From a bacterium HR29 (GTDB lineage Bacteria > Chloroflexota > Dehalococcoidia > Tepidiformales > Tepidiformaceae): a stretch of DNA of 64,000 nt. The stretch spans positions 663,501-727,500 of the forward strand of contig BEIF01000001.1 of assembly GCA_002898215.1 (NCBI GenBank). Reading direction: 5' to 3'. Below the pieces are notes generated by a model, which saw nothing but the letters and a program-made list of their open reading frames with translations, searched no databases and was not told where the DNA came from. Every line of letters begins with the position of its first letter. The first letter of the stretch is position 1. Below, in pieces: positions 1 to 64,000 of the stretch. The position numbers were made by a program, and so were the translations under genes.

Positions 1-22
1 CCCTGCCAAAAAGGGGGCTCCC

Positions 23-1021
23 TTGGCCACGCTCTATTACGACAGCGATGCTGACCTCTCGCTTCTTTCAGGTCGAACGATCGCAATCATCGGCTACGGC
101 TCTCAGGGGCATGCTCACGCCCTGAACCTCCGCGATTCCGGCTGCAACGTCATCATCGGCCTCTATCCGGGCTCGAAGTCGTGGAAAGAGGCCGAAGCTG
201 CCGGCTTCCGCGTCCTCACGGTCGACCAGGCGGCGAAGGAAGCCGACATCATCATGATGCTCGTCCCCGACCAGGTGATGCGGGACGTCTACCGCGAGGC
301 GATCGAGCCGGGGCTGGCCGAGGGCAAGATGCTGATGTTCGCCCACGGCTTCAACATCCACTTCGGGCAGATCCAGCCCCCGCCGTTCGTCGACGTGACC
401 ATGGTCGCGCCGAAGGGCCCTGGCCATCTCGTGCGGCGCGTGTTCGTCGAAGGGGGCGGCGTTCCTTGCCTCCTGGCCGTGCATCAGGACGCGACGGAAG
501 TGGCCAAGCAGGTGGCCCTCGCCTACGCCAAGGGCATCGGCGGCACCCGAGCCGGGGTTCTCGAGACGACCTTCCGGGAGGAGTGCGAGACCGACCTCTT
601 CGGAGAGCAGGTGATCCTCTGCGGTGGGCTGTCGGCGCTCATCAAAGCCGCCTTCGAAACGCTCGTCGAGGCTGGCTACCAGCCCGAGAGCGCCTTCTTC
701 GAGACGATGCACGAGCTCAAGCTGATCGTCGACCTCATCTACGAAGGCGGGCTCTCGCGCATGCGGTACTCCATCAGCGACACCGCCGAGTACGGCGACT
801 ACACGCGCGGGCCTCGCATCATCACCGAACAGACGAAGGCGGAGATGCGGCGCATCCTCCACGAAATCCAAACCGGCCAGTTCGCCCGGGAGTGGATCCT
901 CGAGAACCAGGCCGGGCGGCCGAGCTTCCTCGCCATGCGCGCGCGCGAGCGGGAGCACCCCATCGAGAAGGTGGGCGCCGAGATGCGCGCCATGATGGGC
1001 TGGTTGAAGAAGGGAAGCTGA
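23..1021 (+). CDS. ilvC: Ketol-acid reductoisomerase (class I)
   Basis: Cytosolic Mg2+-dependent enzyme that isomerises and reduces 2-acetolactate or 2-aceto-2-hydroxybutyrate in Ile/Val (and thus Leu) synthesis. At 332 aa it has class I length. The Rossmann turn GYGSQGH is at aa 24-30, the catalytic His region AHGF ends near aa 110, KGPGH is at 131-135, and the metal-ligand helix ETDLFGEQ lies at 189-196 (Asp191, Glu195). The cofactor-specificity loop reads GLYPGSKSW (46-54), with Tyr where Arg is common. The start is TTG, preceded by an AAAAAGGGGG ribosome site at 8-17. Upstream partners such as ilvBN would lie outside the window. Confidence 0.97.
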
Positions 1022-1066
1022 TCGCCGGGAGCTCCCCCGTTTCGCGCCGCGCGCTACCCTCTCCGC

Positions 1067-1699
1067 GTGGAGATCGGTGCCCGGGAGGTCGTGCTCGTCT
1101 GTGACCGGGTGGGCATCGTCGCCTTCGCGTTCTCCGGGGTCGAACTCGGGGCGCGGAAGCACCTCGACGTGTTCGGCCTGCTCGTCATGGGGCTGGTGAC
1201 GGCGACCGGCGGAGGGCTGATGCGCGACCTCATCCTGGACCGGGTGCCGTTCGTCATCTCGCACGAGGACTACCTCGCTTGGGCGGTCGGCGCGTCGCTC
1301 CTTTCCATCGTCCTCCTCGCCTGGCGGCGTCCCGTGCCACGCTGGGCGATCGCGGGGGCCGACGCCCTCGGCCTCGGGGCATTCGCGGTCGCCGGCTCCT
1401 TCGCCGCCATCGAGGCGGGGTTCGGAGTCGGCGTAGCGGTGCTCCTCGCGGCCGTGACCGGCACCGGCGGAGGCCTCCTTCGGGACGTGCTCGCCGCGCG
1501 GGTGCCGCTCGTCCTCCGGGCCGAAATCAACGCGACCGCTGCCATGTTGGGAGGGCTTATCGTCTGGGTGCTCCACGACTGGTCGACCGAAGGGGCAGCA
1601 CTCGCCGGACTCGTGGCAGCGGCGGTCCTGCGGGCGGTGAGCGTCGCTCGGGGGGTGAACCTGCCGCGGCCGTTCTCTCCTCCGCCCGACAGCGAGTAA
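1067..1699 (+). CDS. TRIC-type (UPF0126) membrane protein
   Basis: Integral membrane protein of 210 aa, very hydrophobic, with about seven predicted helices. It is built as two similar halves, each carrying the family motif (TATGGGLMRD in the first half, TGTGGGLLRD in the second), which is the hallmark of the bacterial trimeric intracellular cation channel (YicG/UPF0126) family. These are thought to pass monovalent cations, but the physiological role in bacteria is unsettled. GTG start; it follows ilvC by 45 bp on the same strand, so it may be co-transcribed with it, though no functional link is evident. Confidence 0.85.
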   Translation: MEIGAREVVLVCDRVGIVAFAFSGVELGARKHLDVFGLLVMGLVTATGGGLMRDLILDRVPFVISHEDYLAWAVGASLLSIVLLAWRRPVPRWAIAGADALGLGAFAVAGSFAAIEAGFGVGVAVLLAAVTGTGGGLLRDVLAARVPLVLRAEINATAAMLGGLIVWVLHDWSTEGAALAGLVAAAVLRAVSVARGVNLPRPFSPPPDSE

Positions 1700-1773
1700 G
1701 TTTCCTCTGGCAACCAGCTCGCGTTTGCGTCAGAATGCGGGCGCACGTTCGATGTACGCGAAGGGAGGCGCCT

Positions 1774-2949
1774 GTGGAGCTGCGATTCGGTGAGAAGGAA
1801 GAGAAGCTACGCCAGGAGGTCCGCGCTTTCCTCAAGGAGCAGCTCGGAGAGCCGCGACACCGGGGCTTCGCCTCGGTCTCGTCCGACGAGGAGTTCGAGC
1901 TCGCCAGGAAGTTCAACCAGGAGTTGGCCAAGCGCGGATGGATCGCGCCCGCCTGGCCGAAAGAGTACGGCGGGCTGGGTGCCTCGATCTTCGAGCAGAT
2001 GGTTTTCAACGAGGAGTTCGGTTACTGGGGCGCCCCCGACACCGGGACACGCGGCTTCGGTGTGGGGATGATCGGGCCGACGCTCATCATCCACGGCACC
2101 GAGGAGCAGAAGAAGAAGTACCTCCCCAAGATCACGAGCGGCGAACACATCTGGTGTCAGGGGTACAGCGAACCCGGCGCCGGCAGCGACCTCGCCTCGC
2201 TCCAGACCCGCGCCGTTCGCGAAGGCGACTACTACGTGATCAACGGTCAGAAGATCTGGACCTCGGGCGGGCACCGGGCGAACCAAATGTTCGCTCTCGT
2301 GCGTACCGACCCCGATGCACCCAAGCACCGCGGGATCACGTTCCTCATCATCGATGACATCAAGAACACGCCGGGCATCACCATCCGGCCCCTCATCAAC
2401 ATGGCGAACCGGCACCACTTCAACGAGGTCTTCTTCGAAGACGTTCGCGTGCCGGTGAGCAACCGCGTGGGCGAGGAGAACCGCGGCTGGTACGTGGGGA
2501 TGACCCTGCTCGACTTCGAGCGCTCCGGCATCGGCACCACGGCCGCGCAGCGGCGGACACTCGAGGTGCTCGCCGACTGGCTCCGTGGCGCGCATCCCGA
2601 CATCCGCCGGCGCCACCGGCTGAAGCTGGCCGATTTCGTGATTGCGAACAATGTCGGCCGCTTCCTCGGCTACCGCATCGGATGGCTGCAGTCCCAGGGG
2701 CGCGTGCCGAACTACGAAGCCTCGGTCGTCAAGATCTTCCAGTCCGAGCTCGGCCAGCGCATCTACAACTGGGCGGTCAACATGCTCGGCTTGGCGGGCC
2801 AGTTGATGCCCGAGGAGCCGCGCGCGCCGCTGTACGGCGACATGCCCGAGAACTACTTGGAATCGGTGCCGTCGACCATCTACTCGGGCACGAACGAGAT
2901 CCAGCGGAACATCATCGCCATACGCGGGCTGGGGTTGCCTCGCGGCTGA
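1774..2949 (+). CDS. Acyl-CoA dehydrogenase
   Basis: FAD-dependent acyl-CoA dehydrogenase of 391 aa that introduces the alpha-beta double bond in acyl-CoA thioesters. Visible family signatures are the N-terminal helical domain with WPKEYGG, the central beta domain with QGYSEPGAGSD and INGQKIWTSGG, and the C-terminal SGTNEIQRNIIAIRGLGLPRG region. The open frame extends upstream, but the GTG at 1774 follows a good AAGGGAGG site (1761-1768), and the frame upstream of it is antisense-type GC-rich sequence. It is paralogous to the genes at 26110 and 63685. The subfamily with these motifs often acts on branched or cyclic acyl-CoAs; the substrate here is unknown. Confidence 0.94.
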   Translation: MELRFGEKEEKLRQEVRAFLKEQLGEPRHRGFASVSSDEEFELARKFNQELAKRGWIAPAWPKEYGGLGASIFEQMVFNEEFGYWGAPDTGTRGFGVGMIGPTLIIHGTEEQKKKYLPKITSGEHIWCQGYSEPGAGSDLASLQTRAVREGDYYVINGQKIWTSGGHRANQMFALVRTDPDAPKHRGITFLIIDDIKNTPGITIRPLINMANRHHFNEVFFEDVRVPVSNRVGEENRGWYVGMTLLDFERSGIGTTAAQRRTLEVLADWLRGAHPDIRRRHRLKLADFVIANNVGRFLGYRIGWLQSQGRVPNYEASVVKIFQSELGQRIYNWAVNMLGLAGQLMPEEPRAPLYGDMPENYLESVPSTIYSGTNEIQRNIIAIRGLGLPRG

Positions 2950-2992
2950 CCGCGCCGCGCGCATCCTGCGGGGGCGGGCTTACACTCGTCCC

Positions 2993-4390
2993 GTGAAGTG
3001 GGACCGGGACGAGCTTGCGGCCCTCCGGCTCGCAGGCTACGCCGCCATCGCGGCGGCGCTCGTCTTCGTCGGGGCGCTGGTCTACTGGCAGGCGTTCCGC
3101 GACGACCTGAATTCCCATCCCGCCAACCCGCGGCTCGCCGCTGCCCTCGCTGCTCCCGGACGCGGCCGCATCCTCGACCGCGATGGCCACGTCCTCGCCC
3201 AGTCCCTTCCCGACGGCCGGCGCGTCTATCGGACGGCGGCCACCGCCCACGTGGTGGGCTACCTGTCGGGGCGGTATGGGGCCCAGGGGGCCGAGCTCGC
3301 CTTCAACGACGAATTGATCGGACGCCGCGGCGGTGACTGGCTGGCAGCTCTCCGCAGCGAGGTGCTGCGTGGCGCTCCCGAGGGCTTCGATGTCCGTCTC
3401 ACCATCGACCTCGACGTTCAGATGGCTGCAGCGTTGGCGCTCGGCAACCGGCCAGGCGCGGCGGTGGCGCTCGATGTCCGCACGGGGGACGTCCTCGCGA
3501 TGGTGAGCTGGCCGAACTGGGACCCGAACGCCTTTGCCGACGAAGCCCCGGCGCTCCTCGACGACCCGAAGGCGCCGCTCCTCAACCGGGCCACGCAAGG
3601 CTTGTACCCGCCAGGCTCCACCTTCAAGGTGGTGACCGCCGCTGCCGCGTTGTCCGAAGGACTGGTGACTCCGGAGACCATCGTGGTCTGCGACGAAGCG
3701 TACGTGATTTCCGGCTACACCGTCTCCTGCGGCAACGTTCCCCAGGGTCCTGGAACCTACCCGTTCCGCGATGCGTTCGCGTACTCCGTGAATGCCGTCT
3801 TCGCCCGGTTGGGTGTGGAGCTTGGCTGGCAGCCGCTCCTGCGGACGGCGCGGGCGTTCGGCTTCGAGTCCCCCATTCCTTTCGAGCTACCGACGGCTTC
3901 CTCCCAGGTTGTCGCCGGCCATTCCCCGCTGTCGGATGCGCTCCTGGCTAGCACCGCGTTTGGCCAGGGGGAGCTGCTCGTGACCCCGTTGCAGATGGCC
4001 CTGGTCGCCGCCGCCGTGGCGAACGATGGACTTCTTCCCCAGCCGCGGCTTCTGGCGGGGGTCTACGAGGGAGGCCGACGAACCGAGGGTCCGCCGGCTC
4101 CGCGGGCGCGCCGCGTGCTCGACGCACGGGTGGCTGGCGAACTTCGGAGCATGATGGCAGACGTGGTCGCGAAGGGTCAGGCAAACCTCGGCCCGCTCAA
4201 AATGCCTGCGGCAGGGAAGACCGGCACCGCCGAAACGGGCCGAGGCACGGCCCACGCCTGGTTCATCGGCTTCGCTCCGGTCGATGCCCCCAAGGTCGCC
4301 GTGGCGGTGATCGTCGAAGACGGCGGCCGCGGGGGCGAAGTGGCGGCCCCGGTCGCGGGGACGATCCTGCAGGCAGCGCTGGTGCCATGA
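2993..4390 (+). CDS. pbpA: Class B penicillin-binding protein (PbpA-like transpeptidase)
   Basis: Membrane-anchored D,D-transpeptidase that crosslinks peptidoglycan outside the membrane. A single N-terminal TM segment (about aa 13-34) is followed by a short non-penicillin-binding region and a transpeptidase domain with all three active-site motifs: STFK (209-212), SVN (265-267) and KTG (409-411). At 465 aa it matches the short actinobacterial PbpA type rather than FtsI. GTG start. It overlaps fhaA by 4 nt (ATGA), so the two are translationally coupled; the SEDS polymerase partner is encoded convergently at 5514-6800. Confidence 0.93.
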   Translation: MKWDRDELAALRLAGYAAIAAALVFVGALVYWQAFRDDLNSHPANPRLAAALAAPGRGRILDRDGHVLAQSLPDGRRVYRTAATAHVVGYLSGRYGAQGAELAFNDELIGRRGGDWLAALRSEVLRGAPEGFDVRLTIDLDVQMAAALALGNRPGAAVALDVRTGDVLAMVSWPNWDPNAFADEAPALLDDPKAPLLNRATQGLYPPGSTFKVVTAAAALSEGLVTPETIVVCDEAYVISGYTVSCGNVPQGPGTYPFRDAFAYSVNAVFARLGVELGWQPLLRTARAFGFESPIPFELPTASSQVVAGHSPLSDALLASTAFGQGELLVTPLQMALVAAAVANDGLLPQPRLLAGVYEGGRRTEGPPAPRARRVLDARVAGELRSMMADVVAKGQANLGPLKMPAAGKTGTAETGRGTAHAWFIGFAPVDAPKVAVAVIVEDGGRGGEVAAPVAGTILQAALVP

Positions 4391-5073
4391 ACGGGGACGT
4401 TGGAGGTCTGGAGGGGCTGGTGCAGCGCGTCCTTCGGCGGGCGGTGGGCGCCGTGCATCCAGCGGAGCTTCTCGCCGATGCCGAAGCACGGGTTCGCGAA
4501 CAGGTCCGTGAAGGCGTTGCCCCGAATCGGATAAGGATCGTGCTCGCCACCGACGACTTCCTCCGCCTTGCCCCCGACCTCCCAGCGTTCGAACGGGAGC
4601 TTCGCACCTTGCTCGCCGAGCGCGCCCGCAGGGAGGGGTGGCGTTTCCTGGCACCCCTCGACGTCGAGGTCGTCGCCGACCCGGACGTGGCAGTCGGTGT
4701 GCCCCGGGTCTCGGCCGATGTACGACTCGGCGCGACAACGCCCCCGCTCGGCGAGGGCTTCCCCACGCGGGCGCTGCGACGGCCCGGGCGCCCGTGGTGG
4801 GTCCGGGTGGAGGGCGGCGAACGGATGCCGATCGCGTTCCTGCCCTTCCGGATCGGACGCGCAAAGGAGAACGACCTGGTGCTCCCTGGCCTGCTCGTCT
4901 CGCGCAGGCATGCGGAGATCCTCGACGATGGCCGGGGAGGCGCGATCCTGCGCGACCTGGGGAGCCGGAACGGAATCCTCGTCGCCGGCGAGCGAGTGGA
5001 CCATGTTCCGCTTCGCCCCGGGCTCGCCGTGCAGATCGGGGAGTTCACGCTGCACTTCGGGACGGACGAATGA
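4387..5073 (+). CDS. fhaA: FhaA-like protein: DUF3662 plus FHA domain
   Basis: Cytoplasmic phosphothreonine-binding adaptor of 228 aa. Residues 5-112 match the FhaA N-terminal domain (DUF3662), and an FHA domain occupies about 150-225, with Gly157-Arg158, SRRH at 172-175 and the Asn195-Gly196 turn that contacts phosphopeptide. In Mycobacterium the homologue links Ser/Thr kinase signalling to MviN and peptidoglycan synthesis; a similar role here is inference from family and neighbours. It is coupled by 4-nt ATGA overlaps to pbpA upstream and to the second FHA gene downstream. Confidence 0.9.
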   Translation: MNGDVGGLEGLVQRVLRRAVGAVHPAELLADAEARVREQVREGVAPNRIRIVLATDDFLRLAPDLPAFERELRTLLAERARREGWRFLAPLDVEVVADPDVAVGVPRVSADVRLGATTPPLGEGFPTRALRRPGRPWWVRVEGGERMPIAFLPFRIGRAKENDLVLPGLLVSRRHAEILDDGRGGAILRDLGSRNGILVAGERVDHVPLRPGLAVQIGEFTLHFGTDE

Positions 5074-5636
5074 CGGGCGACCTGGAAGTGTTCGCGTTGC
5101 GGATGGGGATGATCGCCGTTCTCCTGGGGTTCGTCGCCCTGGTGGCGCGATGGCTGCGCGATAGCCTCCGGTCTCCTGGTGCCACGGTGATGCCCCGAGC
5201 CGGCGTGGAAGCGCGGTTGGTCGTGATTGCCCCCGGACGTTCGGGGCTCGAGCCCGGCGCAGTCTTGCCCGTTACCAGGCGGCTCTCGGTGGGACGGAGC
5301 GAGGGAAACGGCTTGGTCTTGGCCGACCCCTCCGTTTCGGCGCGACATGCGGTCCTCGAACGCCGCGATGGGGCGTGGTACGTCCGGGACCTGGGGAGCA
5401 CGAACGGCACGCTCCTCGACGGACATCCGGTCGGCGGCCGGCCGCGCCGCCTCCGTCACGGTGCCAGACTGCGGTTCGGCGCGGTGGTGTTCGAATTCCG
5501 GGAGGAGGGGGCGTCAGCCGCGCGGTTTCCCGGCGATGCCCAGCAGCAAGCCGAGGAGGGCGAAGTTCACCACCAGGCTGGAGCCGCCGTAGCTCACGAA
5601 CGGGAGCGTTACTCCGGTGGTGGGGACGAGGCGTAG
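5070..5636 (+). CDS. fhaB: FhaB-like membrane-anchored FHA protein
   Basis: FHA-domain protein of 188 aa with one N-terminal TM helix (about aa 8-28) and a cytoplasmic FHA domain at about 72-143 (VGRSEGN, SARH, GSTNG all intact). The start is fixed by the ATGA overlap with fhaA. FhaB/FipA in actinobacteria helps assemble FtsZ-FtsQ complexes at the septum; function here is inferred from that. The frame has no stop until 5634, so its last ~40 codons lie antisense to the 3' end of the convergent ftsW-like gene; this tail is low complexity and outside the FHA domain. Confidence 0.82.
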   Translation: MTGDLEVFALRMGMIAVLLGFVALVARWLRDSLRSPGATVMPRAGVEARLVVIAPGRSGLEPGAVLPVTRRLSVGRSEGNGLVLADPSVSARHAVLERRDGAWYVRDLGSTNGTLLDGHPVGGRPRRLRHGARLRFGAVVFEFREEGASAARFPGDAQQQAEEGEVHHQAGAAVAHERERYSGGGDEA

Positions 5637-6800
5637 GTTTCCGGCGATGATCACGGCGGCCTGAACACCCATCAGGATGGCCACCGCGGCGGCGAGGAAG
5701 CGCTCGTACGCATCGGGGCGCCGCGCCGCTGCCTGAAGCCCGCCGGTCACCAAGAGCGCGAAGGCGAGGATGACGCCCGACGCGCCGGCAAGGCCGAGCT
5801 CCTCCGCCACAGCGACGAAGACGTAGTCGGTGACCGCCGCCGGGATTGTGTCGGCCATACCCCAACCGAGGCCGGTGCCGGTGACTCCGCCGTTGGCGAG
5901 GGCGAAGGTCGCCTGGACCGTCTGGTACCCGGCGCCCAGGGGGTCGGCGAACGGATGGAGCCAGACATCCACCCGAGTACGGACGTGGCTCATCGTCGTG
6001 TAGCCGAGGACGGCCGTAGCCGCAACGAGCAGGGCCCCGGCGGCGAGGAAGCCTGGTCGGCGGGAGGCGAGGGAGAGCATGACGGTTGCCAGCGCCGCGA
6101 GAATCGCCAGCGTGCCGAGGTCGCGGAGGGCGACGAGCGAGCCGAGCGTGCCGAGCCACAGCACGAGCAGCGGGAAGAGGAAGCGCCACCGGGCAAGGAG
6201 AGGTCCTGGCTGGGCGAACACGCCGGCTTCGCGCGAGAGGTATCCGGCAAGGAACACCACGAGGAATGCCTTGATGAGCTCCGTTGTCTGAACCGACTGG
6301 CCGGCTACCTCGATCCAGAGACGCGCACCGTTGATGCTCCTTCCGAACAGCGCCGTCGCGCCGAGGGTAGCGATGGCCAGGACGCCAGCGGTGTATGTCC
6401 AGCGGCGGAGAAGGTGCGCCTGACGGCCTGCAGCAAGGCCGGCGACCATCGCCGCGATACCAGCCGCGATCCAGTTCGCCTGGGCCGGCGCGGCCTCGGG
6501 GGCAAGGCGCATGGTGAAGGCGAGGCCCACCGCGGCGAGCATCGCTGCTACCGCCAGCAGCGGCGGAGCTTCGGGTGCGAGCAGCCCGACTAGGAGCTGC
6601 CCCGCAACGACGCTGACGGCGAACTCGACAACAAGCCGCTCTGCGTGGGGAGGAGTGCCCGCTGGCGACCGCTCGAGGGCGAGCCACGCGAGCACCACAA
6701 AGAGGATCGGCGCCACGGTCAGTACCGTGCTCCGCCACGGCATCGAGCCCCTCCGCGACGCGGCTCCGGAGGCGCGCAGCAGGCCGTACTGGCTCGCCAT
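5514..6800 (-). CDS. SEDS-family cell-wall glycosyltransferase (FtsW/RodA)
   Basis: Polytopic membrane protein of 428 aa that polymerises lipid II into glycan strands together with a class B PBP. The family signature GVTLPFVSYGGSSL is near the C terminus, and a conserved long extracellular loop precedes it. The ATG at 6800 follows a GAGGGG ribosome site. The gene is inverted relative to pbpA, fhaA, fhaB and the kinase, whereas actinobacterial clusters keep all on one strand. Its 3' end overlaps fhaB by 123 bp. RodA versus FtsW cannot be settled from sequence alone; pairing with PbpA favours RodA. Confidence 0.92.
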   Translation of the reverse strand: MASQYGLLRASGAASRRGSMPWRSTVLTVAPILFVVLAWLALERSPAGTPPHAERLVVEFAVSVVAGQLLVGLLAPEAPPLLAVAAMLAAVGLAFTMRLAPEAAPAQANWIAAGIAAMVAGLAAGRQAHLLRRWTYTAGVLAIATLGATALFGRSINGARLWIEVAGQSVQTTELIKAFLVVFLAGYLSREAGVFAQPGPLLARWRFLFPLLVLWLGTLGSLVALRDLGTLAILAALATVMLSLASRRPGFLAAGALLVAATAVLGYTTMSHVRTRVDVWLHPFADPLGAGYQTVQATFALANGGVTGTGLGWGMADTIPAAVTDYVFVAVAEELGLAGASGVILAFALLVTGGLQAAARRPDAYERFLAAAVAILMGVQAAVIIAGNLRLVPTTGVTLPFVSYGGSSLVVNFALLGLLLGIAGKPRG

Positions 6801-6932
6801 CGCCCCTCACCATACCTGCGGGGCGGACGAAGGGGCAGCTAGAAGCCTCCTCGGTTACGATCCGCTCCGGGCCGGTCTCTGCCTTCGGCTGAGGCCTGCG
6901 GCATCTCGCCTGGAAAGGAGCGTCGCCCGGCG

Positions 6933-8189
6933 TTGGACGCCTCGGAACTCCTCGGCGGCCGGTACCGGCTGGAGCGCCTCATTGGCCGGGGCGGAATGGC
7001 CGAGGTGTGGCTCGCCCGCGACGAGCGTCTCGGTCGCCCCGTGGCCGTGAAGGTGATGGATGACCGCCTCTCCGCGGCGGGAGAGTTCGGCGACACGTTG
7101 GAGAACGAAGCCCGGACCATCGCCCGCCTCCAGCACCCGAACATCGTGGCCGTCTTCGACGTTGGCGAGCACGAGGGCCGGCGGTACCTGGTGATGGAGT
7201 ATGTGCACGGGTCGTCGCTGCGCGACCTGCTGCGGCTACACGGGCGGCTCCCCTGGTCCGACGTCGTGCGGCTGGGTCGCCAAGCGGCGGCCGCGCTTGC
7301 CCACGCTCATCGCCAGGGGATCGTGCACTGCGACATCAAGCCCGAGAACATCCTGGTCGACCAGCAGGGAGTGGTGAAGGTCACCGATTTCGGTGTCGCC
7401 GAGGCCGTAACGAGAACGATGACGGCGGACGCCGCCCGTGAAATCCTCGGAACGGCCGCCTACCTCGCTCCCGAAGTGCTGGAGGGTGAGCCGCCCCGCC
7501 CGCCCGCGGACGTCTATTCGCTCGCACTCACCCTGTACGAAGCGGCGGCAGGCCGGCTTCCGTTCCAGGGGCCGACCCCGGCAGCGGTCGCAGTCCAGCG
7601 CCTCAGCGTGCCCCCCGCGCCGCTGCGCTCGCTCGTGCCCTCCGCACCTCCCGAGCTGGAGAGCGTGCTCGCCAGGGCGCTCGCCAGGGAGCCCGAGCAT
7701 CGATTCCCAACGGGAGCGGAGCTGGCTACTGCCCTCGCCCGCGTACCCTCGGGGCCGGCGTTCCGCCTCGCCGCACCGCCCGGTCGGCCGCCCTCGTCTC
7801 CGGGGCACCGGACCGAACGGCTCCGACCCCTGTCGGCGCCCCCGGCACGCCGGAGCTCCCTGGCTCGAGCAGGGATGCTCGCTGCGATAGCCGGAAGCCT
7901 CGCGCTCGTCGGCGTCGCGCTCGCCTTCTTGGTCGGTGGGTCGCTCGGCGGGGGTGGGGAGACGCCCACGCCCCTCCCGACCCTTCCTCCTGCGACTGCC
8001 ACGCCCCCTCCCGCGACCCAACCCTCAGAGAGCCCGTCCCCGGAGGCCACCCCGACTCCCGAGCCATCCCCGACGCCGACCCCGACGCCCAGTCCGACTC
8101 CGACCCCGTCGCCTACGCCGGAGCTCAGCCCCACGCCGAGCCCCACCCCCGCCCCGAGCCCGTCCCCCGCTCCCACCGCGACCCCGTAA
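6933..8189 (+). CDS. Membrane-anchored Ser/Thr protein kinase (PknB-like, no PASTA)
   Basis: Hanks-type kinase of 418 aa. The kinase domain (about 10-270) has the Gly-rich loop IGRGGMAEV, Lys40, DFG at 152-154 and APE at 179-181. The catalytic loop reads HCDIKPEN (132-139), so the Arg before the catalytic Asp134 is Cys, a non-RD kinase. A TM helix (about 313-336) leads to a ~75-aa outer tail of Pro, Thr and Ser with no PASTA domain, resembling a wall-spanning stalk. TTG start; a candidate AAGGAG lies 12 nt upstream, unusually far. The neighbours suggest FhaA/FhaB as substrates. No PstP-type phosphatase is in this cluster. Confidence 0.93.
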
Positions 8190-8229
8190 CGGTCTCGCGA
8201 AATCTACGCAACACGAATGGTTCGGTGTG

Positions 8230-8238
8230 TGCTACAGT
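8230..8238 (+). promoter_or_regulatory. Extended -10 promoter element before LLM gene
   Basis: TG-C-TACAGT (extended -10 form, hexamer 8233-8238) lies 33 bp before the GTG start of the luciferase-like gene, with ACAGGGGG as ribosome site at 8255-8262. No convincing -35 is seen. Assignment rests on position and consensus only. Confidence 0.35.
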
Positions 8239-8270
8239 TCCCCCGCACACCGCGACAGGGGGTCGGCGAC

Positions 8271-9374
8271 GTGAAATTCGGCCTGTTCTTCGAGATCTCT
8301 GTGCCGCGGCCATGGGGCCCCGATACGGAATACCGCGTCTACCAGAACTGCCTCGAGCAGGTGCGGCTGGCGGATGAGCTTGGCTTCGACCAAGTGTGGG
8401 CGGTGGAGCACCACTTCCTCGAGGAGTACTCGCACTGCTCGGCCCCGGAGCTCTTCCTCACGGCATGCGCGATGCAGACGAAGCACATCCGGGTCGGCCA
8501 CGGGATCGTGGTCTGCGTACCGCAGTTCAACCACCCCATTCGCGTGGCCGAGCGCGCCGCCGTCCTCGATATCCTTTCCGGCGGCCGCCTCGAATTCGGA
8601 ACCGGCCGCTCGGCCACCTGGACGGAGCTGGGGGGCTTCCAGGCCGACCCTGACGAGACGAAGAAGACGTGGGACGAATACGTGCGCGTCATCCCGAAGA
8701 TGTGGACCCAGGAGCGCTTCGGCTACCGAGGGCGGGCGTTCTCCATGCCGAAGCGGGCGGTGCTCCCGAAACCGTATCAGAAGCCGCACCCGCCGATGTG
8801 GGTGGCCGTGACGAGCCCGGGGACCGAGCTCGACGCGGCGGAGCGGGGGCTGGGCAGCCTCGGGCTCACCTTCGGCGGGTTCGCCGAGCAGGAACAGCGC
8901 ATCGCCGAGTACCGGCGGAGAATCCGCTCCTGTGAACCCGTGGGTGAGTTCGTCAACGAACAGGTGAACACTGTGAACTTCCTCTTCTGCCACGAGGACC
9001 GCGAGTACGCGATCCGTACGGGACAGCGTCTCGCGGGTACGTTCAACTACCTTGCCGAACAACTCCTGACAGCCCGGCAAGCGTATCCCACGCGCTCGTA
9101 CCCGAGCCTCGGCCTGCTACCGGCTCTCCGCCGAGAAGCGACGAGCGCCCCCGAGGGCCAGGTGCCCGAGGGGCTCTGCATCGGCGACCCCGACCGCATC
9201 GTCGATGTCATCAAGAAGTGGGAGAGCGTCGGCGTCGACCGGATCAACTTCCTCCTGAACGCCATCGAAACGATTCCCCAGGAGGAAGTGCTAGCGAGCC
9301 TCCGCCTCTTCGCCCGCGAGGTGATGCCGAAGTTCGGCGTGCGGCCGCCGGCTGCCGCCGTGGAGGTGTCGTGA
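8271..9374 (+). CDS. LLM-class flavin-dependent oxidoreductase (luciferase-like)
   Basis: F420- or FMN-dependent TIM-barrel oxidoreductase of the bacterial luciferase-like superfamily, 367 aa. N-terminal MKFGLFFEIS, the VEHHFLEEYSHC segment and the GTGRSA turn are typical. It probably oxidises a small organic substrate as a monooxygenase or dehydrogenase; the substrate is unknown. The GTG at 8271 is chosen over the upstream start at 8217 because ACAGGGGG precedes it and homology begins at KFGLFF. The stop overlaps the next start (TGATG), so it is coupled to the ADC-family gene. Confidence 0.9.
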   Translation: MKFGLFFEISVPRPWGPDTEYRVYQNCLEQVRLADELGFDQVWAVEHHFLEEYSHCSAPELFLTACAMQTKHIRVGHGIVVCVPQFNHPIRVAERAAVLDILSGGRLEFGTGRSATWTELGGFQADPDETKKTWDEYVRVIPKMWTQERFGYRGRAFSMPKRAVLPKPYQKPHPPMWVAVTSPGTELDAAERGLGSLGLTFGGFAEQEQRIAEYRRRIRSCEPVGEFVNEQVNTVNFLFCHEDREYAIRTGQRLAGTFNYLAEQLLTARQAYPTRSYPSLGLLPALRREATSAPEGQVPEGLCIGDPDRIVDVIKKWESVGVDRINFLLNAIETIPQEEVLASLRLFAREVMPKFGVRPPAAAVEVS

Positions 9375-10132
9375 TGCCGCTCACCGGGACCCGAGACCTC
9401 TCCTCCCTGGCGGGCGATGCCCCGCTGATGCCGGCCCTCGATACCGAGCCGATCACCCTCGAAGGCGTCGAGGTCTTGCAAGTGATGGAGGAGATCGACG
9501 ACGCCGCCATCACCTCGCTCTTGCCGCCGGCCCTGCATCCGACGATTCCCCCCACGCTGACGGCCGTCTTCTGGCGCGTACGGCTCAGCCCGTGGGGGCC
9601 GTTCGAACTGGCTCAGGTTCGCATCGGCTGCCGTGCCGGAGCCCGGCCGAGGGCGCTGCTCCTCCGCGCGTTCTGCAACAGCGAACCCGCCGCCGAAGCG
9701 CTCGCTCGGGGATGGGGCCTTCCGGTCGTGTCGGGAGACGTCCGCATGCGTCACTACTACGACCGGGTCGTCGGCCGGGTCGTGGCAGCGGGGAAGCTCG
9801 TCCTCGAAGCGCAGCTGGTCGATCCCGAGGCGATTTCGGGCGCCGACATCCAGTACATCGCCAACCTCAACCTGGCCCGCCTGGAGCGGAACGGCACGGT
9901 CCAGTTGCGCCTGGTGCAGTTCGACCCCGAGTACGTGTTCCACAAAGCTGAGCGGGGGCGCCCCGAGCTGGGCGCATTCGATGCCGCGGCCTGGAACGTC
10001 CCTGACGCGGTTCCCGACTGGCCCATCAGCGCCTCGTACGCCCTCTGTGACATCGAGTTGCCACAGATCCGCTACCTCGTCGACCCGGCGAAGCCGCCCT
10101 TGCAGGCGGTGGAACGGCTGGCGCACGTCTAG
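9374..10132 (+). CDS. Acetoacetate decarboxylase family protein (putative)
   Basis: Cytosolic protein of 252 aa with overall resemblance to the acetoacetate decarboxylase superfamily: an N-terminal LPPALHP segment, a central strand pair, and a C-terminal region with QFDPEYVFHKAERG. Characterised relatives use a Schiff-base Lys; I cannot place that residue confidently, so a decarboxylase activity should not be assumed. The start ATG overlaps the stop of the LLM gene by one base after a GGAGG site, which argues that the two act in one pathway on a small carbonyl or acid. It ends 30 bp before a strong hairpin. Confidence 0.65.
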   Translation: MPLTGTRDLSSLAGDAPLMPALDTEPITLEGVEVLQVMEEIDDAAITSLLPPALHPTIPPTLTAVFWRVRLSPWGPFELAQVRIGCRAGARPRALLLRAFCNSEPAAEALARGWGLPVVSGDVRMRHYYDRVVGRVVAAGKLVLEAQLVDPEAISGADIQYIANLNLARLERNGTVQLRLVQFDPEYVFHKAERGRPELGAFDAAAWNVPDAVPDWPISASYALCDIELPQIRYLVDPAKPPLQAVERLAHV

Positions 10133-10161
10133 AGCCGGTAGGGAGCTCCGAAAACGAAGGA

Positions 10162-10188
10162 ACGCCCGCGGGCCTCGTCCGCGGGCGT
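10162..10188. terminator. Bidirectional terminator between convergent genes
   Basis: Perfect 10-bp inverted repeat (ACGCCCGCGG, 7-nt loop, CCGCGGGCGT) between the ends of the ADC-family gene and the oppF-like gene. A short A-rich run precedes it and a TCTC-rich run follows, so it can serve both strands. Confidence 0.75.
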
Positions 10189-10217
10189 CGTCTCTTCGAC
10201 CGGCGACCAGTGCTGCC

Positions 10218-11229
10218 TCAGACTCGATGGCACCAGACCCAGTGTTCCCGTTCCGCGGTACCCACGTTCCGCCATTCGGGGCGACGGACACGGCACTCGT
10301 CGATGGCGATGGGGCAGCGGGTATGGAAGACGCACCCCGGCGGCGGGCGCAACGGGCTCGGCACATCGCCGACGAGGATGATGCGCTCGCGCCGGCGTTC
10401 GACTTCCGGGTCGGGGATGGGGACGGCGGAGAGGAGCGCCCTCGTGTACGGATGGAGTGGGTTCTCGAAAATCGTGTCGCGGTCGGTGAGCTCCATGATG
10501 TGGCCGAGGTACATCACCGCGACGCGGTCGCTGATGTGGCGGACGACCGAGAGGTCGTGGGCGATGAAGAGGTACGTCAGCCCGAACCGGTCCTGCAGGT
10601 CCTCGAGGAGGTTGATGATCTGCGCTTGGATGGAAACATCGAGAGCCGAAACGGGCTCGTCGCAGACGATGAAGTCGGGCGAAACGGCGAGGGCACGGGC
10701 GATGCCGATGCGCTGGCGCTGGCCGCCGGAGAACTCGTGGGGGAAGCGGTTGGCGAAGTACGGGTTGAGGCCGACGATTTGCAAGAGCTCCTGAACGCGC
10801 TCCCGCTTCTCCTTCCCCCGCGCGAGCTTGTGGATGGTCAGGGGCTCCCCGATGATGCTCCCCACCGACATGCGCGGGTTCAGGCTCGCGTAGGGGTCCT
10901 GGAAGATCATCTGCATCTTCCGGCGGAAGCGTCGGAGCTCGCGGCCCTTCAGCTTCGTCAGGTCCTGGCCCTCGAAGAGGACCTGTCCGGCCGTCGGCCG
11001 GATGAGCTGGAGGATCGCCTTGCCGGTGGTGCTCTTCCCGCACCCGGACTCGCCGACGAGGCCGAGCGTCTCCCCACGGCGCACGGTGAACGAGATGCCA
11101 TCGACGGCGCGGACGTCCGCCACCTTGCGCTGGAAGATGATCCCAGCGGTCACCGGGAAGTACACCTTTAGGTCGCGGACTTCGAGGAGGACATCGCCCT
11201 TCTGGGCGTTCGCGGCAGCGGGAGCGGTG

Positions 11230-11246
<17 letters not shown>
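10218..11246 (-). CDS. Oligopeptide/dipeptide ABC transporter ATPase (OppF/DppF-like)
   Basis: Cytoplasmic ATPase subunit (342 aa) of a peptide/nickel-type importer. It has Walker [10 protein letters not shown], the Q-loop [12 protein letters not shown], signature FSGGQRQR, Walker B FIVCDEP with SALDVS, and H-loop IAHDLS. The C-terminal oligopeptide-transporter extension with the Cys-containing CVFHTRCP motif is present. It is transcribed after the OppD-like gene with a 17-bp overlap and forms the heterodimeric motor with it. The permease and binding-protein genes are not in this window, so the transported substrate is unknown. Confidence 0.95.
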
Positions 11247-12231
<985 letters not shown>

Positions 12232-12292
12232 TCCTCCTCCTTCCGGACTCCCCCTGGGTCGTTCGGGGTGCGCGTTCGGTCGAGCCTGGGGG

Positions 12293-12321
12293 ATTATGGC
12301 CGATCGGACGTTCGAGGAAAA
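12293..12321 (-). promoter_or_regulatory. Candidate promoter of the opp/dpp ATPase operon
   Basis: On the minus strand CATAAT (12293-12298) is preceded at 17 bp by TTTTCC (12316-12321). The -10 is good and the -35 weak. The -35 overlaps the T tract of the preceding terminator. Confidence 0.4.
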
Positions 12322-12356
12322 GGGGTTCGTTCGATGAGGCCTATCGAACGCACCCC
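12318..12356 (-). terminator. Rho-independent terminator downstream of tRNA-Leu(UAG)
   Basis: Reading the minus strand, 14-bp arms (12343-12356 and 12322-12335, one mismatch, 7-nt loop) are followed immediately by TTTT (12318-12321). It lies about 200 bp downstream of tRNA-Leu. The rest of the gap 12232-12551 (320 bp) holds the opp promoter and no convincing gene. Confidence 0.65.
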
Positions 12357-12551
12357 GACACTCGGCGAATCGGAAGCTGGGGGTGTGTTCAGGGGCACGT
12401 CCTGACCGGACCTGCGCTGCTGCGTCTGGCCGCCAGGGCCGTCACGCCTTGGGGGTGTCGCACTCACGGAGTGCCGGTCTCGTGCGAACCGGGGGTCGCC
12501 GCGGGCTTCTCGTTCCTTGTCCGGGGAGGGTCGGCAGTGGCCCTGGGTATG

Positions 12552-12633
12552 TGGGGAAGGGGGGAGTCGAACCCCCACGCCTTGCGGCACGTGATCCTAA
12601 GTCACGCTCGTCTGCCGATTCCGACACTTCCCC
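12552..12633 (-). tRNA. tRNA-Leu (anticodon UAG)
   Basis: Full cloverleaf on the minus strand: acceptor GGGGAAG/CTTCCCC, anticodon loop CTTAGGA giving anticodon UAG (reads CUA, and CUN by wobble), a long class II variable arm, and T arm GGGGG-TTCGACT-CCCCC. Discriminator A73 as expected for Leu. CCA is not encoded, unlike the tRNA-Cys and tRNA-Leu(GAG) genes in this window. Confidence 0.95.
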
Positions 12634-12708
12634 TTCCGCCACGAGTCTGCCAAGGGCGCCGGAAGCCGTCCACGGGGCGAGGCGGGAGCCCGGGTACACT
12701 GGAGCCCC

Positions 12709-15453
12709 ATGCTGGGTCTCACGGAGCTCTTGCAGCCATCCGACGCTGGGAACCAATGGCACGCTCGGGACGCTGGGGACGCGCTCCGCGGACTGAACAC
12801 CTCGGCTTCGGGACTGACGTCGGAAGAGGCGCGCCGCCGGCTGCGGCTGTACGGGCCGAACGAAATCGAGGGAGAACGGCCAGCTCCCGCCTGGGCGGTA
12901 CTGCTCCGCCAGCTTCGAAGCCCACTCATCTACATCCTCCTCGGTGCGGTGGTTGTCACCCTCGCTCTCGGCGAATTCATCGACGCCGGCGTTATCGCCG
13001 CGGTACTCGCGCTCAACACGACCATCGGCTTCGTGCAGGAACGGCGCGCCGAAGCTTCGGTGCTCGCCCTCGCGAAGCTCGCCAGCCCTCAGGCGCGTGT
13101 CCTGCGAGATGGTCGCGACATGGTCATTCCGAGCCGCGAGCTGGTTCCGGGCGATGTGGTCCTCCTCGAATCGGGCATGCGGGTGCCGGCCGACTTGCGG
13201 CTCCTCTCGGTCACAGCCCTGATGACCGACGAGTCGTTGCTAACGGGCGAATCGCTTCCCGTGGCGAAGGGAGTGGAGCCCGTCGCTTCGAACGCTCCCC
13301 TCGCCGACCGATCGTGTATGGCCTATGCGGGCACGGTCGTCGTTTCGGGGCGTGGCCGTGGAGTGGTAGTAGCCACCGGCCTCGCCACCGCCGTCGGCGG
13401 AATCGCCGAGGCCATCCGAACGGCAGAACGTCCCGAGACGCCGTTGCAGCGGAGGATGAACAGCTTCGCTCGGGTCGTGGGAGTCCTCGTCGGGGCCGGC
13501 GCAGCGGCTACCTTCGCGCTCGGCATTGCCCTGGGCGAACCCCCCTCGCACATGTTCAGCGTTGCCGTTGCGCTGGCGGTAGCCGCCGTCCCGGAAGGGT
13601 TGCCCGTCGTCTTCACCATCACGCTCGCCTTGGGCGTGCGGCGGATGGCTCGTCGAAACGCCATCGTTCGTCGCCTCCCGGCGGTGGAGACGCTCGGCAG
13701 CACCACCGTCATCGCCACCGACAAGACCGGCACGCTCACCGAAAACCGAATGGTGGTCCGGGCGGTGTGGTCGGCAGGCGAGCTCCGGCGCCTCGAGCCG
13801 GCTCAGGTGGCTCCGCCGCCGGCCGAGCCGCCTGCGCTGCCTGAGCCTCTACGCATGACGCTGATGGCAGGGGTGCTCACCAACGAGGCGGAGGTCGAGT
13901 TCCGGCCCGATGGGTATGACGCAACCGGCGACCCGACCGAGGTCGCACTGCTGCTCTCGGCAGCGGCGTTCGGGCTCGACCCCGAGGCGCTGCGCGAAGC
14001 GTGGGACGTCGAGGTCGAGGTCCCGTTCGAGCCCGTGCGGCAGTATTCGGCGGCGCTCCGGCGTAACGGGAGCGAGCGCTTCGTCTTCGTAAAGGGCGCT
14101 CCCGAGCGGGTGATCGAGCGTTGCACCCACCTGTTGACCGAAGACGGTCCGGCGCCCCTCGACCGTGAGCGGGTGTTGGAGGAAGCGCGCCGGCTCGCCG
14201 GCGAGGGCCTTCGAGTGCTCGCCATGGCCATCCGTCCCGTTGTAGGTAGTTCTGCCGTTTTGGAGTCCGAGCTTGGCGGCTTGACGTTGGCAGGGCTGCA
14301 AGCGATGCAGGACCCCCCTCGCCCCGGGGTTCGAGAGGCGATCGCTGGCTGCCGGCGGGCAGGGATCCGGGTGATGATGGTCACTGGCGACCACGCGGGG
14401 ACGGCGGAGGCGATCGCCGCGGAGGTTGGCATCGGCGGACCCTCGCCGACGGTGGTCACCGGGGCCCAGCTCGCCCGGATGTCCGAGCAGGAACTCGAGG
14501 AAGTGGTGGGGAGGGCCGATGTCTTCGCGCGGGTGGCCCCCGACGAGAAGCTCCGCATCGTTCAGGCGCTCCGCCGCCGGCAGGAGGTGGTGGCAGTCAC
14601 GGGCGACGGCGTGAACGATGCGCCTGCGCTGCGAGCGGCCGACATCGGTGTCGCGATGGGCCGAAGCGGCACAGATGTGGCCCGGGAAGCGGCGGACATC
14701 GTGCTTGCCGACGACAACTTCGTGACGATTTTCGCCGCCGTGCGCGAGGGGCGCGTCACGTTCGACAACATCCGCAAGGTCACCTACTTCCTCATCTCAA
14801 CCGGCGCCGCCTCGCTCGTTACGCTGCCGGCAGCGCTCATCCTGGGATGGCCCGTCCCGTTCGTTGCCGCTCAGCTCATCTGGTTGAACCTCGTTACGAA
14901 CGGCCTCCAGGACGTGGCACTGGCCTTCGAGCCCGGGGACCCCGATGTCCTCGACCGGCCGCCCCGGCCGACCAGGGAAGGGATTATCAGCCCTGTCCTT
15001 TGGGAACGGACGTTCTTCGTGGGGCTCGTCATGGCGGCCGGTACGCTTGCTCTCTTCCGCTGGGAGTTGGACCGGCCAGACACGACCCTCGCGGAGGCTC
15101 GAACGGTAGCGCTCACGGTGCTCGTACTGTTCCAGGTGTTCCACGTAGGGAACTCCCGCTCCGAATGGCAATCCGTATTCCTCCGCAATCCGCTATCGAA
15201 TCCGTTCCTGTTCTATGCAACCGCGGCCGCGGTCGGGATCCACGTCGCCGCCATTTACGCGCCGCCAACCCAGTACGTCCTGCGCGTCGAACCGATTGAC
15301 GCGGGCGCGTGGTCGCGGATCGTCGTGACGGCGGCAAGCGTCATCGCGGTGAGCGAGCTTCACAAGCTTCTGCGCGGGCCGCGCCGGCGGGGAGTGACGG
15401 GCGCGTCGCACTTGGGGCCGTTCGGACCCGTGTCCGGGACCGAACGGCGGTAG
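12709..15453 (+). CDS. P-type cation-transporting ATPase (P2 type, Ca2+-ATPase-like)
   Basis: Integral membrane ion pump of 914 aa. It has an N-terminal cation-ATPase domain, the actuator motif TGES (179-182), helix M4 motif PEGLP (295-299), phosphorylation site DKTGT (Asp338) and the hinge GDGVNDAPAL. PEGLP with the overall layout fits the P2A Ca2+/Mn2+ or related Na+/K+ pumps rather than heavy-metal pumps, since no N-terminal CxxC domain or CPx motif exists. The ion cannot be assigned from motifs alone. It is a stand-alone gene, divergent from tRNA-Leu(UAG). Confidence 0.94.
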   Translation: MLGLTELLQPSDAGNQWHARDAGDALRGLNTSASGLTSEEARRRLRLYGPNEIEGERPAPAWAVLLRQLRSPLIYILLGAVVVTLALGEFIDAGVIAAVLALNTTIGFVQERRAEASVLALAKLASPQARVLRDGRDMVIPSRELVPGDVVLLESGMRVPADLRLLSVTALMTDESLLTGESLPVAKGVEPVASNAPLADRSCMAYAGTVVVSGRGRGVVVATGLATAVGGIAEAIRTAERPETPLQRRMNSFARVVGVLVGAGAAATFALGIALGEPPSHMFSVAVALAVAAVPEGLPVVFTITLALGVRRMARRNAIVRRLPAVETLGSTTVIATDKTGTLTENRMVVRAVWSAGELRRLEPAQVAPPPAEPPALPEPLRMTLMAGVLTNEAEVEFRPDGYDATGDPTEVALLLSAAAFGLDPEALREAWDVEVEVPFEPVRQYSAALRRNGSERFVFVKGAPERVIERCTHLLTEDGPAPLDRERVLEEARRLAGEGLRVLAMAIRPVVGSSAVLESELGGLTLAGLQAMQDPPRPGVREAIAGCRRAGIRVMMVTGDHAGTAEAIAAEVGIGGPSPTVVTGAQLARMSEQELEEVVGRADVFARVAPDEKLRIVQALRRRQEVVAVTGDGVNDAPALRAADIGVAMGRSGTDVAREAADIVLADDNFVTIFAAVREGRVTFDNIRKVTYFLISTGAASLVTLPAALILGWPVPFVAAQLIWLNLVTNGLQDVALAFEPGDPDVLDRPPRPTREGIISPVLWERTFFVGLVMAAGTLALFRWELDRPDTTLAEARTVALTVLVLFQVFHVGNSRSEWQSVFLRNPLSNPFLFYATAAAVGIHVAAIYAPPTQYVLRVEPIDAGAWSRIVVTAASVIAVSELHKLLRGPRRRGVTGASHLGPFGPVSGTERR

Positions 15454-15527
15454 GGAGGCGGGGCGGTATGGGTGCACCGTTCAGGTGCCGCGCCTGGCGC
15501 GGTGAACCTTACGGGAGGACCGCACCG

Positions 15528-15734
15528 ATGACATCCGTCGCACGCGTCACCGAAATCTCCGCCGAATCGCCCGTCAGCTTCGAAGACGCCATCCGTGTCG
15601 GCATCGAGCGCGCCACCAAGACCCTCCGCAACGTCCGTGCGGCCTGGATCGAGGAGCAGCAGGTCACCGTGCAAGACGGCAAGATCGCCGCGTTTCGGGT
15701 CCACATGCGGGTCACATTCGTCCTCGAGGACTGA
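15528..15734 (+). CDS. Dodecin family flavin-binding protein
   Basis: Small protein of 68 aa with the dodecin pattern: VTEISAESPVSFEDAIRVGIERA, then a helix rich in Thr/Leu, then strands ending HMRVTFVLED. Dodecins assemble as hollow dodecamers that store or sequester riboflavin, FMN or CoA. Only the final part of the open frame is coding; ATG 15528 follows ACGGGAGGAC. Trp in AAWIEEQ matches the aromatic residue that stacks on flavin in bacterial dodecins. Confidence 0.92.
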   Translation: MTSVARVTEISAESPVSFEDAIRVGIERATKTLRNVRAAWIEEQQVTVQDGKIAAFRVHMRVTFVLED

Positions 15735-15769
15735 CCGTCGGGCGGGATGACCGCGCAGAGGGGGCGCAT

Positions 15770-16042
15770 ATGCGTCCTGACACCGTTCCCCGCTCCGAAC
15801 CTGCCGAAGGCGGCGAGGCGGCCGTCTGGTACGTCGATGTCGCTAGTGGGCGGGTCATCCGCCGCATTCCTCGAACGATCGTGAGAAGCGAAGCCGCTGG
15901 GAACAGCGAGAACGAAGCGGAAGGAGCCACCCCATGGTCGACCGGTACGTCGGAGTCGTCACGGGAGCAGGAGGAGACATCGGAGCCGCCGTTTGCCGGG
16001 CGCTCGGGGCCCGGGGCTGCGGGGTCCTCTGCGTCGACCTGA
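15770..16042 (+). CDS. Possible small protein with FlaG-like segment
   Basis: Open frame of 90 codons with a clear ribosome site (AGGGGG, 5 nt before ATG). The N-terminal part contains VWYVDVASGRVIRRIPR, which resembles the FlaG-type D-x-TGEVIRQIP strand pattern. The last third overlaps the start of the SDR gene in another frame and looks non-conserved. No flagellar gene is nearby, so the FlaG resemblance may be chance. Coding status is uncertain. Confidence 0.35.
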   Translation: MRPDTVPRSEPAEGGEAAVWYVDVASGRVIRRIPRTIVRSEAAGNSENEAEGATPWSTGTSESSREQEETSEPPFAGRSGPGAAGSSAST

Positions 16043-16701
16043 CCGAAGAGCTGGCCGTGCGTGGGGCGGAGGAAGTCCGGAAGGGGGGCGGTACGGCCGA
16101 GGTGTTCGCCGCGGACGTCAGCGACGAACGGCAGGTGTTCGCCTACGCCGACCGGGCTCGGCAGCTCTGGGGCACGGCGCACTTCTTCTTCAACAACGCC
16201 GGTATCGAAGGCGCCGAAACGCCGATCGTGAGCTACCGGGTCGAAGACTGGGACCGCGTGTTCGCGGTAAACGTTCGGGGAGTCTTCCTCGGCCTGAAGG
16301 CGATGGTTCACCTGCTGGAGCACGAGATGGTGACCCGGATCGTGAACACCGCCTCGGTGGCGGGAATGGTCGCGACGCCTCGCCTTGCTGCCTACGGGGC
16401 GAGCAAACATGCGGTCATCGGCCTCACGAAAACGGCGGCGGTGGAGTTCGCACCGCTCAACATCGCCGTGAACGCCCTCTGTCCCGGCCCGGTGGAGAGC
16501 CAGATGATGCGTCGCATCGAGCAGGGGATGGCGGGCGACGCGGCCCAGGAGGCGAAGCGGCAGTTCGAGGCGATGATTCCCCAGGCCCGATACGCGACGT
16601 TGGATGAGGTGGCCGACTTGGCCGTGTACCTCCTGCTCGATTGCCCCGTGTACCTCACCGGGCAAGCGATCGCCCTCGATGGGGGCCTCAGCATCGCTTG
16701 A
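15934..16701 (+). CDS. Short-chain dehydrogenase/reductase (SDR)
   Basis: Classical SDR of 255 aa: cofactor motif TGAGGDIG (10-17), NNAG (87-90), and catalytic Ser141, Tyr154 (YGASK) and Lys158. Asp35 at the end of beta-2 (VDL) suggests NAD+ preference. It ends with the typical LTGQAIALDGG. The substrate is unknown; FabG-like or secondary-alcohol dehydrogenase activity is possible. ATG 15934 follows GGAAGGAG. It converges on tRNA-Cys across a terminator hairpin. Confidence 0.93.
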   Translation: MVDRYVGVVTGAGGDIGAAVCRALGARGCGVLCVDLTEELAVRGAEEVRKGGGTAEVFAADVSDERQVFAYADRARQLWGTAHFFFNNAGIEGAETPIVSYRVEDWDRVFAVNVRGVFLGLKAMVHLLEHEMVTRIVNTASVAGMVATPRLAAYGASKHAVIGLTKTAAVEFAPLNIAVNALCPGPVESQMMRRIEQGMAGDAAQEAKRQFEAMIPQARYATLDEVADLAVYLLLDCPVYLTGQAIALDGGLSIA

Positions 16702-16732
16702 CGACGCGGAGGACGCTTCGGGAGAGAGGGTA

Positions 16733-16762
16733 GGGGGCGGGTCGTTGGGTCTCCCCGCCCCC
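16733..16762. terminator. Terminator between SDR gene and tRNA-Cys
   Basis: Perfect 9-bp inverted repeat GGGGGCGGG (16733-16741) / CCCGCCCCC (16754-16762) with a 12-nt loop, lying between two convergent transcription units. Confidence 0.65.
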
Positions 16763-16796
16763 ACCTCATTCCTCGTGATGAAGGCTCATGCCGGAG

Positions 16797-16870
16797 TGGA
16801 GGCGCCGGCCGGATTCGAACCGGCGGTCGGGGTTTTGCAGACCCCTGCCTTGCCACTTGGCCACGGCGCC
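16797..16870 (-). tRNA. tRNA-Cys (anticodon GCA), integration target
   Basis: Complete minus-strand cloverleaf: acceptor GGCGCCG/CGGCGCC, anticodon loop TCTGCAA (GCA), T arm GCCGG-TTCGAAT-CCGGC, discriminator U73 and encoded CCA. Its 5' end, D arm, anticodon arm and start of the variable loop (16826-16870) are identical to a fragment at 23308-23352, so this gene is the left attachment site of the integrated element. The sequence upstream of its 5' end now belongs to the element; no clear promoter is seen there. Confidence 0.95.
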
Positions 16871-16871
16871 A
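16826..16871 (-). repeat. attL: 46-bp direct repeat inside tRNA-Cys
   Basis: Exact 46-bp match to 23308-23353. It ends one base beyond the tRNA 5' end and stops in the variable loop, with mismatches on both sides of each copy. Together the two copies define the insertion boundaries. Confidence 0.92.
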
Positions 16872-16941
16872 GACAACGTTCCGCAGATTCGGCAGGCCCG
16901 CTTCCAGCGTACGACAGCGGCCCGAAAGCAGCGAGGCCGCA

Positions 16942-16985
16942 GGTGGTACGCCGGTGGTACCGCGGTGGTACCGAGGTGGTACGCC
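16942..16985 (+). repeat. Four tandem 11-bp GGTGGTAC repeats (left arm)
   Basis: Four consecutive 11-bp units beginning GGTGGTAC at 16942, 16953, 16964 and 16975, followed by variable CSN. The same GTGGTAC core with 11-bp spacing recurs inside the right end. Position 70-115 bp inside attL suggests arm-type integrase or excisionase binding sites. The surrounding gene-free stretch 16872-17243 (372 bp) shows no convincing gene. Confidence 0.7.
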
Positions 16986-17234
16986 CATGGCGAGCGCCAG
17001 CGTAGGCGGGCAGGGGGCGAGTCTGCAAGTCCCCGGGCGTTCGGCAATTTCCGAAAACTCCGCGGCGTGCGCGCGCGACTGGCGGGCGTCCCCCGAGGGG
17101 CCGCAAGCGGCAGAGATTGCGCACCCCCTCCCGGCTCCGCGTCGCAGTCCCCCGCTGCGTCGCCGCACCTGCCGCCGCGCCCTAAGGGCGCGTGCTGCTC
17201 GTGCGAAAAATCGGGTCCGGGCGCGCTGTCCGCC

Positions 17235-17260
17235 GGGGGCCGGCTAACTTTTCGGCCCCC
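17235..17260 (-). terminator. Hairpin at the end of the element operon
   Basis: GGGGGCCG (17235-17242) pairs with CGGCCCCC (17253-17260); the stop codon of the last operon gene (17244-17246) sits in the loop. No T tract follows on the minus strand, so terminator activity is uncertain. Confidence 0.35.
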
Positions 17261-17759
17261 TTCCCCGGGCCTGGACGTGGGCGGAGGCGACGATGCGGGC
17301 GAGGGTGAAGCGCAGCGCTCGGCAGTCGAGGACGTGGCCGCAGAAGAAGCGTTCGTGCTCGCTGCCGCGCTTGACGATGAGCCAGAGGGCGCTGCCGCGG
17401 TCGGGGGCGACGGCGAACTCCTGGGCGAGGCGGGTGAGCGTGCCGAGGAGGCGGGCCGTGTCGAGCTCCCGCCCCAGGCGGAGGCGGACGAAGATGGCGC
17501 TGCCGCGGCGTTCGGCGGTGGTGAGCGGCCAGCCGAGGAGGTGGCGGGGCTGCCGCGCGGGCGGCTGCGAGGCGCGGCGGATGGTGCCGAGGAGGGCGTC
17601 GAGCCCGCCGGGGGCAGCCTTCAGGTGGTCGAGGTGGGTGCGGAGGCGGGCGTCTAGGGCCCAGGGGGCGAGGAGCCGGCAGCGGCCGTCCGGGAGGGGG
17701 ACGAAGCCCACGCCGGCGGCGACAGCGGCGCGGTACCAGCGCTCGGCGGTGCGGCTCAT
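17244..17759 (-). CDS. Element protein, unknown function (171 aa)
   Basis: Last gene of the element operon. Not recognised. It is basic, with RTAERWYRAAVAAGVGFV at the N terminus, an RHLLGWPL turn and a Phe/Trp-containing C-terminal half (SALWLIVKRG). Its ATG overlaps the stop of the DnaC-like gene by 4 nt (ATGA), so it is translationally coupled and may work with the replication module. No signal peptide or TM segment is seen. Confidence 0.7.
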   Translation of the reverse strand: MSRTAERWYRAAVAAGVGFVPLPDGRCRLLAPWALDARLRTHLDHLKAAPGGLDALLGTIRRASQPPARQPRHLLGWPLTTAERRGSAIFVRLRLGRELDTARLLGTLTRLAQEFAVAPDRGSALWLIVKRGSEHERFFCGHVLDCRALRFTLARIVASAHVQARGRGPKS

Positions 17760-18574
17760 CCCGTCACCTCCTCGAGGGGCTCAGGCGCGGGAGCCGAGGG
17801 GGCGTTGGACTGGACCGCTCGCAGGGAGGGGCCGCTGAGGACGAGGGGGCGGCAATTCTCGAGGATGCGGGAGCCGATGCGCTCCCCGAGGCGCGCGAGG
17901 AAGTCTTCCTTCCGGGCGTTCGTCGTCACGATGAGTTGCGGCCACTCCTCCCGGACGTCCGGGGCGGACTGCGCGCCGTACCAGCAATCGACGATGTCGA
18001 AGAGGAGCTCCTGCCCCCAGTCAGGGAGGGCGGAGTTCCCGAAGTCGTCGAGGATGAGGAGTCCGTAACTCTCGAGCACGTAGAAGGCGAACCGGAGGTA
18101 CTTCTCCAGGAGCGGCCGGTCGTACCGGGCCGCCCGGAGGAGAGCCGGCACGCTCAGGTAGAGCGAGGGATTGTGGGCGAAGCGGAAGACGAGGGCCGCG
18201 GAGAGGTACGTCTTCCCCGTTCCGGGGCCGCCGGCCAGGAGGAGCGATTCCCCCTTCTCGACGAGGGCGGCGGCGCGGGCCCCGGCTTTGGCCAGCGAGG
18301 GGTGAAGCTTCTCCAGCCGCGCCTCGGCGTACCGAGCCGGCAGATTCGCCGCTTGCCAGAGCAAGACGTCAACCCAGCTGCTGTCTTCGGACAGCGTTCT
18401 CCACGCTCCCCAGAAGCTGTATCGCTGGACGGGCTGGCGTTCCGCCTTCAGTCCCCGCTCGACGCGCTCGCCCTCCTCGCAGAAGCAGGCCATCCACTTC
18501 CCGTGCTCGTTCCGGCGCTCCCCGTGGACCTCGAGGAGTCCGTCATCGAGGCAGAACTCGCAGTTCTCCCACAT
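17756..18574 (-). CDS. DnaC-like AAA+ ATPase, putative helicase loader
   Basis: Protein of 272 aa from ATG 18574, chosen because GGGGAGG sits 9 nt upstream; the GTG at 18583 abuts that site. Walker A GGPGTGKT (115-122), Walker B LLILDDFG (172-179) and sensor I TTNAR follow the IstB/DnaC-type pattern. An N-terminal Cys cluster (C5, C8, C30, C32) resembles the zinc finger of DnaC/DnaI loaders. It starts 2 nt after the stop of the iteron-bearing initiator gene, mirroring the O-P gene pair of lambdoid phages, so recruiting the host replicative helicase to the element origin is the likely role. Confidence 0.85.
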   Translation of the reverse strand: MWENCEFCLDDGLLEVHGERRNEHGKWMACFCEEGERVERGLKAERQPVQRYSFWGAWRTLSEDSSWVDVLLWQAANLPARYAEARLEKLHPSLAKAGARAAALVEKGESLLLAGGPGTGKTYLSAALVFRFAHNPSLYLSVPALLRAARYDRPLLEKYLRFAFYVLESYGLLILDDFGNSALPDWGQELLFDIVDCWYGAQSAPDVREEWPQLIVTTNARKEDFLARLGERIGSRILENCRPLVLSGPSLRAVQSNAPSAPAPEPLEEVTG

Positions 18575-18576
18575 GA

Positions 18577-19107
18577 TTACCACCCTCCCCAGTTCTCACT
18601 GAACGTCCACCCTCGCTGCATGAGCTCCTCCTTCGAGGGAGAGGCTGAAGACTTCGAGGAGGAGGCGGGCGCGCGCTTAGCGCGCCCCTCCTCCTTCCTG
18701 GGCAGTTCATAGGCAGTTAGGGTGTCACTGTGACACCTTTTCCTGTCGCCGCTGACACCTTTTTTTGTCGCCCCTGACACCTTTTCCCCGTCACCCTGAC
18801 ACCTTTTCGGGCCCTCAAAAGGTGTCACCGTGACACCTTTTCCGGCCTCCAGGCAGAGCCGGTACGTCGAGGTACGGGTGCGGCCGCGGCGCTCCTCGAC
18901 GGCGACGAGCCCGAGCTTCTCGAGCTCGCGGAGGGTGCGCTGGACGGTGCGCTCGCTCAATCCCGTCCGGCTCGCGAGGGTGGCGACGGCCGGGAAGCAC
19001 TCGCCGCGCTCGTCGGCGAACCGGAGGAGCGCCACGAGCACGAGGCGCTGATTCGCGGTGAGGTCGGGGGCGTCGAGGATGGCGCGGAGCGCGGTTAGGG
19101 GCTTCAT
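18577..19107 (-). CDS. Winged-helix protein, putative replication initiator with internal iterons
   Basis: Protein of 176 aa. Residues 15-85 form a winged helix-turn-helix (HTH_36-like): LTANQRLVLVALLRFAD, then SRTGLSERTVQRTLRELEKLGLV, typical of phage and plasmid initiators. Residues about 89-129 are encoded by an array of 11-bp iterons and are therefore low in structure; the C terminus is Lys/Ser-rich. ATG 19107 follows GGAGG and overlaps the upstream gene by 4 nt. The combination of DNA-binding domain, embedded iterons and downstream DnaC-like gene suggests an O-type initiator. An ordinary transcriptional regulator is the alternative. Confidence 0.78.
   Translation of the reverse strand: MKPLTALRAILDAPDLTANQRLVLVALLRFADERGECFPAVATLASRTGLSERTVQRTLRELEKLGLVAVEERRGRTRTSTYRLCLEAGKGVTVTPFEGPKRCQGDGEKVSGATKKGVSGDRKRCHSDTLTAYELPRKEEGRAKRAPASSSKSSASPSKEELMQRGWTFSENWGGW
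18721..18841. repeat. Iteron array, candidate origin of replication of the element
   Basis: TGACACCTTTT occurs at 18731, 18753, 18775 and 18797, exactly 22 bp apart, and again at 18831. Inverted copies flank the set: GGTGTCA at 18721-18727 and a full AAAAGGTGTCA at 18817-18827. Both outer inverted pairs have the same 3-nt spacer; the right pair forms a perfect 25-bp palindrome (18817-18841). Because 22 is not a multiple of 3, the repeats change reading frame inside the gene, so selection acts on DNA rather than protein. Confidence 0.82.
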
Positions 19108-19466
19108 CGGGCCGCCTCCAGCGGCAGCGGCAGCTGCCGGGCCGCCGGGTCGATGAGCCCCCAATGGGCGAGGGCAAGCGCCACTTGCGGCTCAAAGCCG
19201 GAGCGCTCCACGGGGAACCCGTGGCGGCGGAAGTCCTCGACGGTTGCCGTCCAGCGCCGCTGGCGTTCGTCTTCGAGCTCCACCAGGGCCGACGGGCCCC
19301 CCTCCACCTCGAGGAGCTCCAGGTGCGCCTCGGCGATGGCCCACGCTGGCGGACGCCGCAGCTGGTGGCGGCGGGAATCGACTTGCTTCCGCAGGACTGC
19401 GCGGCCGTCCCGCCAGACGATGGCGCCGACGACTCGACCGTCAGGAAGGGGGAGAGGTACACTCAT
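19104..19466 (-). CDS. Element protein, unknown function (120 aa)
   Basis: Only the C-terminal part of the open frame is coding: ATG 19466 follows GGGAGG with 7-nt spacing. The protein begins with a beta-rich stretch (PLPDGRVVGAIVWRDGRAVLRK), then helices with Arg/Glu pairs, and ends LPLPLEAAR. Not recognised. It overlaps the RHH-like gene upstream by 26 bp and the initiator gene downstream by 4 nt, so it sits inside the replication/regulatory block of the operon. Confidence 0.65.
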   Translation of the reverse strand: MSVPLPLPDGRVVGAIVWRDGRAVLRKQVDSRRHQLRRPPAWAIAEAHLELLEVEGGPSALVELEDERQRRWTATVEDFRRHGFPVERSGFEPQVALALAHWGLIDPAARQLPLPLEAAR

Positions 19467-19662
19467 CCGAGAACCTCCCACTGCCGCCCGCGCGCGTGAC
19501 TCGCCCATGGCCGCGCCGGGCGGCTTCTTGCTGCTGCCACTCGAGCAAGGACCGGATGAGCATCCAGCGCGCCTGCGCGCCAAGGCTACGAAGCTCGGAC
19601 TGCGCAGCCGCCCGCAGGAGCTCGTAGTACTCGTCATCGAGCCGCAGCATGAACGCCTTCAT
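19441..19662 (-). CDS. Ribbon-helix-helix-like small protein
   Basis: Small protein of 73 aa whose first ~45 residues (KAFMLRLDDEYYELLRAAA, then two helices ending RSLLEWQ) fit an Arc/CopG ribbon-helix-helix DNA-binding fold. The Arg-rich tail is probably disordered. Candidate repressor or excisionase of the element, with the inverted repeat at 22106-22123 or the GTGGTAC sites as possible targets; this is inference. The ribosome site is weak. Confidence 0.6.
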   Translation of the reverse strand: MKAFMLRLDDEYYELLRAAAQSELRSLGAQARWMLIRSLLEWQQQEAARRGHGRVTRAGGSGRFSDECTSPPS

Positions 19663-19720
19663 GCTTGGAGCATCCCAGGCGCCGGCACGCGGACCCAGTG
19701 AGGAAATGGGTGAGAAAAAT

Positions 19721-20653
19721 CTACGATTCGCGGTGAATGCTATCCGCGAAGCGAATAGCTTGCTCTACGAAGGACGGCCAGTTCGAGAACCCGAACTCGC
19801 GCCGCTTTTCCTTCAGCACACGCGCGGAGTCCACCGCCTCGCGCGGCAGCAGGCCTCGCTCGACGGCCTCGTTGGCAAGACGCTCGGCCGAGGGATAGTC
19901 GCCCCGCGCCACGATATGGCGAACGAGCGGGCTGAGCGCGCGGAGGAACTCCTCCCGGCTCGCCCAGCGCGGCGGCCTGCCCCTTCGCGGCTGCGGAAGC
20001 CGCGCCACCTGCGGGCTGCGCCGCCAGAACGTCCCGATGCGGTACACCGGACGCCACCTGGCCGCGAGGCGACCGTCCTCGACGGCAAGGTCGAGCGAGG
20101 GCGTGCTGGATCTCCCAAGCAGCACGTCCTCGACCGCCACAGGGAGCGCGTTCACGAGCCAGTCGTTGTACGGCCAGACCTCCAGGGCCAGCGGACGCAG
20201 GTCCTCGCGAACCGCGGGCCCCGGGTCATACAGCACGACGGGCAGCCGCTCCCACTCCCACGCCGCGAGCCGGCGGAGCGCCTCCGCGTAGACCTCCTGC
20301 ACCAGACGCTCGAATCCTGCGTCCGACTCGCCGGCCGCGACCCACAGCAGCCAGGCCGTGCTTCTCGCGGCCGGCCAGCTCGTCCATCGGGGCGGGTAGA
20401 TGTCCGACACCAGCCAGTCGAGGTACCGGTGCAGCGCCTCATCCCCCTCCTCGACCGCCCGCAGGAGCCGCTCCCGGGCGGTGCGGCGCCGCTCCTCCCG
20501 CTGCTCGGCCCAGCGGAGGGCGGCTTGGGCCTCGGCGAGCGCCTGCGCCGCTACTGCGAGCACCGGCTGGAGCTGGTCGACGATGCGTGCGACGTCCGCT
20601 GCAGCCCTGCGGAGGGAGGCGAGGAGACCTGGGGAAAGGGGGACCTCACCCAC
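19721..20653 (-). CDS. Element protein, unknown function (310 aa)
   Basis: Largest unrecognised gene of the element. GTG 20653 follows AGGGGG. The N-terminal third is helical with heptad-like Ala/Leu/Glu spacing (about aa 10-75, possible coiled coil); the middle is aromatic-rich (WLVSDIYPPRW, WEWERLPVVLYD, VWPYNDWLVNALP); the C terminus is basic. No catalytic motif, TM segment or signal is evident. It could be the cargo or interference gene of the element. Codon use looks like that of its neighbours. Confidence 0.72.
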   Translation of the reverse strand: MGEVPLSPGLLASLRRAAADVARIVDQLQPVLAVAAQALAEAQAALRWAEQREERRRTARERLLRAVEEGDEALHRYLDWLVSDIYPPRWTSWPAARSTAWLLWVAAGESDAGFERLVQEVYAEALRRLAAWEWERLPVVLYDPGPAVREDLRPLALEVWPYNDWLVNALPVAVEDVLLGRSSTPSLDLAVEDGRLAARWRPVYRIGTFWRRSPQVARLPQPRRGRPPRWASREEFLRALSPLVRHIVARGDYPSAERLANEAVERGLLPREAVDSARVLKEKRREFGFSNWPSFVEQAIRFADSIHRES

Positions 20654-20776
20654 CGCGCACCCCCTGCAGTGCGCTCGGCCGGGCCCCGGCGCCAGGGACC
20701 GCCGGGCTCATCGGGCGGGGCGTCCCCCGCGCACCCGGCCGGCCAACCCGATGGTAGTCCCGCAGCGCGCGGCGGC

Positions 20777-21100
20777 CTAGCCGCGCTGGAACGGCCCGAG
20801 GAGGCGGAACGCCAGCCCGTGGCGGCGCGCAACCTCCTCGAGCTCTGCCATCAGCCGAGGAATGCGCGAGGCCTCGGCCCAGACCAGCGCGCTCACGAGG
20901 TACTCCGCCCCTGCGCCATCCTGCAGGGCAGCGGACCGCGCCCGGCGGCGCTCATCCGCGAGCCGGCGGCTGAGGGCGGCGCGATGGGCCGCCTCCCGCA
21001 GCCTGGGCTTCGCATCCGGGCTCCGCATCCAGGCCCAGTAGTGCGCGCGGCTGCAGAAGCGGTTGGCGGCGGGCCCTCCGCACAGGGCGCAGGCGCTCAT
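20777..21100 (-). CDS. Element protein with zinc-knuckle-like N terminus (107 aa)
   Basis: ATG 21100 follows GGGGGAGG with 7-nt spacing. The N terminus reads MSACALCGGPAANRFCSRAHYW, with CxxC plus FC and H that could bind zinc. The rest is Arg/Ala/Leu-rich helix. Function unknown. The upstream Com-like frame runs 149 nt into this gene in another frame, an unusually long overlap. Confidence 0.62.
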   Translation of the reverse strand: MSACALCGGPAANRFCSRAHYWAWMRSPDAKPRLREAAHRAALSRRLADERRRARSAALQDGAGAEYLVSALVWAEASRIPRLMAELEEVARRHGLAFRLLGPFQRG

Positions 21101-21212
21101 CCCCAAACCTCCCCCACCAGCCGCAGGGACAGCCCGCCTCGAACCGCCGCAGCACGGTCCTGAACAAGAACCGCCCGCAGCGCCCGCACCGAACCTCGGT
21201 GACTTCCTCCAT
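20952..21212 (-). CDS. Com-like zinc-finger protein (86 aa)
   Basis: The first ~45 residues resemble the Com family of small zinc-binding regulators first known in phage Mu: VRCGRCGRFLFR, then AGCPCGWWGRFGDE, giving two CxC/CxxC pairs. ATG 21212. The remaining ~40 codons read antisense-like sequence across the start of the next gene, so the functional part is probably only the N-terminal finger. Mu Com activates translation of mom; here no modification gene is recognised, so the target is unknown. Confidence 0.55.
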   Translation of the reverse strand: MEEVTEVRCGRCGRFLFRTVLRRFEAGCPCGWWGRFGDERLRPVRRARRQPLLQPRALLGLDAEPGCEAQAAGGGPSRRPQPPARG

Positions 21213-21277
21213 CGCCTGTCATGATGCTCCCTCCGCGTCGTCTCCGCCCCGCGGGCCGCTCGAGCAGGCCCCTCCGT

Positions 21278-21664
21278 CTACCGCGCCCGCGCCGCTGCCG
21301 TGCTCCAGGAGCGCTCCACCCACCGCCTGCACTCGAGGGTGCGGTGGCCGAGGGGCTCGACCTCGGTGCCGACCGGCCCGGCGATGCCGTCCAGGCCGCG
21401 GTAGCAAACGTCCTCCCCCTCGTGGACGAGCCGGGGCTCGTCCACGGGCGAGGCGACGACCGTCCAGCGGTCGGTGATGCGGTGCAGGTGCGGCTCGTTC
21501 TGGCCGCACCAGAGCTCGCCGCGCTCGCACCGATGGCGCCGGTCGATATCGTTCCCCCGCAGCCGACGGTAGGCAGCGCCCCCCTCCAGGGGCTCGAACC
21601 AACCATGCACCCGCCGGCAGCCGGGGCATGGGTCGTGGTTGCCGCTCTCCAGGTGATGCACCAT
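21278..21664 (-). CDS. Element protein, Cys/His-rich (128 aa)
   Basis: ATG 21664 is preferred because GGGAGG lies 7 nt upstream; an in-frame TTG at 21670 is too close to it. Contains HHLESGNHDPCPGCRRVHGW near the N terminus (CxxC flanked by His) and further Cys at RCERGELWCG, so a metal-binding fold is likely. Otherwise not recognised. It begins 12 bp after the preceding gene ends, in the same operon. Confidence 0.62.
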   Translation of the reverse strand: MVHHLESGNHDPCPGCRRVHGWFEPLEGGAAYRRLRGNDIDRRHRCERGELWCGQNEPHLHRITDRWTVVASPVDEPRLVHEGEDVCYRGLDGIAGPVGTEVEPLGHRTLECRRWVERSWSTAAARAR

Positions 21665-21676
21665 TCGCAAGCCTCC

Positions 21677-22000
21677 CTACGGGACGATCTCCTCGAGGTC
21701 GAGGAGCTCGCACAGCTCGGAGATGAGGTGCGCGGGCACACCGCGCTCCTCGAGGAGCTCGGGAACCTGCCCGAGGTCGTCGAGGACGTCGGCCGTGACC
21801 TCGTCGCGCTCCCCCTGCCAGGCCGTTCGGTACGCGGCCACGAGGACGTACCGGCCCGCAGCGGTGCGGTAGACCTCGAGCTGCCACCAGCGCGTCTGCT
21901 CTCGGCCCCGGTCCCAGTGCGTGTCCAGCCGGGCGAGGCGCTCCCCCTGGAACCGGAGCGGCGGCCGCCCATCGGTGCGGGCGATGTACTGCGTCTGCAT
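21677..22000 (-). CDS. Element protein, unknown (107 aa), first gene of operon
   Basis: ATG 22000 follows AGGAGG with 7-nt spacing (an adjacent GTG at 22003 is possible). The middle has a beta-rich RWWQLEVYRTAAGRYVLVAAYRTAWQGE pattern, and the C terminus is acidic with LISELCELLDLEEIVP. Not recognised. It is the first gene after the AT-rich promoter/operator region at 22100-22125 and so probably heads the long element transcript. Confidence 0.62.
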   Translation of the reverse strand: MQTQYIARTDGRPPLRFQGERLARLDTHWDRGREQTRWWQLEVYRTAAGRYVLVAAYRTAWQGERDEVTADVLDDLGQVPELLEERGVPAHLISELCELLDLEEIVP

Positions 22001-22105
22001 CACAGCACCTCCTGTCGAAGTCGCTCCGCTGAGCCGCCCGAGGCCTCCGCGGGCGGTCCTCGGCTGAGGCCCTGAAATGCCCGAGAACCGCGGTCGCGGG
22101 CTATC

Positions 22106-22123
22106 GGTATATGCGTGTATACC
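22106..22123. promoter_or_regulatory. Inverted repeat GGTATA-N6-TATACC, candidate operator
   Basis: Perfect 6-bp arms with a 6-bp spacer in a locally AT-rich patch of the 184-bp gap between the integrase end (22185) and the first operon gene (22000). The repeat contains TATAC -10-like hexamers on both strands, so a repressor bound here would block the element operon promoter. Confidence 0.5.
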
Positions 22124-22184
22124 CCTGCGCGTTTTCGCCCGATTTCGGGCCTCTGAGGGCCCTCTGCGGCGATGTTTCCGGCCC

Positions 22185-23228
22185 TCACAGCGCCGCCTCC
22201 CGCAGGGCGACGTCGAAGGCTCGGGCTGCAGCCTTGTCGGAGCGCAGCGCGTGGGCGTACACCGATGCCGTCACCGCCGGGCTGGCATGGCCGAGGCGCT
22301 GGGCCACCTCGGTGATGGGCACGCCCGCCGCGAGCAGCACGGCCGCGTGGGCGTGGCGCAGGTCGTGGCGGGAGAGGAGCGGCACCCCGGCCCTGCGGCA
22401 GAGGGCGGCCATCGCCGACCGCAGCCCCCAGGGGCTCGCCCCAGGGAAGACTTCCGCCTCCGGGGAGATGCTGCGCGGGAGGCGGTCCAGGGCTTCGCGG
22501 GCGAGTTGGGTGAGGTGGACGACCCGGTTGCCGGCGGGCGTCTTCGGGGCCTCGACGACGGGTGCCCTGCCGACCCAGGTCTTCGAGCGCTCGATGCGGA
22601 CGGTGCCGCGGGCGAGGTCGACGCCGCCCCATCGCAGCGCCAGGGCCTCGCCCAGCCGGCACCCGGTCCCGACCAGGAACAGGATGAGCGGCGCGTAGCG
22701 GCTGCGGGAGGCGCGCACGGCCGCGAGGAAGCGGCCGAGCTCCTCTTCGCTCCAGGTCCGGCGGCGGCTCGGACGGTAGGCCGGCGGGTCGACCCGATAT
22801 GCCGGGTTGCTGCCGATGAGACCGAGGCGGACCGCAACCTTGAGCGCCTGGCGGAGGTAGGAGAAGCCGAGGCTGAGGGTGCGGGGGCCCACCCCCTCCT
22901 CCCGCAGCTCCGAGAGGGCGAAGGCGAGGTGGGCAGGTTGGAGGCGGTCGAGCCGGAGGCCTCCGAGGCGGCCGAGGAACGGGCGGAGGGCGGTCTCGTA
23001 CCGGCGGCGGCTGCTCGGCCGGAGCTGCTTCTCGGCGAGCCAGCGCTCGACCCACTGGCGGAGGCTGATGCGCTGCGGCGGGGTGAGGGTGCGGAGTGCG
23101 GCGCGGCGCCTCAGCTCCTCGAGGCGCTCAGTCAGCTCCCGTTTGGTCTTGGCGGTGACCCAGTAGCGGCGACCGCCGATGGTGACGGACGCCTCCCAAT
23201 GACCCTTCGAGTGGCGGCGCATGGACAC
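22185..23228 (-). CDS. int: Tyrosine site-specific integrase
   Basis: Phage-type tyrosine recombinase of 347 aa (345 if the ATG at 23222 is used). An N-terminal arm-binding-like region (GHWEASVTIGGRRYWVTAKTK), a SAM-like core-binding domain (about 55-145) and a catalytic domain are present. The full catalytic set is visible: Arg191, Lys229, His288-x-x-Arg291, His314 and Tyr324. It lies 80 bp from attR and most likely excises and integrates the element at tRNA-Cys. The start codons and ribosome site sit inside an inverted repeat. Confidence 0.95.
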   Translation of the reverse strand: MSMRRHSKGHWEASVTIGGRRYWVTAKTKRELTERLEELRRRAALRTLTPPQRISLRQWVERWLAEKQLRPSSRRRYETALRPFLGRLGGLRLDRLQPAHLAFALSELREEGVGPRTLSLGFSYLRQALKVAVRLGLIGSNPAYRVDPPAYRPSRRRTWSEEELGRFLAAVRASRSRYAPLILFLVGTGCRLGEALALRWGGVDLARGTVRIERSKTWVGRAPVVEAPKTPAGNRVVHLTQLAREALDRLPRSISPEAEVFPGASPWGLRSAMAALCRRAGVPLLSRHDLRHAHAAVLLAAGVPITEVAQRLGHASPAVTASVYAHALRSDKAAARAFDVALREAAL

Positions 23229-23248
23229 CTTCCCTGGCAGGTGTCCAT
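23221..23248 (-). promoter_or_regulatory. Inverted repeat over the integrase start
   Basis: Perfect 10-bp arms ATGGACACCT (23221-23230) and AGGTGTCCAT (23239-23248) with an 8-nt loop. The minus-strand loop carries CAGGGA, the likely ribosome site, while the 3' arm contains the GTG start and overlaps the ATG alternative. It could be an operator or a translation-control hairpin. Confidence 0.55.
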
Positions 23249-23258
23249 GGGCGTCTCA

Positions 23259-23276
23259 GTGGTACCAGCGTGGTAC
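23259..23276 (+). repeat. Two GTGGTAC repeats 11 bp apart (right arm)
   Basis: GTGGTAC at 23259-23265 and 23270-23276, 31 bp inside attR, matches the core and 11-bp spacing of the left-end array. Candidate arm-type sites for the integrase. Confidence 0.6.
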
Positions 23277-23307
23277 GGGGCGCGGAACGAACTTGGAATC
23301 GGGCACT

Positions 23308-23353
23308 GTCGGGGTTTTGCAGACCCCTGCCTTGCCACTTGGCCACGGCGCCA
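23308..23353 (-). repeat. attR: 46-bp fragment of tRNA-Cys 5' half
   Basis: Identical to 16826-16871. It contains the acceptor 5' strand, D arm and anticodon arm but no T arm or 3' acceptor strand, so it is not a functional tRNA. It lies 11 bp downstream of tRNA-Leu(GAG) and marks the original start of the tRNA-Cys gene. Confidence 0.92.
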
Positions 23354-23364
23354 CGAAAAACGAA

Positions 23365-23450
23365 TGGTGCCCAGGGTGAGATTTGAACTCACACGCCCTT
23401 ACGGGCACCGCCCCCTCAAGACGGCGTGTCTGCCATTCCACCACCTGGGC
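23365..23450 (-). tRNA. tRNA-Leu (anticodon GAG)
   Basis: Minus-strand class II tRNA: acceptor GCCCAGG/CCTGGGC, anticodon stem CCGTC/GGCGG with loop TTGAGGG giving anticodon GAG, variable arm TGCCCGTAAGGGCGT, T arm GTGAG-TTCAAAT-CTCAC, A73 and encoded CCA. It sits 11 bp upstream of the displaced tRNA-Cys fragment. Confidence 0.95.
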
Positions 23451-23460
23451 ACGCATCCTG

Positions 23461-23489
23461 ATCGTAGAACGGGGTTTGGCCTGCGGCAA
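23461..23489 (-). promoter_or_regulatory. Promoter of tRNA-Leu(GAG), formerly also tRNA-Cys
   Basis: Minus-strand TTGCCG (23484-23489) and TACGAT (23461-23466) with a 17-bp spacer, ending 10 bp before the tRNA 5' end. A good sigma70-type match for a stable RNA promoter. Confidence 0.65.
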
Positions 23490-23562
23490 CGGTTCCGGCC
23501 AGCTCCTCACACCTCGGCATGGGAACCTTCGCAGGGCGCGGGATCCCGCGGCAGGAGAAGCT

Positions 23563-23590
23563 GCGCCGCCGGGGGTTCCCCCGGCGGCGC
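23563..23590 (-). terminator. Strong hairpin after the Rieske gene
   Basis: Perfect 13-bp inverted repeat (GCGCCGCCGGGGG / CCCCCGGCGGCGC, 2-nt centre) starting 29 bp past the stop of the minus-strand Rieske gene. No T tract follows. Confidence 0.55.
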
Positions 23591-23619
23591 GTGGTAACCT
23601 CGATGCTCGCCTCCGCCTG

Positions 23620-24294
23620 CTAGCGAGGCAGCCCAACGATGATCTCGCCGGCCTCGATCTTCACGGGGTAGGTCTGCATGTCCTCGGCGCGCTTGTTGAA
23701 GAAGAAGAGCTTCGACTGGAGCCGCCCCAGGAAGGGATGCGCTTCGTTCCACTCGCTCGTGAACGGCGGGCGGACCACTTTCCCGGTCGTCACATCGAAT
23801 TGGGCGCCGTGGAACGGGCAGGTGATGCACTCCTCTTGCACCGGATACGGCTTGATCGGCGAACCCGGGAAGCCGGCCAGCGGGAGCCGCGCGTGGCTGC
23901 AGAGCGCGCCCAAGGCGTACGCCCGGTTGCCCATTCGGACAATGACGATTCGCTGCGAGCGGAGCCGGATCTCCTTCGGCAGCCCGTCGGGATAGTCGGT
24001 GAGCTTGCCCGCACTCACCCAGCGCTTCATGCGCTCGTGGGGGATGATCTTCTTTGCCGAGATGGGCAAGGGCGGGTCGATCCCGAGGAGCGGGGCGACG
24101 ACCATCTGCATGAGGCCAAGGGAGACGAGGCCGCCGACCAGGAGGAAGACGCCCCCCAAGGTGTTGTCGGAGCCGCCCGGGACGGGCTCGCCGGGGAAGA
24201 AGATCATGATGATGCCCGCGGCGATGATGGCGATGCTCGCCACGCCCCACGTGCCGATGACCGAGAGACCAACGAGCGCGAGACCAGGTGACAC
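23620..24294 (-). CDS. Membrane-anchored Rieske [2Fe-2S] protein
   Basis: Protein of 224 aa with two N-terminal TM segments (about 8-34 and 46-70) and a C-terminal Rieske domain whose ligands are C132-x-H134 (CSH) and C159-x-x-H162 (CPFH), followed by GAQFDVTTG. The ferredoxin-like second box (no disulfide Cys pair) resembles dioxygenase or electron-transfer Rieske proteins more than cytochrome bc1. No cytochrome b neighbour is present. GTG start after GGGAGG. It probably passes electrons at the membrane; the partner is unknown. Confidence 0.87.
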   Translation of the reverse strand: MSPGLALVGLSVIGTWGVASIAIIAAGIIMIFFPGEPVPGGSDNTLGGVFLLVGGLVSLGLMQMVVAPLLGIDPPLPISAKKIIPHERMKRWVSAGKLTDYPDGLPKEIRLRSQRIVIVRMGNRAYALGALCSHARLPLAGFPGSPIKPYPVQEECITCPFHGAQFDVTTGKVVRPPFTSEWNEAHPFLGRLQSKLFFFNKRAEDMQTYPVKIEAGEIIVGLPR

Positions 24295-24350
24295 AGGCTA
24301 CCTCCCGGAGGGCATGCTATCCCGTTCGTGCAGAAATGCGCAAAGTCGGT

Positions 24351-24635
24351 TCAGGCGGACGCGAGCGTCGGCGCCATGTCCCAAAGGGCATGGACGGTCG
24401 TCTCGGCGAAGTACCGGAACATGGGCAGCCCGGCGATGATCTGGTCCATCTCGCGCGCGTCGTTCACCTCGAAGATGGCGAGAACGCCCACGCCCACCTC
24501 GCGGTAGATTGCCTTGATCTTCCCGCTGTCGTAGAGCTGCTTCACCGCGCGGTACTGCTCGGCCACGATCTGCTGCCAAGCCTCGGCGGACATGTCGGGG
24601 GGTTGCCGCGAGACGAGCCGGACGGAGAAAAGCAT
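24351..24635 (-). CDS. Muconolactone isomerase-like dabb protein
   Basis: Protein of 94 aa that starts MLFSVRLVSRQPPDMS and has the short ferredoxin-like alpha/beta layout of muconolactone delta-isomerase (GKIKAIYREVGVGVLAIFEVNDAREMDQIIAGLPMF in outline). Members act in aromatic catabolism or as small uncharacterised enzymes. Only this C-terminal part of a longer open frame is coding; ATG 24635 follows AAGGAGG. No catechol-pathway genes adjoin, so muconolactone as substrate is unproven. Confidence 0.75.
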   Translation of the reverse strand: MLFSVRLVSRQPPDMSAEAWQQIVAEQYRAVKQLYDSGKIKAIYREVGVGVLAIFEVNDAREMDQIIAGLPMFRYFAETTVHALWDMAPTLASA

Positions 24636-24688
24636 GCCGGGCCTCCTTGCGAATGGCGGGTCGCCGCCGATTATAGGCCCGCCTGGGC

Positions 24689-25468
24689 TTACGCCTGAGC
24701 CGCACGGACGAGGAGCAGCGACCCGACGGCCGCTCCATACAGGATGACTGCCCAACGGAGCCGCTCGGCCCCCAATCTCCGGGCGATGCCGACGCCGCCG
24801 TAGCCTCCCAGCAAGGATCCCGCTGCCATGGCGGCCGCCGCCGTCCAGGAAACGGGCCCGAACACGGCGAACCACACTGCCGCCACACTGTTGATGACGG
24901 CCGAGAGGAGCCCCTTCAGCGCGTTCGCGCGTTGGATGTCGTCCGGCAAGAGGACGAGCAGCACGGCCAGGAGCACGATTCCGAGCCCTGCGCCGAAGTA
25001 GGCGCCGTACACGGCCAGCACGAATACCGACCCGTGGAGCGCGGTCGCGGCGCGCCGACCCCCGCCGCGGAAACGATGGCGCTCGGCGGCACTCCTCAGC
25101 CGCCGCTGGAGCAGCATCGCCGCGCACGCGCCGTAGATGAGGAACGGGACGATCGCCTCGAACGCTTCCGGTGGGGTTGCCAAGAGGAGCACCGAGCCCG
25201 CCCCCGCGCCAGCGATGCAGGCAGGCGCGAGGCGAACCGCTCGCCCGCTCTGGCGGGCCAGCTCGGGGCGGTACGCCCACGAACCGGCTACATAACCGGG
25301 CCAGAGCGCCACCGTATTCGTGACGTTGGCCGGAACGGGGTCGAAGCCGGCCGCGATGAGAGCCGGGAAGCTGATGAGCGACCCACCGCCGGCGACGGCG
25401 TTGATCGCCCCGGCAACCGCCGCGGCGGCGGCCAGGAAGAGAGCCTCCAGCTCGCCCACGCGCGCCAC
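24689..25468 (-). CDS. TauE/SafE-family sulfite or anion exporter
   Basis: Polytopic membrane protein of 259 aa, about eight TM helices. It has the family hallmarks AGAINAVAGGGSLISFPALIAAG near the N terminus and a repeat of that Gly-rich pattern in the second half (AMAAGSLLGGYGGVGIARR). The family moves sulfite, sulfoacetate or related organosulfur anions across the inner membrane; the substrate here is unknown. GTG start. The neighbouring small isomerase-like gene is on the same strand 53 bp downstream. Confidence 0.88.
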   Translation of the reverse strand: MARVGELEALFLAAAAAVAGAINAVAGGGSLISFPALIAAGFDPVPANVTNTVALWPGYVAGSWAYRPELARQSGRAVRLAPACIAGAGAGSVLLLATPPEAFEAIVPFLIYGACAAMLLQRRLRSAAERHRFRGGGRRAATALHGSVFVLAVYGAYFGAGLGIVLLAVLLVLLPDDIQRANALKGLLSAVINSVAAVWFAVFGPVSWTAAAAMAAGSLLGGYGGVGIARRLGAERLRWAVILYGAAVGSLLLVRAAQA

Positions 25469-25549
25469 GGTGCCCGAGGGCGTCGTTACGAGCTAGGTGG
25501 CGGCGGGAGAAGCATAGCTCCGAGGTTTCCGGAACCCTACCATCGCCCT

Positions 25550-26113
25550 GTGGGTCATGCCGTCGTGACGTTCGACATGGACGGCGTTCTCGCGCGCCCG
25601 CCGTTCGGCATCAACCCGGGGTCGAACCGCGGAAAGCGCCGGGAAGCGCCCGCCCGCTGGAACCCCCTCTGGCTCTTCGAACGCTGGCGGTATGTGGGCC
25701 GCCGGCCGATGCCGGGTTCACGGGAGGCGTTGGATGCTGCCCGCCGGCTGGCGGACGTGGTGATCGTTTCGGCGCGGGGCGAAGCGGCCCGCCCCCGCAC
25801 GGAACGGTGGCTTCGCCGTAACTTCGGCGTGCTGCCGCCGCTCGTGCTCCGTCCGAGCTGGCGGGAGCGCTCGGCGCAGTTCAAAGCGAGGGTGCTGAGC
25901 GAATTGCGCCCGTTCGTCCACATCGAGGACGACCCTCACACCGCGGAATGGCTCGCTGAGCTCCTCCCCCACGTCATCCTCGTCGACTGGCGTCGGAATC
26001 GCTGGCTGCATCATCCCAACGTCCATCGGGTCCGCTCGCTTGCCGAAGTGCCCGCGCTGCTGGAACGGCTCCTCTCGCAAGCCGGCTCGGGTTCGCCTAT
26101 GCTCCGGGCGTGA
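25550..26113 (+). CDS. HAD-superfamily phosphatase
   Basis: Protein of 187 aa with HAD motif I TFDMDGVL (nucleophile Asp9, acid Asp11), motif II VIVSARG and motif IV HIEDDPHTA. It is a small single-domain member, perhaps nucleotidase-like. The GTG at 25550 is the first start compatible with the motif and the gap from the divergent TauE gene; no clear ribosome site is seen, so this may be leaderless. It overlaps the acyl-CoA dehydrogenase start by 4 nt (GTGA). Confidence 0.78.
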   Translation: MGHAVVTFDMDGVLARPPFGINPGSNRGKRREAPARWNPLWLFERWRYVGRRPMPGSREALDAARRLADVVIVSARGEAARPRTERWLRRNFGVLPPLVLRPSWRERSAQFKARVLSELRPFVHIEDDPHTAEWLAELLPHVILVDWRRNRWLHHPNVHRVRSLAEVPALLERLLSQAGSGSPMLRA

Positions 26114-27267
26114 ACTTCCGCCTGACCCCGGAGCAGCAGCGCTGGCGCGACGAGGTGCGGGCCTGGCTCCAGGAGGCGTTGGCCGGAGAGGAAGAGTCCG
26201 TCCTCTACGCCGAGGAGGAGGACCCGGAGCGCCTGCGAGCGTTCAATCGGAGGCTGGCAGCGAAGGGGTGGGTCGCCCCGGGGTGGCCGAAGGAGTACGG
26301 CGGGCTCGGGCTGGGACCGGTCGAGCAGCTCATCTTCAACGAGGAGCTGGCGTACGCGCGTGCTCCCGACGGGGGCCGGACACCGGCGGTCGGTTACGCC
26401 GGGCCGACGATCATGCGTTTCGGCACGGACGAGCAGAAGCGTCGCCACCTCCCCGCCATCGCCCGCTGGGAGGTCGTGTGGTGCCAGGGGTTCAGTGAGC
26501 CGGAATCCGGCTCCGACTTGGCGAGCCTGCGAACCACGGCCGTCCGCAGCGGCGACGGATGGGTGCTGAACGGGACGAAGATCTGGACGAGCCATGGCCA
26601 CTACGCCGACTGGATGTACCTGTTGGCACGCACCGACCCGGGCGCGCCGAAGCACCGGGGCATCAGCTACTTCCTGCTCGATCTCCGGTCGCCGGGGGTC
26701 TCGTTCCGGCCGCTCCTGAACATGGCCGGGAGGAAAGGGTTCGGTCAGTTCTTCTTCGAGAACGTGGTCCTGCCGCCCGACTCCCTTCTGGGCGAGGAGA
26801 ACCGCGGCTGGTATCTCGCTACGACGACCCTGGACCTCGAACGCACGAACATCGCCAACGCAGGATCGGCTCGGCGGGCGGTCGACGACCTGGCGGCCTA
26901 CCTTCGGGCCCACCCGGCGGCGCGGGCCGCCCACCGGCTCACGGTGGCTGGTCTCGCCGTCGAGACGGAAGTGGCGAGGACCCTCAGTTACCGGGTTGCT
27001 GGCATGCTGGCGCGAGGGATCGTTCCCAACCAAGAGGCGAGCGCGCTGAAGCTCTTCCTTTCGGAGCTGGACCAACGAATCGCGGCTGCCGGCGTGCGCA
27101 TGCTCGGCCCCTTCGGTCAGTTGCTTCCGGATTCGCCGCGCGCGCCGCTCCGCGGTGTGTTTGCCCTCGCCTCCCTGACCACCGTGGCGCGAACCATCGC
27201 CGGGGGTACCAGCGAAATCCAGCGGAACATCATCGCCATCCGGGGGCTCGGCTTGCCGCGAGGCTGA
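26110..27267 (+). CDS. Acyl-CoA dehydrogenase
   Basis: FAD enzyme of 385 aa, clearly paralogous to the gene at 1774: WPKEYGGLGLG, the FAD/acyl contact stretch QGFSEPESGSD, LNGTKIWTSHGHYADW, and the C-terminal GGTSEIQRNIIAIRGLGLPRG. GTG start fixed by the GTGA overlap with the HAD gene, suggesting co-transcription. Likely oxidises a CoA thioester in lipid, terpenoid or steroid breakdown; substrate unknown. The 171 bp after it contain no recognised gene. Confidence 0.94.
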   Translation: MNFRLTPEQQRWRDEVRAWLQEALAGEEESVLYAEEEDPERLRAFNRRLAAKGWVAPGWPKEYGGLGLGPVEQLIFNEELAYARAPDGGRTPAVGYAGPTIMRFGTDEQKRRHLPAIARWEVVWCQGFSEPESGSDLASLRTTAVRSGDGWVLNGTKIWTSHGHYADWMYLLARTDPGAPKHRGISYFLLDLRSPGVSFRPLLNMAGRKGFGQFFFENVVLPPDSLLGEENRGWYLATTTLDLERTNIANAGSARRAVDDLAAYLRAHPAARAAHRLTVAGLAVETEVARTLSYRVAGMLARGIVPNQEASALKLFLSELDQRIAAAGVRMLGPFGQLLPDSPRAPLRGVFALASLTTVARTIAGGTSEIQRNIIAIRGLGLPRG

Positions 27268-27438
27268 GGCGCCGGGACGGGGCCCTTCGACCCCGGGAAG
27301 TCGGCCCCTTCGGCCGTTGGGAGCCCAGCTCAAGCGTGCCAGCGTGGTGGTGCGGGCGAGCCGCGGATCACCGCCTTCGCGGCGTCCTTGCCGGCCCGAA
27401 CCGGGCGCGGCAATGGCTTCGGCCAGTGGCTCGCCCGT

Positions 27439-28689
27439 TCAGGATGTCTGCAGCTCCCCCAAAATGGCGCGCCGGAGCAGGAGCAGGGCGCTCGTCACCG
27501 CCCTTCGCTTCACCATTGCCCGACCCTGGTTCATCGAGGTCATGAGGGATGCGGTGACGCCGCCCGGCGCTGCAACGCCGATGTGCACCGTCCCGGGGGC
27601 GACGCCTTCCAACGGGTCAGGCCCGAGGACACCCGTGATGCCGACGGCGTAGCTCGTCCCGAAGCGTTCTTGAGCGGCTCGCGCCATGGCGATGGCTGTC
27701 TCCCGGGACACGACGCCGTGGGCGGCGATGGTCTCGGCAGGGACGCCGGCCGCGATCTTCTGCTCAGTCTGGTAGGTGACGAGCGCGCCGACGAAGTAGC
27801 TGCTCGCGCCGGGCGGGTCAGCGAGGGTCGAGGCGAGGAGCCCCGCGGTGCAGGACTCCATGGTGGAGACGGTCTCCCGGCGCTCCTTCAACAGGTCGCC
27901 GATGACCCCCTCGAGCGTGTCGTCGTCCTTCCCCCAGATGGCGGTGCCGAAGATTCGCTCCAGTTCGGCCTCGACCGGACGGATCCGCGCCCAGGCCTCT
28001 TCGCGTGTGCGACCCTTGGCGCCAATCCGGATATGGACGCCATCGGCGCGGGCGTAGGTGCCGATGCCGATGCCTGGCGTGCCGTACAGAGGCCGCGCCA
28101 TCTCATCGACGGTTCCCTCCCCGATCCCGATCGTCTTCAGCGTGCGCGTCACGAGGACTTCGGTGGCGAAGCGCCGCTCCAGCTCGGGCTTCACCTCCTC
28201 GCGCCACATCCGTTCGAGCTCGGCCGGCACGCCGGGCATCGCCACGACGATGCGGCCCTCCTTTTCGACCCACCAGCCTGGTGCCGTGCCGCGAGGGTTG
28301 GGAAGCGCCCGTGCCGATGGCAGGAGCCAGGCTTGCTTGATGTTCGATTCGGGCATGGGGTAACCGCGAGCAGCGAAGAAGGCCCGCAGCCGCGCTTCCA
28401 GTTCGGGGTCGACGTAGGGCTCCTCGCCTACGAGCGCGGCGATGCCCTCGCGAGTGAGGTCGTCCGCCGTGGGGCCGAGCCCCCCGGTCGTGATGATGAG
28501 GTCCGACCGCTCCCACGCTCGCCGCAACGTCTCGACGATGCGGCCGAGGTTGTCGCCTACGACCGACTTGTAGTAGAGGTCGATGCCCAGCTCCGGCAGC
28601 TCGCGGGCGATGAAGGCGCTGTTCGTGTCGACGATCTCGCCGAGCAGAATCTCCGTGCCGATGGCGATGATTTCCGCTTTCACGGGCAC
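27439..28689 (-). CDS. cinA: CinA-family nicotinamide-nucleotide amidase
   Basis: Two-domain protein of 416 aa. The N-terminal MoCF-like (COG1058) domain shows EIIAIGTEILLGEIVDTNS and TTGGLGPTADDLT; the C-terminal PncC domain (from about aa 260) shows ESCTAGLLAS with the catalytic Ser and GITGVLGPDP. CinA deamidates nicotinamide mononucleotide (recycling pyridine nucleotides) and hydrolyses ADP-ribose. GTG start. Confidence 0.93.
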   Translation of the reverse strand: MPVKAEIIAIGTEILLGEIVDTNSAFIARELPELGIDLYYKSVVGDNLGRIVETLRRAWERSDLIITTGGLGPTADDLTREGIAALVGEEPYVDPELEARLRAFFAARGYPMPESNIKQAWLLPSARALPNPRGTAPGWWVEKEGRIVVAMPGVPAELERMWREEVKPELERRFATEVLVTRTLKTIGIGEGTVDEMARPLYGTPGIGIGTYARADGVHIRIGAKGRTREEAWARIRPVEAELERIFGTAIWGKDDDTLEGVIGDLLKERRETVSTMESCTAGLLASTLADPPGASSYFVGALVTYQTEQKIAAGVPAETIAAHGVVSRETAIAMARAAQERFGTSYAVGITGVLGPDPLEGVAPGTVHIGVAAPGGVTASLMTSMNQGRAMVKRRAVTSALLLLRRAILGELQTS

Positions 28690-28723
28690 GAGTGTAGCGG
28701 GGCGGCTCGGGGAGCGCCCCCTC

Positions 28724-28990
28724 CTACTCCGGTAGCCGGGCTTCGATGCGGCGGAGGCGGCGGTCGATGCTGCGAACGTAGTAGCGGAAGACGGCCATGG
28801 TCACGAAGAAGTCGAGCCAGAGCAACGTCAGCCCGAGGGTGAGGAATAAGGGTCGGATGATGGGGTGGTCGACGAACAGGGCAATGAGCACGAAGACGAG
28901 CCCGGCGCCGGAGACGAGGGATGGCACGACGATGAGGACGGGCTGGATGACCGGCATCCCTTCCGGGGAGGGTGGCTTCGCGGCCGTCAT
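28724..28990 (-). CDS. Small two-TM membrane protein
   Basis: Protein of 88 aa with two hydrophobic helices (about 14-40 and 46-66), then a basic amphipathic tail (YYVRSIDRRLRRIEARLPE). Not a recognised family. ATG 28990 overlaps the stop of the inositol-phosphatase gene (ATGA), so it is the last gene of that operon. Confidence 0.68.
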   Translation of the reverse strand: MTAAKPPSPEGMPVIQPVLIVVPSLVSGAGLVFVLIALFVDHPIIRPLFLTLGLTLLWLDFFVTMAVFRYYVRSIDRRLRRIEARLPE

Positions 28991-29826
28991 CGAAAGCCCT
29001 CCAGTCCCCCGCGGGCGAAGAACTCCGCGTGCACCGCGGGGGTGCCGGCGACGATGAATTCGGAATCGAGGCGAGCGGCCCGGCCGCCTCCGTCGGTCAC
29101 GACACCTCCTGCCTCGCGGACGAGGAGGATGCCGGCGGCGAGGTCCCAGGGCTGCATGTTCCGATGGACGAACAAGTCCCACTTCCCCGCGGCCACATAG
29201 GCGAGCCCGAGCGCTGCCGACCCTGAAATCCGCACGGTCTCGACCTGTCCCCAGAAGCGCCGCGCGAGCTCGAGCTGGGCGGCTCCCCGACGTTCGTCGT
29301 AACCCAGATCGAGGGCGGTGACGGCCCGGTCGAGCCGGTCGATGCCGCTCACCCCACAGGGCCGCCTGTTCCAGCATGCTCCCCGGCCGGCGGCAGCGGT
29401 GAAGGTCTCGCGCGTCGCGGGCTGGACGGTGACGCCCGCGAGCGGCTCGCCATCGCACCACAATCCGAGTGTGAAAGCGAAGTGGGGGATACCGCGGGAG
29501 AAGTTCTTCGTGCCGTCGAGGGGATCGCAGACCCACAGCCACCCCTCCCGGGCGCCGGACGCGGCCGTCTCTTCGGCGAGGAAGCCGTGGTCGGGGAACT
29601 CGGCGGCCAACGCTTCGCGCACCATGCGCTCGACGGCGAGGTCGGCGTCGGTGACGACGTTTCCCCTGCCCTTCCAGCGGGTACGCGTCGGCTTGCCGTA
29701 CCGGCGACGGAGCATTCGGGCCGCGTGCTCGGCAACGGCGAGGGCGACGGTGAGCGCATCGCGCCCCGAGCGGCCGACCGGCAGCTCGGGGGCACTCGTC
29801 ACGCCTGGGCGTGTTGCTGCCGCCAT
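28987..29826 (-). CDS. Inositol monophosphatase family protein
   Basis: Mg2+-dependent phosphatase of about 279 aa. Conserved metal ligands are visible: GFLAEET (Glu85, Glu86), CDPLDGTKNF (Asp101, Asp104) and MQPWDLAAG (Asp228). Relatives hydrolyse inositol-1-phosphate, histidinol-phosphate or PAP; specificity is not clear, and HisN activity is possible. ATG 29826 has a GGAG site; a GTG at 29802 that overlaps the preceding stop (GTGA) is an equally reasonable start. Confidence 0.88.
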   Translation of the reverse strand: MAAATRPGVTSAPELPVGRSGRDALTVALAVAEHAARMLRRRYGKPTRTRWKGRGNVVTDADLAVERMVREALAAEFPDHGFLAEETAASGAREGWLWVCDPLDGTKNFSRGIPHFAFTLGLWCDGEPLAGVTVQPATRETFTAAAGRGACWNRRPCGVSGIDRLDRAVTALDLGYDERRGAAQLELARRFWGQVETVRISGSAALGLAYVAAGKWDLFVHRNMQPWDLAAGILLVREAGGVVTDGGGRAARLDSEFIVAGTPAVHAEFFARGGLEGFR

Positions 29827-30419
29827 GCGCGGGCTCCGATGGCGTTTTCGTCGCGCCAGCGGTCTTCGGCGACGATGATGTCGAGGGGAAGGCGCCACTG
29901 GGGCGCCTCCTCCTTCGCTCGGAGGTCGTCCGGAAGGCTCGCCGGGTCGCCGGGATAGCCGATAGCGACGATGGCGAGGATGCGCAGCTCCTCGGGAGCT
30001 CCGAAGGCGCGTCGCGCTGTGGGCTCGTCGAAGCTCGCCATGGGGTGGGCGACGAGCCCCATGGCGGTGGCTTGCACGAGGAGGTTTCCTGTGGCGAGCC
30101 CGGCGTGGAACGCCCAGAGCTCCCGGCTCGTGCCGTCGAAGTTCTCCGCCGTGTAATCGACGCTGGGAAGGGCGGCCACTGCGCAGAGAAGGGGTGCCGC
30201 CGGAGCCCAGTTCCGGTTGCCGGGCGAGAGTGCGTCGATGAGGGCCGCACGCGTTTCGGGCGAGCGGGCCACGAGAATCCGGGTTGGCTGCGCGTTGCCG
30301 TGCGACGGTGCGAGGCGGACCGCCTCCCACAGCGCACGTTCGACGTCCGGCGGAACCGACGCAGCCGAGAAGGCGCGCCGTGCCCGGCGGGTTCGGATAG
30401 CGTCGATGACCGCGCTCAC
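29799..30419 (-). CDS. Nitroreductase family protein
   Basis: FMN-dependent NAD(P)H oxidoreductase of 206 aa. It starts with the family pattern IRTRRARRAFSAASVPP (phosphate-binding Arg cluster), then APSHGNAQPTRILVA and the central helix GLATGNLLVQATAMGLVAHPM. Substrate unknown. GTG 30419 follows GGGGAGGAGG. It heads an operon with the phosphatase-family gene and the small membrane protein. Confidence 0.88.
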   Translation of the reverse strand: MSAVIDAIRTRRARRAFSAASVPPDVERALWEAVRLAPSHGNAQPTRILVARSPETRAALIDALSPGNRNWAPAAPLLCAVAALPSVDYTAENFDGTSRELWAFHAGLATGNLLVQATAMGLVAHPMASFDEPTARRAFGAPEELRILAIVAIGYPGDPASLPDDLRAKEEAPQWRLPLDIIVAEDRWRDENAIGARAWRQQHAQA

Positions 30420-30435
30420 GGTTCCTCCTCCCCTC

Positions 30436-32136
30436 TCACATCCGGTCCGGCGCCGACATTCCCATGAGGCCGAGGACGCGAGCCAGGACGATGCGCGCGG
30501 CAGCGACGAGCTTCAACCGGGCCCGGCTGAGCTGCTCATCGCCGGTGATGACCTTCAACAGCGGGTCGCCCTGCTGCTTGAAGGCGTCGTTGAAGGCGTG
30601 GAAGGCCGTGGCGAGGTCGAGGGCGTATTGGGGCAGGGGGTGGGGTTCGAAGGTGGTGACGCACGATTCGATAACTTCGGGCAGCTTCAGCATCTCGCGA
30701 ACCAGAGCCAGTTCGTGGGGCTGGTCGAGCCGCCGCACGTCGCCGCCCTCGGGAGTGAGACCCTGCTCGGCCGCGCGCTGCAGGATGCTCGAAAGTCGGG
30801 CATGGGCGTACTGCACGTAGTAGACAGGGTTCTCGTTCGACTGCTTGACCGCGAGGTCGAGGTCGAAGTCCATCTGGGCGCCAGGGGAGCGCTGGAGGAA
30901 GAAGAAGCGCGCCGCGTCGGGCCCGACTTCGTCGAGTAGTTCGTCGAGCGTGATGATGTCGCCGCCACGCTTGGAAAGGCGCACCACCTCGCCGCCCCGT
31001 TTCAGGGTGACGAGCTGGTAGAGGAGGATGTGAAGCCGCGCCGGGTCGATGCCCAACGCGCCTACGGCCGTCTTCAGGCGGGAAACGTGTCCGTGGTGGT
31101 CGGCTCCCCAAACGTCGATGACCAGGTCGAAGCCACGCTCGGTGAACTTCTCGAAGTGGTAGGCGATGTCGCTGGCGTAGTACGTCGGTCGGCCGTCGGA
31201 GCGGACGACGACGTTGTCCTTGCTTTCCCCCAGCTCCGAGGAGGCGAACCAGAGTGCACCCTCCCGCTCCACCAGGAACCCGCGCTCGCGGAGGAGGGCC
31301 ATCGCCTGCTCGTAGGGCCCGTCCGGCCGGTAGAGTGAGCGCTCGCTGTACCAGCGGTCGTAGCGGACGCCGAACCGTTCGAGGGTGGCGCGGATCCGTT
31401 CGAGCATGATGGCGATGCCGCGCTCGCCGAGCTCGGGGTCAGGCGCTTCGCCAGGCGGCCGAAGGTAGCGGTCGCCCGCCTCTGCGCGGATCTGCTCGGC
31501 GATCTCGATCATGTACGCGCCCGGGTATCCCTCGGGCGGGATCTCCGCTTCGCGGCCGAACAGCTGCTGGTAGCGCGCGTAGAGGGTTTCGGCGAAGACC
31601 TCGGCCTGCGTGCCTGCATCGTTGACGTAGTATTCCCGCTCGACCTCGTACCCTGCTGCCTCGAGGAGGGAGGCGAGCGTGTCGCCGATCGCCGCTCCCC
31701 GCCCGTTCCCCACGTGGAGCGGGCCGGTCGGGTTCGCAGAAACGAACTCCACTTGGGCACGCTTCCCCGTCCCCAGGTCGAGGTCGGCGAAGGTCGCTCC
31801 TTCGCGCAGGACAGCATCAACCTGGTCCTGGAGGTAGGTGGACGCGAGGCGGAAGTTGAGGAACCCCGGCGGGGCGACCCGGGGAGCCTCGATGGTTTCG
31901 TCGCGTTCGAGATGCTTCGCGATCGCCTCGGCCACGGCGAGCGGCGGGCGCATGGCCGCCCGTGCGAGCCGGAGCGCGGCCGTGCTCGCGTAGTCTCCGT
32001 GGGACGGGTCCTTCGGTCGCTCGACCGTCTCCGCCGGAATCGCCACCTCGGGGAGGTCCCCGGCGGCGATGGCACGCTCAATGGCGGAGGCGACGAGGGT
32101 GTCGAGATGGCGGCGAAGGTTGCGAGCAGGAATCAT
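30436..32136 (-). CDS. argS: Arginyl-tRNA synthetase
   Basis: Class I aminoacyl-tRNA synthetase of 566 aa. It has an N-terminal Arg-tRNA-synthetase domain with SHGDYAST, the HIGH-equivalent NPTGPLHVGNGRG, the KMSKS-equivalent VRLSKRGGDIIT, and a C-terminal anticodon-binding DALR domain ending VLGLMGMSAPDRM. The start at 32136 (MIPARNL) is preferred to the ATG at 32163 because the first nine residues lack family character; neither has a strong ribosome site. Confidence 0.95.
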   Translation of the reverse strand: MIPARNLRRHLDTLVASAIERAIAAGDLPEVAIPAETVERPKDPSHGDYASTAALRLARAAMRPPLAVAEAIAKHLERDETIEAPRVAPPGFLNFRLASTYLQDQVDAVLREGATFADLDLGTGKRAQVEFVSANPTGPLHVGNGRGAAIGDTLASLLEAAGYEVEREYYVNDAGTQAEVFAETLYARYQQLFGREAEIPPEGYPGAYMIEIAEQIRAEAGDRYLRPPGEAPDPELGERGIAIMLERIRATLERFGVRYDRWYSERSLYRPDGPYEQAMALLRERGFLVEREGALWFASSELGESKDNVVVRSDGRPTYYASDIAYHFEKFTERGFDLVIDVWGADHHGHVSRLKTAVGALGIDPARLHILLYQLVTLKRGGEVVRLSKRGGDIITLDELLDEVGPDAARFFFLQRSPGAQMDFDLDLAVKQSNENPVYYVQYAHARLSSILQRAAEQGLTPEGGDVRRLDQPHELALVREMLKLPEVIESCVTTFEPHPLPQYALDLATAFHAFNDAFKQQGDPLLKVITGDEQLSRARLKLVAAARIVLARVLGLMGMSAPDRM

Positions 32137-32184
32137 CGGGACTTCTAGGGTACCCCCGGGCATGCGCTGGGAACAGCGCTGTGT

Positions 32185-32691
32185 CTAGCCGAGGCAGAAC
32201 GGGAACCCGTTCGACCGGGCGAGGGCCACGACGTCTTCGACGGCTTCACGGGCGCGCTCTACCACCTCCGGGGGATAGCCGTACTTCCGGCGGTTCTCCT
32301 CGAACTCCTCCTCGTCGAGCACCGAGATGGTCCCGTCAGGGCGGACGGAGACGTCGAGGTCGAGGTCGATGTAGCGGATGTAGCAGCCGTCGATGGTCGG
32401 CGGGGTGGTGATGTTGCAGTACCAAAGCGCCAACCCGCATCCGGGCTTGGAGAGCCGAAAGACGTTGTACCAGCGGTCCCGCCAGAAGTAGACCCGGCTG
32501 TTGTACGGCGAACGGAACTCGCCGCGACTGGTAAAGATGGGCGTGCGGGCGGTGTACTCGGTGACGAGCAAGGTGCCGTCGTCGGAGACGACACGGAAGG
32601 GTTGGATCCAGTGCGCAGTGCCGTCGTACTTGGTCGCGCGCAGGATGAGTCGGGCTGCGCGAACGGCTGGTGAAGGCTCCCTCCGCTCCAT
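32185..32691 (-). CDS. DUF402 protein (possible nucleoside di/triphosphatase)
   Basis: Cytosolic protein of 168 aa with the DUF402 core: YFWRDRWYNVFRL, CGLALWYCNITTPP, and a Cys/Asp-rich YIDLDLDVSVRPDG segment whose acidic residues bind divalent metal in characterised relatives (FomD, Ntdp). Those hydrolyse nucleoside di- or triphosphates or nucleotidyl phosphonates. The natural substrate here is not inferable. ATG start, single gene next to argS. Confidence 0.82.
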   Translation of the reverse strand: MERREPSPAVRAARLILRATKYDGTAHWIQPFRVVSDDGTLLVTEYTARTPIFTSRGEFRSPYNSRVYFWRDRWYNVFRLSKPGCGLALWYCNITTPPTIDGCYIRYIDLDLDVSVRPDGTISVLDEEEFEENRRKYGYPPEVVERAREAVEDVVALARSNGFPFCLG

Positions 32692-32774
32692 GGCGGCATC
32701 TTAGCCTCGGCTTCCCCGAGGCCAACCCCTCGGAGGGTTCTGCCGGCGAAGTATGCGAAGCTGTGTTGAGGGCA

Positions 32775-32930
32775 TTACCGGGCTGCCGAGAGCAGCCCCG
32801 CAACGACGCCGCCGGCGATAGCCGCCAACCCGAGCGCGGCGGCGATCACGATATGCACCCAGGGAAAATCGGGCTGTACCTGGTCGCGGATGGGCGGCTT
32901 GTTCGGGTCGCTCGCGTGAACTTCGGCCAT
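32775..32930 (-). CDS. Small single-TM protein (51 aa)
   Basis: Short gene with an AGGAG ribosome site. The N-terminal half is polar (MAEVHASDPNKPPIRDQ) and a C-terminal TM helix (about 26-49, IVIAAALGLAAIAGG) ends with a short basic tail. Too short for family assignment. Divergent from the ABC exporter genes. Confidence 0.55.
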   Translation of the reverse strand: MAEVHASDPNKPPIRDQVQPDFPWVHIVIAAALGLAAIAGGVVAGLLSAAR

Positions 32931-33097
32931 CGCGTTGCTCGCTCCTGACTCCTGAGAGGATGGTTGTACCGAGGTGATTGTCGCGGGGCGACGGCCTGCG
33001 CGCATCTGCGCTTCCGCCAGACGACAGGCCGTCGTACGGTGAGGGAAGGCCCCGGAGGCGGGCCGGAGCATCGCGCGCTCCTACCGGAGGAGGACGG

Positions 33098-33832
33098 ATG
33101 GCAACCCCCCTCGGCGACGTCGTGATCGAGGCTCGCGACGTCCACAAGACCTACGACACCGGTAGTGTCCAGGTACACGCCCTGCGCGGCGTTTCGCTGG
33201 CGGTTCGCCGCGGCGAAATGGTTGCGGTGATGGGGCCCTCGGGCTGTGGGAAGACGACCCTTCTCAACTGCCTCTCCGGCCTCGACGAGTTCGATTCGGG
33301 GACAGTGACCATCAACGGAATCGACATCTCCCGCATGTCGGACGACCGCCGCACCGATCTTCGCGCGCGGAGCATGGGGTTCATCTTCCAGACGTACAAC
33401 CTGCTGCCGGTTCTCAGTGCCGTCGAGAACGTCGAGCTCCCCCTCATCGTTGCCGGGGTCAGGCCTCGGGAGGCGCGGGCTCGCGCGCTCGAGGCGTTGG
33501 AGCGGGTTGGCCTTCGCGCCTACGCCCACCACCGTCCGAACCAACTTTCGGGAGGCCAGCGGCAGCGAGTCACCGTTGCCCGGGCGCTGGTGAACCGTCC
33601 TGCCATCGTCTGGGCGGACGAGCCGACGGGGGCGCTCGATTCCAAGAACGCTGCCGACGTGATGGACCTCATGGTGGAGCTCAACCGCTCCCAGGGCCTC
33701 ACGTACGTCATCGTGACGCACGATCCTGCGGTGGCATCGCGCTGCCATCGGGTGGTGCACATGGCCGATGGGCAGATCCTGCGCGAAGAGGGGCCGGAAG
33801 CCATCGCCGTTCTCGTTCGCTCGGGCGTGTAG
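33098..33832 (+). CDS. ABC transporter ATPase (LolD/MacB type)
   Basis: ATPase of 244 aa with Walker [11 protein letters not shown]-loop [10 protein letters not shown], signature LSGGQRQR, Walker [14 protein letters not shown] and H-loop VTHDPAV. The layout matches ATPases that power FtsX-like permeases (LolCDE, MacB, HrtA). ATG 33098 follows CGGAGGAGG. It is followed 11 bp later by the 1125-aa permease, with which it must form one exporter or mechanotransmission complex. Confidence 0.95.
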
Positions 33833-33843
33833 AGCAGGGGGCC

Positions 33844-36800
33844 ATGGAGGAGTTCTTCGGCATCCCGATGGAGGGTATCGCCCTGGGGGCGGGTGCCGCG
33901 ACCGCAGCGGTGTTCGCCTTCCTCGGATGGCTTTACCTCCGCAACCCCGTGATGTTCCGGTACGGCCTCCGCAACATTCCTCGGCGGCGCGTGCAGACGA
34001 CGCTCATCGTCCTCGGGCTGATGCTCGCCACGGTCATCATGACGGCCGCCCTCGGCATCGGCGACACGGTGGCGCACAGCATCAAGAGCGACGCGTTCGA
34101 GCTTGCTGGCGAAACGGACGTGCTCATCGACTGGGATACGGAGCATCACCCGGTGCCGCAGGACGCCCGCCGCATTCCCCGGGCGCTCGTCGACGAGCTG
34201 CGGCAGCGCTTCGCCGGCGACCCCGACATCGAAGGGTTCCTCGGCGTCATTCAGGAGCAGTTCGCGGTCGTCAACCCCAGGACGCGGCTGAACGAGCCGA
34301 ATGCCTGGGCGATGGCGCTGCCGACGGCCGAAGCCGTGCCGTTCGGGGGCTTGCGTGACCTCGCCGGCAACGTTGTTCAGCTCAGCGGAAACGAGATCGT
34401 CATCAACGAGGACCTCGCCGAAGCGCTCGACGCTCAGCCTGGCGATACCCTCGTGCTGCTTTACGAGGGGCGCCCGATCGAAGCGCGGGTGAAAGCGATC
34501 GGGCCGACCTCCTGGATGACCGGCATTACCCAGCCGAACGCCGGGGGAACGCCCGGCTTCGCAGCCGACTACGAGTTCGTCGCCGGAATCCTCGGCTGGG
34601 AGGGATCCGTTGGTGCCATCGCCGTCACCGCCCCTGGCGTAGTGGAGGAAGGGCTGAAGCACTCGGAGGCGGCGAAAGCGAAGCTCGAGGCTGCCCTGGC
34701 AGGCCAGCCCTACACGGTAATCGCGCTCAAGCAGGAGCTCGTCGACCTGGCGAACACGGTGGGGAGCTTCTTCACCACATTCTTCATGATCTTCGGCGCC
34801 TTCTCCATCGCGGCCGGGGTCCTCTTGATTTTCCTCATCTTCATCATGCTCGCCGCGGAGCGGAAGCCGGAGATGGGGATGGCTCGTGCGGTGGGGGCCC
34901 GGCGACGCCACTTGGTGGAAGCCTTCCTGGCGGAGGGGATGGGCTACGACCTGGCGGCCGCCATCGTGGGGGCGGTGCTCGGCATCGGGGTCACCTACGC
35001 CATGGTGACGTTGGTGAACCGGTTCGCCGAATCCGGCTTCGGGGTGCGTTTCGAAATCTTCGTTTCCCCTCGGAGCCTCACAATCGCCTTCTGCCTCGGG
35101 CTCTTGGCAACCTTCGCCGTCATCTCCGGGGCCGCGGCGCGAGCTGCGCGTCTCAACATCACCGCTGCCATCCGCGACCTCCCCGAGGCGAAGCCGGTGA
35201 ACCCCGAGGCGGCCACGCTCTTCGGCCTTCTCCGGGGGGTGCTGAACGCCCTCGTGGCGGGCGGGTTCCTCGTGCTGGGGGCGGTGGCAGCGGCACGGCT
35301 GCCGGCCCTCCTGCCGTGGGCGACGCTCGCCATCCCGTCGGGGCTTGTCGGCCCCTTCCTCTACGTCCTACGCGGGACGAACTTCGCCCATCCCCGGTCG
35401 GAGCGGCTCGAGGGCGAGCGCATCCCCCTCTGGCCGTTCTGGTGGGGCCTCACGGCGCCCTTCTACGCCCTTGCCCTTCTCCTAGTGTGGCTCGTGCGGG
35501 AGCGCCGTCCCTCCAGGGTCCCGGCCTGGCTCCTCCTTCTCGGGATGCTTGTCCCCCCGCTGGGCCTCGTGCTTTCGGCTATGCAGGAGCCTCGACGGCC
35601 CATCCCCTGGGCGGTGGGGTTCGCGACCGTTGGCCTGCTGCTGGCTGGCCTGCTCTTCGAGTGGGGGCTGAGGGAAAACCTCGCGTTCCCCTTCGGAGCC
35701 GCCCTTTCGCTGAGCGCCCTCTGGATTGCCGCTTGTCTCCGCTACTTCCGGTACCACGAACGGAGCGTCTTCACGGCGGTGTCGCTCGTCTTGCTCGCGT
35801 TCTGGCTTACCTGGCCGACGGGGATCTACGACGGCGTGACGGGCGAACTCAACGGCGACATCGAGATGTTCTTCCTCAGCGGGATCGTGCTGGTCACCGC
35901 CGGAACGTTCCTCATCGTGTACAACGCCGACGTTGTCATCCCTGCGCTTGCGGGATTGGCGGCGCGCTTACGAGCACTTCTGCCCGCCGTGAAGATCGCC
36001 GTCACCTACCCCCTCGCGATGCGCATGCGCACCGGCCTCACCGTGGCGATGATCGGCCTCATCATGTTCTCGCTCATCGTCATGGCCACGCTCACGCGCA
36101 ACTTCGAGCGGATCTTCCTCAGCGACGATGCGAAAGGGGGTTGGGACGTCCTCGTGACGGTGAACCCGAACAACCCCGTGGCGGATTTCCGGGCGGCGCT
36201 CCGCGACGCCGGCTACGACCTCGCGCCGATCGCTGCGGCGGGGGCGATGCGGCGGGCGGACATCACCGAAGCTCAGGTCCGTCGGCCGGAGGACGCCTCG
36301 CTCTCGCGGTACTGGTTCCTCGGGGTCGACGACGAGTTCCTCCGGACGACGGAGTTGGAGGTGAAGACGCTGGCGAAGGGTTACGGTTCCAGCCGTGCTG
36401 TGTGGGAGGCGATGATCGCCGACCATTCGCTGGCGGTGGTCGACCAGACGGCCCTGACAGGAGGCGACGGCTTCGGCCTCCCGGAGGATGTCCTCCGCCT
36501 CGGCCTTCGGCTGGCGAACGGCTTCGAACCCTTCCCCCTGGTCCTCCACGATCCGGGGACCGGGCGGGAGACCACCGTCACCGTCGTCGGCGTCGTCGAC
36601 GACGCGTCGACGTTCTTCTTCGGGGGGATCATCCTCCATGCCGACACGTTAGCGCGGGCGTACCCCGATGCGCGCGTGCAGCAGTTCGTGGTTCGCCTTG
36701 TGCCGGGGTACGACTCCCGCGAAGTGGCGAAGGCGATGGAAGCGGCACTCGTACAGGCCTCGGCGGAATCGCTGGACGAACTCCTCGATGACCAGCGGGC

Positions 36801-37221
36801 GGCTCAGGCGGGGTTCCTGCTGCTCTTCGAAGGGTTTTTGGGGCTGGGGTTGGTCGTTGGCATCGCCGCCCTGGGCGTGATCGCCTTCAGGGCAGTGGTG
36901 GAGCGGCGTCAGCAGATCGGCATGCTACGGGCCATCGGGTTCCGCCGGCGGCTCGTCTCCCTCACCTTCCTCTTCGAGTCGGCCTTCGTGGCGTTGTCCG
37001 GGATCGTTCTCGGGCTCGTGTTGGGGGTGCTCTTCTCCTGGGTGCTCTTCACCTCGGGCGGCACCGGTGACGAGGAGACGATTGGTGCCGGGTTCACCGT
37101 TCCCTGGCTGCATCTCGCGCTCATCTGCGCGGTGGCCTTCGGCGCCTCGATGATGATGACGGTTCTGCCGGCCCGCGGGGCTGCGAGCGTGGCGCCGGCG
37201 GAGGCTCTACGGTTCGAATAA
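33844..37221 (+). CDS. Large FtsX-type ABC permease
   Basis: Membrane protein of 1125 aa with two FtsX domains. The first TM helix (about 15-35) precedes an extracytoplasmic MacB-like domain (about 60-290), then a three-TM FtsX core (about 300-430). A hydrophobic block of extra TM helices (about 460-700) follows, then a second periplasmic-type domain and a C-terminal FtsX core with GMLRAIGFRRRLVSLTFLFE. This double architecture suits lipoprotein or lipid extraction or cell-wall signalling in monoderm bacteria; the cargo is unknown. Confidence 0.92.
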   Translation: MEEFFGIPMEGIALGAGAATAAVFAFLGWLYLRNPVMFRYGLRNIPRRRVQTTLIVLGLMLATVIMTAALGIGDTVAHSIKSDAFELAGETDVLIDWDTEHHPVPQDARRIPRALVDELRQRFAGDPDIEGFLGVIQEQFAVVNPRTRLNEPNAWAMALPTAEAVPFGGLRDLAGNVVQLSGNEIVINEDLAEALDAQPGDTLVLLYEGRPIEARVKAIGPTSWMTGITQPNAGGTPGFAADYEFVAGILGWEGSVGAIAVTAPGVVEEGLKHSEAAKAKLEAALAGQPYTVIALKQELVDLANTVGSFFTTFFMIFGAFSIAAGVLLIFLIFIMLAAERKPEMGMARAVGARRRHLVEAFLAEGMGYDLAAAIVGAVLGIGVTYAMVTLVNRFAESGFGVRFEIFVSPRSLTIAFCLGLLATFAVISGAAARAARLNITAAIRDLPEAKPVNPEAATLFGLLRGVLNALVAGGFLVLGAVAAARLPALLPWATLAIPSGLVGPFLYVLRGTNFAHPRSERLEGERIPLWPFWWGLTAPFYALALLLVWLVRERRPSRVPAWLLLLGMLVPPLGLVLSAMQEPRRPIPWAVGFATVGLLLAGLLFEWGLRENLAFPFGAALSLSALWIAACLRYFRYHERSVFTAVSLVLLAFWLTWPTGIYDGVTGELNGDIEMFFLSGIVLVTAGTFLIVYNADVVIPALAGLAARLRALLPAVKIAVTYPLAMRMRTGLTVAMIGLIMFSLIVMATLTRNFERIFLSDDAKGGWDVLVTVNPNNPVADFRAALRDAGYDLAPIAAAGAMRRADITEAQVRRPEDASLSRYWFLGVDDEFLRTTELEVKTLAKGYGSSRAVWEAMIADHSLAVVDQTALTGGDGFGLPEDVLRLGLRLANGFEPFPLVLHDPGTGRETTVTVVGVVDDASTFFFGGIILHADTLARAYPDARVQQFVVRLVPGYDSREVAKAMEAALVQASAESLDELLDDQRAAQAGFLLLFEGFLGLGLVVGIAALGVIAFRAVVERRQQIGMLRAIGFRRRLVSLTFLFESAFVALSGIVLGLVLGVLFSWVLFTSGGTGDEETIGAGFTVPWLHLALICAVAFGASMMMTVLPARGAASVAPAEALRFE

Positions 37222-37237
37222 GGGCCGCTCGATAGAA

Positions 37238-37267
37238 GCGGGGGCGCGCTCCGGAGCACGCCCCCGC
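37238..37267. terminator. Terminator after the FtsX-type permease
   Basis: Arms 37238-37250 and 37255-37267 form a 13-bp stem with one mismatch and a CCGG loop, between the permease and a convergent small gene. Confidence 0.6.
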
Positions 37268-37290
37268 GATCGGTCGCCCAAGGGCGCCGC

Positions 37291-37485
37291 TTAGACGAAG
37301 CGGACGAAGCCCGCGAGCTTCACGTCGTTCTCGGCCCGGAGACGCTCGATGTCCACCGGCGGCCAGACGGGCTCGCGGCGGCGCTGGCGCGACTTGCGGC
37401 GCTGCGCCCACTGCTCGCGGAGCTTCGCAACGACGCCGGGCTCACCGACGATAACGGCTGGGTAGGGCGGAGCGATCGTGTACAT
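37291..37485 (-). CDS. Small basic protein, unknown (64 aa)
   Basis: ATG 37485 follows AGAGGGGG. The N terminus is hydrophobic (MYTIAPPYPAVIV), the middle very basic (QRRKSRQRRREP), with a C-terminal VKLAGFVRFV. No family recognised. A good promoter and a Crp-type palindrome lie just upstream, which supports it being an expressed, regulated gene. Confidence 0.6.
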   Translation of the reverse strand: MYTIAPPYPAVIVGEPGVVAKLREQWAQRRKSRQRRREPVWPPVDIERLRAENDVKLAGFVRFV

Positions 37486-37507
37486 GGCGGTTGCCCCCTC
37501 TCGTGAA

Positions 37508-37523
37508 TGTGACCGCTTTCACA
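37508..37523. promoter_or_regulatory. Crp/Fnr-type operator TGTGA-N6-TCACA
   Basis: Perfect palindromic match to the Crp-family consensus, centred about 30 bp before the start of the 64-aa gene and directly downstream of its -10, a position expected to repress. A Crp/Fnr-type regulator is encoded at 61244-61984. Confidence 0.55.
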
Positions 37524-37526
37524 AGC

Positions 37527-37555
37527 AGTATCACATCCCGCCAACGAGGATGCAA
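37527..37555 (-). promoter_or_regulatory. Promoter of the 64-aa gene
   Basis: Minus-strand TTGCAT (37550-37555) and GATACT (37527-37532) with a 17-bp spacer. The Crp-type site begins four bases downstream of the -10. Confidence 0.5.
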
Positions 37556-37592
37556 CTCACCGTGTGAATACCACCCACTGACACCATCTATG

Positions 37593-38000
37593 CTACGCAC
37601 CTCGCCCGCGGTGGTCAGCGGACGTGGCAGACCAGAGCGAAAGAAGGTAGCCGTCGGGGCCCATGACCACGGCTTCGATGAAGCCCTCGCCGCGGTAGGG
37701 GGGCTGAACAGCCGTCCCGCCCAAGGAGAGCGCCCGGCGGTACGCCGCCTCGACGTCGTCGACCTCGGCTCGGAGCTCGGCACCGATGCCACGGGCCGCG
37801 CCTTCCCGGCGGAGCGCGTCGTACCAGGGGTGCCCCCGGTAGGCCTCGTCATCGTGGAGCTCGACCCGGACCCCTCCCACGTCGAGGGCTGCGAACCCGG
37901 GGTACGCTTCCTCCACACGGCCGCCGACCACCTCACGTAGGAACGAGGCGAGCGCTGGCACGTCCGTGGTCCAGAGCACGATGGCAAATCGGGCCGCCAT
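37593..38000 (-). CDS. VOC (glyoxalase/bleomycin-resistance) family protein
   Basis: Protein of 135 aa with the paired beta-alpha-beta-beta-beta modules of the vicinal oxygen chelate fold: FAIVLWTTDVPALASFLREVVGG, then VEAAYRRALSLGG and VVMGPDGYLLSLW. Members bind metals or drugs; function unknown. ATG 38000 follows GGGGG; an in-frame TTG at 38033 overlaps the likely promoter. Confidence 0.82.
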   Translation of the reverse strand: MAARFAIVLWTTDVPALASFLREVVGGRVEEAYPGFAALDVGGVRVELHDDEAYRGHPWYDALRREGAARGIGAELRAEVDDVEAAYRRALSLGGTAVQPPYRGEGFIEAVVMGPDGYLLSLWSATSADHRGRGA

Positions 38001-38012
38001 GTCGCGCCCCCG

Positions 38013-38041
38013 TAATTCCGCGTCAATTGTCAAGAACGCAA
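38013..38041 (-). promoter_or_regulatory. Candidate promoter of the VOC gene
   Basis: Minus-strand TTGCGT (38036-38041) and GAATTA (38013-38018) with a 17-bp spacer, 13 bp before the ATG. A TTGACA at 38028-38033 is an alternative -35 but lacks a matching -10. Confidence 0.3.
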
Positions 38042-38077
38042 GTTGGCATAAAACGGCCGCGGCATCCGCCCCTCAGC

Positions 38078-38809
38078 CTACAGCACGAGCTGGCCGAAGT
38101 CCCGCGCTACGAACGTTCTGGGGAGCTCCGTGCTTCGGATCGAGGCATCGAGGTGAGTGAGCACCAGGAGGCTCTCGGCTGACATGGCGGCGCGGAGCCG
38201 AGGCATGTCGTCGACGAGGTTCATGTGGATGGGAATACGCTCGTCGCGCGATGCGCACTCTGCCACCAGGATCTCGGCCCAGCGCGCCATCTCCTCCACG
38301 CTATCGCACCAGGCGGTATCGCCCGTATAGGCGAGACGGCGCCCGGCGATCGTCGCCTGGTAGCCGAGGTTGTAGGCAAGCCGCTCGTCGTGCTTCATCG
38401 GTAAGGCGCGGAGATGCATTCCGTTCAGGTTGAGCTCCTCTCCCGGCCTAAGCTCGTGCCAGCGGATTTCGACCGCCGATTCGAACAGCCCTGGAAAGAC
38501 GCGCAGCCCCACGTCCTCGGCCAGCTCGCGGGTTCCCGGCGGGCCGACGATGTCCACCGGAGCCGTGCGGCCCCGGTACTTCCAGTGGAGCAAGAGGAAG
38601 GGAAGCCCGAGGCAGTGGTCGCCATGGTGGTGGGAGATGACGACCGTCTCAATGGCGTTCGGGTCGATGCGCGCGCGGTTGAGCGCCATCAGCGTTTGCG
38701 GTGGGGCTTCGAAGAGGTGGCGCTCGCCGGCGACGAACCCGTTCCAGCAGAGTCCGCCGGGCGCGAAGGCGTTCCCCGAGCCGATGAAGAAGAGCGGTAG
38801 CGGAGCCAT
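38078..38809 (-). CDS. Metallo-beta-lactamase fold hydrolase (RNase Z-like)
   Basis: Hydrolase of 243 aa with the zinc motif HHHGDH (60-65, preceded by SH), an N-terminal FFIGSGNAF strand, KHDERLAYNLGY and LAYTGDTAWC for the second metal ligands. It resembles RNase Z/arylsulfatase-type members. No flexible exosite arm is obvious, so tRNA 3' processing is not assured. Divergent from argC with a short shared promoter region. Confidence 0.85.
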   Translation of the reverse strand: MAPLPLFFIGSGNAFAPGGLCWNGFVAGERHLFEAPPQTLMALNRARIDPNAIETVVISHHHGDHCLGLPFLLLHWKYRGRTAPVDIVGPPGTRELAEDVGLRVFPGLFESAVEIRWHELRPGEELNLNGMHLRALPMKHDERLAYNLGYQATIAGRRLAYTGDTAWCDSVEEMARWAEILVAECASRDERIPIHMNLVDDMPRLRAAMSAESLLVLTHLDASIRSTELPRTFVARDFGQLVL

Positions 38810-38868
38810 CCCGGAGCCATTCTACGGGGGCGGTGGATTCGTTCGCCGCTTCCTCGGAAAATGCAACC

Positions 38869-39894
38869 GTGACCGTTCGCGTGGGCATCATCAACGTCAC
38901 CGGCTATGCGGGTATGGAGGCGGCGCGCATCCTCCAGACCCATCCAGGGGCGCGGCTGGTGGCTGCCACGGGTCGCTCCCTGGCTGGGCAGCGGCTCGGC
39001 GAGGTGTTCCCGCACCTCTCTTCCTTCGAGGACCTTGTCATCGGCGCCGAGATCGATGCCGAGGTCGATGTTGTCCTCTCTGCGCTTCCGACCGCTGCCA
39101 GCGCCGCCGCCTGCGCGCCGTTCGTCCGCGCCGGCGTGAAGGTCATCGACATTGCCGCCGACTTCCGCCTGCGCGACCCCGGGGAGTTCGCGGCCTGGAT
39201 GGGCGCCGACCACCCGGCACCGGAGCTGCTGGAGATGGCGGTCTACGGGCTCCCCGAGCTCCATCGCGAGGCGATCCGCTCCGCCCAGCTCGTAGCGAAC
39301 CCTGGGTGTTATCCCGCGGCCTCCATTCTTGCCTTGGCCCCGGCGGTGGCGGCGGGCATCGTGGAGCCTCGCATCGTGGTCGATGCCAAGTCGGGGATCT
39401 CCGGCGCGGGCCGCGGGACCGGCGGCGGCTACAACTTCAGCGAAGTCAACGAGGATGTTTCGGCGTACAAGATCGCGAGGCACAACCACCAACCGGAGAT
39501 CGCCCAGGAGTTGGCGGCCTTGGCCGAAGGCGTTCGGCCGACGGTGACGTTCGTTCCCCATCTCGTGCCGATGACGCGTGGCATCCACGCGACCTGTTAC
39601 GCACCGCTCCGCAAGGCGGTGAGCCAACCGGAGGTGGTCGAGCTTTACCGCGACTTCTACGACGGGCATCCGTTCACGCGTGTGACCGAGACCCCTCCCC
39701 ATACGAAACACACGCTCGGAAGCAACCGCTGTCTCGTGCATCCGGTCGTCGACGAGCGGAACGGGATGCTTGTGGCCATCGGCGTGCTCGATAACCTCGG
39801 AAAGGGGGCAGCGGGCCAGGCCATCCAGAACATGAACCTCATGTGCGGCCTTCCCGAGACGGCCGGCCTCGACGGGGCGCCGCTCTACCCATGA
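38869..39894 (+). CDS. argC: N-acetyl-gamma-glutamyl-phosphate reductase
   Basis: NADPH-dependent third step of arginine synthesis, 341 aa. The Rossmann motif NVTGYAGMEAARIL, the active-site Cys in VANPGCYPAAS and the His in RHNHQPEI are intact. The GTG at 38869 (MTVRVGIINVTG) fits the family start and leaves room for a divergent promoter; an upstream GTG at 38833 would leave only 23 bp before the MBL gene. It starts the argC-J-B-D-G cluster; its stop overlaps argJ (ATGA). Confidence 0.95.
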   Translation: MTVRVGIINVTGYAGMEAARILQTHPGARLVAATGRSLAGQRLGEVFPHLSSFEDLVIGAEIDAEVDVVLSALPTAASAAACAPFVRAGVKVIDIAADFRLRDPGEFAAWMGADHPAPELLEMAVYGLPELHREAIRSAQLVANPGCYPAASILALAPAVAAGIVEPRIVVDAKSGISGAGRGTGGGYNFSEVNEDVSAYKIARHNHQPEIAQELAALAEGVRPTVTFVPHLVPMTRGIHATCYAPLRKAVSQPEVVELYRDFYDGHPFTRVTETPPHTKHTLGSNRCLVHPVVDERNGMLVAIGVLDNLGKGAAGQAIQNMNLMCGLPETAGLDGAPLYP

Positions 39895-41087
39895 CGACCA
39901 TCGACTCGACGGGGACGGTGACAACCCCCCGCGGCTTCAGGGCGGGCGGTACGTACGCGGGCATCAAGACCTTCGGTGAGGGGAAGCTCGACCTCGGCCT
40001 GCTCGTCTCCGACGTTCCGTGCACGGCGGCCGCGGTCTACACCACCAGCCGGTTTCGAGCGCCGGCCATCGAGGTGGACCGGGAGCACCTCGCCGACGGG
40101 AGAGCCCAGGCGGTGGCGGTCAACAGCGGCGTAGCGAACGCGGGCACCGGCGAACGCGGCCTGGCCGATGCGAGGCGATTCGCGGAGCTGGCCGCGGTTC
40201 GCCTCGGAATCGACCCCCGCGACGTGCTCATCTGCAGCACGGGCGTCATCGGCGAGTTCCTGCCCCTCGAGAAAATCGAGGCAGCCCTGCCCTCCATCGA
40301 GCTCTCCCCGCTCGGCGGACTCGCCTTCGCACGGGCGATCATGACCACCGATACCCGGCCGAAGCACGGTGCCGTCCACTTCGGTCCGTACACCATCGGG
40401 GGCTGCGCCAAGGGCGCGGGGATGATCCACCCCAACATGGCCACGATGCTCGCCTTCCTGACCACGGACGCGCCTGTCGAGCGAGGGTTCCTGGAACGGG
40501 CGCTCCGGGCCGCCGTCGACCGCTCCTTCAATCTCGTGTCCGTCGATGGCGACACCAGCCCGAGCGACACGGTCATCCTGCTCGCCAATGGTCGGGGCGG
40601 CGGGGATCCCCTGAGCGAGGGACACCCGTTGGCGGCCGCGTTCGTCCAGGCCGTGGAAGCGCTCTGCGTGCACCTCGCGAAGGCCATCGCCCGGGACGGC
40701 GAGGGCGCGACGAAGCTCATCGAATTCACGGTCCGCGGTGCTGCCGACGAAACGGACGCTCGCCGCCTGGTCCGGCTCCTGAGCACGTCGTACCTGCTGA
40801 AGAGCGCGGTGCACGGCGCCGACCCGAACTGGGGGCGCATCGTGGCGGTCATCGGCCGCTCGGGTGCGCGGTACGAAGAGTCGGCCGTGCGGGTCTCTCT
40901 GTGCGGAACGGAAGTCTTCGCCGGTGGACGGCCGACGGAGTGCGACCTCGCTCGAGTAGCCGAGGCGATGAGGGGCCCCGAGGTGACGATCGTGGTCGAC
41001 CTCGGCGCCGGCGAGGCAGCGGCGACGGGCTGGGGCTGCGACCTTTCGGCCGAATACGTCTCGATCAACGCGGACTACCACACATGA
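39891..41087 (+). CDS. argJ: Bifunctional glutamate N-acetyltransferase / ornithine acetyltransferase
   Basis: ArgJ of 398 aa transfers acetyl from acetylornithine to glutamate, closing the cyclic arginine pathway, and may also use acetyl-CoA. The self-cleavage region KGAGMIHPNMATMLAF carries the nucleophilic Thr before MLAF; the oxyanion-hole stretch STGVIGEFLP and the C-terminal AHGADPNWGR-type motif (VHGADPNWGR) are present. ATG 39891 is set by the ATGA overlap with argC; argB follows with another ATGA overlap. Confidence 0.95.
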   Translation: MTTIDSTGTVTTPRGFRAGGTYAGIKTFGEGKLDLGLLVSDVPCTAAAVYTTSRFRAPAIEVDREHLADGRAQAVAVNSGVANAGTGERGLADARRFAELAAVRLGIDPRDVLICSTGVIGEFLPLEKIEAALPSIELSPLGGLAFARAIMTTDTRPKHGAVHFGPYTIGGCAKGAGMIHPNMATMLAFLTTDAPVERGFLERALRAAVDRSFNLVSVDGDTSPSDTVILLANGRGGGDPLSEGHPLAAAFVQAVEALCVHLAKAIARDGEGATKLIEFTVRGAADETDARRLVRLLSTSYLLKSAVHGADPNWGRIVAVIGRSGARYEESAVRVSLCGTEVFAGGRPTECDLARVAEAMRGPEVTIVVDLGAGEAAATGWGCDLSAEYVSINADYHT

Positions 41088-41854
41088 GCGCCCCCTTCGT
41101 CATCAAGGTCGGCGGCAGTACCATCGACCGCGGCGAGGCGGGCATCGAAGGCATCGCAGCGCTTGCGAAGAGCGGCGAACGGGTCGTCGTCGTGCACGGC
41201 GGCGGGCCCGAAGCGACGCGATGGCTCGAGGCGATGGGGATCCCGACCCGCTTCGAACGAGGGCGGCGGGTAACCGATGAGCGTGTGCTGCCCGTCGTGG
41301 CAGCGGTGTTCGCGGGGCTGGTGAACAAGCGACTCGTGGCCGCCCTCGCCGAGGCCCGCGTCTCCGCCGTCGGGGTCTCCGGCGTCGACGGGGGTCTCCT
41401 TCCCTGCCGCATCGCCGACCCCGAGCTCGGGTTCGTCGGCGAACCGGAAACGCCGAACCCGGCCGTCCTGGAGGCGCTGTTGGCCGCGGGGTTCGTGCCC
41501 GTCGTCGCCCCTATCGGATTCGTCCGGGCGGCGGACCGAACGGAGCTGGTGAACGTCAACGCCGATACCGTCGCTGCCGCTCTCGGCGCGGCACTCCGGG
41601 CCACGGAGGTGAACTTTCTCACCGACGTCGAGGCGGTGCGCGGTCGCCGGGGCGAGCCGCTGACGGCCCTCACGGCCTCCGAAGCGCGGGCGCTCATCGC
41701 CGAGGGCGTCATCGCCGGCGGGATGATCCCCAAGGTCGAGGCGTGCTTGGCTGCCGCCGCTCGGGGAGTGCCGGCCCGGATCCTCCATGCGCGGGACGCC
41801 GCCAGGCTCGCGGCCGGGACCCCTCCTGGGACGCTCGTGCTCCCGGAGCGTTAG
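41084..41854 (+). CDS. argB: Acetylglutamate kinase
   Basis: Amino-acid kinase of 256 aa: IKVGGST (ATP), VVVVHGGGPE, VNVNADTVAAAL and the GGMIPKVEACL motif. Phosphorylates N-acetylglutamate, the second arginine step. It lacks the N-terminal helix that Arg-sensitive hexameric NAGKs use, so feedback inhibition by arginine may be weak; this is inference from length. Coupled to argJ by ATGA. Confidence 0.94.
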   Translation: MSAPFVIKVGGSTIDRGEAGIEGIAALAKSGERVVVVHGGGPEATRWLEAMGIPTRFERGRRVTDERVLPVVAAVFAGLVNKRLVAALAEARVSAVGVSGVDGGLLPCRIADPELGFVGEPETPNPAVLEALLAAGFVPVVAPIGFVRAADRTELVNVNADTVAAALGAALRATEVNFLTDVEAVRGRRGEPLTALTASEARALIAEGVIAGGMIPKVEACLAAAARGVPARILHARDAARLAAGTPPGTLVLPER

Positions 41855-41910
41855 CGGCCGCACCGAGGGTGGGCTACCATGGCCCCATTCCTTCCTGCAG
41901 CAGGGCCACG

Positions 41911-43107
41911 ATGACCGACTGGATCGCCGAGGAACGGCGCTACCTGTTCCAGAACTACGCTCGGCAGCCCGTGGTGCTCGTTCGCGGCCAAGGGACGCGC
42001 GTGTGGGATGACCAAGGGCGCGAGTATCTCGATTTCGTCGGCGGCCTGGCCGTGAACGTCCTCGGACACGCCCACCCCGCCGTTGCTGAGGCGATCCGCC
42101 GGCAAGCGGAGCAGCTCATCCACGTGTCGAACCTGTACTACTCCGTGCCCATGATCGAGCTGGCCCGTCTGCTTTCGGAGGTATCAGGGTTCGAGCGCGT
42201 CTTCTTCTGCAATTCGGGCACCGAAGCGGTCGAGGCGGCCATCAAGCTTGCCCGCCGCTGGGGCCGCGATACGAAGGGCGGCGCGTACGAAATCATCGCC
42301 GCCCGGGATTCCTTCCATGGGCGCACGTTGGGCGCGCTGGCCGCCACGGGGAACGCCCGGTACCAGGAACCCTTCGAGCCGCTCCCTCCCGGCTTCCTCC
42401 ACGTCCCTTGGAACGACGCCGAGGCCATCCGGGCGGCGACTACCCCGAAGACGGTGGCGGTCCTTCTGGAGCCCATCCAGGGCGAGGGGGGCGTCAACGT
42501 CCCATCCCCCGGCTACCTAGCGGAGGTGCGCCGCTGGTGTGACGAGCGCGGGCTGCTGCTCATCCTCGACGAGATCCAGACAGGGATGGGTCGCACCGGG
42601 AGCTTCTTCGCCTTCGAGCAGGAACGCATTCGGCCCGACGTCGTCTGCCTGGCGAAGGGATTGGCGGGCGGCGTCCCCATCGGGGCGGTCTTGGCCCGCG
42701 GCGAGGTGGCAGCGCATTTCGTCCCCGGCGACCACGGAACGACGTTCGGGGGAAACCCGCTCGCCTGTGCGGCAGGCGTTGCGACGGTGCGGACGATCAT
42801 CGAGCAACGGCTTCCCGAGCGTGCGGCTCGAGCGGGCGAGCGGTTGATGGCGCGCCTCCGGGAGCTCGAAGACCGGCTGCCGCTGGTGACCGAGGTGCGC
42901 GGCCGAGGGTTGATGGCGGCGGTGCAGCTCGCTCGGGACGCAGCGGCGGAGGTCACGGCCCGCTGCCTTGAGCGGGGTCTCTTGGTGAACGCGGTGCGAC
43001 CCAACGCCATCCGTCTGCTCCCTCCGCTCATCGTGACGGACGAAGAGATCGACCGCGCCTGCGAAATCCTGGCGGCTGCGCTGGCGGAGGCAGAACCTCC
43101 GAAATGA
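41911..43107 (+). CDS. argD: Acetylornithine aminotransferase
   Basis: PLP enzyme of 398 aa, class III aminotransferase. It has NSGTEAVEAAIKLARR, DSFHGRTLGALAATG, LDEIQTGMGRTG and the PLP-Lys in LAKGLAGGVPIGA. Makes N-acetylornithine from the semialdehyde using glutamate; may also serve in lysine synthesis. ATG 41911 begins the conserved TDWIAEERRYLFQNYAR. It ends with an ATGA overlap onto an SdpI-family gene inserted between argD and argG. Confidence 0.95.
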   Translation: MTDWIAEERRYLFQNYARQPVVLVRGQGTRVWDDQGREYLDFVGGLAVNVLGHAHPAVAEAIRRQAEQLIHVSNLYYSVPMIELARLLSEVSGFERVFFCNSGTEAVEAAIKLARRWGRDTKGGAYEIIAARDSFHGRTLGALAATGNARYQEPFEPLPPGFLHVPWNDAEAIRAATTPKTVAVLLEPIQGEGGVNVPSPGYLAEVRRWCDERGLLLILDEIQTGMGRTGSFFAFEQERIRPDVVCLAKGLAGGVPIGAVLARGEVAAHFVPGDHGTTFGGNPLACAAGVATVRTIIEQRLPERAARAGERLMARLRELEDRLPLVTEVRGRGLMAAVQLARDAAAEVTARCLERGLLVNAVRPNAIRLLPPLIVTDEEIDRACEILAAALAEAEPPK

Positions 43108-43505
43108 GTGGCGAGGTGGCCGTGGCAGCGGCCGTGCTCGCGGCGGTCGGAATGGGTGGCTCGGCGATGGTGGCTGTTGGGGCCGCGGGCGCACGGGGGC
43201 GCCTTCCCCGAAACCGATGGGCAGGTATCCGGCTCCCTTCCACGATGGCGTCGGATGCGGCCTGGGAAGCCGCTCACCGCGCTGCGGGCCCGATGATGGC
43301 CGCATCCGGCGGGCTAGCGGACGGCGTCGCCCTCTTGGCCGCTCTGCTGTTGTGGGTCGGGGTCCTCTCCGCAGAGGGGGCGCTTTGGGCTGGGTTGGGG
43401 GCGGCTCTCCTCATCCTCGCCCCCACGCCGGTGGCGACGGCCATCGCTGTCCGCCGGGCCTCCCGCGCCGTTTCCCGTGGGGCGTCGAACGGCGATACTC
43501 GGTAG
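43104..43505 (+). CDS. SdpI-family membrane protein
   Basis: Protein of 133 aa with three to four TM helices and the SdpI signature NRWAGIRLPSTMASDAAWEAAHRAAG. Bacillus SdpI gives immunity to the SdpC toxin and acts as a signal-transducing membrane protein; most family members are uncharacterised. Translational coupling to argD looks fortuitous for metabolism. It ends 40 bp before argG. Confidence 0.82.
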   Translation: MSGEVAVAAAVLAAVGMGGSAMVAVGAAGARGRLPRNRWAGIRLPSTMASDAAWEAAHRAAGPMMAASGGLADGVALLAALLLWVGVLSAEGALWAGLGAALLILAPTPVATAIAVRRASRAVSRGASNGDTR

Positions 43506-43545
43506 CGGGCGGCCGCCGAAGGCCGTCCGCCCGGAGTGCGCGCTG

Positions 43546-44790
43546 GTGACCGAAGAGAAGACGCTCGTCCTCGCCTACTCGGGGGGACTCGATACGACGT
43601 GGGCCATCGCCTGGCTCACCCACGACCGCGGCTATCGCGTCGTGGCGCTGAACATCGACCTCGGCCGGAGCCGGGAGCAGCCCGTCATCGAAAGCCGTGC
43701 CATGGCTGCCGGGGCGGTGGCCGTGCGTATCGTCGATGCCAGGGACGAGTTCCTCCGCTACTTCGCCTTTCCCGCCCTGGCCGCGGGCGCGGTCTACCAG
43801 GACGCCTATCCGCTGGCCACCGCGCTCGCCCGTCCGCTGATGGCGAAGCTTCTCGTCGACGCAGCGCACGAAGTGGGCGCCGTGGCCGTAGCGCACGGCT
43901 GCACCGGGAAAGGGAACGACCAGGTGCGGTTCGACGTCGCCATCAAGACCCTCGACCCCTCGCTGACCATCATCGCGCCGACGCGCGAGCTCGCCATGCC
44001 GCGGGAGGCGCAAATCGAATACCTCCGGGCGCACGGCGTCGACATCCCCTGGGGCGAGAAGGGGCCGTTCAGCATCGACGAGAATCTGTGGGGGCGGAGC
44101 GCCGAGGCGGGCGTCCTGGAGGACCCCTGGCAGGAGCCGCCGCCCGAGGCGTACGAGTGGACGCGGGACCCCTCCCAGGCCCCGCCGGAGCCGCGCTACC
44201 TGGAGATCCGCTTCGAGCGCGGCATCCCGGTCGCGCTCGATGGCCGAGTCCTGCCACCCGTGGAGCTGGTGGAAACGCTGAATACGTTGGGCGGCGAATA
44301 CGGGGTCGGGCGTATCGACCACATCGAGGACCGCTTGGTGGGCATCAAGAGCCGGGAGCTGTACGAAGCGCCGGCGGCGGTCATCCTCCACACGGCCCAT
44401 CGCGCCCTCGAATCGATGACGCTCTCCAAACAGCAGCTGAAGCTGAAGCGGTACATCGCCCAGGAGTACGCCGAGCTCATCTACAACGGCCTCTGGTTCA
44501 CGGCCCATCACCAGGACATCGCGGCGTACGTCGCCAGCACGCAGCGATACGTAACCGGCACCGTTCGAGTGAAGCTCGACCGCGGCCAGGCCATTGTGGT
44601 GGGGCGCCAGGCGGATCGCTCCTTGTACGATCGCTCGCTTGCGACCTACGATCGCGGCGACCGGTTCGACCAGTCCGCGGCAGTGGGGTTCATCACCATC
44701 TGGGGGCTGCAAGCTCGCGTGCAGGCGCGGGCGCAGCTTCTCGGCGATATCCCCGAGCCGCTGAAAATCGCCAAGCCCGAGGAGTCGTGA
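43546..44790 (+). CDS. argG: Argininosuccinate synthase
   Basis: ATP-dependent ligase of 414 aa that joins citrulline and aspartate. The P-loop-like LAYSGGLDTTWAIAWL, HGCTGKGNDQVRFD and LYEAPAAVILHTAHRALE are conserved. The GTG at 43546 follows CGGAG and matches the family N terminus (TEEKTLVLAYSGG). argF and argH are not in this window. A small unknown gene follows 2 bp after the stop. Confidence 0.95.
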   Translation: MTEEKTLVLAYSGGLDTTWAIAWLTHDRGYRVVALNIDLGRSREQPVIESRAMAAGAVAVRIVDARDEFLRYFAFPALAAGAVYQDAYPLATALARPLMAKLLVDAAHEVGAVAVAHGCTGKGNDQVRFDVAIKTLDPSLTIIAPTRELAMPREAQIEYLRAHGVDIPWGEKGPFSIDENLWGRSAEAGVLEDPWQEPPPEAYEWTRDPSQAPPEPRYLEIRFERGIPVALDGRVLPPVELVETLNTLGGEYGVGRIDHIEDRLVGIKSRELYEAPAAVILHTAHRALESMTLSKQQLKLKRYIAQEYAELIYNGLWFTAHHQDIAAYVASTQRYVTGTVRVKLDRGQAIVVGRQADRSLYDRSLATYDRGDRFDQSAAVGFITIWGLQARVQARAQLLGDIPEPLKIAKPEES

Positions 44791-44792
44791 CC

Positions 44793-45170
44793 ATGGTGCA
44801 GGCCCCGGATGCCGCCGAGATCGCCGTGCTCTACGAGGGCCCCGGGCAGGGCGCCCAGGAGATCATGGGTGGCACCCTTGCCAACTTCCTCGTGGTGCGA
44901 CCGAACCTGCCCGACAAAGAGGCGGCCGTCATCCTCAACGACCCTGCAGCGGAGTGGCTGGCGGAACGGTTGGGGGAGGCGCCGACGGCGTCCTTCCGCG
45001 AGCGCGCCGCGGCCCTCCTGGGCGAGCTGTGGATCCGCCACCTCTACAGGGAACACCGCCGGGTCGATTCGCTCTCCTTCCTCGGCCGCGCTGCCCTCGA
45101 AGGTCATCCCGAGCTGGTGGCGGCTTTCGAGCAAGCATGGCGCGAGGGAAACCTAGCCCGAGCTGCCTGA
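44793..45170 (+). CDS. Unknown protein downstream of argG (125 aa)
   Basis: Only this end of a long open frame is coding; ATG 44793 follows GAGGAG and lies 2 bp after the argG stop. Acidic, mainly helical, with DKEAAVILNDPAAEWLAERLGEA and RHLYREHRRVDSLSFLGR. No TM segment or known motif. Its position suggests co-expression with arginine genes. Converges on the lipoprotein gene 8 bp away. Confidence 0.65.
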   Translation: MVQAPDAAEIAVLYEGPGQGAQEIMGGTLANFLVVRPNLPDKEAAVILNDPAAEWLAERLGEAPTASFRERAAALLGELWIRHLYREHRRVDSLSFLGRAALEGHPELVAAFEQAWREGNLARAA

Positions 45171-45178
45171 GGGCACGG

Positions 45179-46383
45179 TCAGCGTTCGACCACGCCGAGG
45201 ATTTCGACCGCCGAGAGTCTTCCGAATGCCCGGCCGTCGACCCGCAGCTCCCCGTCCGGGTTGGAGGAGCACGCCATGGCAGACGGCCGATGCCAGCGCT
45301 CGTCCGCCTCGTTCGGGCATTCGAGCCTGACGTCGGGGAGTCCCCAAAAGGAAAGCATCACTCCGAGGGGGTCCGCAATCGGCTCCCTGGCGGACCCGTC
45401 CCAGACGAAGAGGTCGTACCGAAATTCGATGCACGCACCCCACTCGTTCCGGCTGACCGGGTACTGGGCAACCAGCGCTCGTCCATCCGGTGACACGGCC
45501 AATACGTCGTACGCCGTTTGGTCTCCGCCGCTCAGTGTCGAGACCGTCCGGCCCGTCCGGGTATCGACGATCGCGATGGTGCGGGCGGCGAGCCGGACGT
45601 CGGCGCAGCCTCCGAGCAGGCCGTCTCCGAATGCCGAAAACGTTCCGCTCCTGTCGGTGGCCATGTACTGATTGAAGGGAAGACTGCCGTACGAGCCATC
45701 GAGCCTTGCCCAGCCGAAGCGACCCCATTCCGTGTGCGTGACGGCCTGGGGGACGAGCTCGGAGCCACCGTCCTGCCAAACGAGGGGCGCGGGCGCGGCT
45801 CTCAAGAGGTCGAAGAGCTCGGGGCCGAACTCGCGGAGAACTTGCCCATCGGCGATGCGAACCACCACAAGGCCGCTCCGTTCGCGGACGAAGAGGGGGT
45901 CGCTCTCGTAGCCGATGGCGACTGCGCTCCTATCGGGAGAGATGGACACCCCCGTGATTGTTGTACCGGGCGGCGCGTGCCACAGCTCCCGAACCGTGCG
46001 GCCGTCGAAGCTTTTCGCCCGCACACCGCCTTCCGCTTGAATAATCAGAATCCCTTCTGCCGCCAAATAGGGACGATGGCTGGCCGACCGACCGAAGACG
46101 GTGCGGGAGAGGACGACAGCCTTCCGGTCGAGGTCGTACACGTGCAATCGATTGCCCAGAGGGGATCGTGCGAGCAAGACGAGCGCACGCGAAACGGCCA
46201 CTCCGTCCCCGATGGCCTCAGGCGTACGCTCGGCGGGCGCGTCGGACTTGAGCGGTGTTTCAGGTTCTCCCCCGTCGGCGATGGGGAGGGGCGGGCAGCG
46301 GTGGGCACCGGAACGTCGTTCGAACGCCCCCGGCAGCCGGCAAGCGCGAGCGCAACAAGCAACAGGGCGAAGAGGAGGCGCAT
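45179..46383 (-). pseudogene. Beta-propeller lipoprotein, apparent frameshift
   Basis: Two frames must be joined. ATG 46383 (GGGAGGA site) starts a lipoprotein signal MRLLFALLLVALALAGCRG with lipobox LAGC; after SPSPTG the frame loses meaning, while the -1 frame continues GEPETPLKSDAPAE through a ~360-aa WD40/YVTN-like propeller (VYDLDRKAVVLSRT, GVSISPDRSAVAIGY, VLAVSPDGRALVAQ). The shift maps to a run of five C at 46269-46273; one extra base there gives a clean 401-aa protein. It may be a sequencing error, a true null allele or slippage. Confidence 0.72.
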
Positions 46384-46410
46384 GCCTGATCCTCCCGCGG
46401 AGAATAGCCC

Positions 46411-46511
46411 TGCTCGGAGCCTTCCAACGGAACGACGTCGCGGGTTCCTCGTGCCGCCACGATGCCACCGCCGTACCTTCTGCTCGGAGCCTTGCAAAGA
46501 ACAACGTCGCC
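46411..46511. repeat. Duplicated 30-bp segment in divergent intergenic region
   Basis: TGCTCGGAGCCTT followed by a diverged CAA-GAAC-ACGTCGC occurs at 46411-46441 and 46481-46510, exactly 70 bp apart at the start. It lies between the lipoprotein gene and the divergent 46546 gene and could be a duplicated control site. No other function is apparent. Confidence 0.5.
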
Positions 46512-46545
46512 CGGCCGCGAGAAGTTCCCGTATCCTGGCGACGAC

Positions 46546-47109
46546 ATGGCCCAGCGAAGGCGCGTGCGGCTCGACGAGGGCGGTAGGCCCCTCCGCGCGG
46601 AGGTTCCGGCGCCTCGGGAAGAGGAGCCGTCCTGCGAGTGTCCCCGCCTCGAGCCGGCCGATTGGCACGAGGTGGAGTCCGATTGGTCCGACATCGCCTT
46701 CCTCCGTGCGGGGCTCCCTGCGCTGTTCGGGGTGCCGCTTCGCTACGACGCCGCACGGCGTCGGCTGATGGAGCGAGCGGAAGCGGTGGGCCTTCGAGTG
46801 CCCGAGGACCCCATGCTGCTTCTCGGGCGGGGCCGTTTCCGGCGCCTCCTGCTTCTCGAGGTCGAAGGGGAAGCGCCCGGCGTGTGGCGTCCGGGCGGCT
46901 TCGCCTTCAGCCGTCTCGTCCCCGCGCCGTTCGGAGCCCTCCGGCGCGAAGCGGAGCGGACCGTTGCGGCCGCTCGCGAGCGGTACGGGCGCCCGCCCGA
47001 CCACGTCTGGGTGTGGTACCTCACCTGTGGGCGCTGCTCGGCCGCGCGGCAGTTCGAAACGCTGTTCATCGCCCACTACTGCCAGGGACCGGAAGTCGGC
47101 CCGCCGTGA
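46546..47109 (+). CDS. Unknown Cys-containing protein (187 aa)
   Basis: ATG 46546 begins MAQRRRVRLDEGGRPLRAE. Contains CECPRLEPADWHEVE near residue 35, two amphipathic stretches (FGVPLRYDAARRRLMERAE; RGRFRRLLLLEVEGEAPG) and a C-terminal WYLTCGRCSAARQFE, so two Cys pairs could bind metal. No family recognised. Monocistronic ahead of leuS, from which a promoter separates it. Confidence 0.68.
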   Translation: MAQRRRVRLDEGGRPLRAEVPAPREEEPSCECPRLEPADWHEVESDWSDIAFLRAGLPALFGVPLRYDAARRRLMERAEAVGLRVPEDPMLLLGRGRFRRLLLLEVEGEAPGVWRPGGFAFSRLVPAPFGALRREAERTVAAARERYGRPPDHVWVWYLTCGRCSAARQFETLFIAHYCQGPEVGPP

Positions 47110-47134
47110 CCCTCCGGGGTGTGTCGCGTACGAT
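47107..47134 (+). promoter_or_regulatory. Candidate leuS promoter with inverted repeat around the -10
   Basis: TGACCC (47107-47112) and TACGAT (47129-47134) with a 16-bp spacer. The -10 is the exact centre of an inverted repeat, GTGTCGCG (47121-47128) and CGTGACAC (47135-47142), one mismatch. Confidence 0.45.
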
Positions 47135-47212
47135 CGTGACACAAGCCCGCTCTCTCGGCCGCTGCCCTGCGGCGGGCTGTGACCGTATCGATGCCCCTCG
47201 TGAGGTGAGCCC

Positions 47213-49657
47213 GTGGTCGACCGCTACGAACCGCGCGCCATCGAGGAGAAATGGCAGCGTCGCTGGGAAGCCGACCGGATCTACGCAGCGGTCGATTTCG
47301 ACCAGCGGCCGAAGTGGTACGCGCTCACCATGTTTCCGTACCCGTCGGGGGACCTCCACACGGGCCACTGGTACGCGATGGCGCCGAGCGACGCCCATGC
47401 CCGCTTCCGGCGGATGCAGGGGTACAACGTCCTCTTTCCCATGGGCTTCGACGCCTTCGGCCTCCCGGCCGAAAACGCTGCCATCAAGCGCGGCATCGAC
47501 CCGAAGGAGTGGACGTACGCCAACATCGAGCGGATGCGCAAGCAGCTCCGCATGATGGGCGCCAGCTTCGACTGGGACCGCGAAATCGTCACCTGCGACC
47601 CCGAGTACTACAAGTGGACCCAGTGGTGGTTCCTGCAGTTCTACAAGCATGGGCTCGCCTACCGCGCCCGGGCCCTCGCGAACTGGTGCCCTGGCTGCCA
47701 GACGGTGCTCGCCAACGAGCAGGTCATCGACGGCCGGTGCGAACGCTCCGATGACATCGTCGAGCGCCGCTTCCTCACCCAATGGTTCTTCCGTATTACC
47801 GCCTACGCCGAAGAGCTGCTGAAGTTCGACGGCATCGACTGGCCCGAGCGCATCAAGGTGATGCAGCGGAACTGGATCGGGCGGTCGGAGGGGGCGTACC
47901 TCGATTTCCCGGTGGACGTTCCCGGCGTCGAGGAGAAGATCCGCGTCTTCACCACCCGCCCCGACACGGTGTACGGTGCCACCTTCGTCGTACTCGCACC
48001 GGAACACGACCTCGTCCCGAAGGTCACGACGCCCGAGCAGCGGGCGGTGGTGGAGGAGTACCAGCGTCAGGCCTCGCGGGAGACCGAGATCGAGCGGATG
48101 TCGACCGAGCGCGAGAAGACCGGCGTCTTCACCGGGGCCTACGCCATCAATCCCTTCAACGGCCGTCGAATCCCCATCTGGATCGCTGACTACGTGCTGG
48201 TCACGTACGGGACGGGCGCCATCATGGCGGTCCCCGCCCACGACCAGCGCGACTTCGAATTCGCGGCGAAGTACGGGCTCGACATCATCCCCGTGTTCGA
48301 CCACCCCGAGATCGACGTGACGAAGCCGCTCGAGCGGGCCTTCGAACACGGGACGCGGATGATCAACTCCGGCCCCTTCGACGGAACGCCGGCGGAGGAC
48401 GCCATCCGCGCGGTTGTGGAGTATGCCGAGCGGGAGGGGATCGGCCAGCGGGCGGTGACCTACCGTTTGCGAGACTGGCTCATCTCCCGCCAGCGGTACT
48501 GGGGTGCTCCCATTCCCATTGTCTACTGCGACGCCTGCGGAACGGTGCCCGTACCCGAAGACCAGCTTCCCGTGCTTCTGCCCGAAAAGGTTCAGTTCCT
48601 TCCCACCGGGCAGTCGCCCCTCACGATGATCCCCGAGTGGGTGAACACGTCCTGCCCGCAGTGTGGTGGGCCGGCGCGCCGCGAAACGGACACGATGGAC
48701 ACGTTCATCTGCTCGAGCTGGTACCAGATGCGGTACATCGACCCACACAACGCGGAGCGGCCCTTCTCGCCCGCCCTGGCGGAGTACTGGCTGCCGGTCG
48801 ACCAGTACACGGGGGGTGCGGAGCACGCCGTGATGCACCTGCTCTACACCCGTTTCTTCTGGAAGGCCGCGCGGGACATGGGGCTGGTGAAGGGCGACGA
48901 GCCGATGCTCCGGCTCTTCAACCAGGGCGTCATCCTCGGCCCCGACGGGAACCGCATGTCGAAGAGCCGTGGGAATGTGGTGGCGCCGGACGAGCAGGTG
49001 GAGCAGTACGGCGCTGACGCTTTCCGCTGCCAATTGATGTTCATCGGTCCTTGGGAGCTTGGCGGGCCTTACAACCCCACCGGCATGCAGGGCATCGTCC
49101 GGTGGCTGCGGCGGGTCTGGTCGCTGGCCCTCGAGCCGCCTCAGCTCGTCGACGCCCCCGATGCTCCGGAGACCCTCGCCCTCCGCCGGGCCATGCACAA
49201 GACCATTCGGGTCGTCACCGACGACATGGAGCACTTCCGTTTCAATACGCTCATCGCCCGCCACATGGAGTTCTGCAGCGAGCTGCAGCGGGTACGGGAG
49301 CGTGGCCAGGCCGACCGCGACGCCTGGAACGAGGCGGTCGAGACGATGTTGCTGCTCATCGCGCCGCTGGCACCCCACATCACGGAGGAGCTTTGGGAGC
49401 GGCTGGGAAAGCCCTACAGCATCCATCTCCAGCGGTGGCCCTCCTACGACCCCGACCTGGCTAAGGACGAGGAAGTGGAGGTGGTGGTTCAGGTGAACGG
49501 GAAAGTGCGCGGGCATCTGCGGCTCGCGCCCGATGCCCCTGAGGAAGTGGCTCGGACTCGCGCCCTCGAACTGGAGCGGGTGCGGGCGGCGCTCGACGGG
49601 GGCACTCCGAGGCGGGTGATTTACGTCCCGGGCAAGCTCGTCAACTTCGTTGTGTAG
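47213..49657 (+). CDS. leuS: Leucyl-tRNA synthetase
   Basis: Class I synthetase of 814 aa. HIGH-equivalent HTGH at 49-52, a CP1 editing domain with the TTRPDTVYGATFVV and GTGAIMAVPAHDQRDFEF motifs, KMSKS-equivalent MSKSRGN from residue 582, then the anticodon-binding and C-terminal domains ending GKLVNFVV. A Zn-type Cys cluster (CDACGTVP and CPQCGG) lies in between. GTG start after TGAGGTGAG. Editing Thr and Asp appear intact. Confidence 0.97.
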   Translation: MVDRYEPRAIEEKWQRRWEADRIYAAVDFDQRPKWYALTMFPYPSGDLHTGHWYAMAPSDAHARFRRMQGYNVLFPMGFDAFGLPAENAAIKRGIDPKEWTYANIERMRKQLRMMGASFDWDREIVTCDPEYYKWTQWWFLQFYKHGLAYRARALANWCPGCQTVLANEQVIDGRCERSDDIVERRFLTQWFFRITAYAEELLKFDGIDWPERIKVMQRNWIGRSEGAYLDFPVDVPGVEEKIRVFTTRPDTVYGATFVVLAPEHDLVPKVTTPEQRAVVEEYQRQASRETEIERMSTEREKTGVFTGAYAINPFNGRRIPIWIADYVLVTYGTGAIMAVPAHDQRDFEFAAKYGLDIIPVFDHPEIDVTKPLERAFEHGTRMINSGPFDGTPAEDAIRAVVEYAEREGIGQRAVTYRLRDWLISRQRYWGAPIPIVYCDACGTVPVPEDQLPVLLPEKVQFLPTGQSPLTMIPEWVNTSCPQCGGPARRETDTMDTFICSSWYQMRYIDPHNAERPFSPALAEYWLPVDQYTGGAEHAVMHLLYTRFFWKAARDMGLVKGDEPMLRLFNQGVILGPDGNRMSKSRGNVVAPDEQVEQYGADAFRCQLMFIGPWELGGPYNPTGMQGIVRWLRRVWSLALEPPQLVDAPDAPETLALRRAMHKTIRVVTDDMEHFRFNTLIARHMEFCSELQRVRERGQADRDAWNEAVETMLLLIAPLAPHITEELWERLGKPYSIHLQRWPSYDPDLAKDEEVEVVVQVNGKVRGHLRLAPDAPEEVARTRALELERVRAALDGGTPRRVIYVPGKLVNFVV

Positions 49658-49793
49658 GGGCAGGAGCGCGCGGAGCCCGTCACCGTGGAGGAACGGAGAA
49701 CTTCGTGAAAAATTTGCGATTCCTCGGTGGACATCGGAGAGCCGGGGAACTACCTTGCGGGTTGCGCCCACATCCTCGTCGAGGAGGTTCGGG

Positions 49794-50432
49794 ATGCAGC
49801 TCAGGCGCACGCAGAAGGAGGCCGTAGTGGACGAGCGCACACGCGACCGCATCCCCCACGAGGAGACCGATGTCGACGCGGTGCTCGCCGCGCTGAGCAA
49901 TGGAGTCGAGAAGTCACGGGAGGAGCCGGCTGCAGCGGTGACCCGCACGGCCGTCAGCCTCATCGACCGCCAGTCGTCGTTCGATGGCCAGTTTCGTACC
50001 GAGAAGGACCTGCGCATCGAGGGAACAGCTGCGGGGCAGATCCATTGCGGCGGCACTCTCACCGTGGAACGAGAGGCAACCGTCAAGGCGAAGGTCGAGA
50101 CGCGAGACCTCGTGGTGCGGGGACGCATCGAGGGGGACGTGTCGTGCAGCGGGCGGGCCGTCCTCGCCAGTACAGCCGTCGTGAGTGGCAGCCTGAAGGC
50201 GGCTACGCTCGTGGTCGAGGAGGGCGCGTCCCTCTCGGCGACGGTCGAGGTGGTGCCAAGCGTCCGGCCTGCGGCAGCGACGCCACCTCCTCCCGACCGG
50301 GTGGCGGAGCGGCCGCCAGAGCCGGCTCCGGTGGGGGCCATCGGGGCGCCGCCTGCCGAGTTCCCATCGCGGCCCGGGTCGCGGTCTCGCTCCGCCCCGT
50401 CGTTCTCCCTCGTCTCGACAGAAGAGCGGTAG
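49794..50432 (+). CDS. Bactofilin (polymer-forming cytoskeletal protein)
   Basis: Protein of 212 aa with a central bactofilin beta-helix (about 58-150): SFDGQFRTEKDLRIEGTAAGQIHCGGTLTVE in outline, repeated G-x-(V/I) turns, and flanking disordered N- and Pro-rich C-terminal tails. Bactofilins polymerise without nucleotide and scaffold cell-wall enzymes. ATG 49794 follows GAGGAGG. The preceding 136 bp (49658-49793) have no gene. Confidence 0.88.
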   Translation: MQLRRTQKEAVVDERTRDRIPHEETDVDAVLAALSNGVEKSREEPAAAVTRTAVSLIDRQSSFDGQFRTEKDLRIEGTAAGQIHCGGTLTVEREATVKAKVETRDLVVRGRIEGDVSCSGRAVLASTAVVSGSLKAATLVVEEGASLSATVEVVPSVRPAAATPPPPDRVAERPPEPAPVGAIGAPPAEFPSRPGSRSRSAPSFSLVSTEER

Positions 50433-50435
50433 CGC

Positions 50436-50996
50436 TCAGTTCAGGCGGGGATCCATCGGCGCCCAGGCGAACATCGCCAGTTGGCCGCGCTGGCGCCGCA
50501 GCACCGTTCGCCAGAGGATGGCCGGTTCGGGTGTGAAGATATCCTCCGCTCGGGGGTCCACCACGAACCACGCGCCTTCGGCGAGCTCTCCCTCGAGCTG
50601 CCCGCCTGCCCAACCCGAATACCCGGCGTAGACGCGAACAGCCTGCAGCAGGGGCAGGAGGGCCCCCGGTCTCGAGAGGTCGACGATGCCCACCCCGTCG
50701 ATGATCTCCGTCCACCCTTCGGACGGGGCTTCGGCGGTGGGACGTAGCCTCGCGAGTCCGAAGGCGTGGGATGGTTCGACGGGGCCTCCCGAGAACACGA
50801 ACGCAGGGTCGGCGGCCGCTTCGGTCCATTCGGGCAGGTGCTCGCGGAGCGGAGCCGTCTCCACCGGCCGGTTCAGCACGAGGCCGAACGCCCCGTTCTC
50901 GTCGTGGAAACAGAGCAGGACGACCGTGCGGACGAAGTTCGGGTCGAGCAGTTTCGGCGTTGCGACGAGCAGCTTGCCGCGGAGAGAGGCTGTCAC
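50436..50996 (-). CDS. YqgE/AlgH family protein
   Basis: Protein of 186 aa with the family core: LRGKLLVATPKLLDPNFVRTVVLLCFHDENGAFGLVLNRP and FVFSGGPVEPSHAFGL, then YAGYSGWAGGQLEGELAEGAWF. Widespread single-domain protein of unknown biochemical role; AlgH influences alginate regulation in Pseudomonas. GTG start with a weak ribosome site. Convergent with the bactofilin gene (4 bp gap). Confidence 0.9.
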   Translation of the reverse strand: MTASLRGKLLVATPKLLDPNFVRTVVLLCFHDENGAFGLVLNRPVETAPLREHLPEWTEAAADPAFVFSGGPVEPSHAFGLARLRPTAEAPSEGWTEIIDGVGIVDLSRPGALLPLLQAVRVYAGYSGWAGGQLEGELAEGAWFVVDPRAEDIFTPEPAILWRTVLRRQRGQLAMFAWAPMDPRLN

Positions 50997-51069
50997 AGCT
51001 CCATCGTGACAAGGCCCCGCTGCCTGTGGGAGGGCGGAGCGGGGCCCGACGCGAAGTCGTCGTAGGTAC

Positions 51070-51324
51070 CTAATACGTGCGGAAATACACGTTGCCGTTA
51101 TAGACCCAGGTCTCGACCTTCACGTTGAGACGTTTGGCCGCCCGGGCGATACGAAGGACGAGGCCGCGCGCTGTCTCGTTTCCCTCGGGGCGGAGCTCGC
51201 CGACCTCGTTGGGACCGAGCTGCCGGACGAAATCTTCATAGAGCCGCATTCGGGCGGTGAGACGGCCCGTTTGCCGGCTGGGGGGTGGTGCCTGGTCAGC
51301 GGGGAGCTTGCGAAAAACTGCCAC
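51070..51324 (-). CDS. Unknown small protein (84 aa)
   Basis: GTG 51324 follows GGGAGG with a 6-nt spacer. Basic N-terminal half, then a conserved-looking LGPNEVGELRPEGNETARGLVLRIARAAKRLNVKVETWVYNGNVYF, suggesting a small alpha/beta nucleic-acid-binding fold. Family not recognised. The 194-bp stretch 51325-51518 upstream holds no gene. Confidence 0.68.
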   Translation of the reverse strand: MAVFRKLPADQAPPPSRQTGRLTARMRLYEDFVRQLGPNEVGELRPEGNETARGLVLRIARAAKRLNVKVETWVYNGNVYFRTY

Positions 51325-51518
51325 TTCGAACCTCCCAAGGTGAAATATGGCTTCCGTATTCGACTCTAGCGGAGGTCCGAGTCTTTGTCGACCGTTTTGG
51401 CAATCGTAACGGCAACGTCTCCAATTTGTCCCAAACGAGTTTCGCCTGTGAACGCACCCTCCGATACTGCGGGAGCGAAAGCGGGCGAATCGGCTCGTCG
51501 AAGCGTTCGACCTCTCCT

Positions 51519-52031
51519 TCAGCGGCGCTCTTGCAAGTTCATGATGCTCGTACGAATCGCATCGAGGAAGGCCTGGAGCTGGTGTTCGAGCCTCCGCAAC
51601 ACTTCGAGAGCGTACTGGTCGGCATCGTCGAGCTGTTTGGTTGCCGCCTCCGCCGCTTCGCTCAGGTGGGCGGCAGCGACGGCATCGGCCTCCGCAATCG
51701 TCTGGCGGGCGCGCTGCTCGGCCTCGAGGAGCATCTGCTGGCTGCGTGCTTCGGCTTCGCGCACGATGTCGCTTTCCGCAAGGATGCGTTCCCGCTCGCG
51801 GTACGCCTCCTCGATGATGCGCCGAGCAGTTTCGCGGGCGTCCTGGATGATCTGGTCCCGACCTTCGAGGATCTGAGCAGCCTGGCGCAGGTCGGCCGGG
51901 ATGGCGAGCCGGAGCTGATCGATGATGTCGAGCATCCGTTTCCGGTCGACGACCAGGTTGCCGCCCACGGGGAGCCTCCGTGCTTGGACCACCAGCTCCT
52001 CCAGGGCGTCGATGAGATCGAAGATCTCCAC
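51519..52031 (-). CDS. Coiled-coil protein, DivIVA/AtpF-like
   Basis: Protein of 170 aa: an N-terminal MEIFDLIDALEELVVQARRLPVGGNLVVDRKRMLDIIDQLR cap followed by a long Ala/Glu/Arg coiled coil (about 50-165). Actinobacterial and Chloroflexota genomes often keep such a gene beside coaD. Septal or cytoskeletal role is inference. It lies 13 bp downstream of coaD on the same strand, likely in one operon with coaD and rsmD. Confidence 0.78.
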   Translation of the reverse strand: MEIFDLIDALEELVVQARRLPVGGNLVVDRKRMLDIIDQLRLAIPADLRQAAQILEGRDQIIQDARETARRIIEEAYRERERILAESDIVREAEARSQQMLLEAEQRARQTIAEADAVAAAHLSEAAEAATKQLDDADQYALEVLRRLEHQLQAFLDAIRTSIMNLQERR

Positions 52032-52044
52032 GGTGTGCTCGCGC

Positions 52045-52530
52045 TCAGTCCTCGAAGCCGAAACGCCGGCGGAGCGCCGTGCGCACGTGCGGGGGAACGA
52101 GGTCCTTCACATCGTAGCCGAGGCGGGCGACTTCGCGGATGCGGCTGGCGCTGATGTAGAGGAAATCCTGGCTCGCCATCAGGTAGACCGACTCCAAGTG
52201 GGGGGCCATCTTCCGGTTCATCATCGCCATGTCGAATTCGGCCTCGAAGTCGCTGACGGCGCGAATCCCGCGTACGATGGCTACCGCTCCCTTCCGTCGG
52301 GCGAAATCCACCGTCATCTCGTCGAAGCCCTCCACCTCCACGTTCGGCAGGTCTTCGACGGCCTTTCGAAACATCTCGATGCGTTCTTCCCAGGAGAAAA
52401 GCGAACCCTTTTCGCGGCCTTTTACGACCGCAACGATCACGCGGTCGAAGAGGTGCGTCATCCGCCTGACGAGGTCGAGGTGCCCGTTCGTAACTGGGTC
52501 GAACCCGCCCGGGAACACTGCAATCCTCAT
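52045..52530 (-). CDS. coaD: Phosphopantetheine adenylyltransferase
   Basis: Nucleotidyltransferase of 161 aa that makes dephospho-CoA. FPGGFDPVTNGHLDLVRR contains the TxGH-type nucleotide motif, RGIRAVSDFEAEFDMAMMNRK is typical, and ISASRIREVA is the ISSTxxR-equivalent. Its ATG overlaps the rsmD stop (ATGA), the common rsmD-coaD pairing. Confidence 0.97.
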   Translation of the reverse strand: MRIAVFPGGFDPVTNGHLDLVRRMTHLFDRVIVAVVKGREKGSLFSWEERIEMFRKAVEDLPNVEVEGFDEMTVDFARRKGAVAIVRGIRAVSDFEAEFDMAMMNRKMAPHLESVYLMASQDFLYISASRIREVARLGYDVKDLVPPHVRTALRRRFGFED

Positions 52531-53087
52531 GCCGCCTCCTGCTCGACGTAAAAACTCAACGTGGTGTCGCCGTAGGTTCGCGCGTCAACGAGCGCAAGCC
52601 CCGTTGGCCGTCCGGGCGGATTGTACCGACTCGCATGCTCGTAGACGACCACGCCTCCCGGCGCTAGCAGGCGGCGGACCTCCGCCAGCGTCTCCTCCCC
52701 CTCGGGCGCTCCGTATGGCGGGTCGAGGAGGACGATGTCGAACCTCCCCTCGACCCAGCGGAGGGCATCTGGGAGGCGTCCCCGGATGACGGTGGCGCGG
52801 TCGCTGTAGCCGGCCGCCGCCAGGTTCCGGAGGATCGTTTGGCATGCTTCGCGGTCCCGCTCCACGAACACGGCCGACGCTGCGCCGCGGCTGAGCGCTT
52901 CAATGCCGAGGGCGCCCGTTCCCGCGAAGAGGTCGAGGACCCGCGCCCCGGTGACCCTCGCGCCCAGGATGTTGAAGAGCGCTTCGCGCACCAGCCCGGT
53001 TGTGGGGCGGAGACGGACGCCTCGCGGCTCGGCGAGGGGCGTCCCCCGAGCCTCTCCACCGGTGATGCGGAGGGGACGCCTCGCCAT
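52527..53087 (-). CDS. rsmD: 16S rRNA (guanine966-N2)-methyltransferase
   Basis: SAM-dependent methyltransferase of 186 aa. Motif I VLDLFAGTGALGIEALSRGA, the acidic ERD loop and motif IV LLDPPY (target base) are intact; RITGGEARG and LRPTTGLVREALFNIL mark the RsmD family. The ATG at 53087 is used; the longer upstream frame is not conserved. It begins 2 bp after the GH18-like gene ends. Confidence 0.95.
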   Translation of the reverse strand: MARRPLRITGGEARGTPLAEPRGVRLRPTTGLVREALFNILGARVTGARVLDLFAGTGALGIEALSRGAASAVFVERDREACQTILRNLAAAGYSDRATVIRGRLPDALRWVEGRFDIVLLDPPYGAPEGEETLAEVRRLLAPGGVVVYEHASRYNPPGRPTGLALVDARTYGDTTLSFYVEQEAA

Positions 53088-53089
53088 CG

Positions 53090-54751
53090 TCAGCCGCCGG
53101 CGGCCGCTGGCGGTGGCTGCACCGCCACCTCGATGGTGTTCTCGAATCGGAATACGCCGTCGCCTACCTGAAGCGTAATGCGGTACGTGCCCGGCTGGGG
53201 CGGCGCCGTCCAGGTCACCGCTCCCCGCGCACCGCCCTGGAGCGTGCCGCCCGAGGCCGTCCACCGCGGCTCCAGGTCGGCCGGGTTCGGTTGGACGAGC
53301 ACGGGCTGGCCAGATTCGATGAAGGGCTCCAAGGCCGGCCAGATGTCACCGAGCAACGGGTCAGCGCTGACGTCCTCGATGGCTACGCCGCCGAGCTGGT
53401 GTTTCGTCACCAGCTCCAGCTTGAAGCCGATACTGAACGCGTTTTCGATCCACACGGTGCGGTTTCCGTTCTGCTTGTAGGTGAAGGTCACCGTCGCCGT
53501 GTTGGGGTCCCACACGATCCCCGACACACCGAGGTTCCGATCGATGTTCGGAGCGCTGATTTCGACGTTCGCATTGGTGCGGATTGGCTCGGCCGACGAG
53601 CCCGGCTGCGCAATCGCTGCGGCGATCCGCATCGCCTCCGCTAGCTTCAGGGTGCGGAAGCCCTCCGCCGAGGACTCGGTTGCATACGGCGTCACGGTGA
53701 GGACGAGCTTGTTCGCCGGCACCGAGAGCTTCAGGTACTCGAGGATCTCCGGCATATGCAGACGGTACAGCCGTTGGTCGCGCATGGGGGCGATCTGGAC
53801 GATGTCGGCGGCTTCGCCCAGAGCCTTCCAGTCGTACGCGCCCTCCTCGACACGGTCGGCTAGGCGCTGCGGCGGGGGAAGCGTGAGGCTGAGCAGCTTC
53901 CCCTCCTTGTGCAGCGCTTGGGACAGCTCCAGGACGAGCAGCGAGAACGACTGGCGCAGGTCCGGCCGGAGGTCGAGGTAGGCGACGTCGATGCCGTCGG
54001 CGCCGGTGTCGCGGACCACGCGGAGGATGGCTTGGACGTGCGTCGTGCGGCTTGCGGCACTGGAGAGGATTGCGTCGACGTTCGCCAGGGAGCCCGTTGC
54101 CGCGCTGCTCGCGGAAATGGTGGGGAGCCATAGGGCCCCGCCCCGGTCGGCGACGAGCGTGGGCTGCCCTTCCACGCCCCCGTCGGCCGAAGGCCGAAAG
54201 TCGAGCGTATGCAGCATGGTGAGGGCACCCGCCGCCGAAGGATGGAGCGTCTGTCCAGCCGGCAGGTACCCGATGACGTGACCCGCCGGGAGGAGCCGTC
54301 TGAGCACCGCGACGAACGGCGGGACCTTCGCGACCGTCGCCTGCGCCTTCTTGCCCTCCTCGGCGAGCACGGCCGGCCCCAGCGGCGTCCAGGTCCGGCT
54401 CGCGGGGTCGTACTCGTAGAGGGCGAGTCCCCCGGCGTCGTCAGCGGCCCGTTCGAGCTTCACGCTGAGCTGGAACTCGGCCCCGTCCGGGAGGTCCCTG
54501 GTGTCACCCCTCAGTTCGTACAGCTTGCTGGCGAAGGCGAACCCGGCTGGCGGTTCGGCTTCGACGCTGCTCGGGCAGTACACGTCGCTGCAGCTATCGC
54601 CGCGGACCCAGCCGATGATGAAGGCAGCCACGATGACCAGCCCGCCGATGATCCCGGCAAAGGCTGCCAGTCGCGGCCACGACGGGCCCAGGCGGCGGCT
54701 CGGCCGGTGCGGGGCTGGGCGTCCCCATCGTGCTTTCGGCGTATCGCGCAT
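53090..54751 (-). CDS. Membrane-anchored GH18-like pseudoenzyme with Ig-like tail
   Basis: Protein of 553 aa with an N-terminal TM helix (about 28-48), a beta-rich domain (about 70-170), a GH18/YaaH-type TIM barrel (about 175-440) and a C-terminal Ig-like domain (PPQPGTYRITLQVGDGVF). In the barrel the GH18 motif DGxDxDxE reads DGIDVAYL, so the last catalytic Asp and the acid Glu are replaced by Ala and Leu. It likely binds wall glycans or another ligand instead of cleaving them. ATG 54751 follows GGAGGA. Confidence 0.8.
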   Translation of the reverse strand: MRDTPKARWGRPAPHRPSRRLGPSWPRLAAFAGIIGGLVIVAAFIIGWVRGDSCSDVYCPSSVEAEPPAGFAFASKLYELRGDTRDLPDGAEFQLSVKLERAADDAGGLALYEYDPASRTWTPLGPAVLAEEGKKAQATVAKVPPFVAVLRRLLPAGHVIGYLPAGQTLHPSAAGALTMLHTLDFRPSADGGVEGQPTLVADRGGALWLPTISASSAATGSLANVDAILSSAASRTTHVQAILRVVRDTGADGIDVAYLDLRPDLRQSFSLLVLELSQALHKEGKLLSLTLPPPQRLADRVEEGAYDWKALGEAADIVQIAPMRDQRLYRLHMPEILEYLKLSVPANKLVLTVTPYATESSAEGFRTLKLAEAMRIAAAIAQPGSSAEPIRTNANVEISAPNIDRNLGVSGIVWDPNTATVTFTYKQNGNRTVWIENAFSIGFKLELVTKHQLGGVAIEDVSADPLLGDIWPALEPFIESGQPVLVQPNPADLEPRWTASGGTLQGGARGAVTWTAPPQPGTYRITLQVGDGVFRFENTIEVAVQPPPAAAGG

Positions 54752-54850
54752 CGTTCCTCCGGCGGTCGAACCCGCTCCGGATCAGCAGGGTGGCACGGCG
54801 CTGCGGTATCGGTCCAGCAGGTCGCCGCAGGTCGAAACTCCCGCTTGCCG

Positions 54851-54880
54851 TTGTCGGCGCCTCCCGCAACGGGGTATACT
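54851..54880 (+). promoter_or_regulatory. greA-lysS promoter
   Basis: TTGTCG (54851-54856) and TATACT (54875-54880) with an 18-bp spacer. Transcription would begin near 54886-54888, exactly where the leader hairpin starts. Confidence 0.6.
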
Positions 54881-54887
54881 CCCCCCG

Positions 54888-54920
54888 ACTGAGGCGCGGC
54901 GGGCCTCGGTCCATTTTTTT
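54888..54920 (+). terminator. Terminator-like hairpin in the greA leader
   Basis: ACTGAGGC (54888-54895) pairs with GCCTCGGT (54903-54910), 7-nt loop, one G-T wobble, then CCA and seven T (54914-54920). It starts at the expected transcript 5' end and lies 31 bp before the greA ATG, so partial termination would yield a ~33-nt RNA. Confidence 0.6.
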
Positions 54921-54950
54921 ACCGTCGGCCAGTGAGCGAGGCTAGCGTCT

Positions 54951-55418
54951 ATGACCGAGAAAACGATCCCGTTGACGCCGGAAGGCCGCGACAAGCTGCT
55001 GAAGGAGCTCGAAGAGCTCCGCAGTCGGCGAAAGCTCATCGCCGAACGCATCCACCACGCCCAGGAGCTGGGCACAAGTCAGACCGACGCCGAGTACGAG
55101 GATGCGAAGCAGGAACAGGGGATGGTGGAGGGGCGGATCCTGGAGATCGAGGAGATCCTCCGCCGGGCCGTCATCATCGACGAGTCGAAGGTGCAGGGGG
55201 CCGGGCGCGTCGTCGTGGGCAGCCGCGTCGAGGTCGAGCAGGACGGCCAGGTGCGGGTCTTCCGTATCGTCGGCGCTCCGGAGGCCGACCCTTCCGTAGG
55301 GAAGATCTCGAACGAGTCCCCCGTCGGCCGCGCCTTACTGGGGAAGGCGCCGGGCGATGTCGTCGAGGTGAACGTGCCCAAGGGAGTGCTTAAGCTCAAA
55401 ATCCTCAAGGTAGAGTGA
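54951..55418 (+). CDS. greA: Transcription elongation factor GreA
   Basis: Protein of 155 aa: an N-terminal antiparallel coiled coil whose tip contains the acidic DAEYEDAKQEQ (Asp and Glu that activate RNA polymerase cleavage), then an FKBP-like C-terminal domain with GSRVEVEQDGQVRVF and SPVGRALLGKAPGD. Rescues backtracked RNA polymerase. Ribosome site unclear. Stop overlaps lysS by GTGA, the common greA-lysS pair. Confidence 0.97.
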   Translation: MTEKTIPLTPEGRDKLLKELEELRSRRKLIAERIHHAQELGTSQTDAEYEDAKQEQGMVEGRILEIEEILRRAVIIDESKVQGAGRVVVGSRVEVEQDGQVRVFRIVGAPEADPSVGKISNESPVGRALLGKAPGDVVEVNVPKGVLKLKILKVE

Positions 55419-56947
55419 GCGCCCCCGTCGAACCGCCTGCCGGGCGGAGGGCGAACGAAGGAGGCGAAGGCCCGTTGGACGACCTGTTGGCAGCGCGGCT
55501 CGCCAAGCTCGAGCAGCTGCGCGCCCGCGGCATCGACCCGTACCCGCCGAGGGTCCGCCGCACACACACTGCGGCAGAGGCCCGGGAGCTCGCCATCGCT
55601 GCGGGCCGCGAACCCGCTGCCGACAACGGAGCGGTGGTCGTGTGCGGTCGCGTCATGGCGCGCAGGGACATGGGCCGTGCGACTTTCGTCGACCTCCAGG
55701 ACGGGAGCGGCCGGATTCAGGCCCTTCTCCGCCAGAACATCCTCGGGCCCGACGCTTACGAGTTGTTTCGCCTGGTGGACCTCGGGGACTTTGTCGCCAT
55801 CGAAGGCCAGCCGATGCTTACGAGAACCGGTGAGCCGACGGTGGAGGCGCGGGAGTGGAGGATGCTGTGCAAGGCGCTCCATGCCCCGCCGGAGAAGTAC
55901 CACGGCCTCGCCGACCCGGAGCTCCGGCAGCGGCGGCGATACCTCGACCTCATGGCCAACGAGGAGACGCGCCGCACCTTCCGCATCCGGACGGAGATGG
56001 TGCGTGCCATCCGCCGTTTCCTCGACGAGCGGGGATTCATGGAGGTGGAGACACCAATCCTTCAGGAGGTTACCGGGGGCGCCGCCGCCAAGCCCTTCGT
56101 AACGCACTACGACGCCCTCGATGAGGACCGGTACCTTCGCATCAGCCTCGAGCTGTACCTGAAGCGCCTCATCGTGGGAGGGTTCGACAAGGTGTACGAG
56201 CTTGGCCGGAACTTCCGGAACGAGGGATTGGGCTGGAAGTACAACCCCGAGTTCACCATGCTCGAGACCTACGAGGCGTACACCGATTACCACGGTGTCG
56301 CGGAGATGGCCGAGGCGCTCGTCTCGACCGTGGCATCGGAGGTGCTGGGCACGCGGACCATCACGTTCCGGGGACACGAGATCTCCCTCGAACCCCCATT
56401 CCAACGGATGACGATGTACGAGGCGCTGGACCGGTACGCCGGCATCGACGCCGAGCGCCTCAGCACGGCCGAGGCGCTTCGCGCCGAGCTCGAGCGTCGG
56501 GGCCTCGAGACCGACCCCCGCTGGGGGTGGGGCAAACTGCTCGACGAGGCGATGAGCGCGTACGTGGAGCCCAACCTCATCCAGCCGACGTTCCTCCTCG
56601 ACTACCCGGTGGAGCTCTCCCCGCTCGCCAAGCGGAAGCCTGACAATCCGCGCCTGGTGGAGCGGTTCGAGCTCTTCATCGGCGGTCTCGAAGCTGGCAA
56701 CGCCTACACGGAGCTCAACGACCCGATCGATCAGCGGCGGCGCTTCGAAGAGCAGCTGGCGATGCGGGCGGCGGGCGACGAAGAGGCGGAGATGCTCGAT
56801 GAAGACTTCCTCCTCGCCATCGAGCACGGGATGCCCCCCACCGGCGGCTTCGGCATGGGCATCGATCGCTTGGCCATGCTCTTCACCGGTCACGCGACCA
56901 TCCGCGAGGTCATCCTCTTTCCGCAGCTGCGGAAGGTGAAGTCGTAG
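55415..56947 (+). CDS. lysS: Lysyl-tRNA synthetase, class II
   Basis: Synthetase of 510 aa. OB-fold anticodon domain (about 65-165, VVCGRVMARRDMGRATFVDLQDG in outline), then class II motif 1 FMEVETPIL, motif 2 FRNEGLGWKYNPEFTMLE, and motif 3 GMGIDRLAML. GTG start fixed by overlap with greA; the first ~25 residues (PVEPPAGRRANEGG) are a non-conserved extension, so a start further in is possible. Confidence 0.96.
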   Translation: MSAPVEPPAGRRANEGGEGPLDDLLAARLAKLEQLRARGIDPYPPRVRRTHTAAEARELAIAAGREPAADNGAVVVCGRVMARRDMGRATFVDLQDGSGRIQALLRQNILGPDAYELFRLVDLGDFVAIEGQPMLTRTGEPTVEAREWRMLCKALHAPPEKYHGLADPELRQRRRYLDLMANEETRRTFRIRTEMVRAIRRFLDERGFMEVETPILQEVTGGAAAKPFVTHYDALDEDRYLRISLELYLKRLIVGGFDKVYELGRNFRNEGLGWKYNPEFTMLETYEAYTDYHGVAEMAEALVSTVASEVLGTRTITFRGHEISLEPPFQRMTMYEALDRYAGIDAERLSTAEALRAELERRGLETDPRWGWGKLLDEAMSAYVEPNLIQPTFLLDYPVELSPLAKRKPDNPRLVERFELFIGGLEAGNAYTELNDPIDQRRRFEEQLAMRAAGDEEAEMLDEDFLLAIEHGMPPTGGFGMGIDRLAMLFTGHATIREVILFPQLRKVKS

Positions 56948-56957
56948 CGAGGGGGCG

Positions 56958-57494
56958 GTGGCAGAGTCGGGAACGCCGCGGTACGCCGACATCGAGCGCC
57001 ACCACACGGCAACGGCGTACGTCGTTGCCGGCGAGCGGACGTTGCTCATCTGGCATCGAAACCTGGGGATGTGGCTTCCTCCCGGTGGCCACTGCGAGCT
57101 GAACGAGGACCCCGTCTCGGCCGCTGTCCGCGAGGCCCGCGAGGAGTCCGGCCTCGATGTCGAAGTGGTGCCCTTGCATCCCCTCATCGAGTGCTCGGCA
57201 CCGCAGGTGCTCCCGCCGCCTGCCGTCATCCTCCTCGAGGACATCATCCGGCCCGACCAGCCGTATCATCAGCACATCGACCACGTCTTCTTCACGCGTG
57301 CACGCGGGGAAGTGGACTTCGAGGCTCCGGTCCCCGGCGGGCCGGCGCGTTGGCTGACGCGCGCCGAGCTCCTCGACGCGGGGCTTGCCCTGCCCAACCC
57401 CGAAGGGACGCTCGTTCCCGTGGCCGAGGACGTCCGGCTGCTAGGGGTGCAGGCCATCGACGTTGTGAGCTCTCGGGAGGCGGTCCGTGCTTAG
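56958..57494 (+). CDS. NUDIX hydrolase
   Basis: Protein of 178 aa with a complete Nudix box: G-GHCELNEDPVSAAVREAREESGL (positions about 44-67), which binds Mg2+ for pyrophosphate hydrolysis. RHHTATAYVVAGERTLLIWHR is the usual first strand pair. Substrate unknown. GTG start 10 bp after lysS. It overlaps serS by 8 bp, so lysS-NUDIX-serS may be one transcript. Confidence 0.88.
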   Translation: MAESGTPRYADIERHHTATAYVVAGERTLLIWHRNLGMWLPPGGHCELNEDPVSAAVREAREESGLDVEVVPLHPLIECSAPQVLPPPAVILLEDIIRPDQPYHQHIDHVFFTRARGEVDFEAPVPGGPARWLTRAELLDAGLALPNPEGTLVPVAEDVRLLGVQAIDVVSSREAVRA

Positions 57495-58758
57495 CGTCCA
57501 GTTCATCCGCGAGAACGCGGAGCGGGTTCGTCGCGACCTCGCTCTCCGCAACACGACGGCGCCCATCGACCGCATTCTCCACCTGGACGACCGGCGCCGC
57601 GCGCTGCTCCAGGAGGTCGAGGCCCTCCGGCACGAGCGGAACGTGGCGAGCAAGGCCATCGGGCAGACGAAGGACCCCGAGGAGCGGGAGGAGCGCATCC
57701 GGGCGATGCGTGCCGTCGGTGCGCGCATCGATGCCCTCGAGGCCGAGCTGCGCGATGTGGAGCGCGCCCTCCGCGAAGCGCTTCTCGAGGTGCCGAACGT
57801 CGTCGACCCCTCCGTGCCTCCAGGCCCGGACGAGAGCGGCAACGTCGTCGTCGAGGAGTGGGGCGAACGGCGGACCTTCGATTTCGAGCCCCTGCCCCAC
57901 TGGGAGCTGGGAGAGCGCCTCGGCGGCCTCGACTTCGAGCGTGGGGTGAAGATGGCCGGGAGCCGCTTCTTCGTGATGCGGGGGCCGCTTGCACGGCTGC
58001 ACCGAGGGCTCATCGCTTGGATGCTCGACCGCCACCGCGAGGCCGGCTTCGTCGAACACTACCTGCCCTACATGCTCACCGAGGCGTCGCTGTACGCCTC
58101 CGGCCACCTCCCGAAGTTTCGCGACAACCTCTACCACGACGACCAGGAGGACTACTTCTGGGTGCCCACGGCCGAGGCGCCGTTCGTGAACTTGTACCGC
58201 GACGAGATCCTGCCGCCCGGGAGCCTGCCGAAGCGGTTGGTGGCGCACACTCCGTGCTTCCGAAGGGAGCAGATGAGCGCCGGCCGCGACGTCCGCGGCA
58301 TCAAGCGGCTGCACCAGTTCGAAAAGGTCGAGCTCTTCGTCATCTGCGAGCCGGCTACCAGCAACTCCGAGCTGGACGGCCTCGTTCGGAGGGCTCGCGC
58401 GCTCCTGGAGGAGCTGGAGCTTCCCCACCGAGTCGTCCAGCTTTGTAGCGGCGACCTCGGGTTCAGCGCGGCAAAGACGTTCGACATCGAAGTCTGGGCT
58501 CCCGGGGCGGGCGAGTGGCTCGAGGTGAGCTCCGCCTCGAACTGCCTCGATTTCCAGTCCCGGCGCGCGAACGTCCGCTACCGGCCCGAGCCTGAAGCCC
58601 CGGTGACCTTCCCACACATGCTCAACGCCTCGGGGCTGGCCCTGCCTCGCACGCTCATCGCGGTGATGGAGACGTACCAGAACGCCGACGGGACGATCAC
58701 CGTCCCCCGCCCCCTCCGGCCGTACGTCGGCACCGACCGCATCGAGCCGCTGGAATAG
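57487..58758 (+). CDS. serS: Seryl-tRNA synthetase
   Basis: Class II synthetase of 423 aa: N-terminal tRNA-binding coiled coil (about 27-105), then TEASLYASGHLPKF, motif 2 FRREQMSAGRDVRGIKRLHQFEKVE, and motif 3 NASGLALPRTLIAVMETYQ. GTG start overlaps the NUDIX stop. Followed by a strong hairpin. Confidence 0.97.
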   Translation: MLSVQFIRENAERVRRDLALRNTTAPIDRILHLDDRRRALLQEVEALRHERNVASKAIGQTKDPEEREERIRAMRAVGARIDALEAELRDVERALREALLEVPNVVDPSVPPGPDESGNVVVEEWGERRTFDFEPLPHWELGERLGGLDFERGVKMAGSRFFVMRGPLARLHRGLIAWMLDRHREAGFVEHYLPYMLTEASLYASGHLPKFRDNLYHDDQEDYFWVPTAEAPFVNLYRDEILPPGSLPKRLVAHTPCFRREQMSAGRDVRGIKRLHQFEKVELFVICEPATSNSELDGLVRRARALLEELELPHRVVQLCSGDLGFSAAKTFDIEVWAPGAGEWLEVSSASNCLDFQSRRANVRYRPEPEAPVTFPHMLNASGLALPRTLIAVMETYQNADGTITVPRPLRPYVGTDRIEPLE

Positions 58759-58760
58759 TA

Positions 58761-58784
58761 CGGGCCCCGCCCAAGCGGGGCCCG
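58761..58784. terminator. Bidirectional terminator between serS and clpP
   Basis: Perfect 10-bp arms CGGGCCCCGC / GCGGGGCCCG with a CCAA loop, starting 3 bp after the serS stop and 22 bp from the clpP stop. Confidence 0.75.
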
Positions 58785-58806
58785 CAGCGATTGTCTCGCG
58801 CGACCG

Positions 58807-59505
58807 TCAACTGCTCTTCCCGTGGCCGTTCTGTCCCACAGCCGTCGCGGCGTGCTCAGGCCGTTCGAGGATCTCGTCGATGAGGCCGTACGCTTTCGCC
58901 TGCTGGGGGTCGAGCCAGAAGTCACGGTCGGTATCCTGCTCGATCTTCTCCAGCGGTTGACCGGTGTGCTTGGAGATGATCTCCCGCAGGACGCGTTGCA
59001 GGCGGAGTGTCTCCCGTGCCTGGATCTCGATATCGCGCGCTTGGCCTTGCGCGCCGGACATGACCTGATGCAGGTGCATGGTGGAGTGGGGCAGCGCATA
59101 CCGCTTCCCCTTCGCGCCCGCGGTGAGCAGGACGGTGCCCATGCTGGCCGAAAGGCCGATGCACACGGTGGCGACGTCTGGGCGGATCAACTGCATCGTG
59201 TCGTAGATGGCGAGCCCTGCCGTCACGCTTCCGCCCGGGCAGTTGATGTACATCATGATGTCCTTCTCGTCGTCCTCGCGCGCCAGATAGAGGAGCTGGG
59301 CGATGACGATGTTCGCCACCATCGCGTCGATGGGGGTGCCGAGGAAGACGATCCGCTCCTTGAGAAGCAGGGAGTAGATGTCGTAGGCGCGCTCGCGCCG
59401 CCCGTCCGACTCGATGACGTAGGGGATGATGTTCGTGGGCGGAAGGTACGGAGGCGGCGGCACGTTGCCACCGATGATGTCGCGCAGGACTTCATAGCTG
59501 CCCAT
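58807..59505 (-). CDS. clpP: ATP-dependent Clp protease proteolytic subunit
   Basis: Serine protease of 232 aa. Catalytic Ser in [11 protein letters not shown], His in HSTMHLHQV, and Asp in [13 protein letters not shown] are present; [11 protein letters not shown] and YINCPGGSV mark the family. N-terminal extension of ~20 residues rich in Pro. The SAS in place of the usual AAS before Met is a mild variation. ATG 59505 follows AGGAGG. No clpX neighbour. Confidence 0.95.
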
Positions 59506-59565
59506 GAACGCCTCCTCTCGCTCTCCAGTGTGCGGTGCCGCCGGCCAAGCTGCCAAGCGGAAGCC

Positions 59566-59590
59566 GATGGCCGAACGGCCGTCGGCCATC
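59566..59590. promoter_or_regulatory. Inverted repeat upstream of zinc-ribbon gene
   Basis: Perfect 9-bp arms GATGGCCGA (59566-59574) and TCGGCCATC (59582-59590) with a 7-bp spacer, 14 bp before a -10-like TACAAT (59604-59609). It covers the -35 zone, so an operator is plausible. Confidence 0.4.
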
Positions 59591-59642
59591 CCGCCGGAGC
59601 CGGTACAATCCTTCGCAGGAACGATGGGAAGGAGTCCTGCCG

Positions 59643-59795
59643 ATGCGCAGGTGTCCGTGGTGCGGACGTGAGAACCTGAACGTGTACGTCTATTGCCAGG
59701 GCTGCGGGCGCGGTTTCGCCGGGCCTGAGCGGAAGGAGAAGCCGCGGGAGGGGAAACGCCGCGGGCTGCTGGGCTTCCTCCGCCGGGCAGCGTAG
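59643..59795 (+). CDS. Small zinc-ribbon protein (50 aa)
   Basis: ATG 59643 follows [30 protein letters not shown] provides CxxC and CxxC for a zinc ribbon, followed by a basic tail ([18 protein letters not shown]) that could bind nucleic acid or membrane. Function unknown. Convergent with the NrtS-like gene 5 bp away. Confidence 0.7.
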
Positions 59796-59800
59796 CTAAC

Positions 59801-60163
59801 TCAGCGGCGCGGAAGCCCGTGCCGCCGGAGCTGCGCCACCCGCAGGGCGGAGACCGTCGCCACGCAGTAGGGGACGCAGTAGGTCAAGGGTGTTTTCCAC
59901 AGCATCGCCGCCTGGAGGTTCCCCGAAGCGAGCTGGTCCCCCTGGTTGATGGCGGTGAGGACGGTACCCACGACAGCGGCGACGGTGAGGGCCGTCCGCA
60001 CGACCCTGCGGGAAGAAAGCGTGTGCCGGAGGCAAAGGTGGACGGGTGCCCCGTCGTCGCCCTCGACCCGGAAGCGAGCGAAGGAGTGAGCGCCGCGATC
60101 GCAAGGGGGGAGGACTCCGCTCTCGTCCTCCGAGGCGCGGCTCACACCGGCGGCTGCGGTCAT
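59801..60163 (-). CDS. NrtS-like small membrane protein
   Basis: Protein of 120 aa. C-terminal half has two TM helices with [15 protein letters not shown] and [21 protein letters not shown], which match the NrtS nitrate/nitrite transporter-like family. The polar N-terminal part (aa 1-45) is less typical. It lies 5 bp downstream of ccdA, so it joins the redox operon. Transport function is by family only. Confidence 0.72.
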
Positions 60164-60168
60164 CTCAC

Positions 60169-61194
60169 TCAAAGTTTCGAGTCGACCTGGGAGAATCCGA
60201 AGTACTGGTTCAGCGCCGAGAGCCGTCCGCTCAGCAAGAGGACGCCGAGCCCGATGAGCATGAGGGCTGCCGCGACCTCCACGGCGGGAGTCCATCGCTG
60301 GAGGGCGCGGACCATCCGGGTGGCATCGCTCACGGCCAGGGCTGCTGCCAGGAAGGGAACCGCGAACCCGAGGGCATAGAAGCCGAGGAGGTACGTACCG
60401 GTAACCACGTCGCCCGATTGGCTGGCCAAGGAAAGGATGCCACCCAGCACCGGTCCCACGCACGGCGTCCACCCGGCAGCCAGGGCAGCACCGGTCACGG
60501 CCGAGCGCACGTACCCCGCCTTCCGACCGGCGCCGGGGTCGAATTGGACGGTGCGGGAGAGGAGCGAAAACTGGACGATCCCCGAGAACTTCAGCCAGGC
60601 GACGAGGGCCGCTCCCATCAGAAGGCCCACGCGCAGCCGGTCCCCTCGGATGTCGGCGAGCTCTACGATGCCCACGAGCAGGAGGGAGACGGCGGCGAGC
60701 ATCGCCGCGGACTTCAAGAGCGAGCCTTTACCGTAGGACGGCACGAGCGAGGCGCCGAGCACGATGACCACGATGCCGGCTCCCTGCTGCAGCTCCCGCT
60801 GGTGGTCCTGCAGGAAGTACCCCAGGGCGCCCGCACCCGCTCCGAGGGCGATGAACACGGCCGCCAAGCCGAGCAGGAACGCGGCCGCCTGACGGAGCAC
60901 CGCCCCTCGGCTCGCGGCGATCCGGCCATCCTCGATGCTGGCGCCCGCCACCTGCGTGAGGTAGATGGGCACGAGCGGCAGCACACAGGGGGACACGACC
61001 GACAGCACGCCGGCGGCGTAGGCGAGGAGCGGCCCGCCAGCCCCACGGAGGTCGAACGAATCTGCGGAGAGCCCGAAGGCGAGCACGCCCGCCACCGGCA
61101 ACAGGCCCAACACCCCCAAGACCGCGTACGCAGGCCAGGCCGCGGATGTCCGTTCGCCCCGGGTGGTTCCAAGCTCGGCTGAAGCGCTGCCCAT
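60169..61194 (-). CDS. CcdA-family cytochrome c biogenesis/thiol-transport protein
   Basis: Polytopic protein of about 341 aa. Two conserved Cys that shuttle electrons occur in SPCVLPLVPIYL and GWTPCVGPVLGGIL, the CcdA/DsbD-beta pattern. Moves reducing power from cytosolic thioredoxin to outer thiol proteins. The start at 61194 has GGAAGG just upstream; an ATG at 61206 lacks a ribosome site. Downstream of the Crp/Fnr gene by ~50 bp on the same strand. Confidence 0.9.
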   Translation of the reverse strand: MGSASAELGTTRGERTSAAWPAYAVLGVLGLLPVAGVLAFGLSADSFDLRGAGGPLLAYAAGVLSVVSPCVLPLVPIYLTQVAGASIEDGRIAASRGAVLRQAAAFLLGLAAVFIALGAGAGALGYFLQDHQRELQQGAGIVVIVLGASLVPSYGKGSLLKSAAMLAAVSLLLVGIVELADIRGDRLRVGLLMGAALVAWLKFSGIVQFSLLSRTVQFDPGAGRKAGYVRSAVTGAALAAGWTPCVGPVLGGILSLASQSGDVVTGTYLLGFYALGFAVPFLAAALAVSDATRMVRALQRWTPAVEVAAALMLIGLGVLLLSGRLSALNQYFGFSQVDSKL

Positions 61195-61243
61195 TTCGCC
61201 TTCCATGGTGACACGCTGCCCGACCGAAGGCACGTGTCGGCGG

Positions 61244-61984
61244 TCACGTTGGCTCCTGGGCGCGGCGGCCTTCCCCGATCGAGCCTCGCTCAGCGGCCCG
61301 GCGCTCGAGGCCCTCGACATCGGCAACGGCGATGAAGCGGCGTTCGGCCGTCACCAGCCCTGCGCGCTCGAACTCGTTCAGGGTGCGCCACACGGTTTCC
61401 CGGGTCGTCCCCAGGAGCTCGGCCAGTTCCTGGTGCGTGAAGCCCTCGATACGGCCGGAATTCCGGGCAAGGCGGAGGAGCAGCCTCGCTAACCGGGCCG
61501 GAACGGAGCGGACGGCCACGTTCTCCAGCTCGTCCTCGGCAGCCCGTAGCCTCCGGGCGACGCTGTGGAGGATGGCGAGCGCAGCGCTCGGGTGTTCGCG
61601 CAGCAGCTCCTGGATGTCCTGCCGGCTCATCACGCAGATGGCCGAGTCTTCGATGGCCTCGGCGAAGGTGTCCCCCATTCGCTGGGCGACGGTTGGCATG
61701 TCGCCGAACGTGGCCCCCGGTTCGAGGATGCCGACGACGACCTTTCGGCCGCCGCCCGTGAGTCGGTAGAGCGCCACCCGTCCGGTCTTCAGGAGGAAGA
61801 GCCCCTCCGGCGTGACGCCGGGGTGGTACACGACCGTCCCTCGGCGCGCCGTCATCATCGGCAGGCGCGCTCCGATGCGGGCGACGAAGTCGTCGGGAAC
61901 CCCGTGGAAGAGCTCGTGCGCGCGGAGCAGGGCGACCCGTTCCGAGAGGTTGCTCGGCGCGTCGGAGGTGCGGCTCGTCGTCAT
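61244..61984 (-). CDS. Crp/Fnr-family transcriptional regulator
   Basis: Regulator of 246 aa: an N-terminal cyclic-nucleotide-binding-like beta roll (about 25-135), a dimer helix, and a C-terminal winged helix (about 165-220) whose recognition helix TTRETVWRTLNEFE is nearly that of Crp (SRETVGR), predicting GTGA half-sites. The cNMP pocket lacks the Arg-Ser pair of E. coli Crp, and no FNR Cys cluster exists, so the signal is unknown. ATG 61984 follows GAGGAGGG and overlaps the thioredoxin-like stop. Confidence 0.92.
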   Translation of the reverse strand: MTTSRTSDAPSNLSERVALLRAHELFHGVPDDFVARIGARLPMMTARRGTVVYHPGVTPEGLFLLKTGRVALYRLTGGGRKVVVGILEPGATFGDMPTVAQRMGDTFAEAIEDSAICVMSRQDIQELLREHPSAALAILHSVARRLRAAEDELENVAVRSVPARLARLLLRLARNSGRIEGFTHQELAELLGTTRETVWRTLNEFERAGLVTAERRFIAVADVEGLERRAAERGSIGEGRRAQEPT

Positions 61985-62292
61985 CCACGGCCCTCCTCGC
62001 CGAATTCTACTCCTCGAGGTCGATCGCAAGTCCCGTCGCCCTCGTCGCCCGGGAGGAGCGCCTCGATCACCCGGAGGAGGGCGCCACAATCCGGCGTGCC
62101 GAGGTGGACGAGCCGTCCGCGAAAGGCGAACGCCGGCACGGCCCCGAACAGCTCCGAGGACGGCACCGTATCGATGTCGCGAACTTCGACGCGTACCCGT
62201 TCGAGCAGCGCCGGGCAGTCCAGCACTTTGCCCAGGGCACGCTGGCACCACGGGCAGGAGGGGTCGACGTAGACCACGAGGGGTTCGTCCAC
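61981..62292 (-). CDS. Thioredoxin-fold small protein (CPWC)
   Basis: Protein of 103 aa starting with VVYVDPSCPWCQRALGKVL; the CPWC motif and FRGRLVHLGTPD fit a glutaredoxin/thioredoxin-like fold. No signal peptide, so cytosolic. GTG start. First gene of the operon with the Crp/Fnr regulator and CcdA, consistent with thiol redox control and supply to CcdA. Confidence 0.82.
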   Translation of the reverse strand: MDEPLVVYVDPSCPWCQRALGKVLDCPALLERVRVEVRDIDTVPSSELFGAVPAFAFRGRLVHLGTPDCGALLRVIEALLPGDEGDGTCDRPRGVEFGEEGRG

Positions 62293-62326
62293 GCCGCGCA
62301 GGGTAGGGCGGGCTCGTTCTCCCGGC

Positions 62327-62342
62327 CGTGATGCGCGTCACG
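62327..62342. promoter_or_regulatory. Crp/Fnr-type palindrome CGTGA-N6-TCACG
   Basis: Perfect palindrome in the 84-bp gap between the divergent thioredoxin/Crp-Fnr/CcdA operon and the DUF3179 gene, 35 bp from each start. The GTGA half-site is what the regulator's recognition helix predicts, so autoregulation and control of both units is likely. Confidence 0.58.
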
Positions 62343-62376
62343 CCTCGGTGCCGAGGGCGGGGGCTACGATGCCGGC

Positions 62377-63594
62377 ATGAAGCTCGCCGTGCTGCTCGCC
62401 GCGCTCGTTGCCGTGGCCGTCGCGGGGACATCGTGTGGAGGTGACAGCTCCCCGGTGCCCACGCCGGCGCCCACGCCAGCCGCGTCCGACGCGACGCCGT
62501 TCGACTACGAGGCGTACCAGTTCTCCCTCCTGTGGCCCGAGACGGATTTCAGCAAACGGACCGTCTCCCTTCTCGAGATCATCAGCGGCGGCGTTTCGCC
62601 CGATGGCATCCCGCCGCTCGATGCCGACGGTGCCACCTCCATCGCTTCACCGCGGGCAGGGAAAGCGCGGTTCGTCCCCGCGGCGGCGGCTCAGTATCCC
62701 GAGCGGATCCCGGTGACGTACGTGGTCGTGAACGGCGAAGCGAAGGCGTACCCACTCCACATCCTCACCTGGCACGAGGTGGTGAACGATCTGGTCGGCG
62801 GCGTGCCGGTGGTGGTCACGTTCTGCCCGCTTTGCAACACCGCCCTCGCCTTCGAGCGGAGGGTCGGGGATACGGTGTTGGATTTCGGCGTGTCGGGGAT
62901 GCTGCGGAATTCCGACCTCATCATGTGGGACCGGCAGACGAAGAGCTGGTGGCAGCAGGCGCTCGGTGAGGCGATCGTCGGCACGTACGCCGGGACTCGG
63001 CTCCGCGCGATTCCAGCGCCCATCGTTTCGTTCGGGGAGTTCCTGCGCTCCTTCCCCGATGGGGCGGTGCTTTCCGAAAACACGGGGGTCGAGCGGAACT
63101 ACGGCATCAACCCGTACGACGGGTACGACAGGCCCACGAATACGCCGTTCCTCTTCGTGGGCGAACCCGACCCGAGATTGCCTCCCATGGAGCGGGTCGT
63201 CGGCCTCGCCAGCGGCGACGGTCCGCTTGCCGTGCCCTTCTCCGCGCTCGAGACGGTTCGCGTTGTCCATGCCGATGTGGAGGGTTCGCCGGTTGCCGTC
63301 TTCTGGGCACCGGGCACGGCCACGGCGCTCGGCGAGGGGTGGATACCGGACGCGCGCGATATCGGCAGTGCCACGGTCTTCTACCGGCGCGCTGGCGAGA
63401 TGGTGCTCGAATTCGAACTCGCCGGGGACGGTCGGTTCCGCGACCGCGGAACCGGAAGCGTTTGGACCCTCGCCGGGCTGGCCGTCGAGGGGCCGCTCGC
63501 CGGCACGCGGCTCGTCCCCGCCCCTCACCAGGTGCCGTTCTGGTTCGCCTGGGCGGCCTTCCATCCGGAAACGCGCGTCTGGCAGCCTGAGTGA
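62377..63594 (+). CDS. DUF3179 lipoprotein
   Basis: Protein of 405 aa with a lipoprotein signal (LAALVAVAVAGTSCGG, Cys near residue 20), a Pro/Thr linker, and the DUF3179 domain with the Cys pair in TFCPLCNTALAFER and the WHEVVND segment. The conserved Cys pair suggests metal or redox function on the cell surface. Divergent from the redox operon and sharing its Crp-type site. Exact role unknown. Confidence 0.85.
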   Translation: MKLAVLLAALVAVAVAGTSCGGDSSPVPTPAPTPAASDATPFDYEAYQFSLLWPETDFSKRTVSLLEIISGGVSPDGIPPLDADGATSIASPRAGKARFVPAAAAQYPERIPVTYVVVNGEAKAYPLHILTWHEVVNDLVGGVPVVVTFCPLCNTALAFERRVGDTVLDFGVSGMLRNSDLIMWDRQTKSWWQQALGEAIVGTYAGTRLRAIPAPIVSFGEFLRSFPDGAVLSENTGVERNYGINPYDGYDRPTNTPFLFVGEPDPRLPPMERVVGLASGDGPLAVPFSALETVRVVHADVEGSPVAVFWAPGTATALGEGWIPDARDIGSATVFYRRAGEMVLEFELAGDGRFRDRGTGSVWTLAGLAVEGPLAGTRLVPAPHQVPFWFAWAAFHPETRVWQPE

Positions 63595-63684
63595 CCGCTC
63601 GGACGCTGCCGAAGCCTCCGCGGCCGTGGTAGGCTGGCGGGCGCAATCGTTCCCTTTGTGAAAGGCGACGCGGGAGGCGACCCC

Positions 63685-64000
63685 ATGCGGTTCCGGTTTA
63701 CCCCCGAGCAGGAGGCGTTTCGCCAGGAGCTCCGCGAGTTCCTGCGCGAAGAGGTACCGAAGGCGGAAGCAGTCGATGGCTTCAGCCAGTCGTTCAGCAA
63801 GAAGCTGGCCGCGCGAGGCTGGATCGGGCTCGCGTGGCCGAAGGAGTACGGCGGCCAGGGGCTGGGGCCTATCGAACAGATGATCTACACGGAGGAGATG
63901 ATCCTCCACGACGCCCCGCGCGGCTACCACTTCGTGGCCGAACGTCAAGTCGGGCCATCGCTCATCCGTCACGGCACGGAAGAGCAGAAGCGAGAATGGA
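63685..64000 (+). CDS. Acyl-CoA dehydrogenase (3' end beyond window)
   Basis: First ~105 residues of a third acyl-CoA dehydrogenase of the same subfamily: RFRFTPEQEAFRQELREFLREE, then WPKEYGGQGLGPIEQMIYTEEM and the RQVGPSLIRHGTEEQKREW stretch. ATG 63685 follows CGGGAGG. The gene runs off the window end with no stop, so length and catalytic residue cannot be judged. Confidence 0.92.
   Translation, partial: MRFRFTPEQEAFRQELREFLREEVPKAEAVDGFSQSFSKKLAARGWIGLAWPKEYGGQGLGPIEQMIYTEEMILHDAPRGYHFVAERQVGPSLIRHGTEEQKREW

Follow-up and report, generated by a model that had tools for sequence, protein, structure and literature searches.

A small integrative replicon in the tRNA-Cys gene of a Chloroflexota bacterium and its shared protein with a clamp-motif-like tail

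What kind of element occupies the tRNA-Cys gene of bacterium HR29, a member of the Dehalococcoidia, and how might so small a replicon copy itself and move? We took up this question in a 64,000-nucleotide stretch of the genome (the window), in which a first-pass annotation had described a 6.5-kb integrative replicon between 46-bp direct repeats. A repeat search of the window found the two copies to be exact, with an insert of 6,436 bp between them, and the element is present once in the genome. The repeat spans nucleotides 1-45 of tRNA-Cys(GCA), anticodon stem-loop included, reaching from one base ahead of the first nucleotide to just beyond the anticodon stem, and both of its ends fit tRNA anatomy. 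The intact tRNA stands on the 16797 side and is the single tRNA-Cys detected, with no match to a second one in the genome; the displaced fragment sits 11 bp from tRNA-Leu(GAG). The features of the two ends are as follows.

16797-16870, minus strand: tRNA-Cys(GCA), the rebuilt target, its 5′ part supplied by the element (ARAGORN and Rfam)
16826-16871, no strand: 46-bp attachment repeat at the intact tRNA-Cys (exact direct repeat)
16943-16983, plus strand: four candidate integrase arm-type sites GTGGTACS at 11-bp spacing (sequence search)
22106-22123, no strand: candidate operator upstream of g2, an AT-rich inverted repeat GGTATA-6-TATACC (sequence only)
22185-23222, minus strand: tyrosine integrase (PF00589, PHROG 1)
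23220-23249, no strand: perfect 11-bp inverted repeat across the int start codon, hairpin or operator (sequence and RNA fold)
23259-23277, plus strand: two candidate integrase arm-type sites GTGGTACS at 11-bp spacing (sequence search)
23308-23353, no strand: 46-bp attachment repeat, displaced 5′ fragment of tRNA-Cys (exact direct repeat; flank joining)

The integrase, already called complete on first reading, is an intact open reading frame with matches to PF00589 (E = 1.2e-19) and PHROG 1 (E = 1.8e-69). The centres of the GTGGTACS sites lie 109-142 bp from the anticodon at the four-copy end and 46-57 bp from it at the two-copy end. Such spacing is the geometry expected for the arm-type sites of a lambda-type integrase, and these putative arrays independently indicate that the two ends are real. 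We noted that, in transcripts entering from tRNA-Leu, the inverted repeat at 23220-23249 would fold into an RNA hairpin that hides the int start codon.

Joining the two flanks of the element gives a Leu-Cys tRNA tandem that is the same as the tandem of its relatives. The joined flanks, used as a query, had some match in 38/38 family genomes, mostly across both tRNAs. The first-pass annotation had proposed a search for empty tRNA-Cys sites in related genomes, and these exist: tRNA-Cys was uninterrupted in 29/29 family relatives whose junction was inspected and stood directly behind the tRNA-Leu end in 28 of them, the exception being L067, where the tRNA-Leu end is not visible in the stretch inspected. 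Among the 38 genomes of the family the insert was found in this one only, and the exact 46-bp repeat, present twice here, is absent from the rest of the family. When the element was compared with the family genomes at the nucleotide level, which could reveal CRISPR spacers, the matches were short and GC-rich only. That the locus is an assembly artefact or a chance repeat has a negligible probability, since we found no point in support of it, and the 46 exact bases stop at the tRNA end, arm repeats stand at both ends, relatives have empty sites and the element is embedded in a 1.56-Mb contig. With its integrase, flanking tDNA repeat and empty site in relatives, the locus is a site-specific tRNA-integrated element. 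It is a replicon present in single copy and precisely integrated at its site, its genes are intact, and in sum it is real, precise and probably functional.

All genes of the element lie on the minus strand, from the integrase through small genes and a ribbon-helix-helix gene to the initiator and loader, with overlaps within the groups g7-g8-g9 and g10-g11; the main reading frames are open and have high third-position GC.

21677-22000, minus strand: g2, EXLDI-like small protein (TIGR04342 E = 6e-5, below the cut-off; weak plasmid matches)
21278-21664, minus strand: g3, Cys-rich, no family (family profile searches)
20777-21100, minus strand: g5, no family, overlapped by the uncertain reading frame g4 (family profile searches)
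19721-20653, minus strand: g6, 310 aa, orphan (relative searches)
19441-19662, minus strand: g7, ribbon-helix-helix regulator (weak Pfam/PHROG matches; same place in relatives)
19104-19466, minus strand: g8, conserved, ends in the clamp-motif-like QLPLPL (homologue searches, alignment, tail comparison)
18577-19107, minus strand: g9, winged-helix replication initiator, lambda-O-like (PF13730 E = 5e-17, PHROG 270 E = 1e-21)
18721-18850, no strand: iterons TGACACCTTTT, candidate origin, within g9 (sequence count)
17756-18574, minus strand: g10, DnaC-like helicase loader (PHROG 50, PDB 3ecc)
17244-17759, minus strand: g11, no family, 4-bp overlap with g10 (family profile searches)

In profile searches no element gene matched capsid, portal, terminase, relaxase or secretion families, which bears out the earlier remark that capsid, terminase, relaxase and secretion genes are lacking, and PADLOC gave no credible match to defence cargo in the element. 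The good ribosome sites ascribed to the genes hold for most of them but not for g6 (start 20653). The statement that about eight small genes have no known family stands for g3, g5, g6 and g11; it fails for g8, which has at least 17 relatives, and for g2 and g7, which resemble the EXLDI (at a low score) and ribbon-helix-helix families, so that the element belongs to a wider set and is no singleton. No relatives of g6 were found in 197 class genomes or in IMG/VR, and its structure model was unusable. The reality of g4 (start 21212), which overlaps g5, is uncertain. A small reading frame at 20952-21212, in another frame than g5, has a Com-like CxxC...CxC zinc motif at its start (Pfam Com E = 0.5).

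The replication genes proposed at first pass, an initiator with internal iterons and a DnaC-like loader, were recovered by profile searches: g9 matches PHROG 270/1032/391 with E values down to 1e-21, and g10 matches PHROG 50 (E = 8.6e-27) and the DnaC structure PDB 3ecc (E = 1.4e-8). The iteron TGACACCTTTT has six copies in the window, all within 18731-18841, against 0.17 expected. These iterons lie within the initiator gene, which is followed by the loader gene, as in the layout of lambda O and P; iterons, initiator and loader together make this an iteron replicon with a lambda-type initiator. No close relatives of the g10 loader were found in IMG/VR or GTDB contigs. Loader matches in most relatives were rejected as evidence of a shared element, being mostly longer reading frames with two matches each, or prophages.

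The main finding, and the most interesting part of the element, is g8. Searching jointly with the element's small proteins, we detected g8 homologues elsewhere in the class, at 29-42% identity, and an alignment search found the protein in 8/393 class genomes and 10/400 phylum genomes, each count including the window's own genome. One MAG (GTDB contig scan) and one 39.7-kb viral contig (IMG/VR) added further members, giving a comparison set of 18, mostly from Chloroflexota. A clamp-like C-terminal motif ends 16 of the 18, compared with 2/599 other proteins of the examined loci, and takes the form QLxLF, QGRLF, QLxLxL or a near variant: the strict QLSLF in two members (L169, L170), QLNLF in L167, QLHLF in L171, QLPLF in L172 and L173, and QLPLPL in the window. 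The viral contig L135 and L163 are without it. QLxLxL is the hexapeptide form of the clamp motif, as in Hda, and the window's tail is a hexapeptide variant and not the strict pentapeptide, a point against the clamp reading. The p-value of 1e-27 for this enrichment is overstated, because the pattern was written after the tails had been seen and the members share ancestry; the stronger argument is that in the alignment so short a motif is kept behind a non-conserved linker of 0 to ~70 residues. In bacterial clamp-binding proteins the C-terminus bears QL(S/D)LF (PMC9690074). The g8 protein ends in a variant of this motif, and its tail looks built to grip the host replication clamp. The predicted fold of g8 is a good model (pLDDT 89) and resembles uncharacterised tailed-virus proteins in BFVD (E = 3e-6, TM 0.66). 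We claim no enzyme activity for g8, its PDB matches being weak (Hjc-like, E = 0.06, TM 0.4).

The gene following g8 is usually a replication gene, although its type varies between loci and in L126 and L162 it is the next but one. The window has a winged-helix initiator, L162, L166, L169 and L170 a Prim-Pol, L133 a primase/helicase, L126, L164, L168, L173 and L174 an AAA_25 protein, and L171 and L172 a D5_N protein; no recognised replication gene stands beside g8 in L165, L167 or the motif-less L135 and L163. A 4-bp stop/start overlap joins g8 to the next gene in the window, L126, L133, L162 and L170, and also in L127 if its start is 6095, and most loci have a small ribbon-helix-helix, XRE or MerR-like gene ahead of g8. 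This arrangement bears on what g8 may do with the clamp. The same element could use g8 to block the clamp and slow the replication of the host or of a rival phage, much as elongation is halted by the toxin SocB, a clamp binder with the usual motif (PMC9690074); we regard this as unlikely, as g8 overlaps or adjoins a replication gene in most loci, which suits a role in replication.

Seven g8 loci are bounded by tRNA repeats, with sizes of 6.5-10 kb.

Window: 6.5 kb
L164: 8.1 kb
L167: 7.9 kb
L169: 10.0 kb
L170: 7.2 kb
L173: 9.5 kb
L133: 8.7 kb

Immediately downstream of the replication gene, L168 and L169 have a gene with matches to several PHROG terminase small subunits. The bounded L169 showed no further packaging or virion gene among its tested reading frames, and its gene set would fit a satellite using the packaging of a helper. 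As separate observations, L164 encodes a HEPN-like protein (12820-13596; RiboL-PSP-HEPN E = 2e-5, below the cut-off), possibly defence cargo; L169 has two tyrosine-recombinase-like genes in one island (2622-3587 and 11359-12444), as apparently does L173 (2959-3882 and 4295-5209, the first judged by eye).

Is the element then a phage satellite? Satellites are defined with a size of 7-20 kb (PMC13376191); the window element at 6.5 kb is marginally below this, and its relatives measure 7.2-10 kb. Its layout is of the PICI kind, with att repeats, an integrase, regulatory and replication genes and no structural genes. Against this reading, neither a terminase small subunit nor any further satellite hallmark was found in the window element, and the host genome has no HK97-type portal; a packaging-redirecting gene, which not all satellites have, is found as the terminase small subunit of L168 and L169. 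Relaxase and transfer genes are without a match, unlike in an integrative conjugative or mobilizable element. The first-pass annotation had named a phage satellite or a minimal integrative plasmid; this is still the right pair of candidates, and the terminase-small-subunit gene of a related island tilts it to the satellite, a reading favoured by the relatives. A minimal plasmid would excise, replicate from its iterons and move by transformation or hitch-hiking, with no phage involved. The iteron origin with its initiator, the element's lack of a packaging gene and the lack of any HK97-type portal in the host genome would suit it, but the initiator and loader profiles are phage-type and a related bounded island has the terminase small subunit, and we consider it rather doubtful. 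Very improbable, in our view, is a prophage that has lost its structural genes by deletion: the lambda-like order of an initiator with internal iterons followed by a loader agrees with such an origin, and the host family has prophages with DnaC-like genes and integrases, but the main reading frames are open, overlapping and rich in third-position GC, the repeats are exact and the bounded relatives are all within the same small size range.

We therefore put forward, as slightly better than an even prospect, a satellite-like integrative replicon whose g8 would recruit or hijack the host clamp. Int would exchange strands at the anticodon loop; after excision g9 would bind the iterons inside its own gene, and g10 would then load host DnaB there. 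The g8 protein, translated with the initiator, would use its C-terminal QLPLPL to bind the host beta sliding clamp, and would either bring the host polymerase to the origin or take the clamp from the host, in parallel to the plasmid initiator TrfA, whose motif is built in. The likeliest route of transfer would be packaging by a helper phage.

A further feature is the side of the tRNA that is restored. Islander lists 3,760 tRNA islands with 3′ fragments and 159 with 5′ fragments (PMC4383910), and rebuilt bacterial tRNAs are reported to retain the original promoter nearly always (PMC8371274). The window element restores the 5′ half of tRNA-Cys. Since attP brings in that half, the rebuilt tRNA is parted from tRNA-Leu and so from the Leu-Cys tandem; it now follows the last element gene, on the same strand, at a distance of 373 bp. 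No terminator-like site was found between the two on that strand, nor any convincing sigma-70 site for tRNA-Cys within the element, and the tRNA is probably transcribed from the element. Restoration of the 5′ half occurs in four of the six directional g8 islands, whereas its share in Islander is 4.1% (binomial 4e-5, or 6e-4 without the window element). The L169 repeat extends 80 bp upstream of its tRNA and contains TTGACG-17-TATAAT, so this island brings a copy of a promoter with it. The host does not determine the sidedness, since the small islands found through integrases in the host family (L071, L072, L083) restore the 3′ half. The integration mode of g8 islands is not simply that of one integrase clade either: the window integrase has its nearest relatives in L166 and in L170, the latter a 3′ island. 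L083 (G003) is a 6.1-kb tRNA-Ser island without g8 (repeats 1071-1136 and 7153-7218); its integrase belongs to the same broad family, and it has a weak match to the Sf6 terminase small subunit (E = 0.004). L071 (8968-17202) and L072 (3199-10356) are related 7-8 kb tRNA-Met islands of two family members, sharing a repetitive, tail-fibre-like protein of 454-479 aa.

We found no published account of phage satellites in Chloroflexota in the open-licence literature, and the g8 protein, shared with small elements across the phylum, is previously undescribed. Tentatively, and with a little less than even confidence, we suggest that a broad class of tRNA-integrated satellites of 6.5-10 kb exists in Chloroflexota, marked by a regulator-g8-replication cassette. 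In this cassette a small clamp-binding adaptor would be combined with interchangeable replication enzymes, and the satellites would prefer the rare 5′-side integration, leaving an essential host tRNA open to transcription from the element. If true, an adaptor common to elements with unrelated replication enzymes would show how small parasites can take over the host replisome irrespective of their initiator. The g8 sequence offers a handle for finding such elements, and the 5′-side insertion into a tRNA gene present in single copy makes control of an essential host tRNA by an element open to test.

Among known systems, the PICI/SaPI satellites (including StCI of Streptococcus) likewise hold an integrase, regulators and a replication module between att repeats and have no virion genes; the window element differs from them in its 6.5-kb size, in that no terminase small subunit or primase was found, and in its clamp-motif gene g8. 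Lambda O/P and RK2 TrfA share with it iterons inside or beside the initiator and a loader next, and TrfA, whose interaction with the clamp at iteron plasmids has been described (PMC4980987), carries a clamp motif; in the window element, however, the clamp-like motif is on a separate small protein, g8, that is paired with several kinds of replication enzyme. Islands with 5′ tRNA fragments (159/3919 in Islander; archaeal pTN3-like elements) are a rare class, yet it holds 4/6 of the directional g8 islands.
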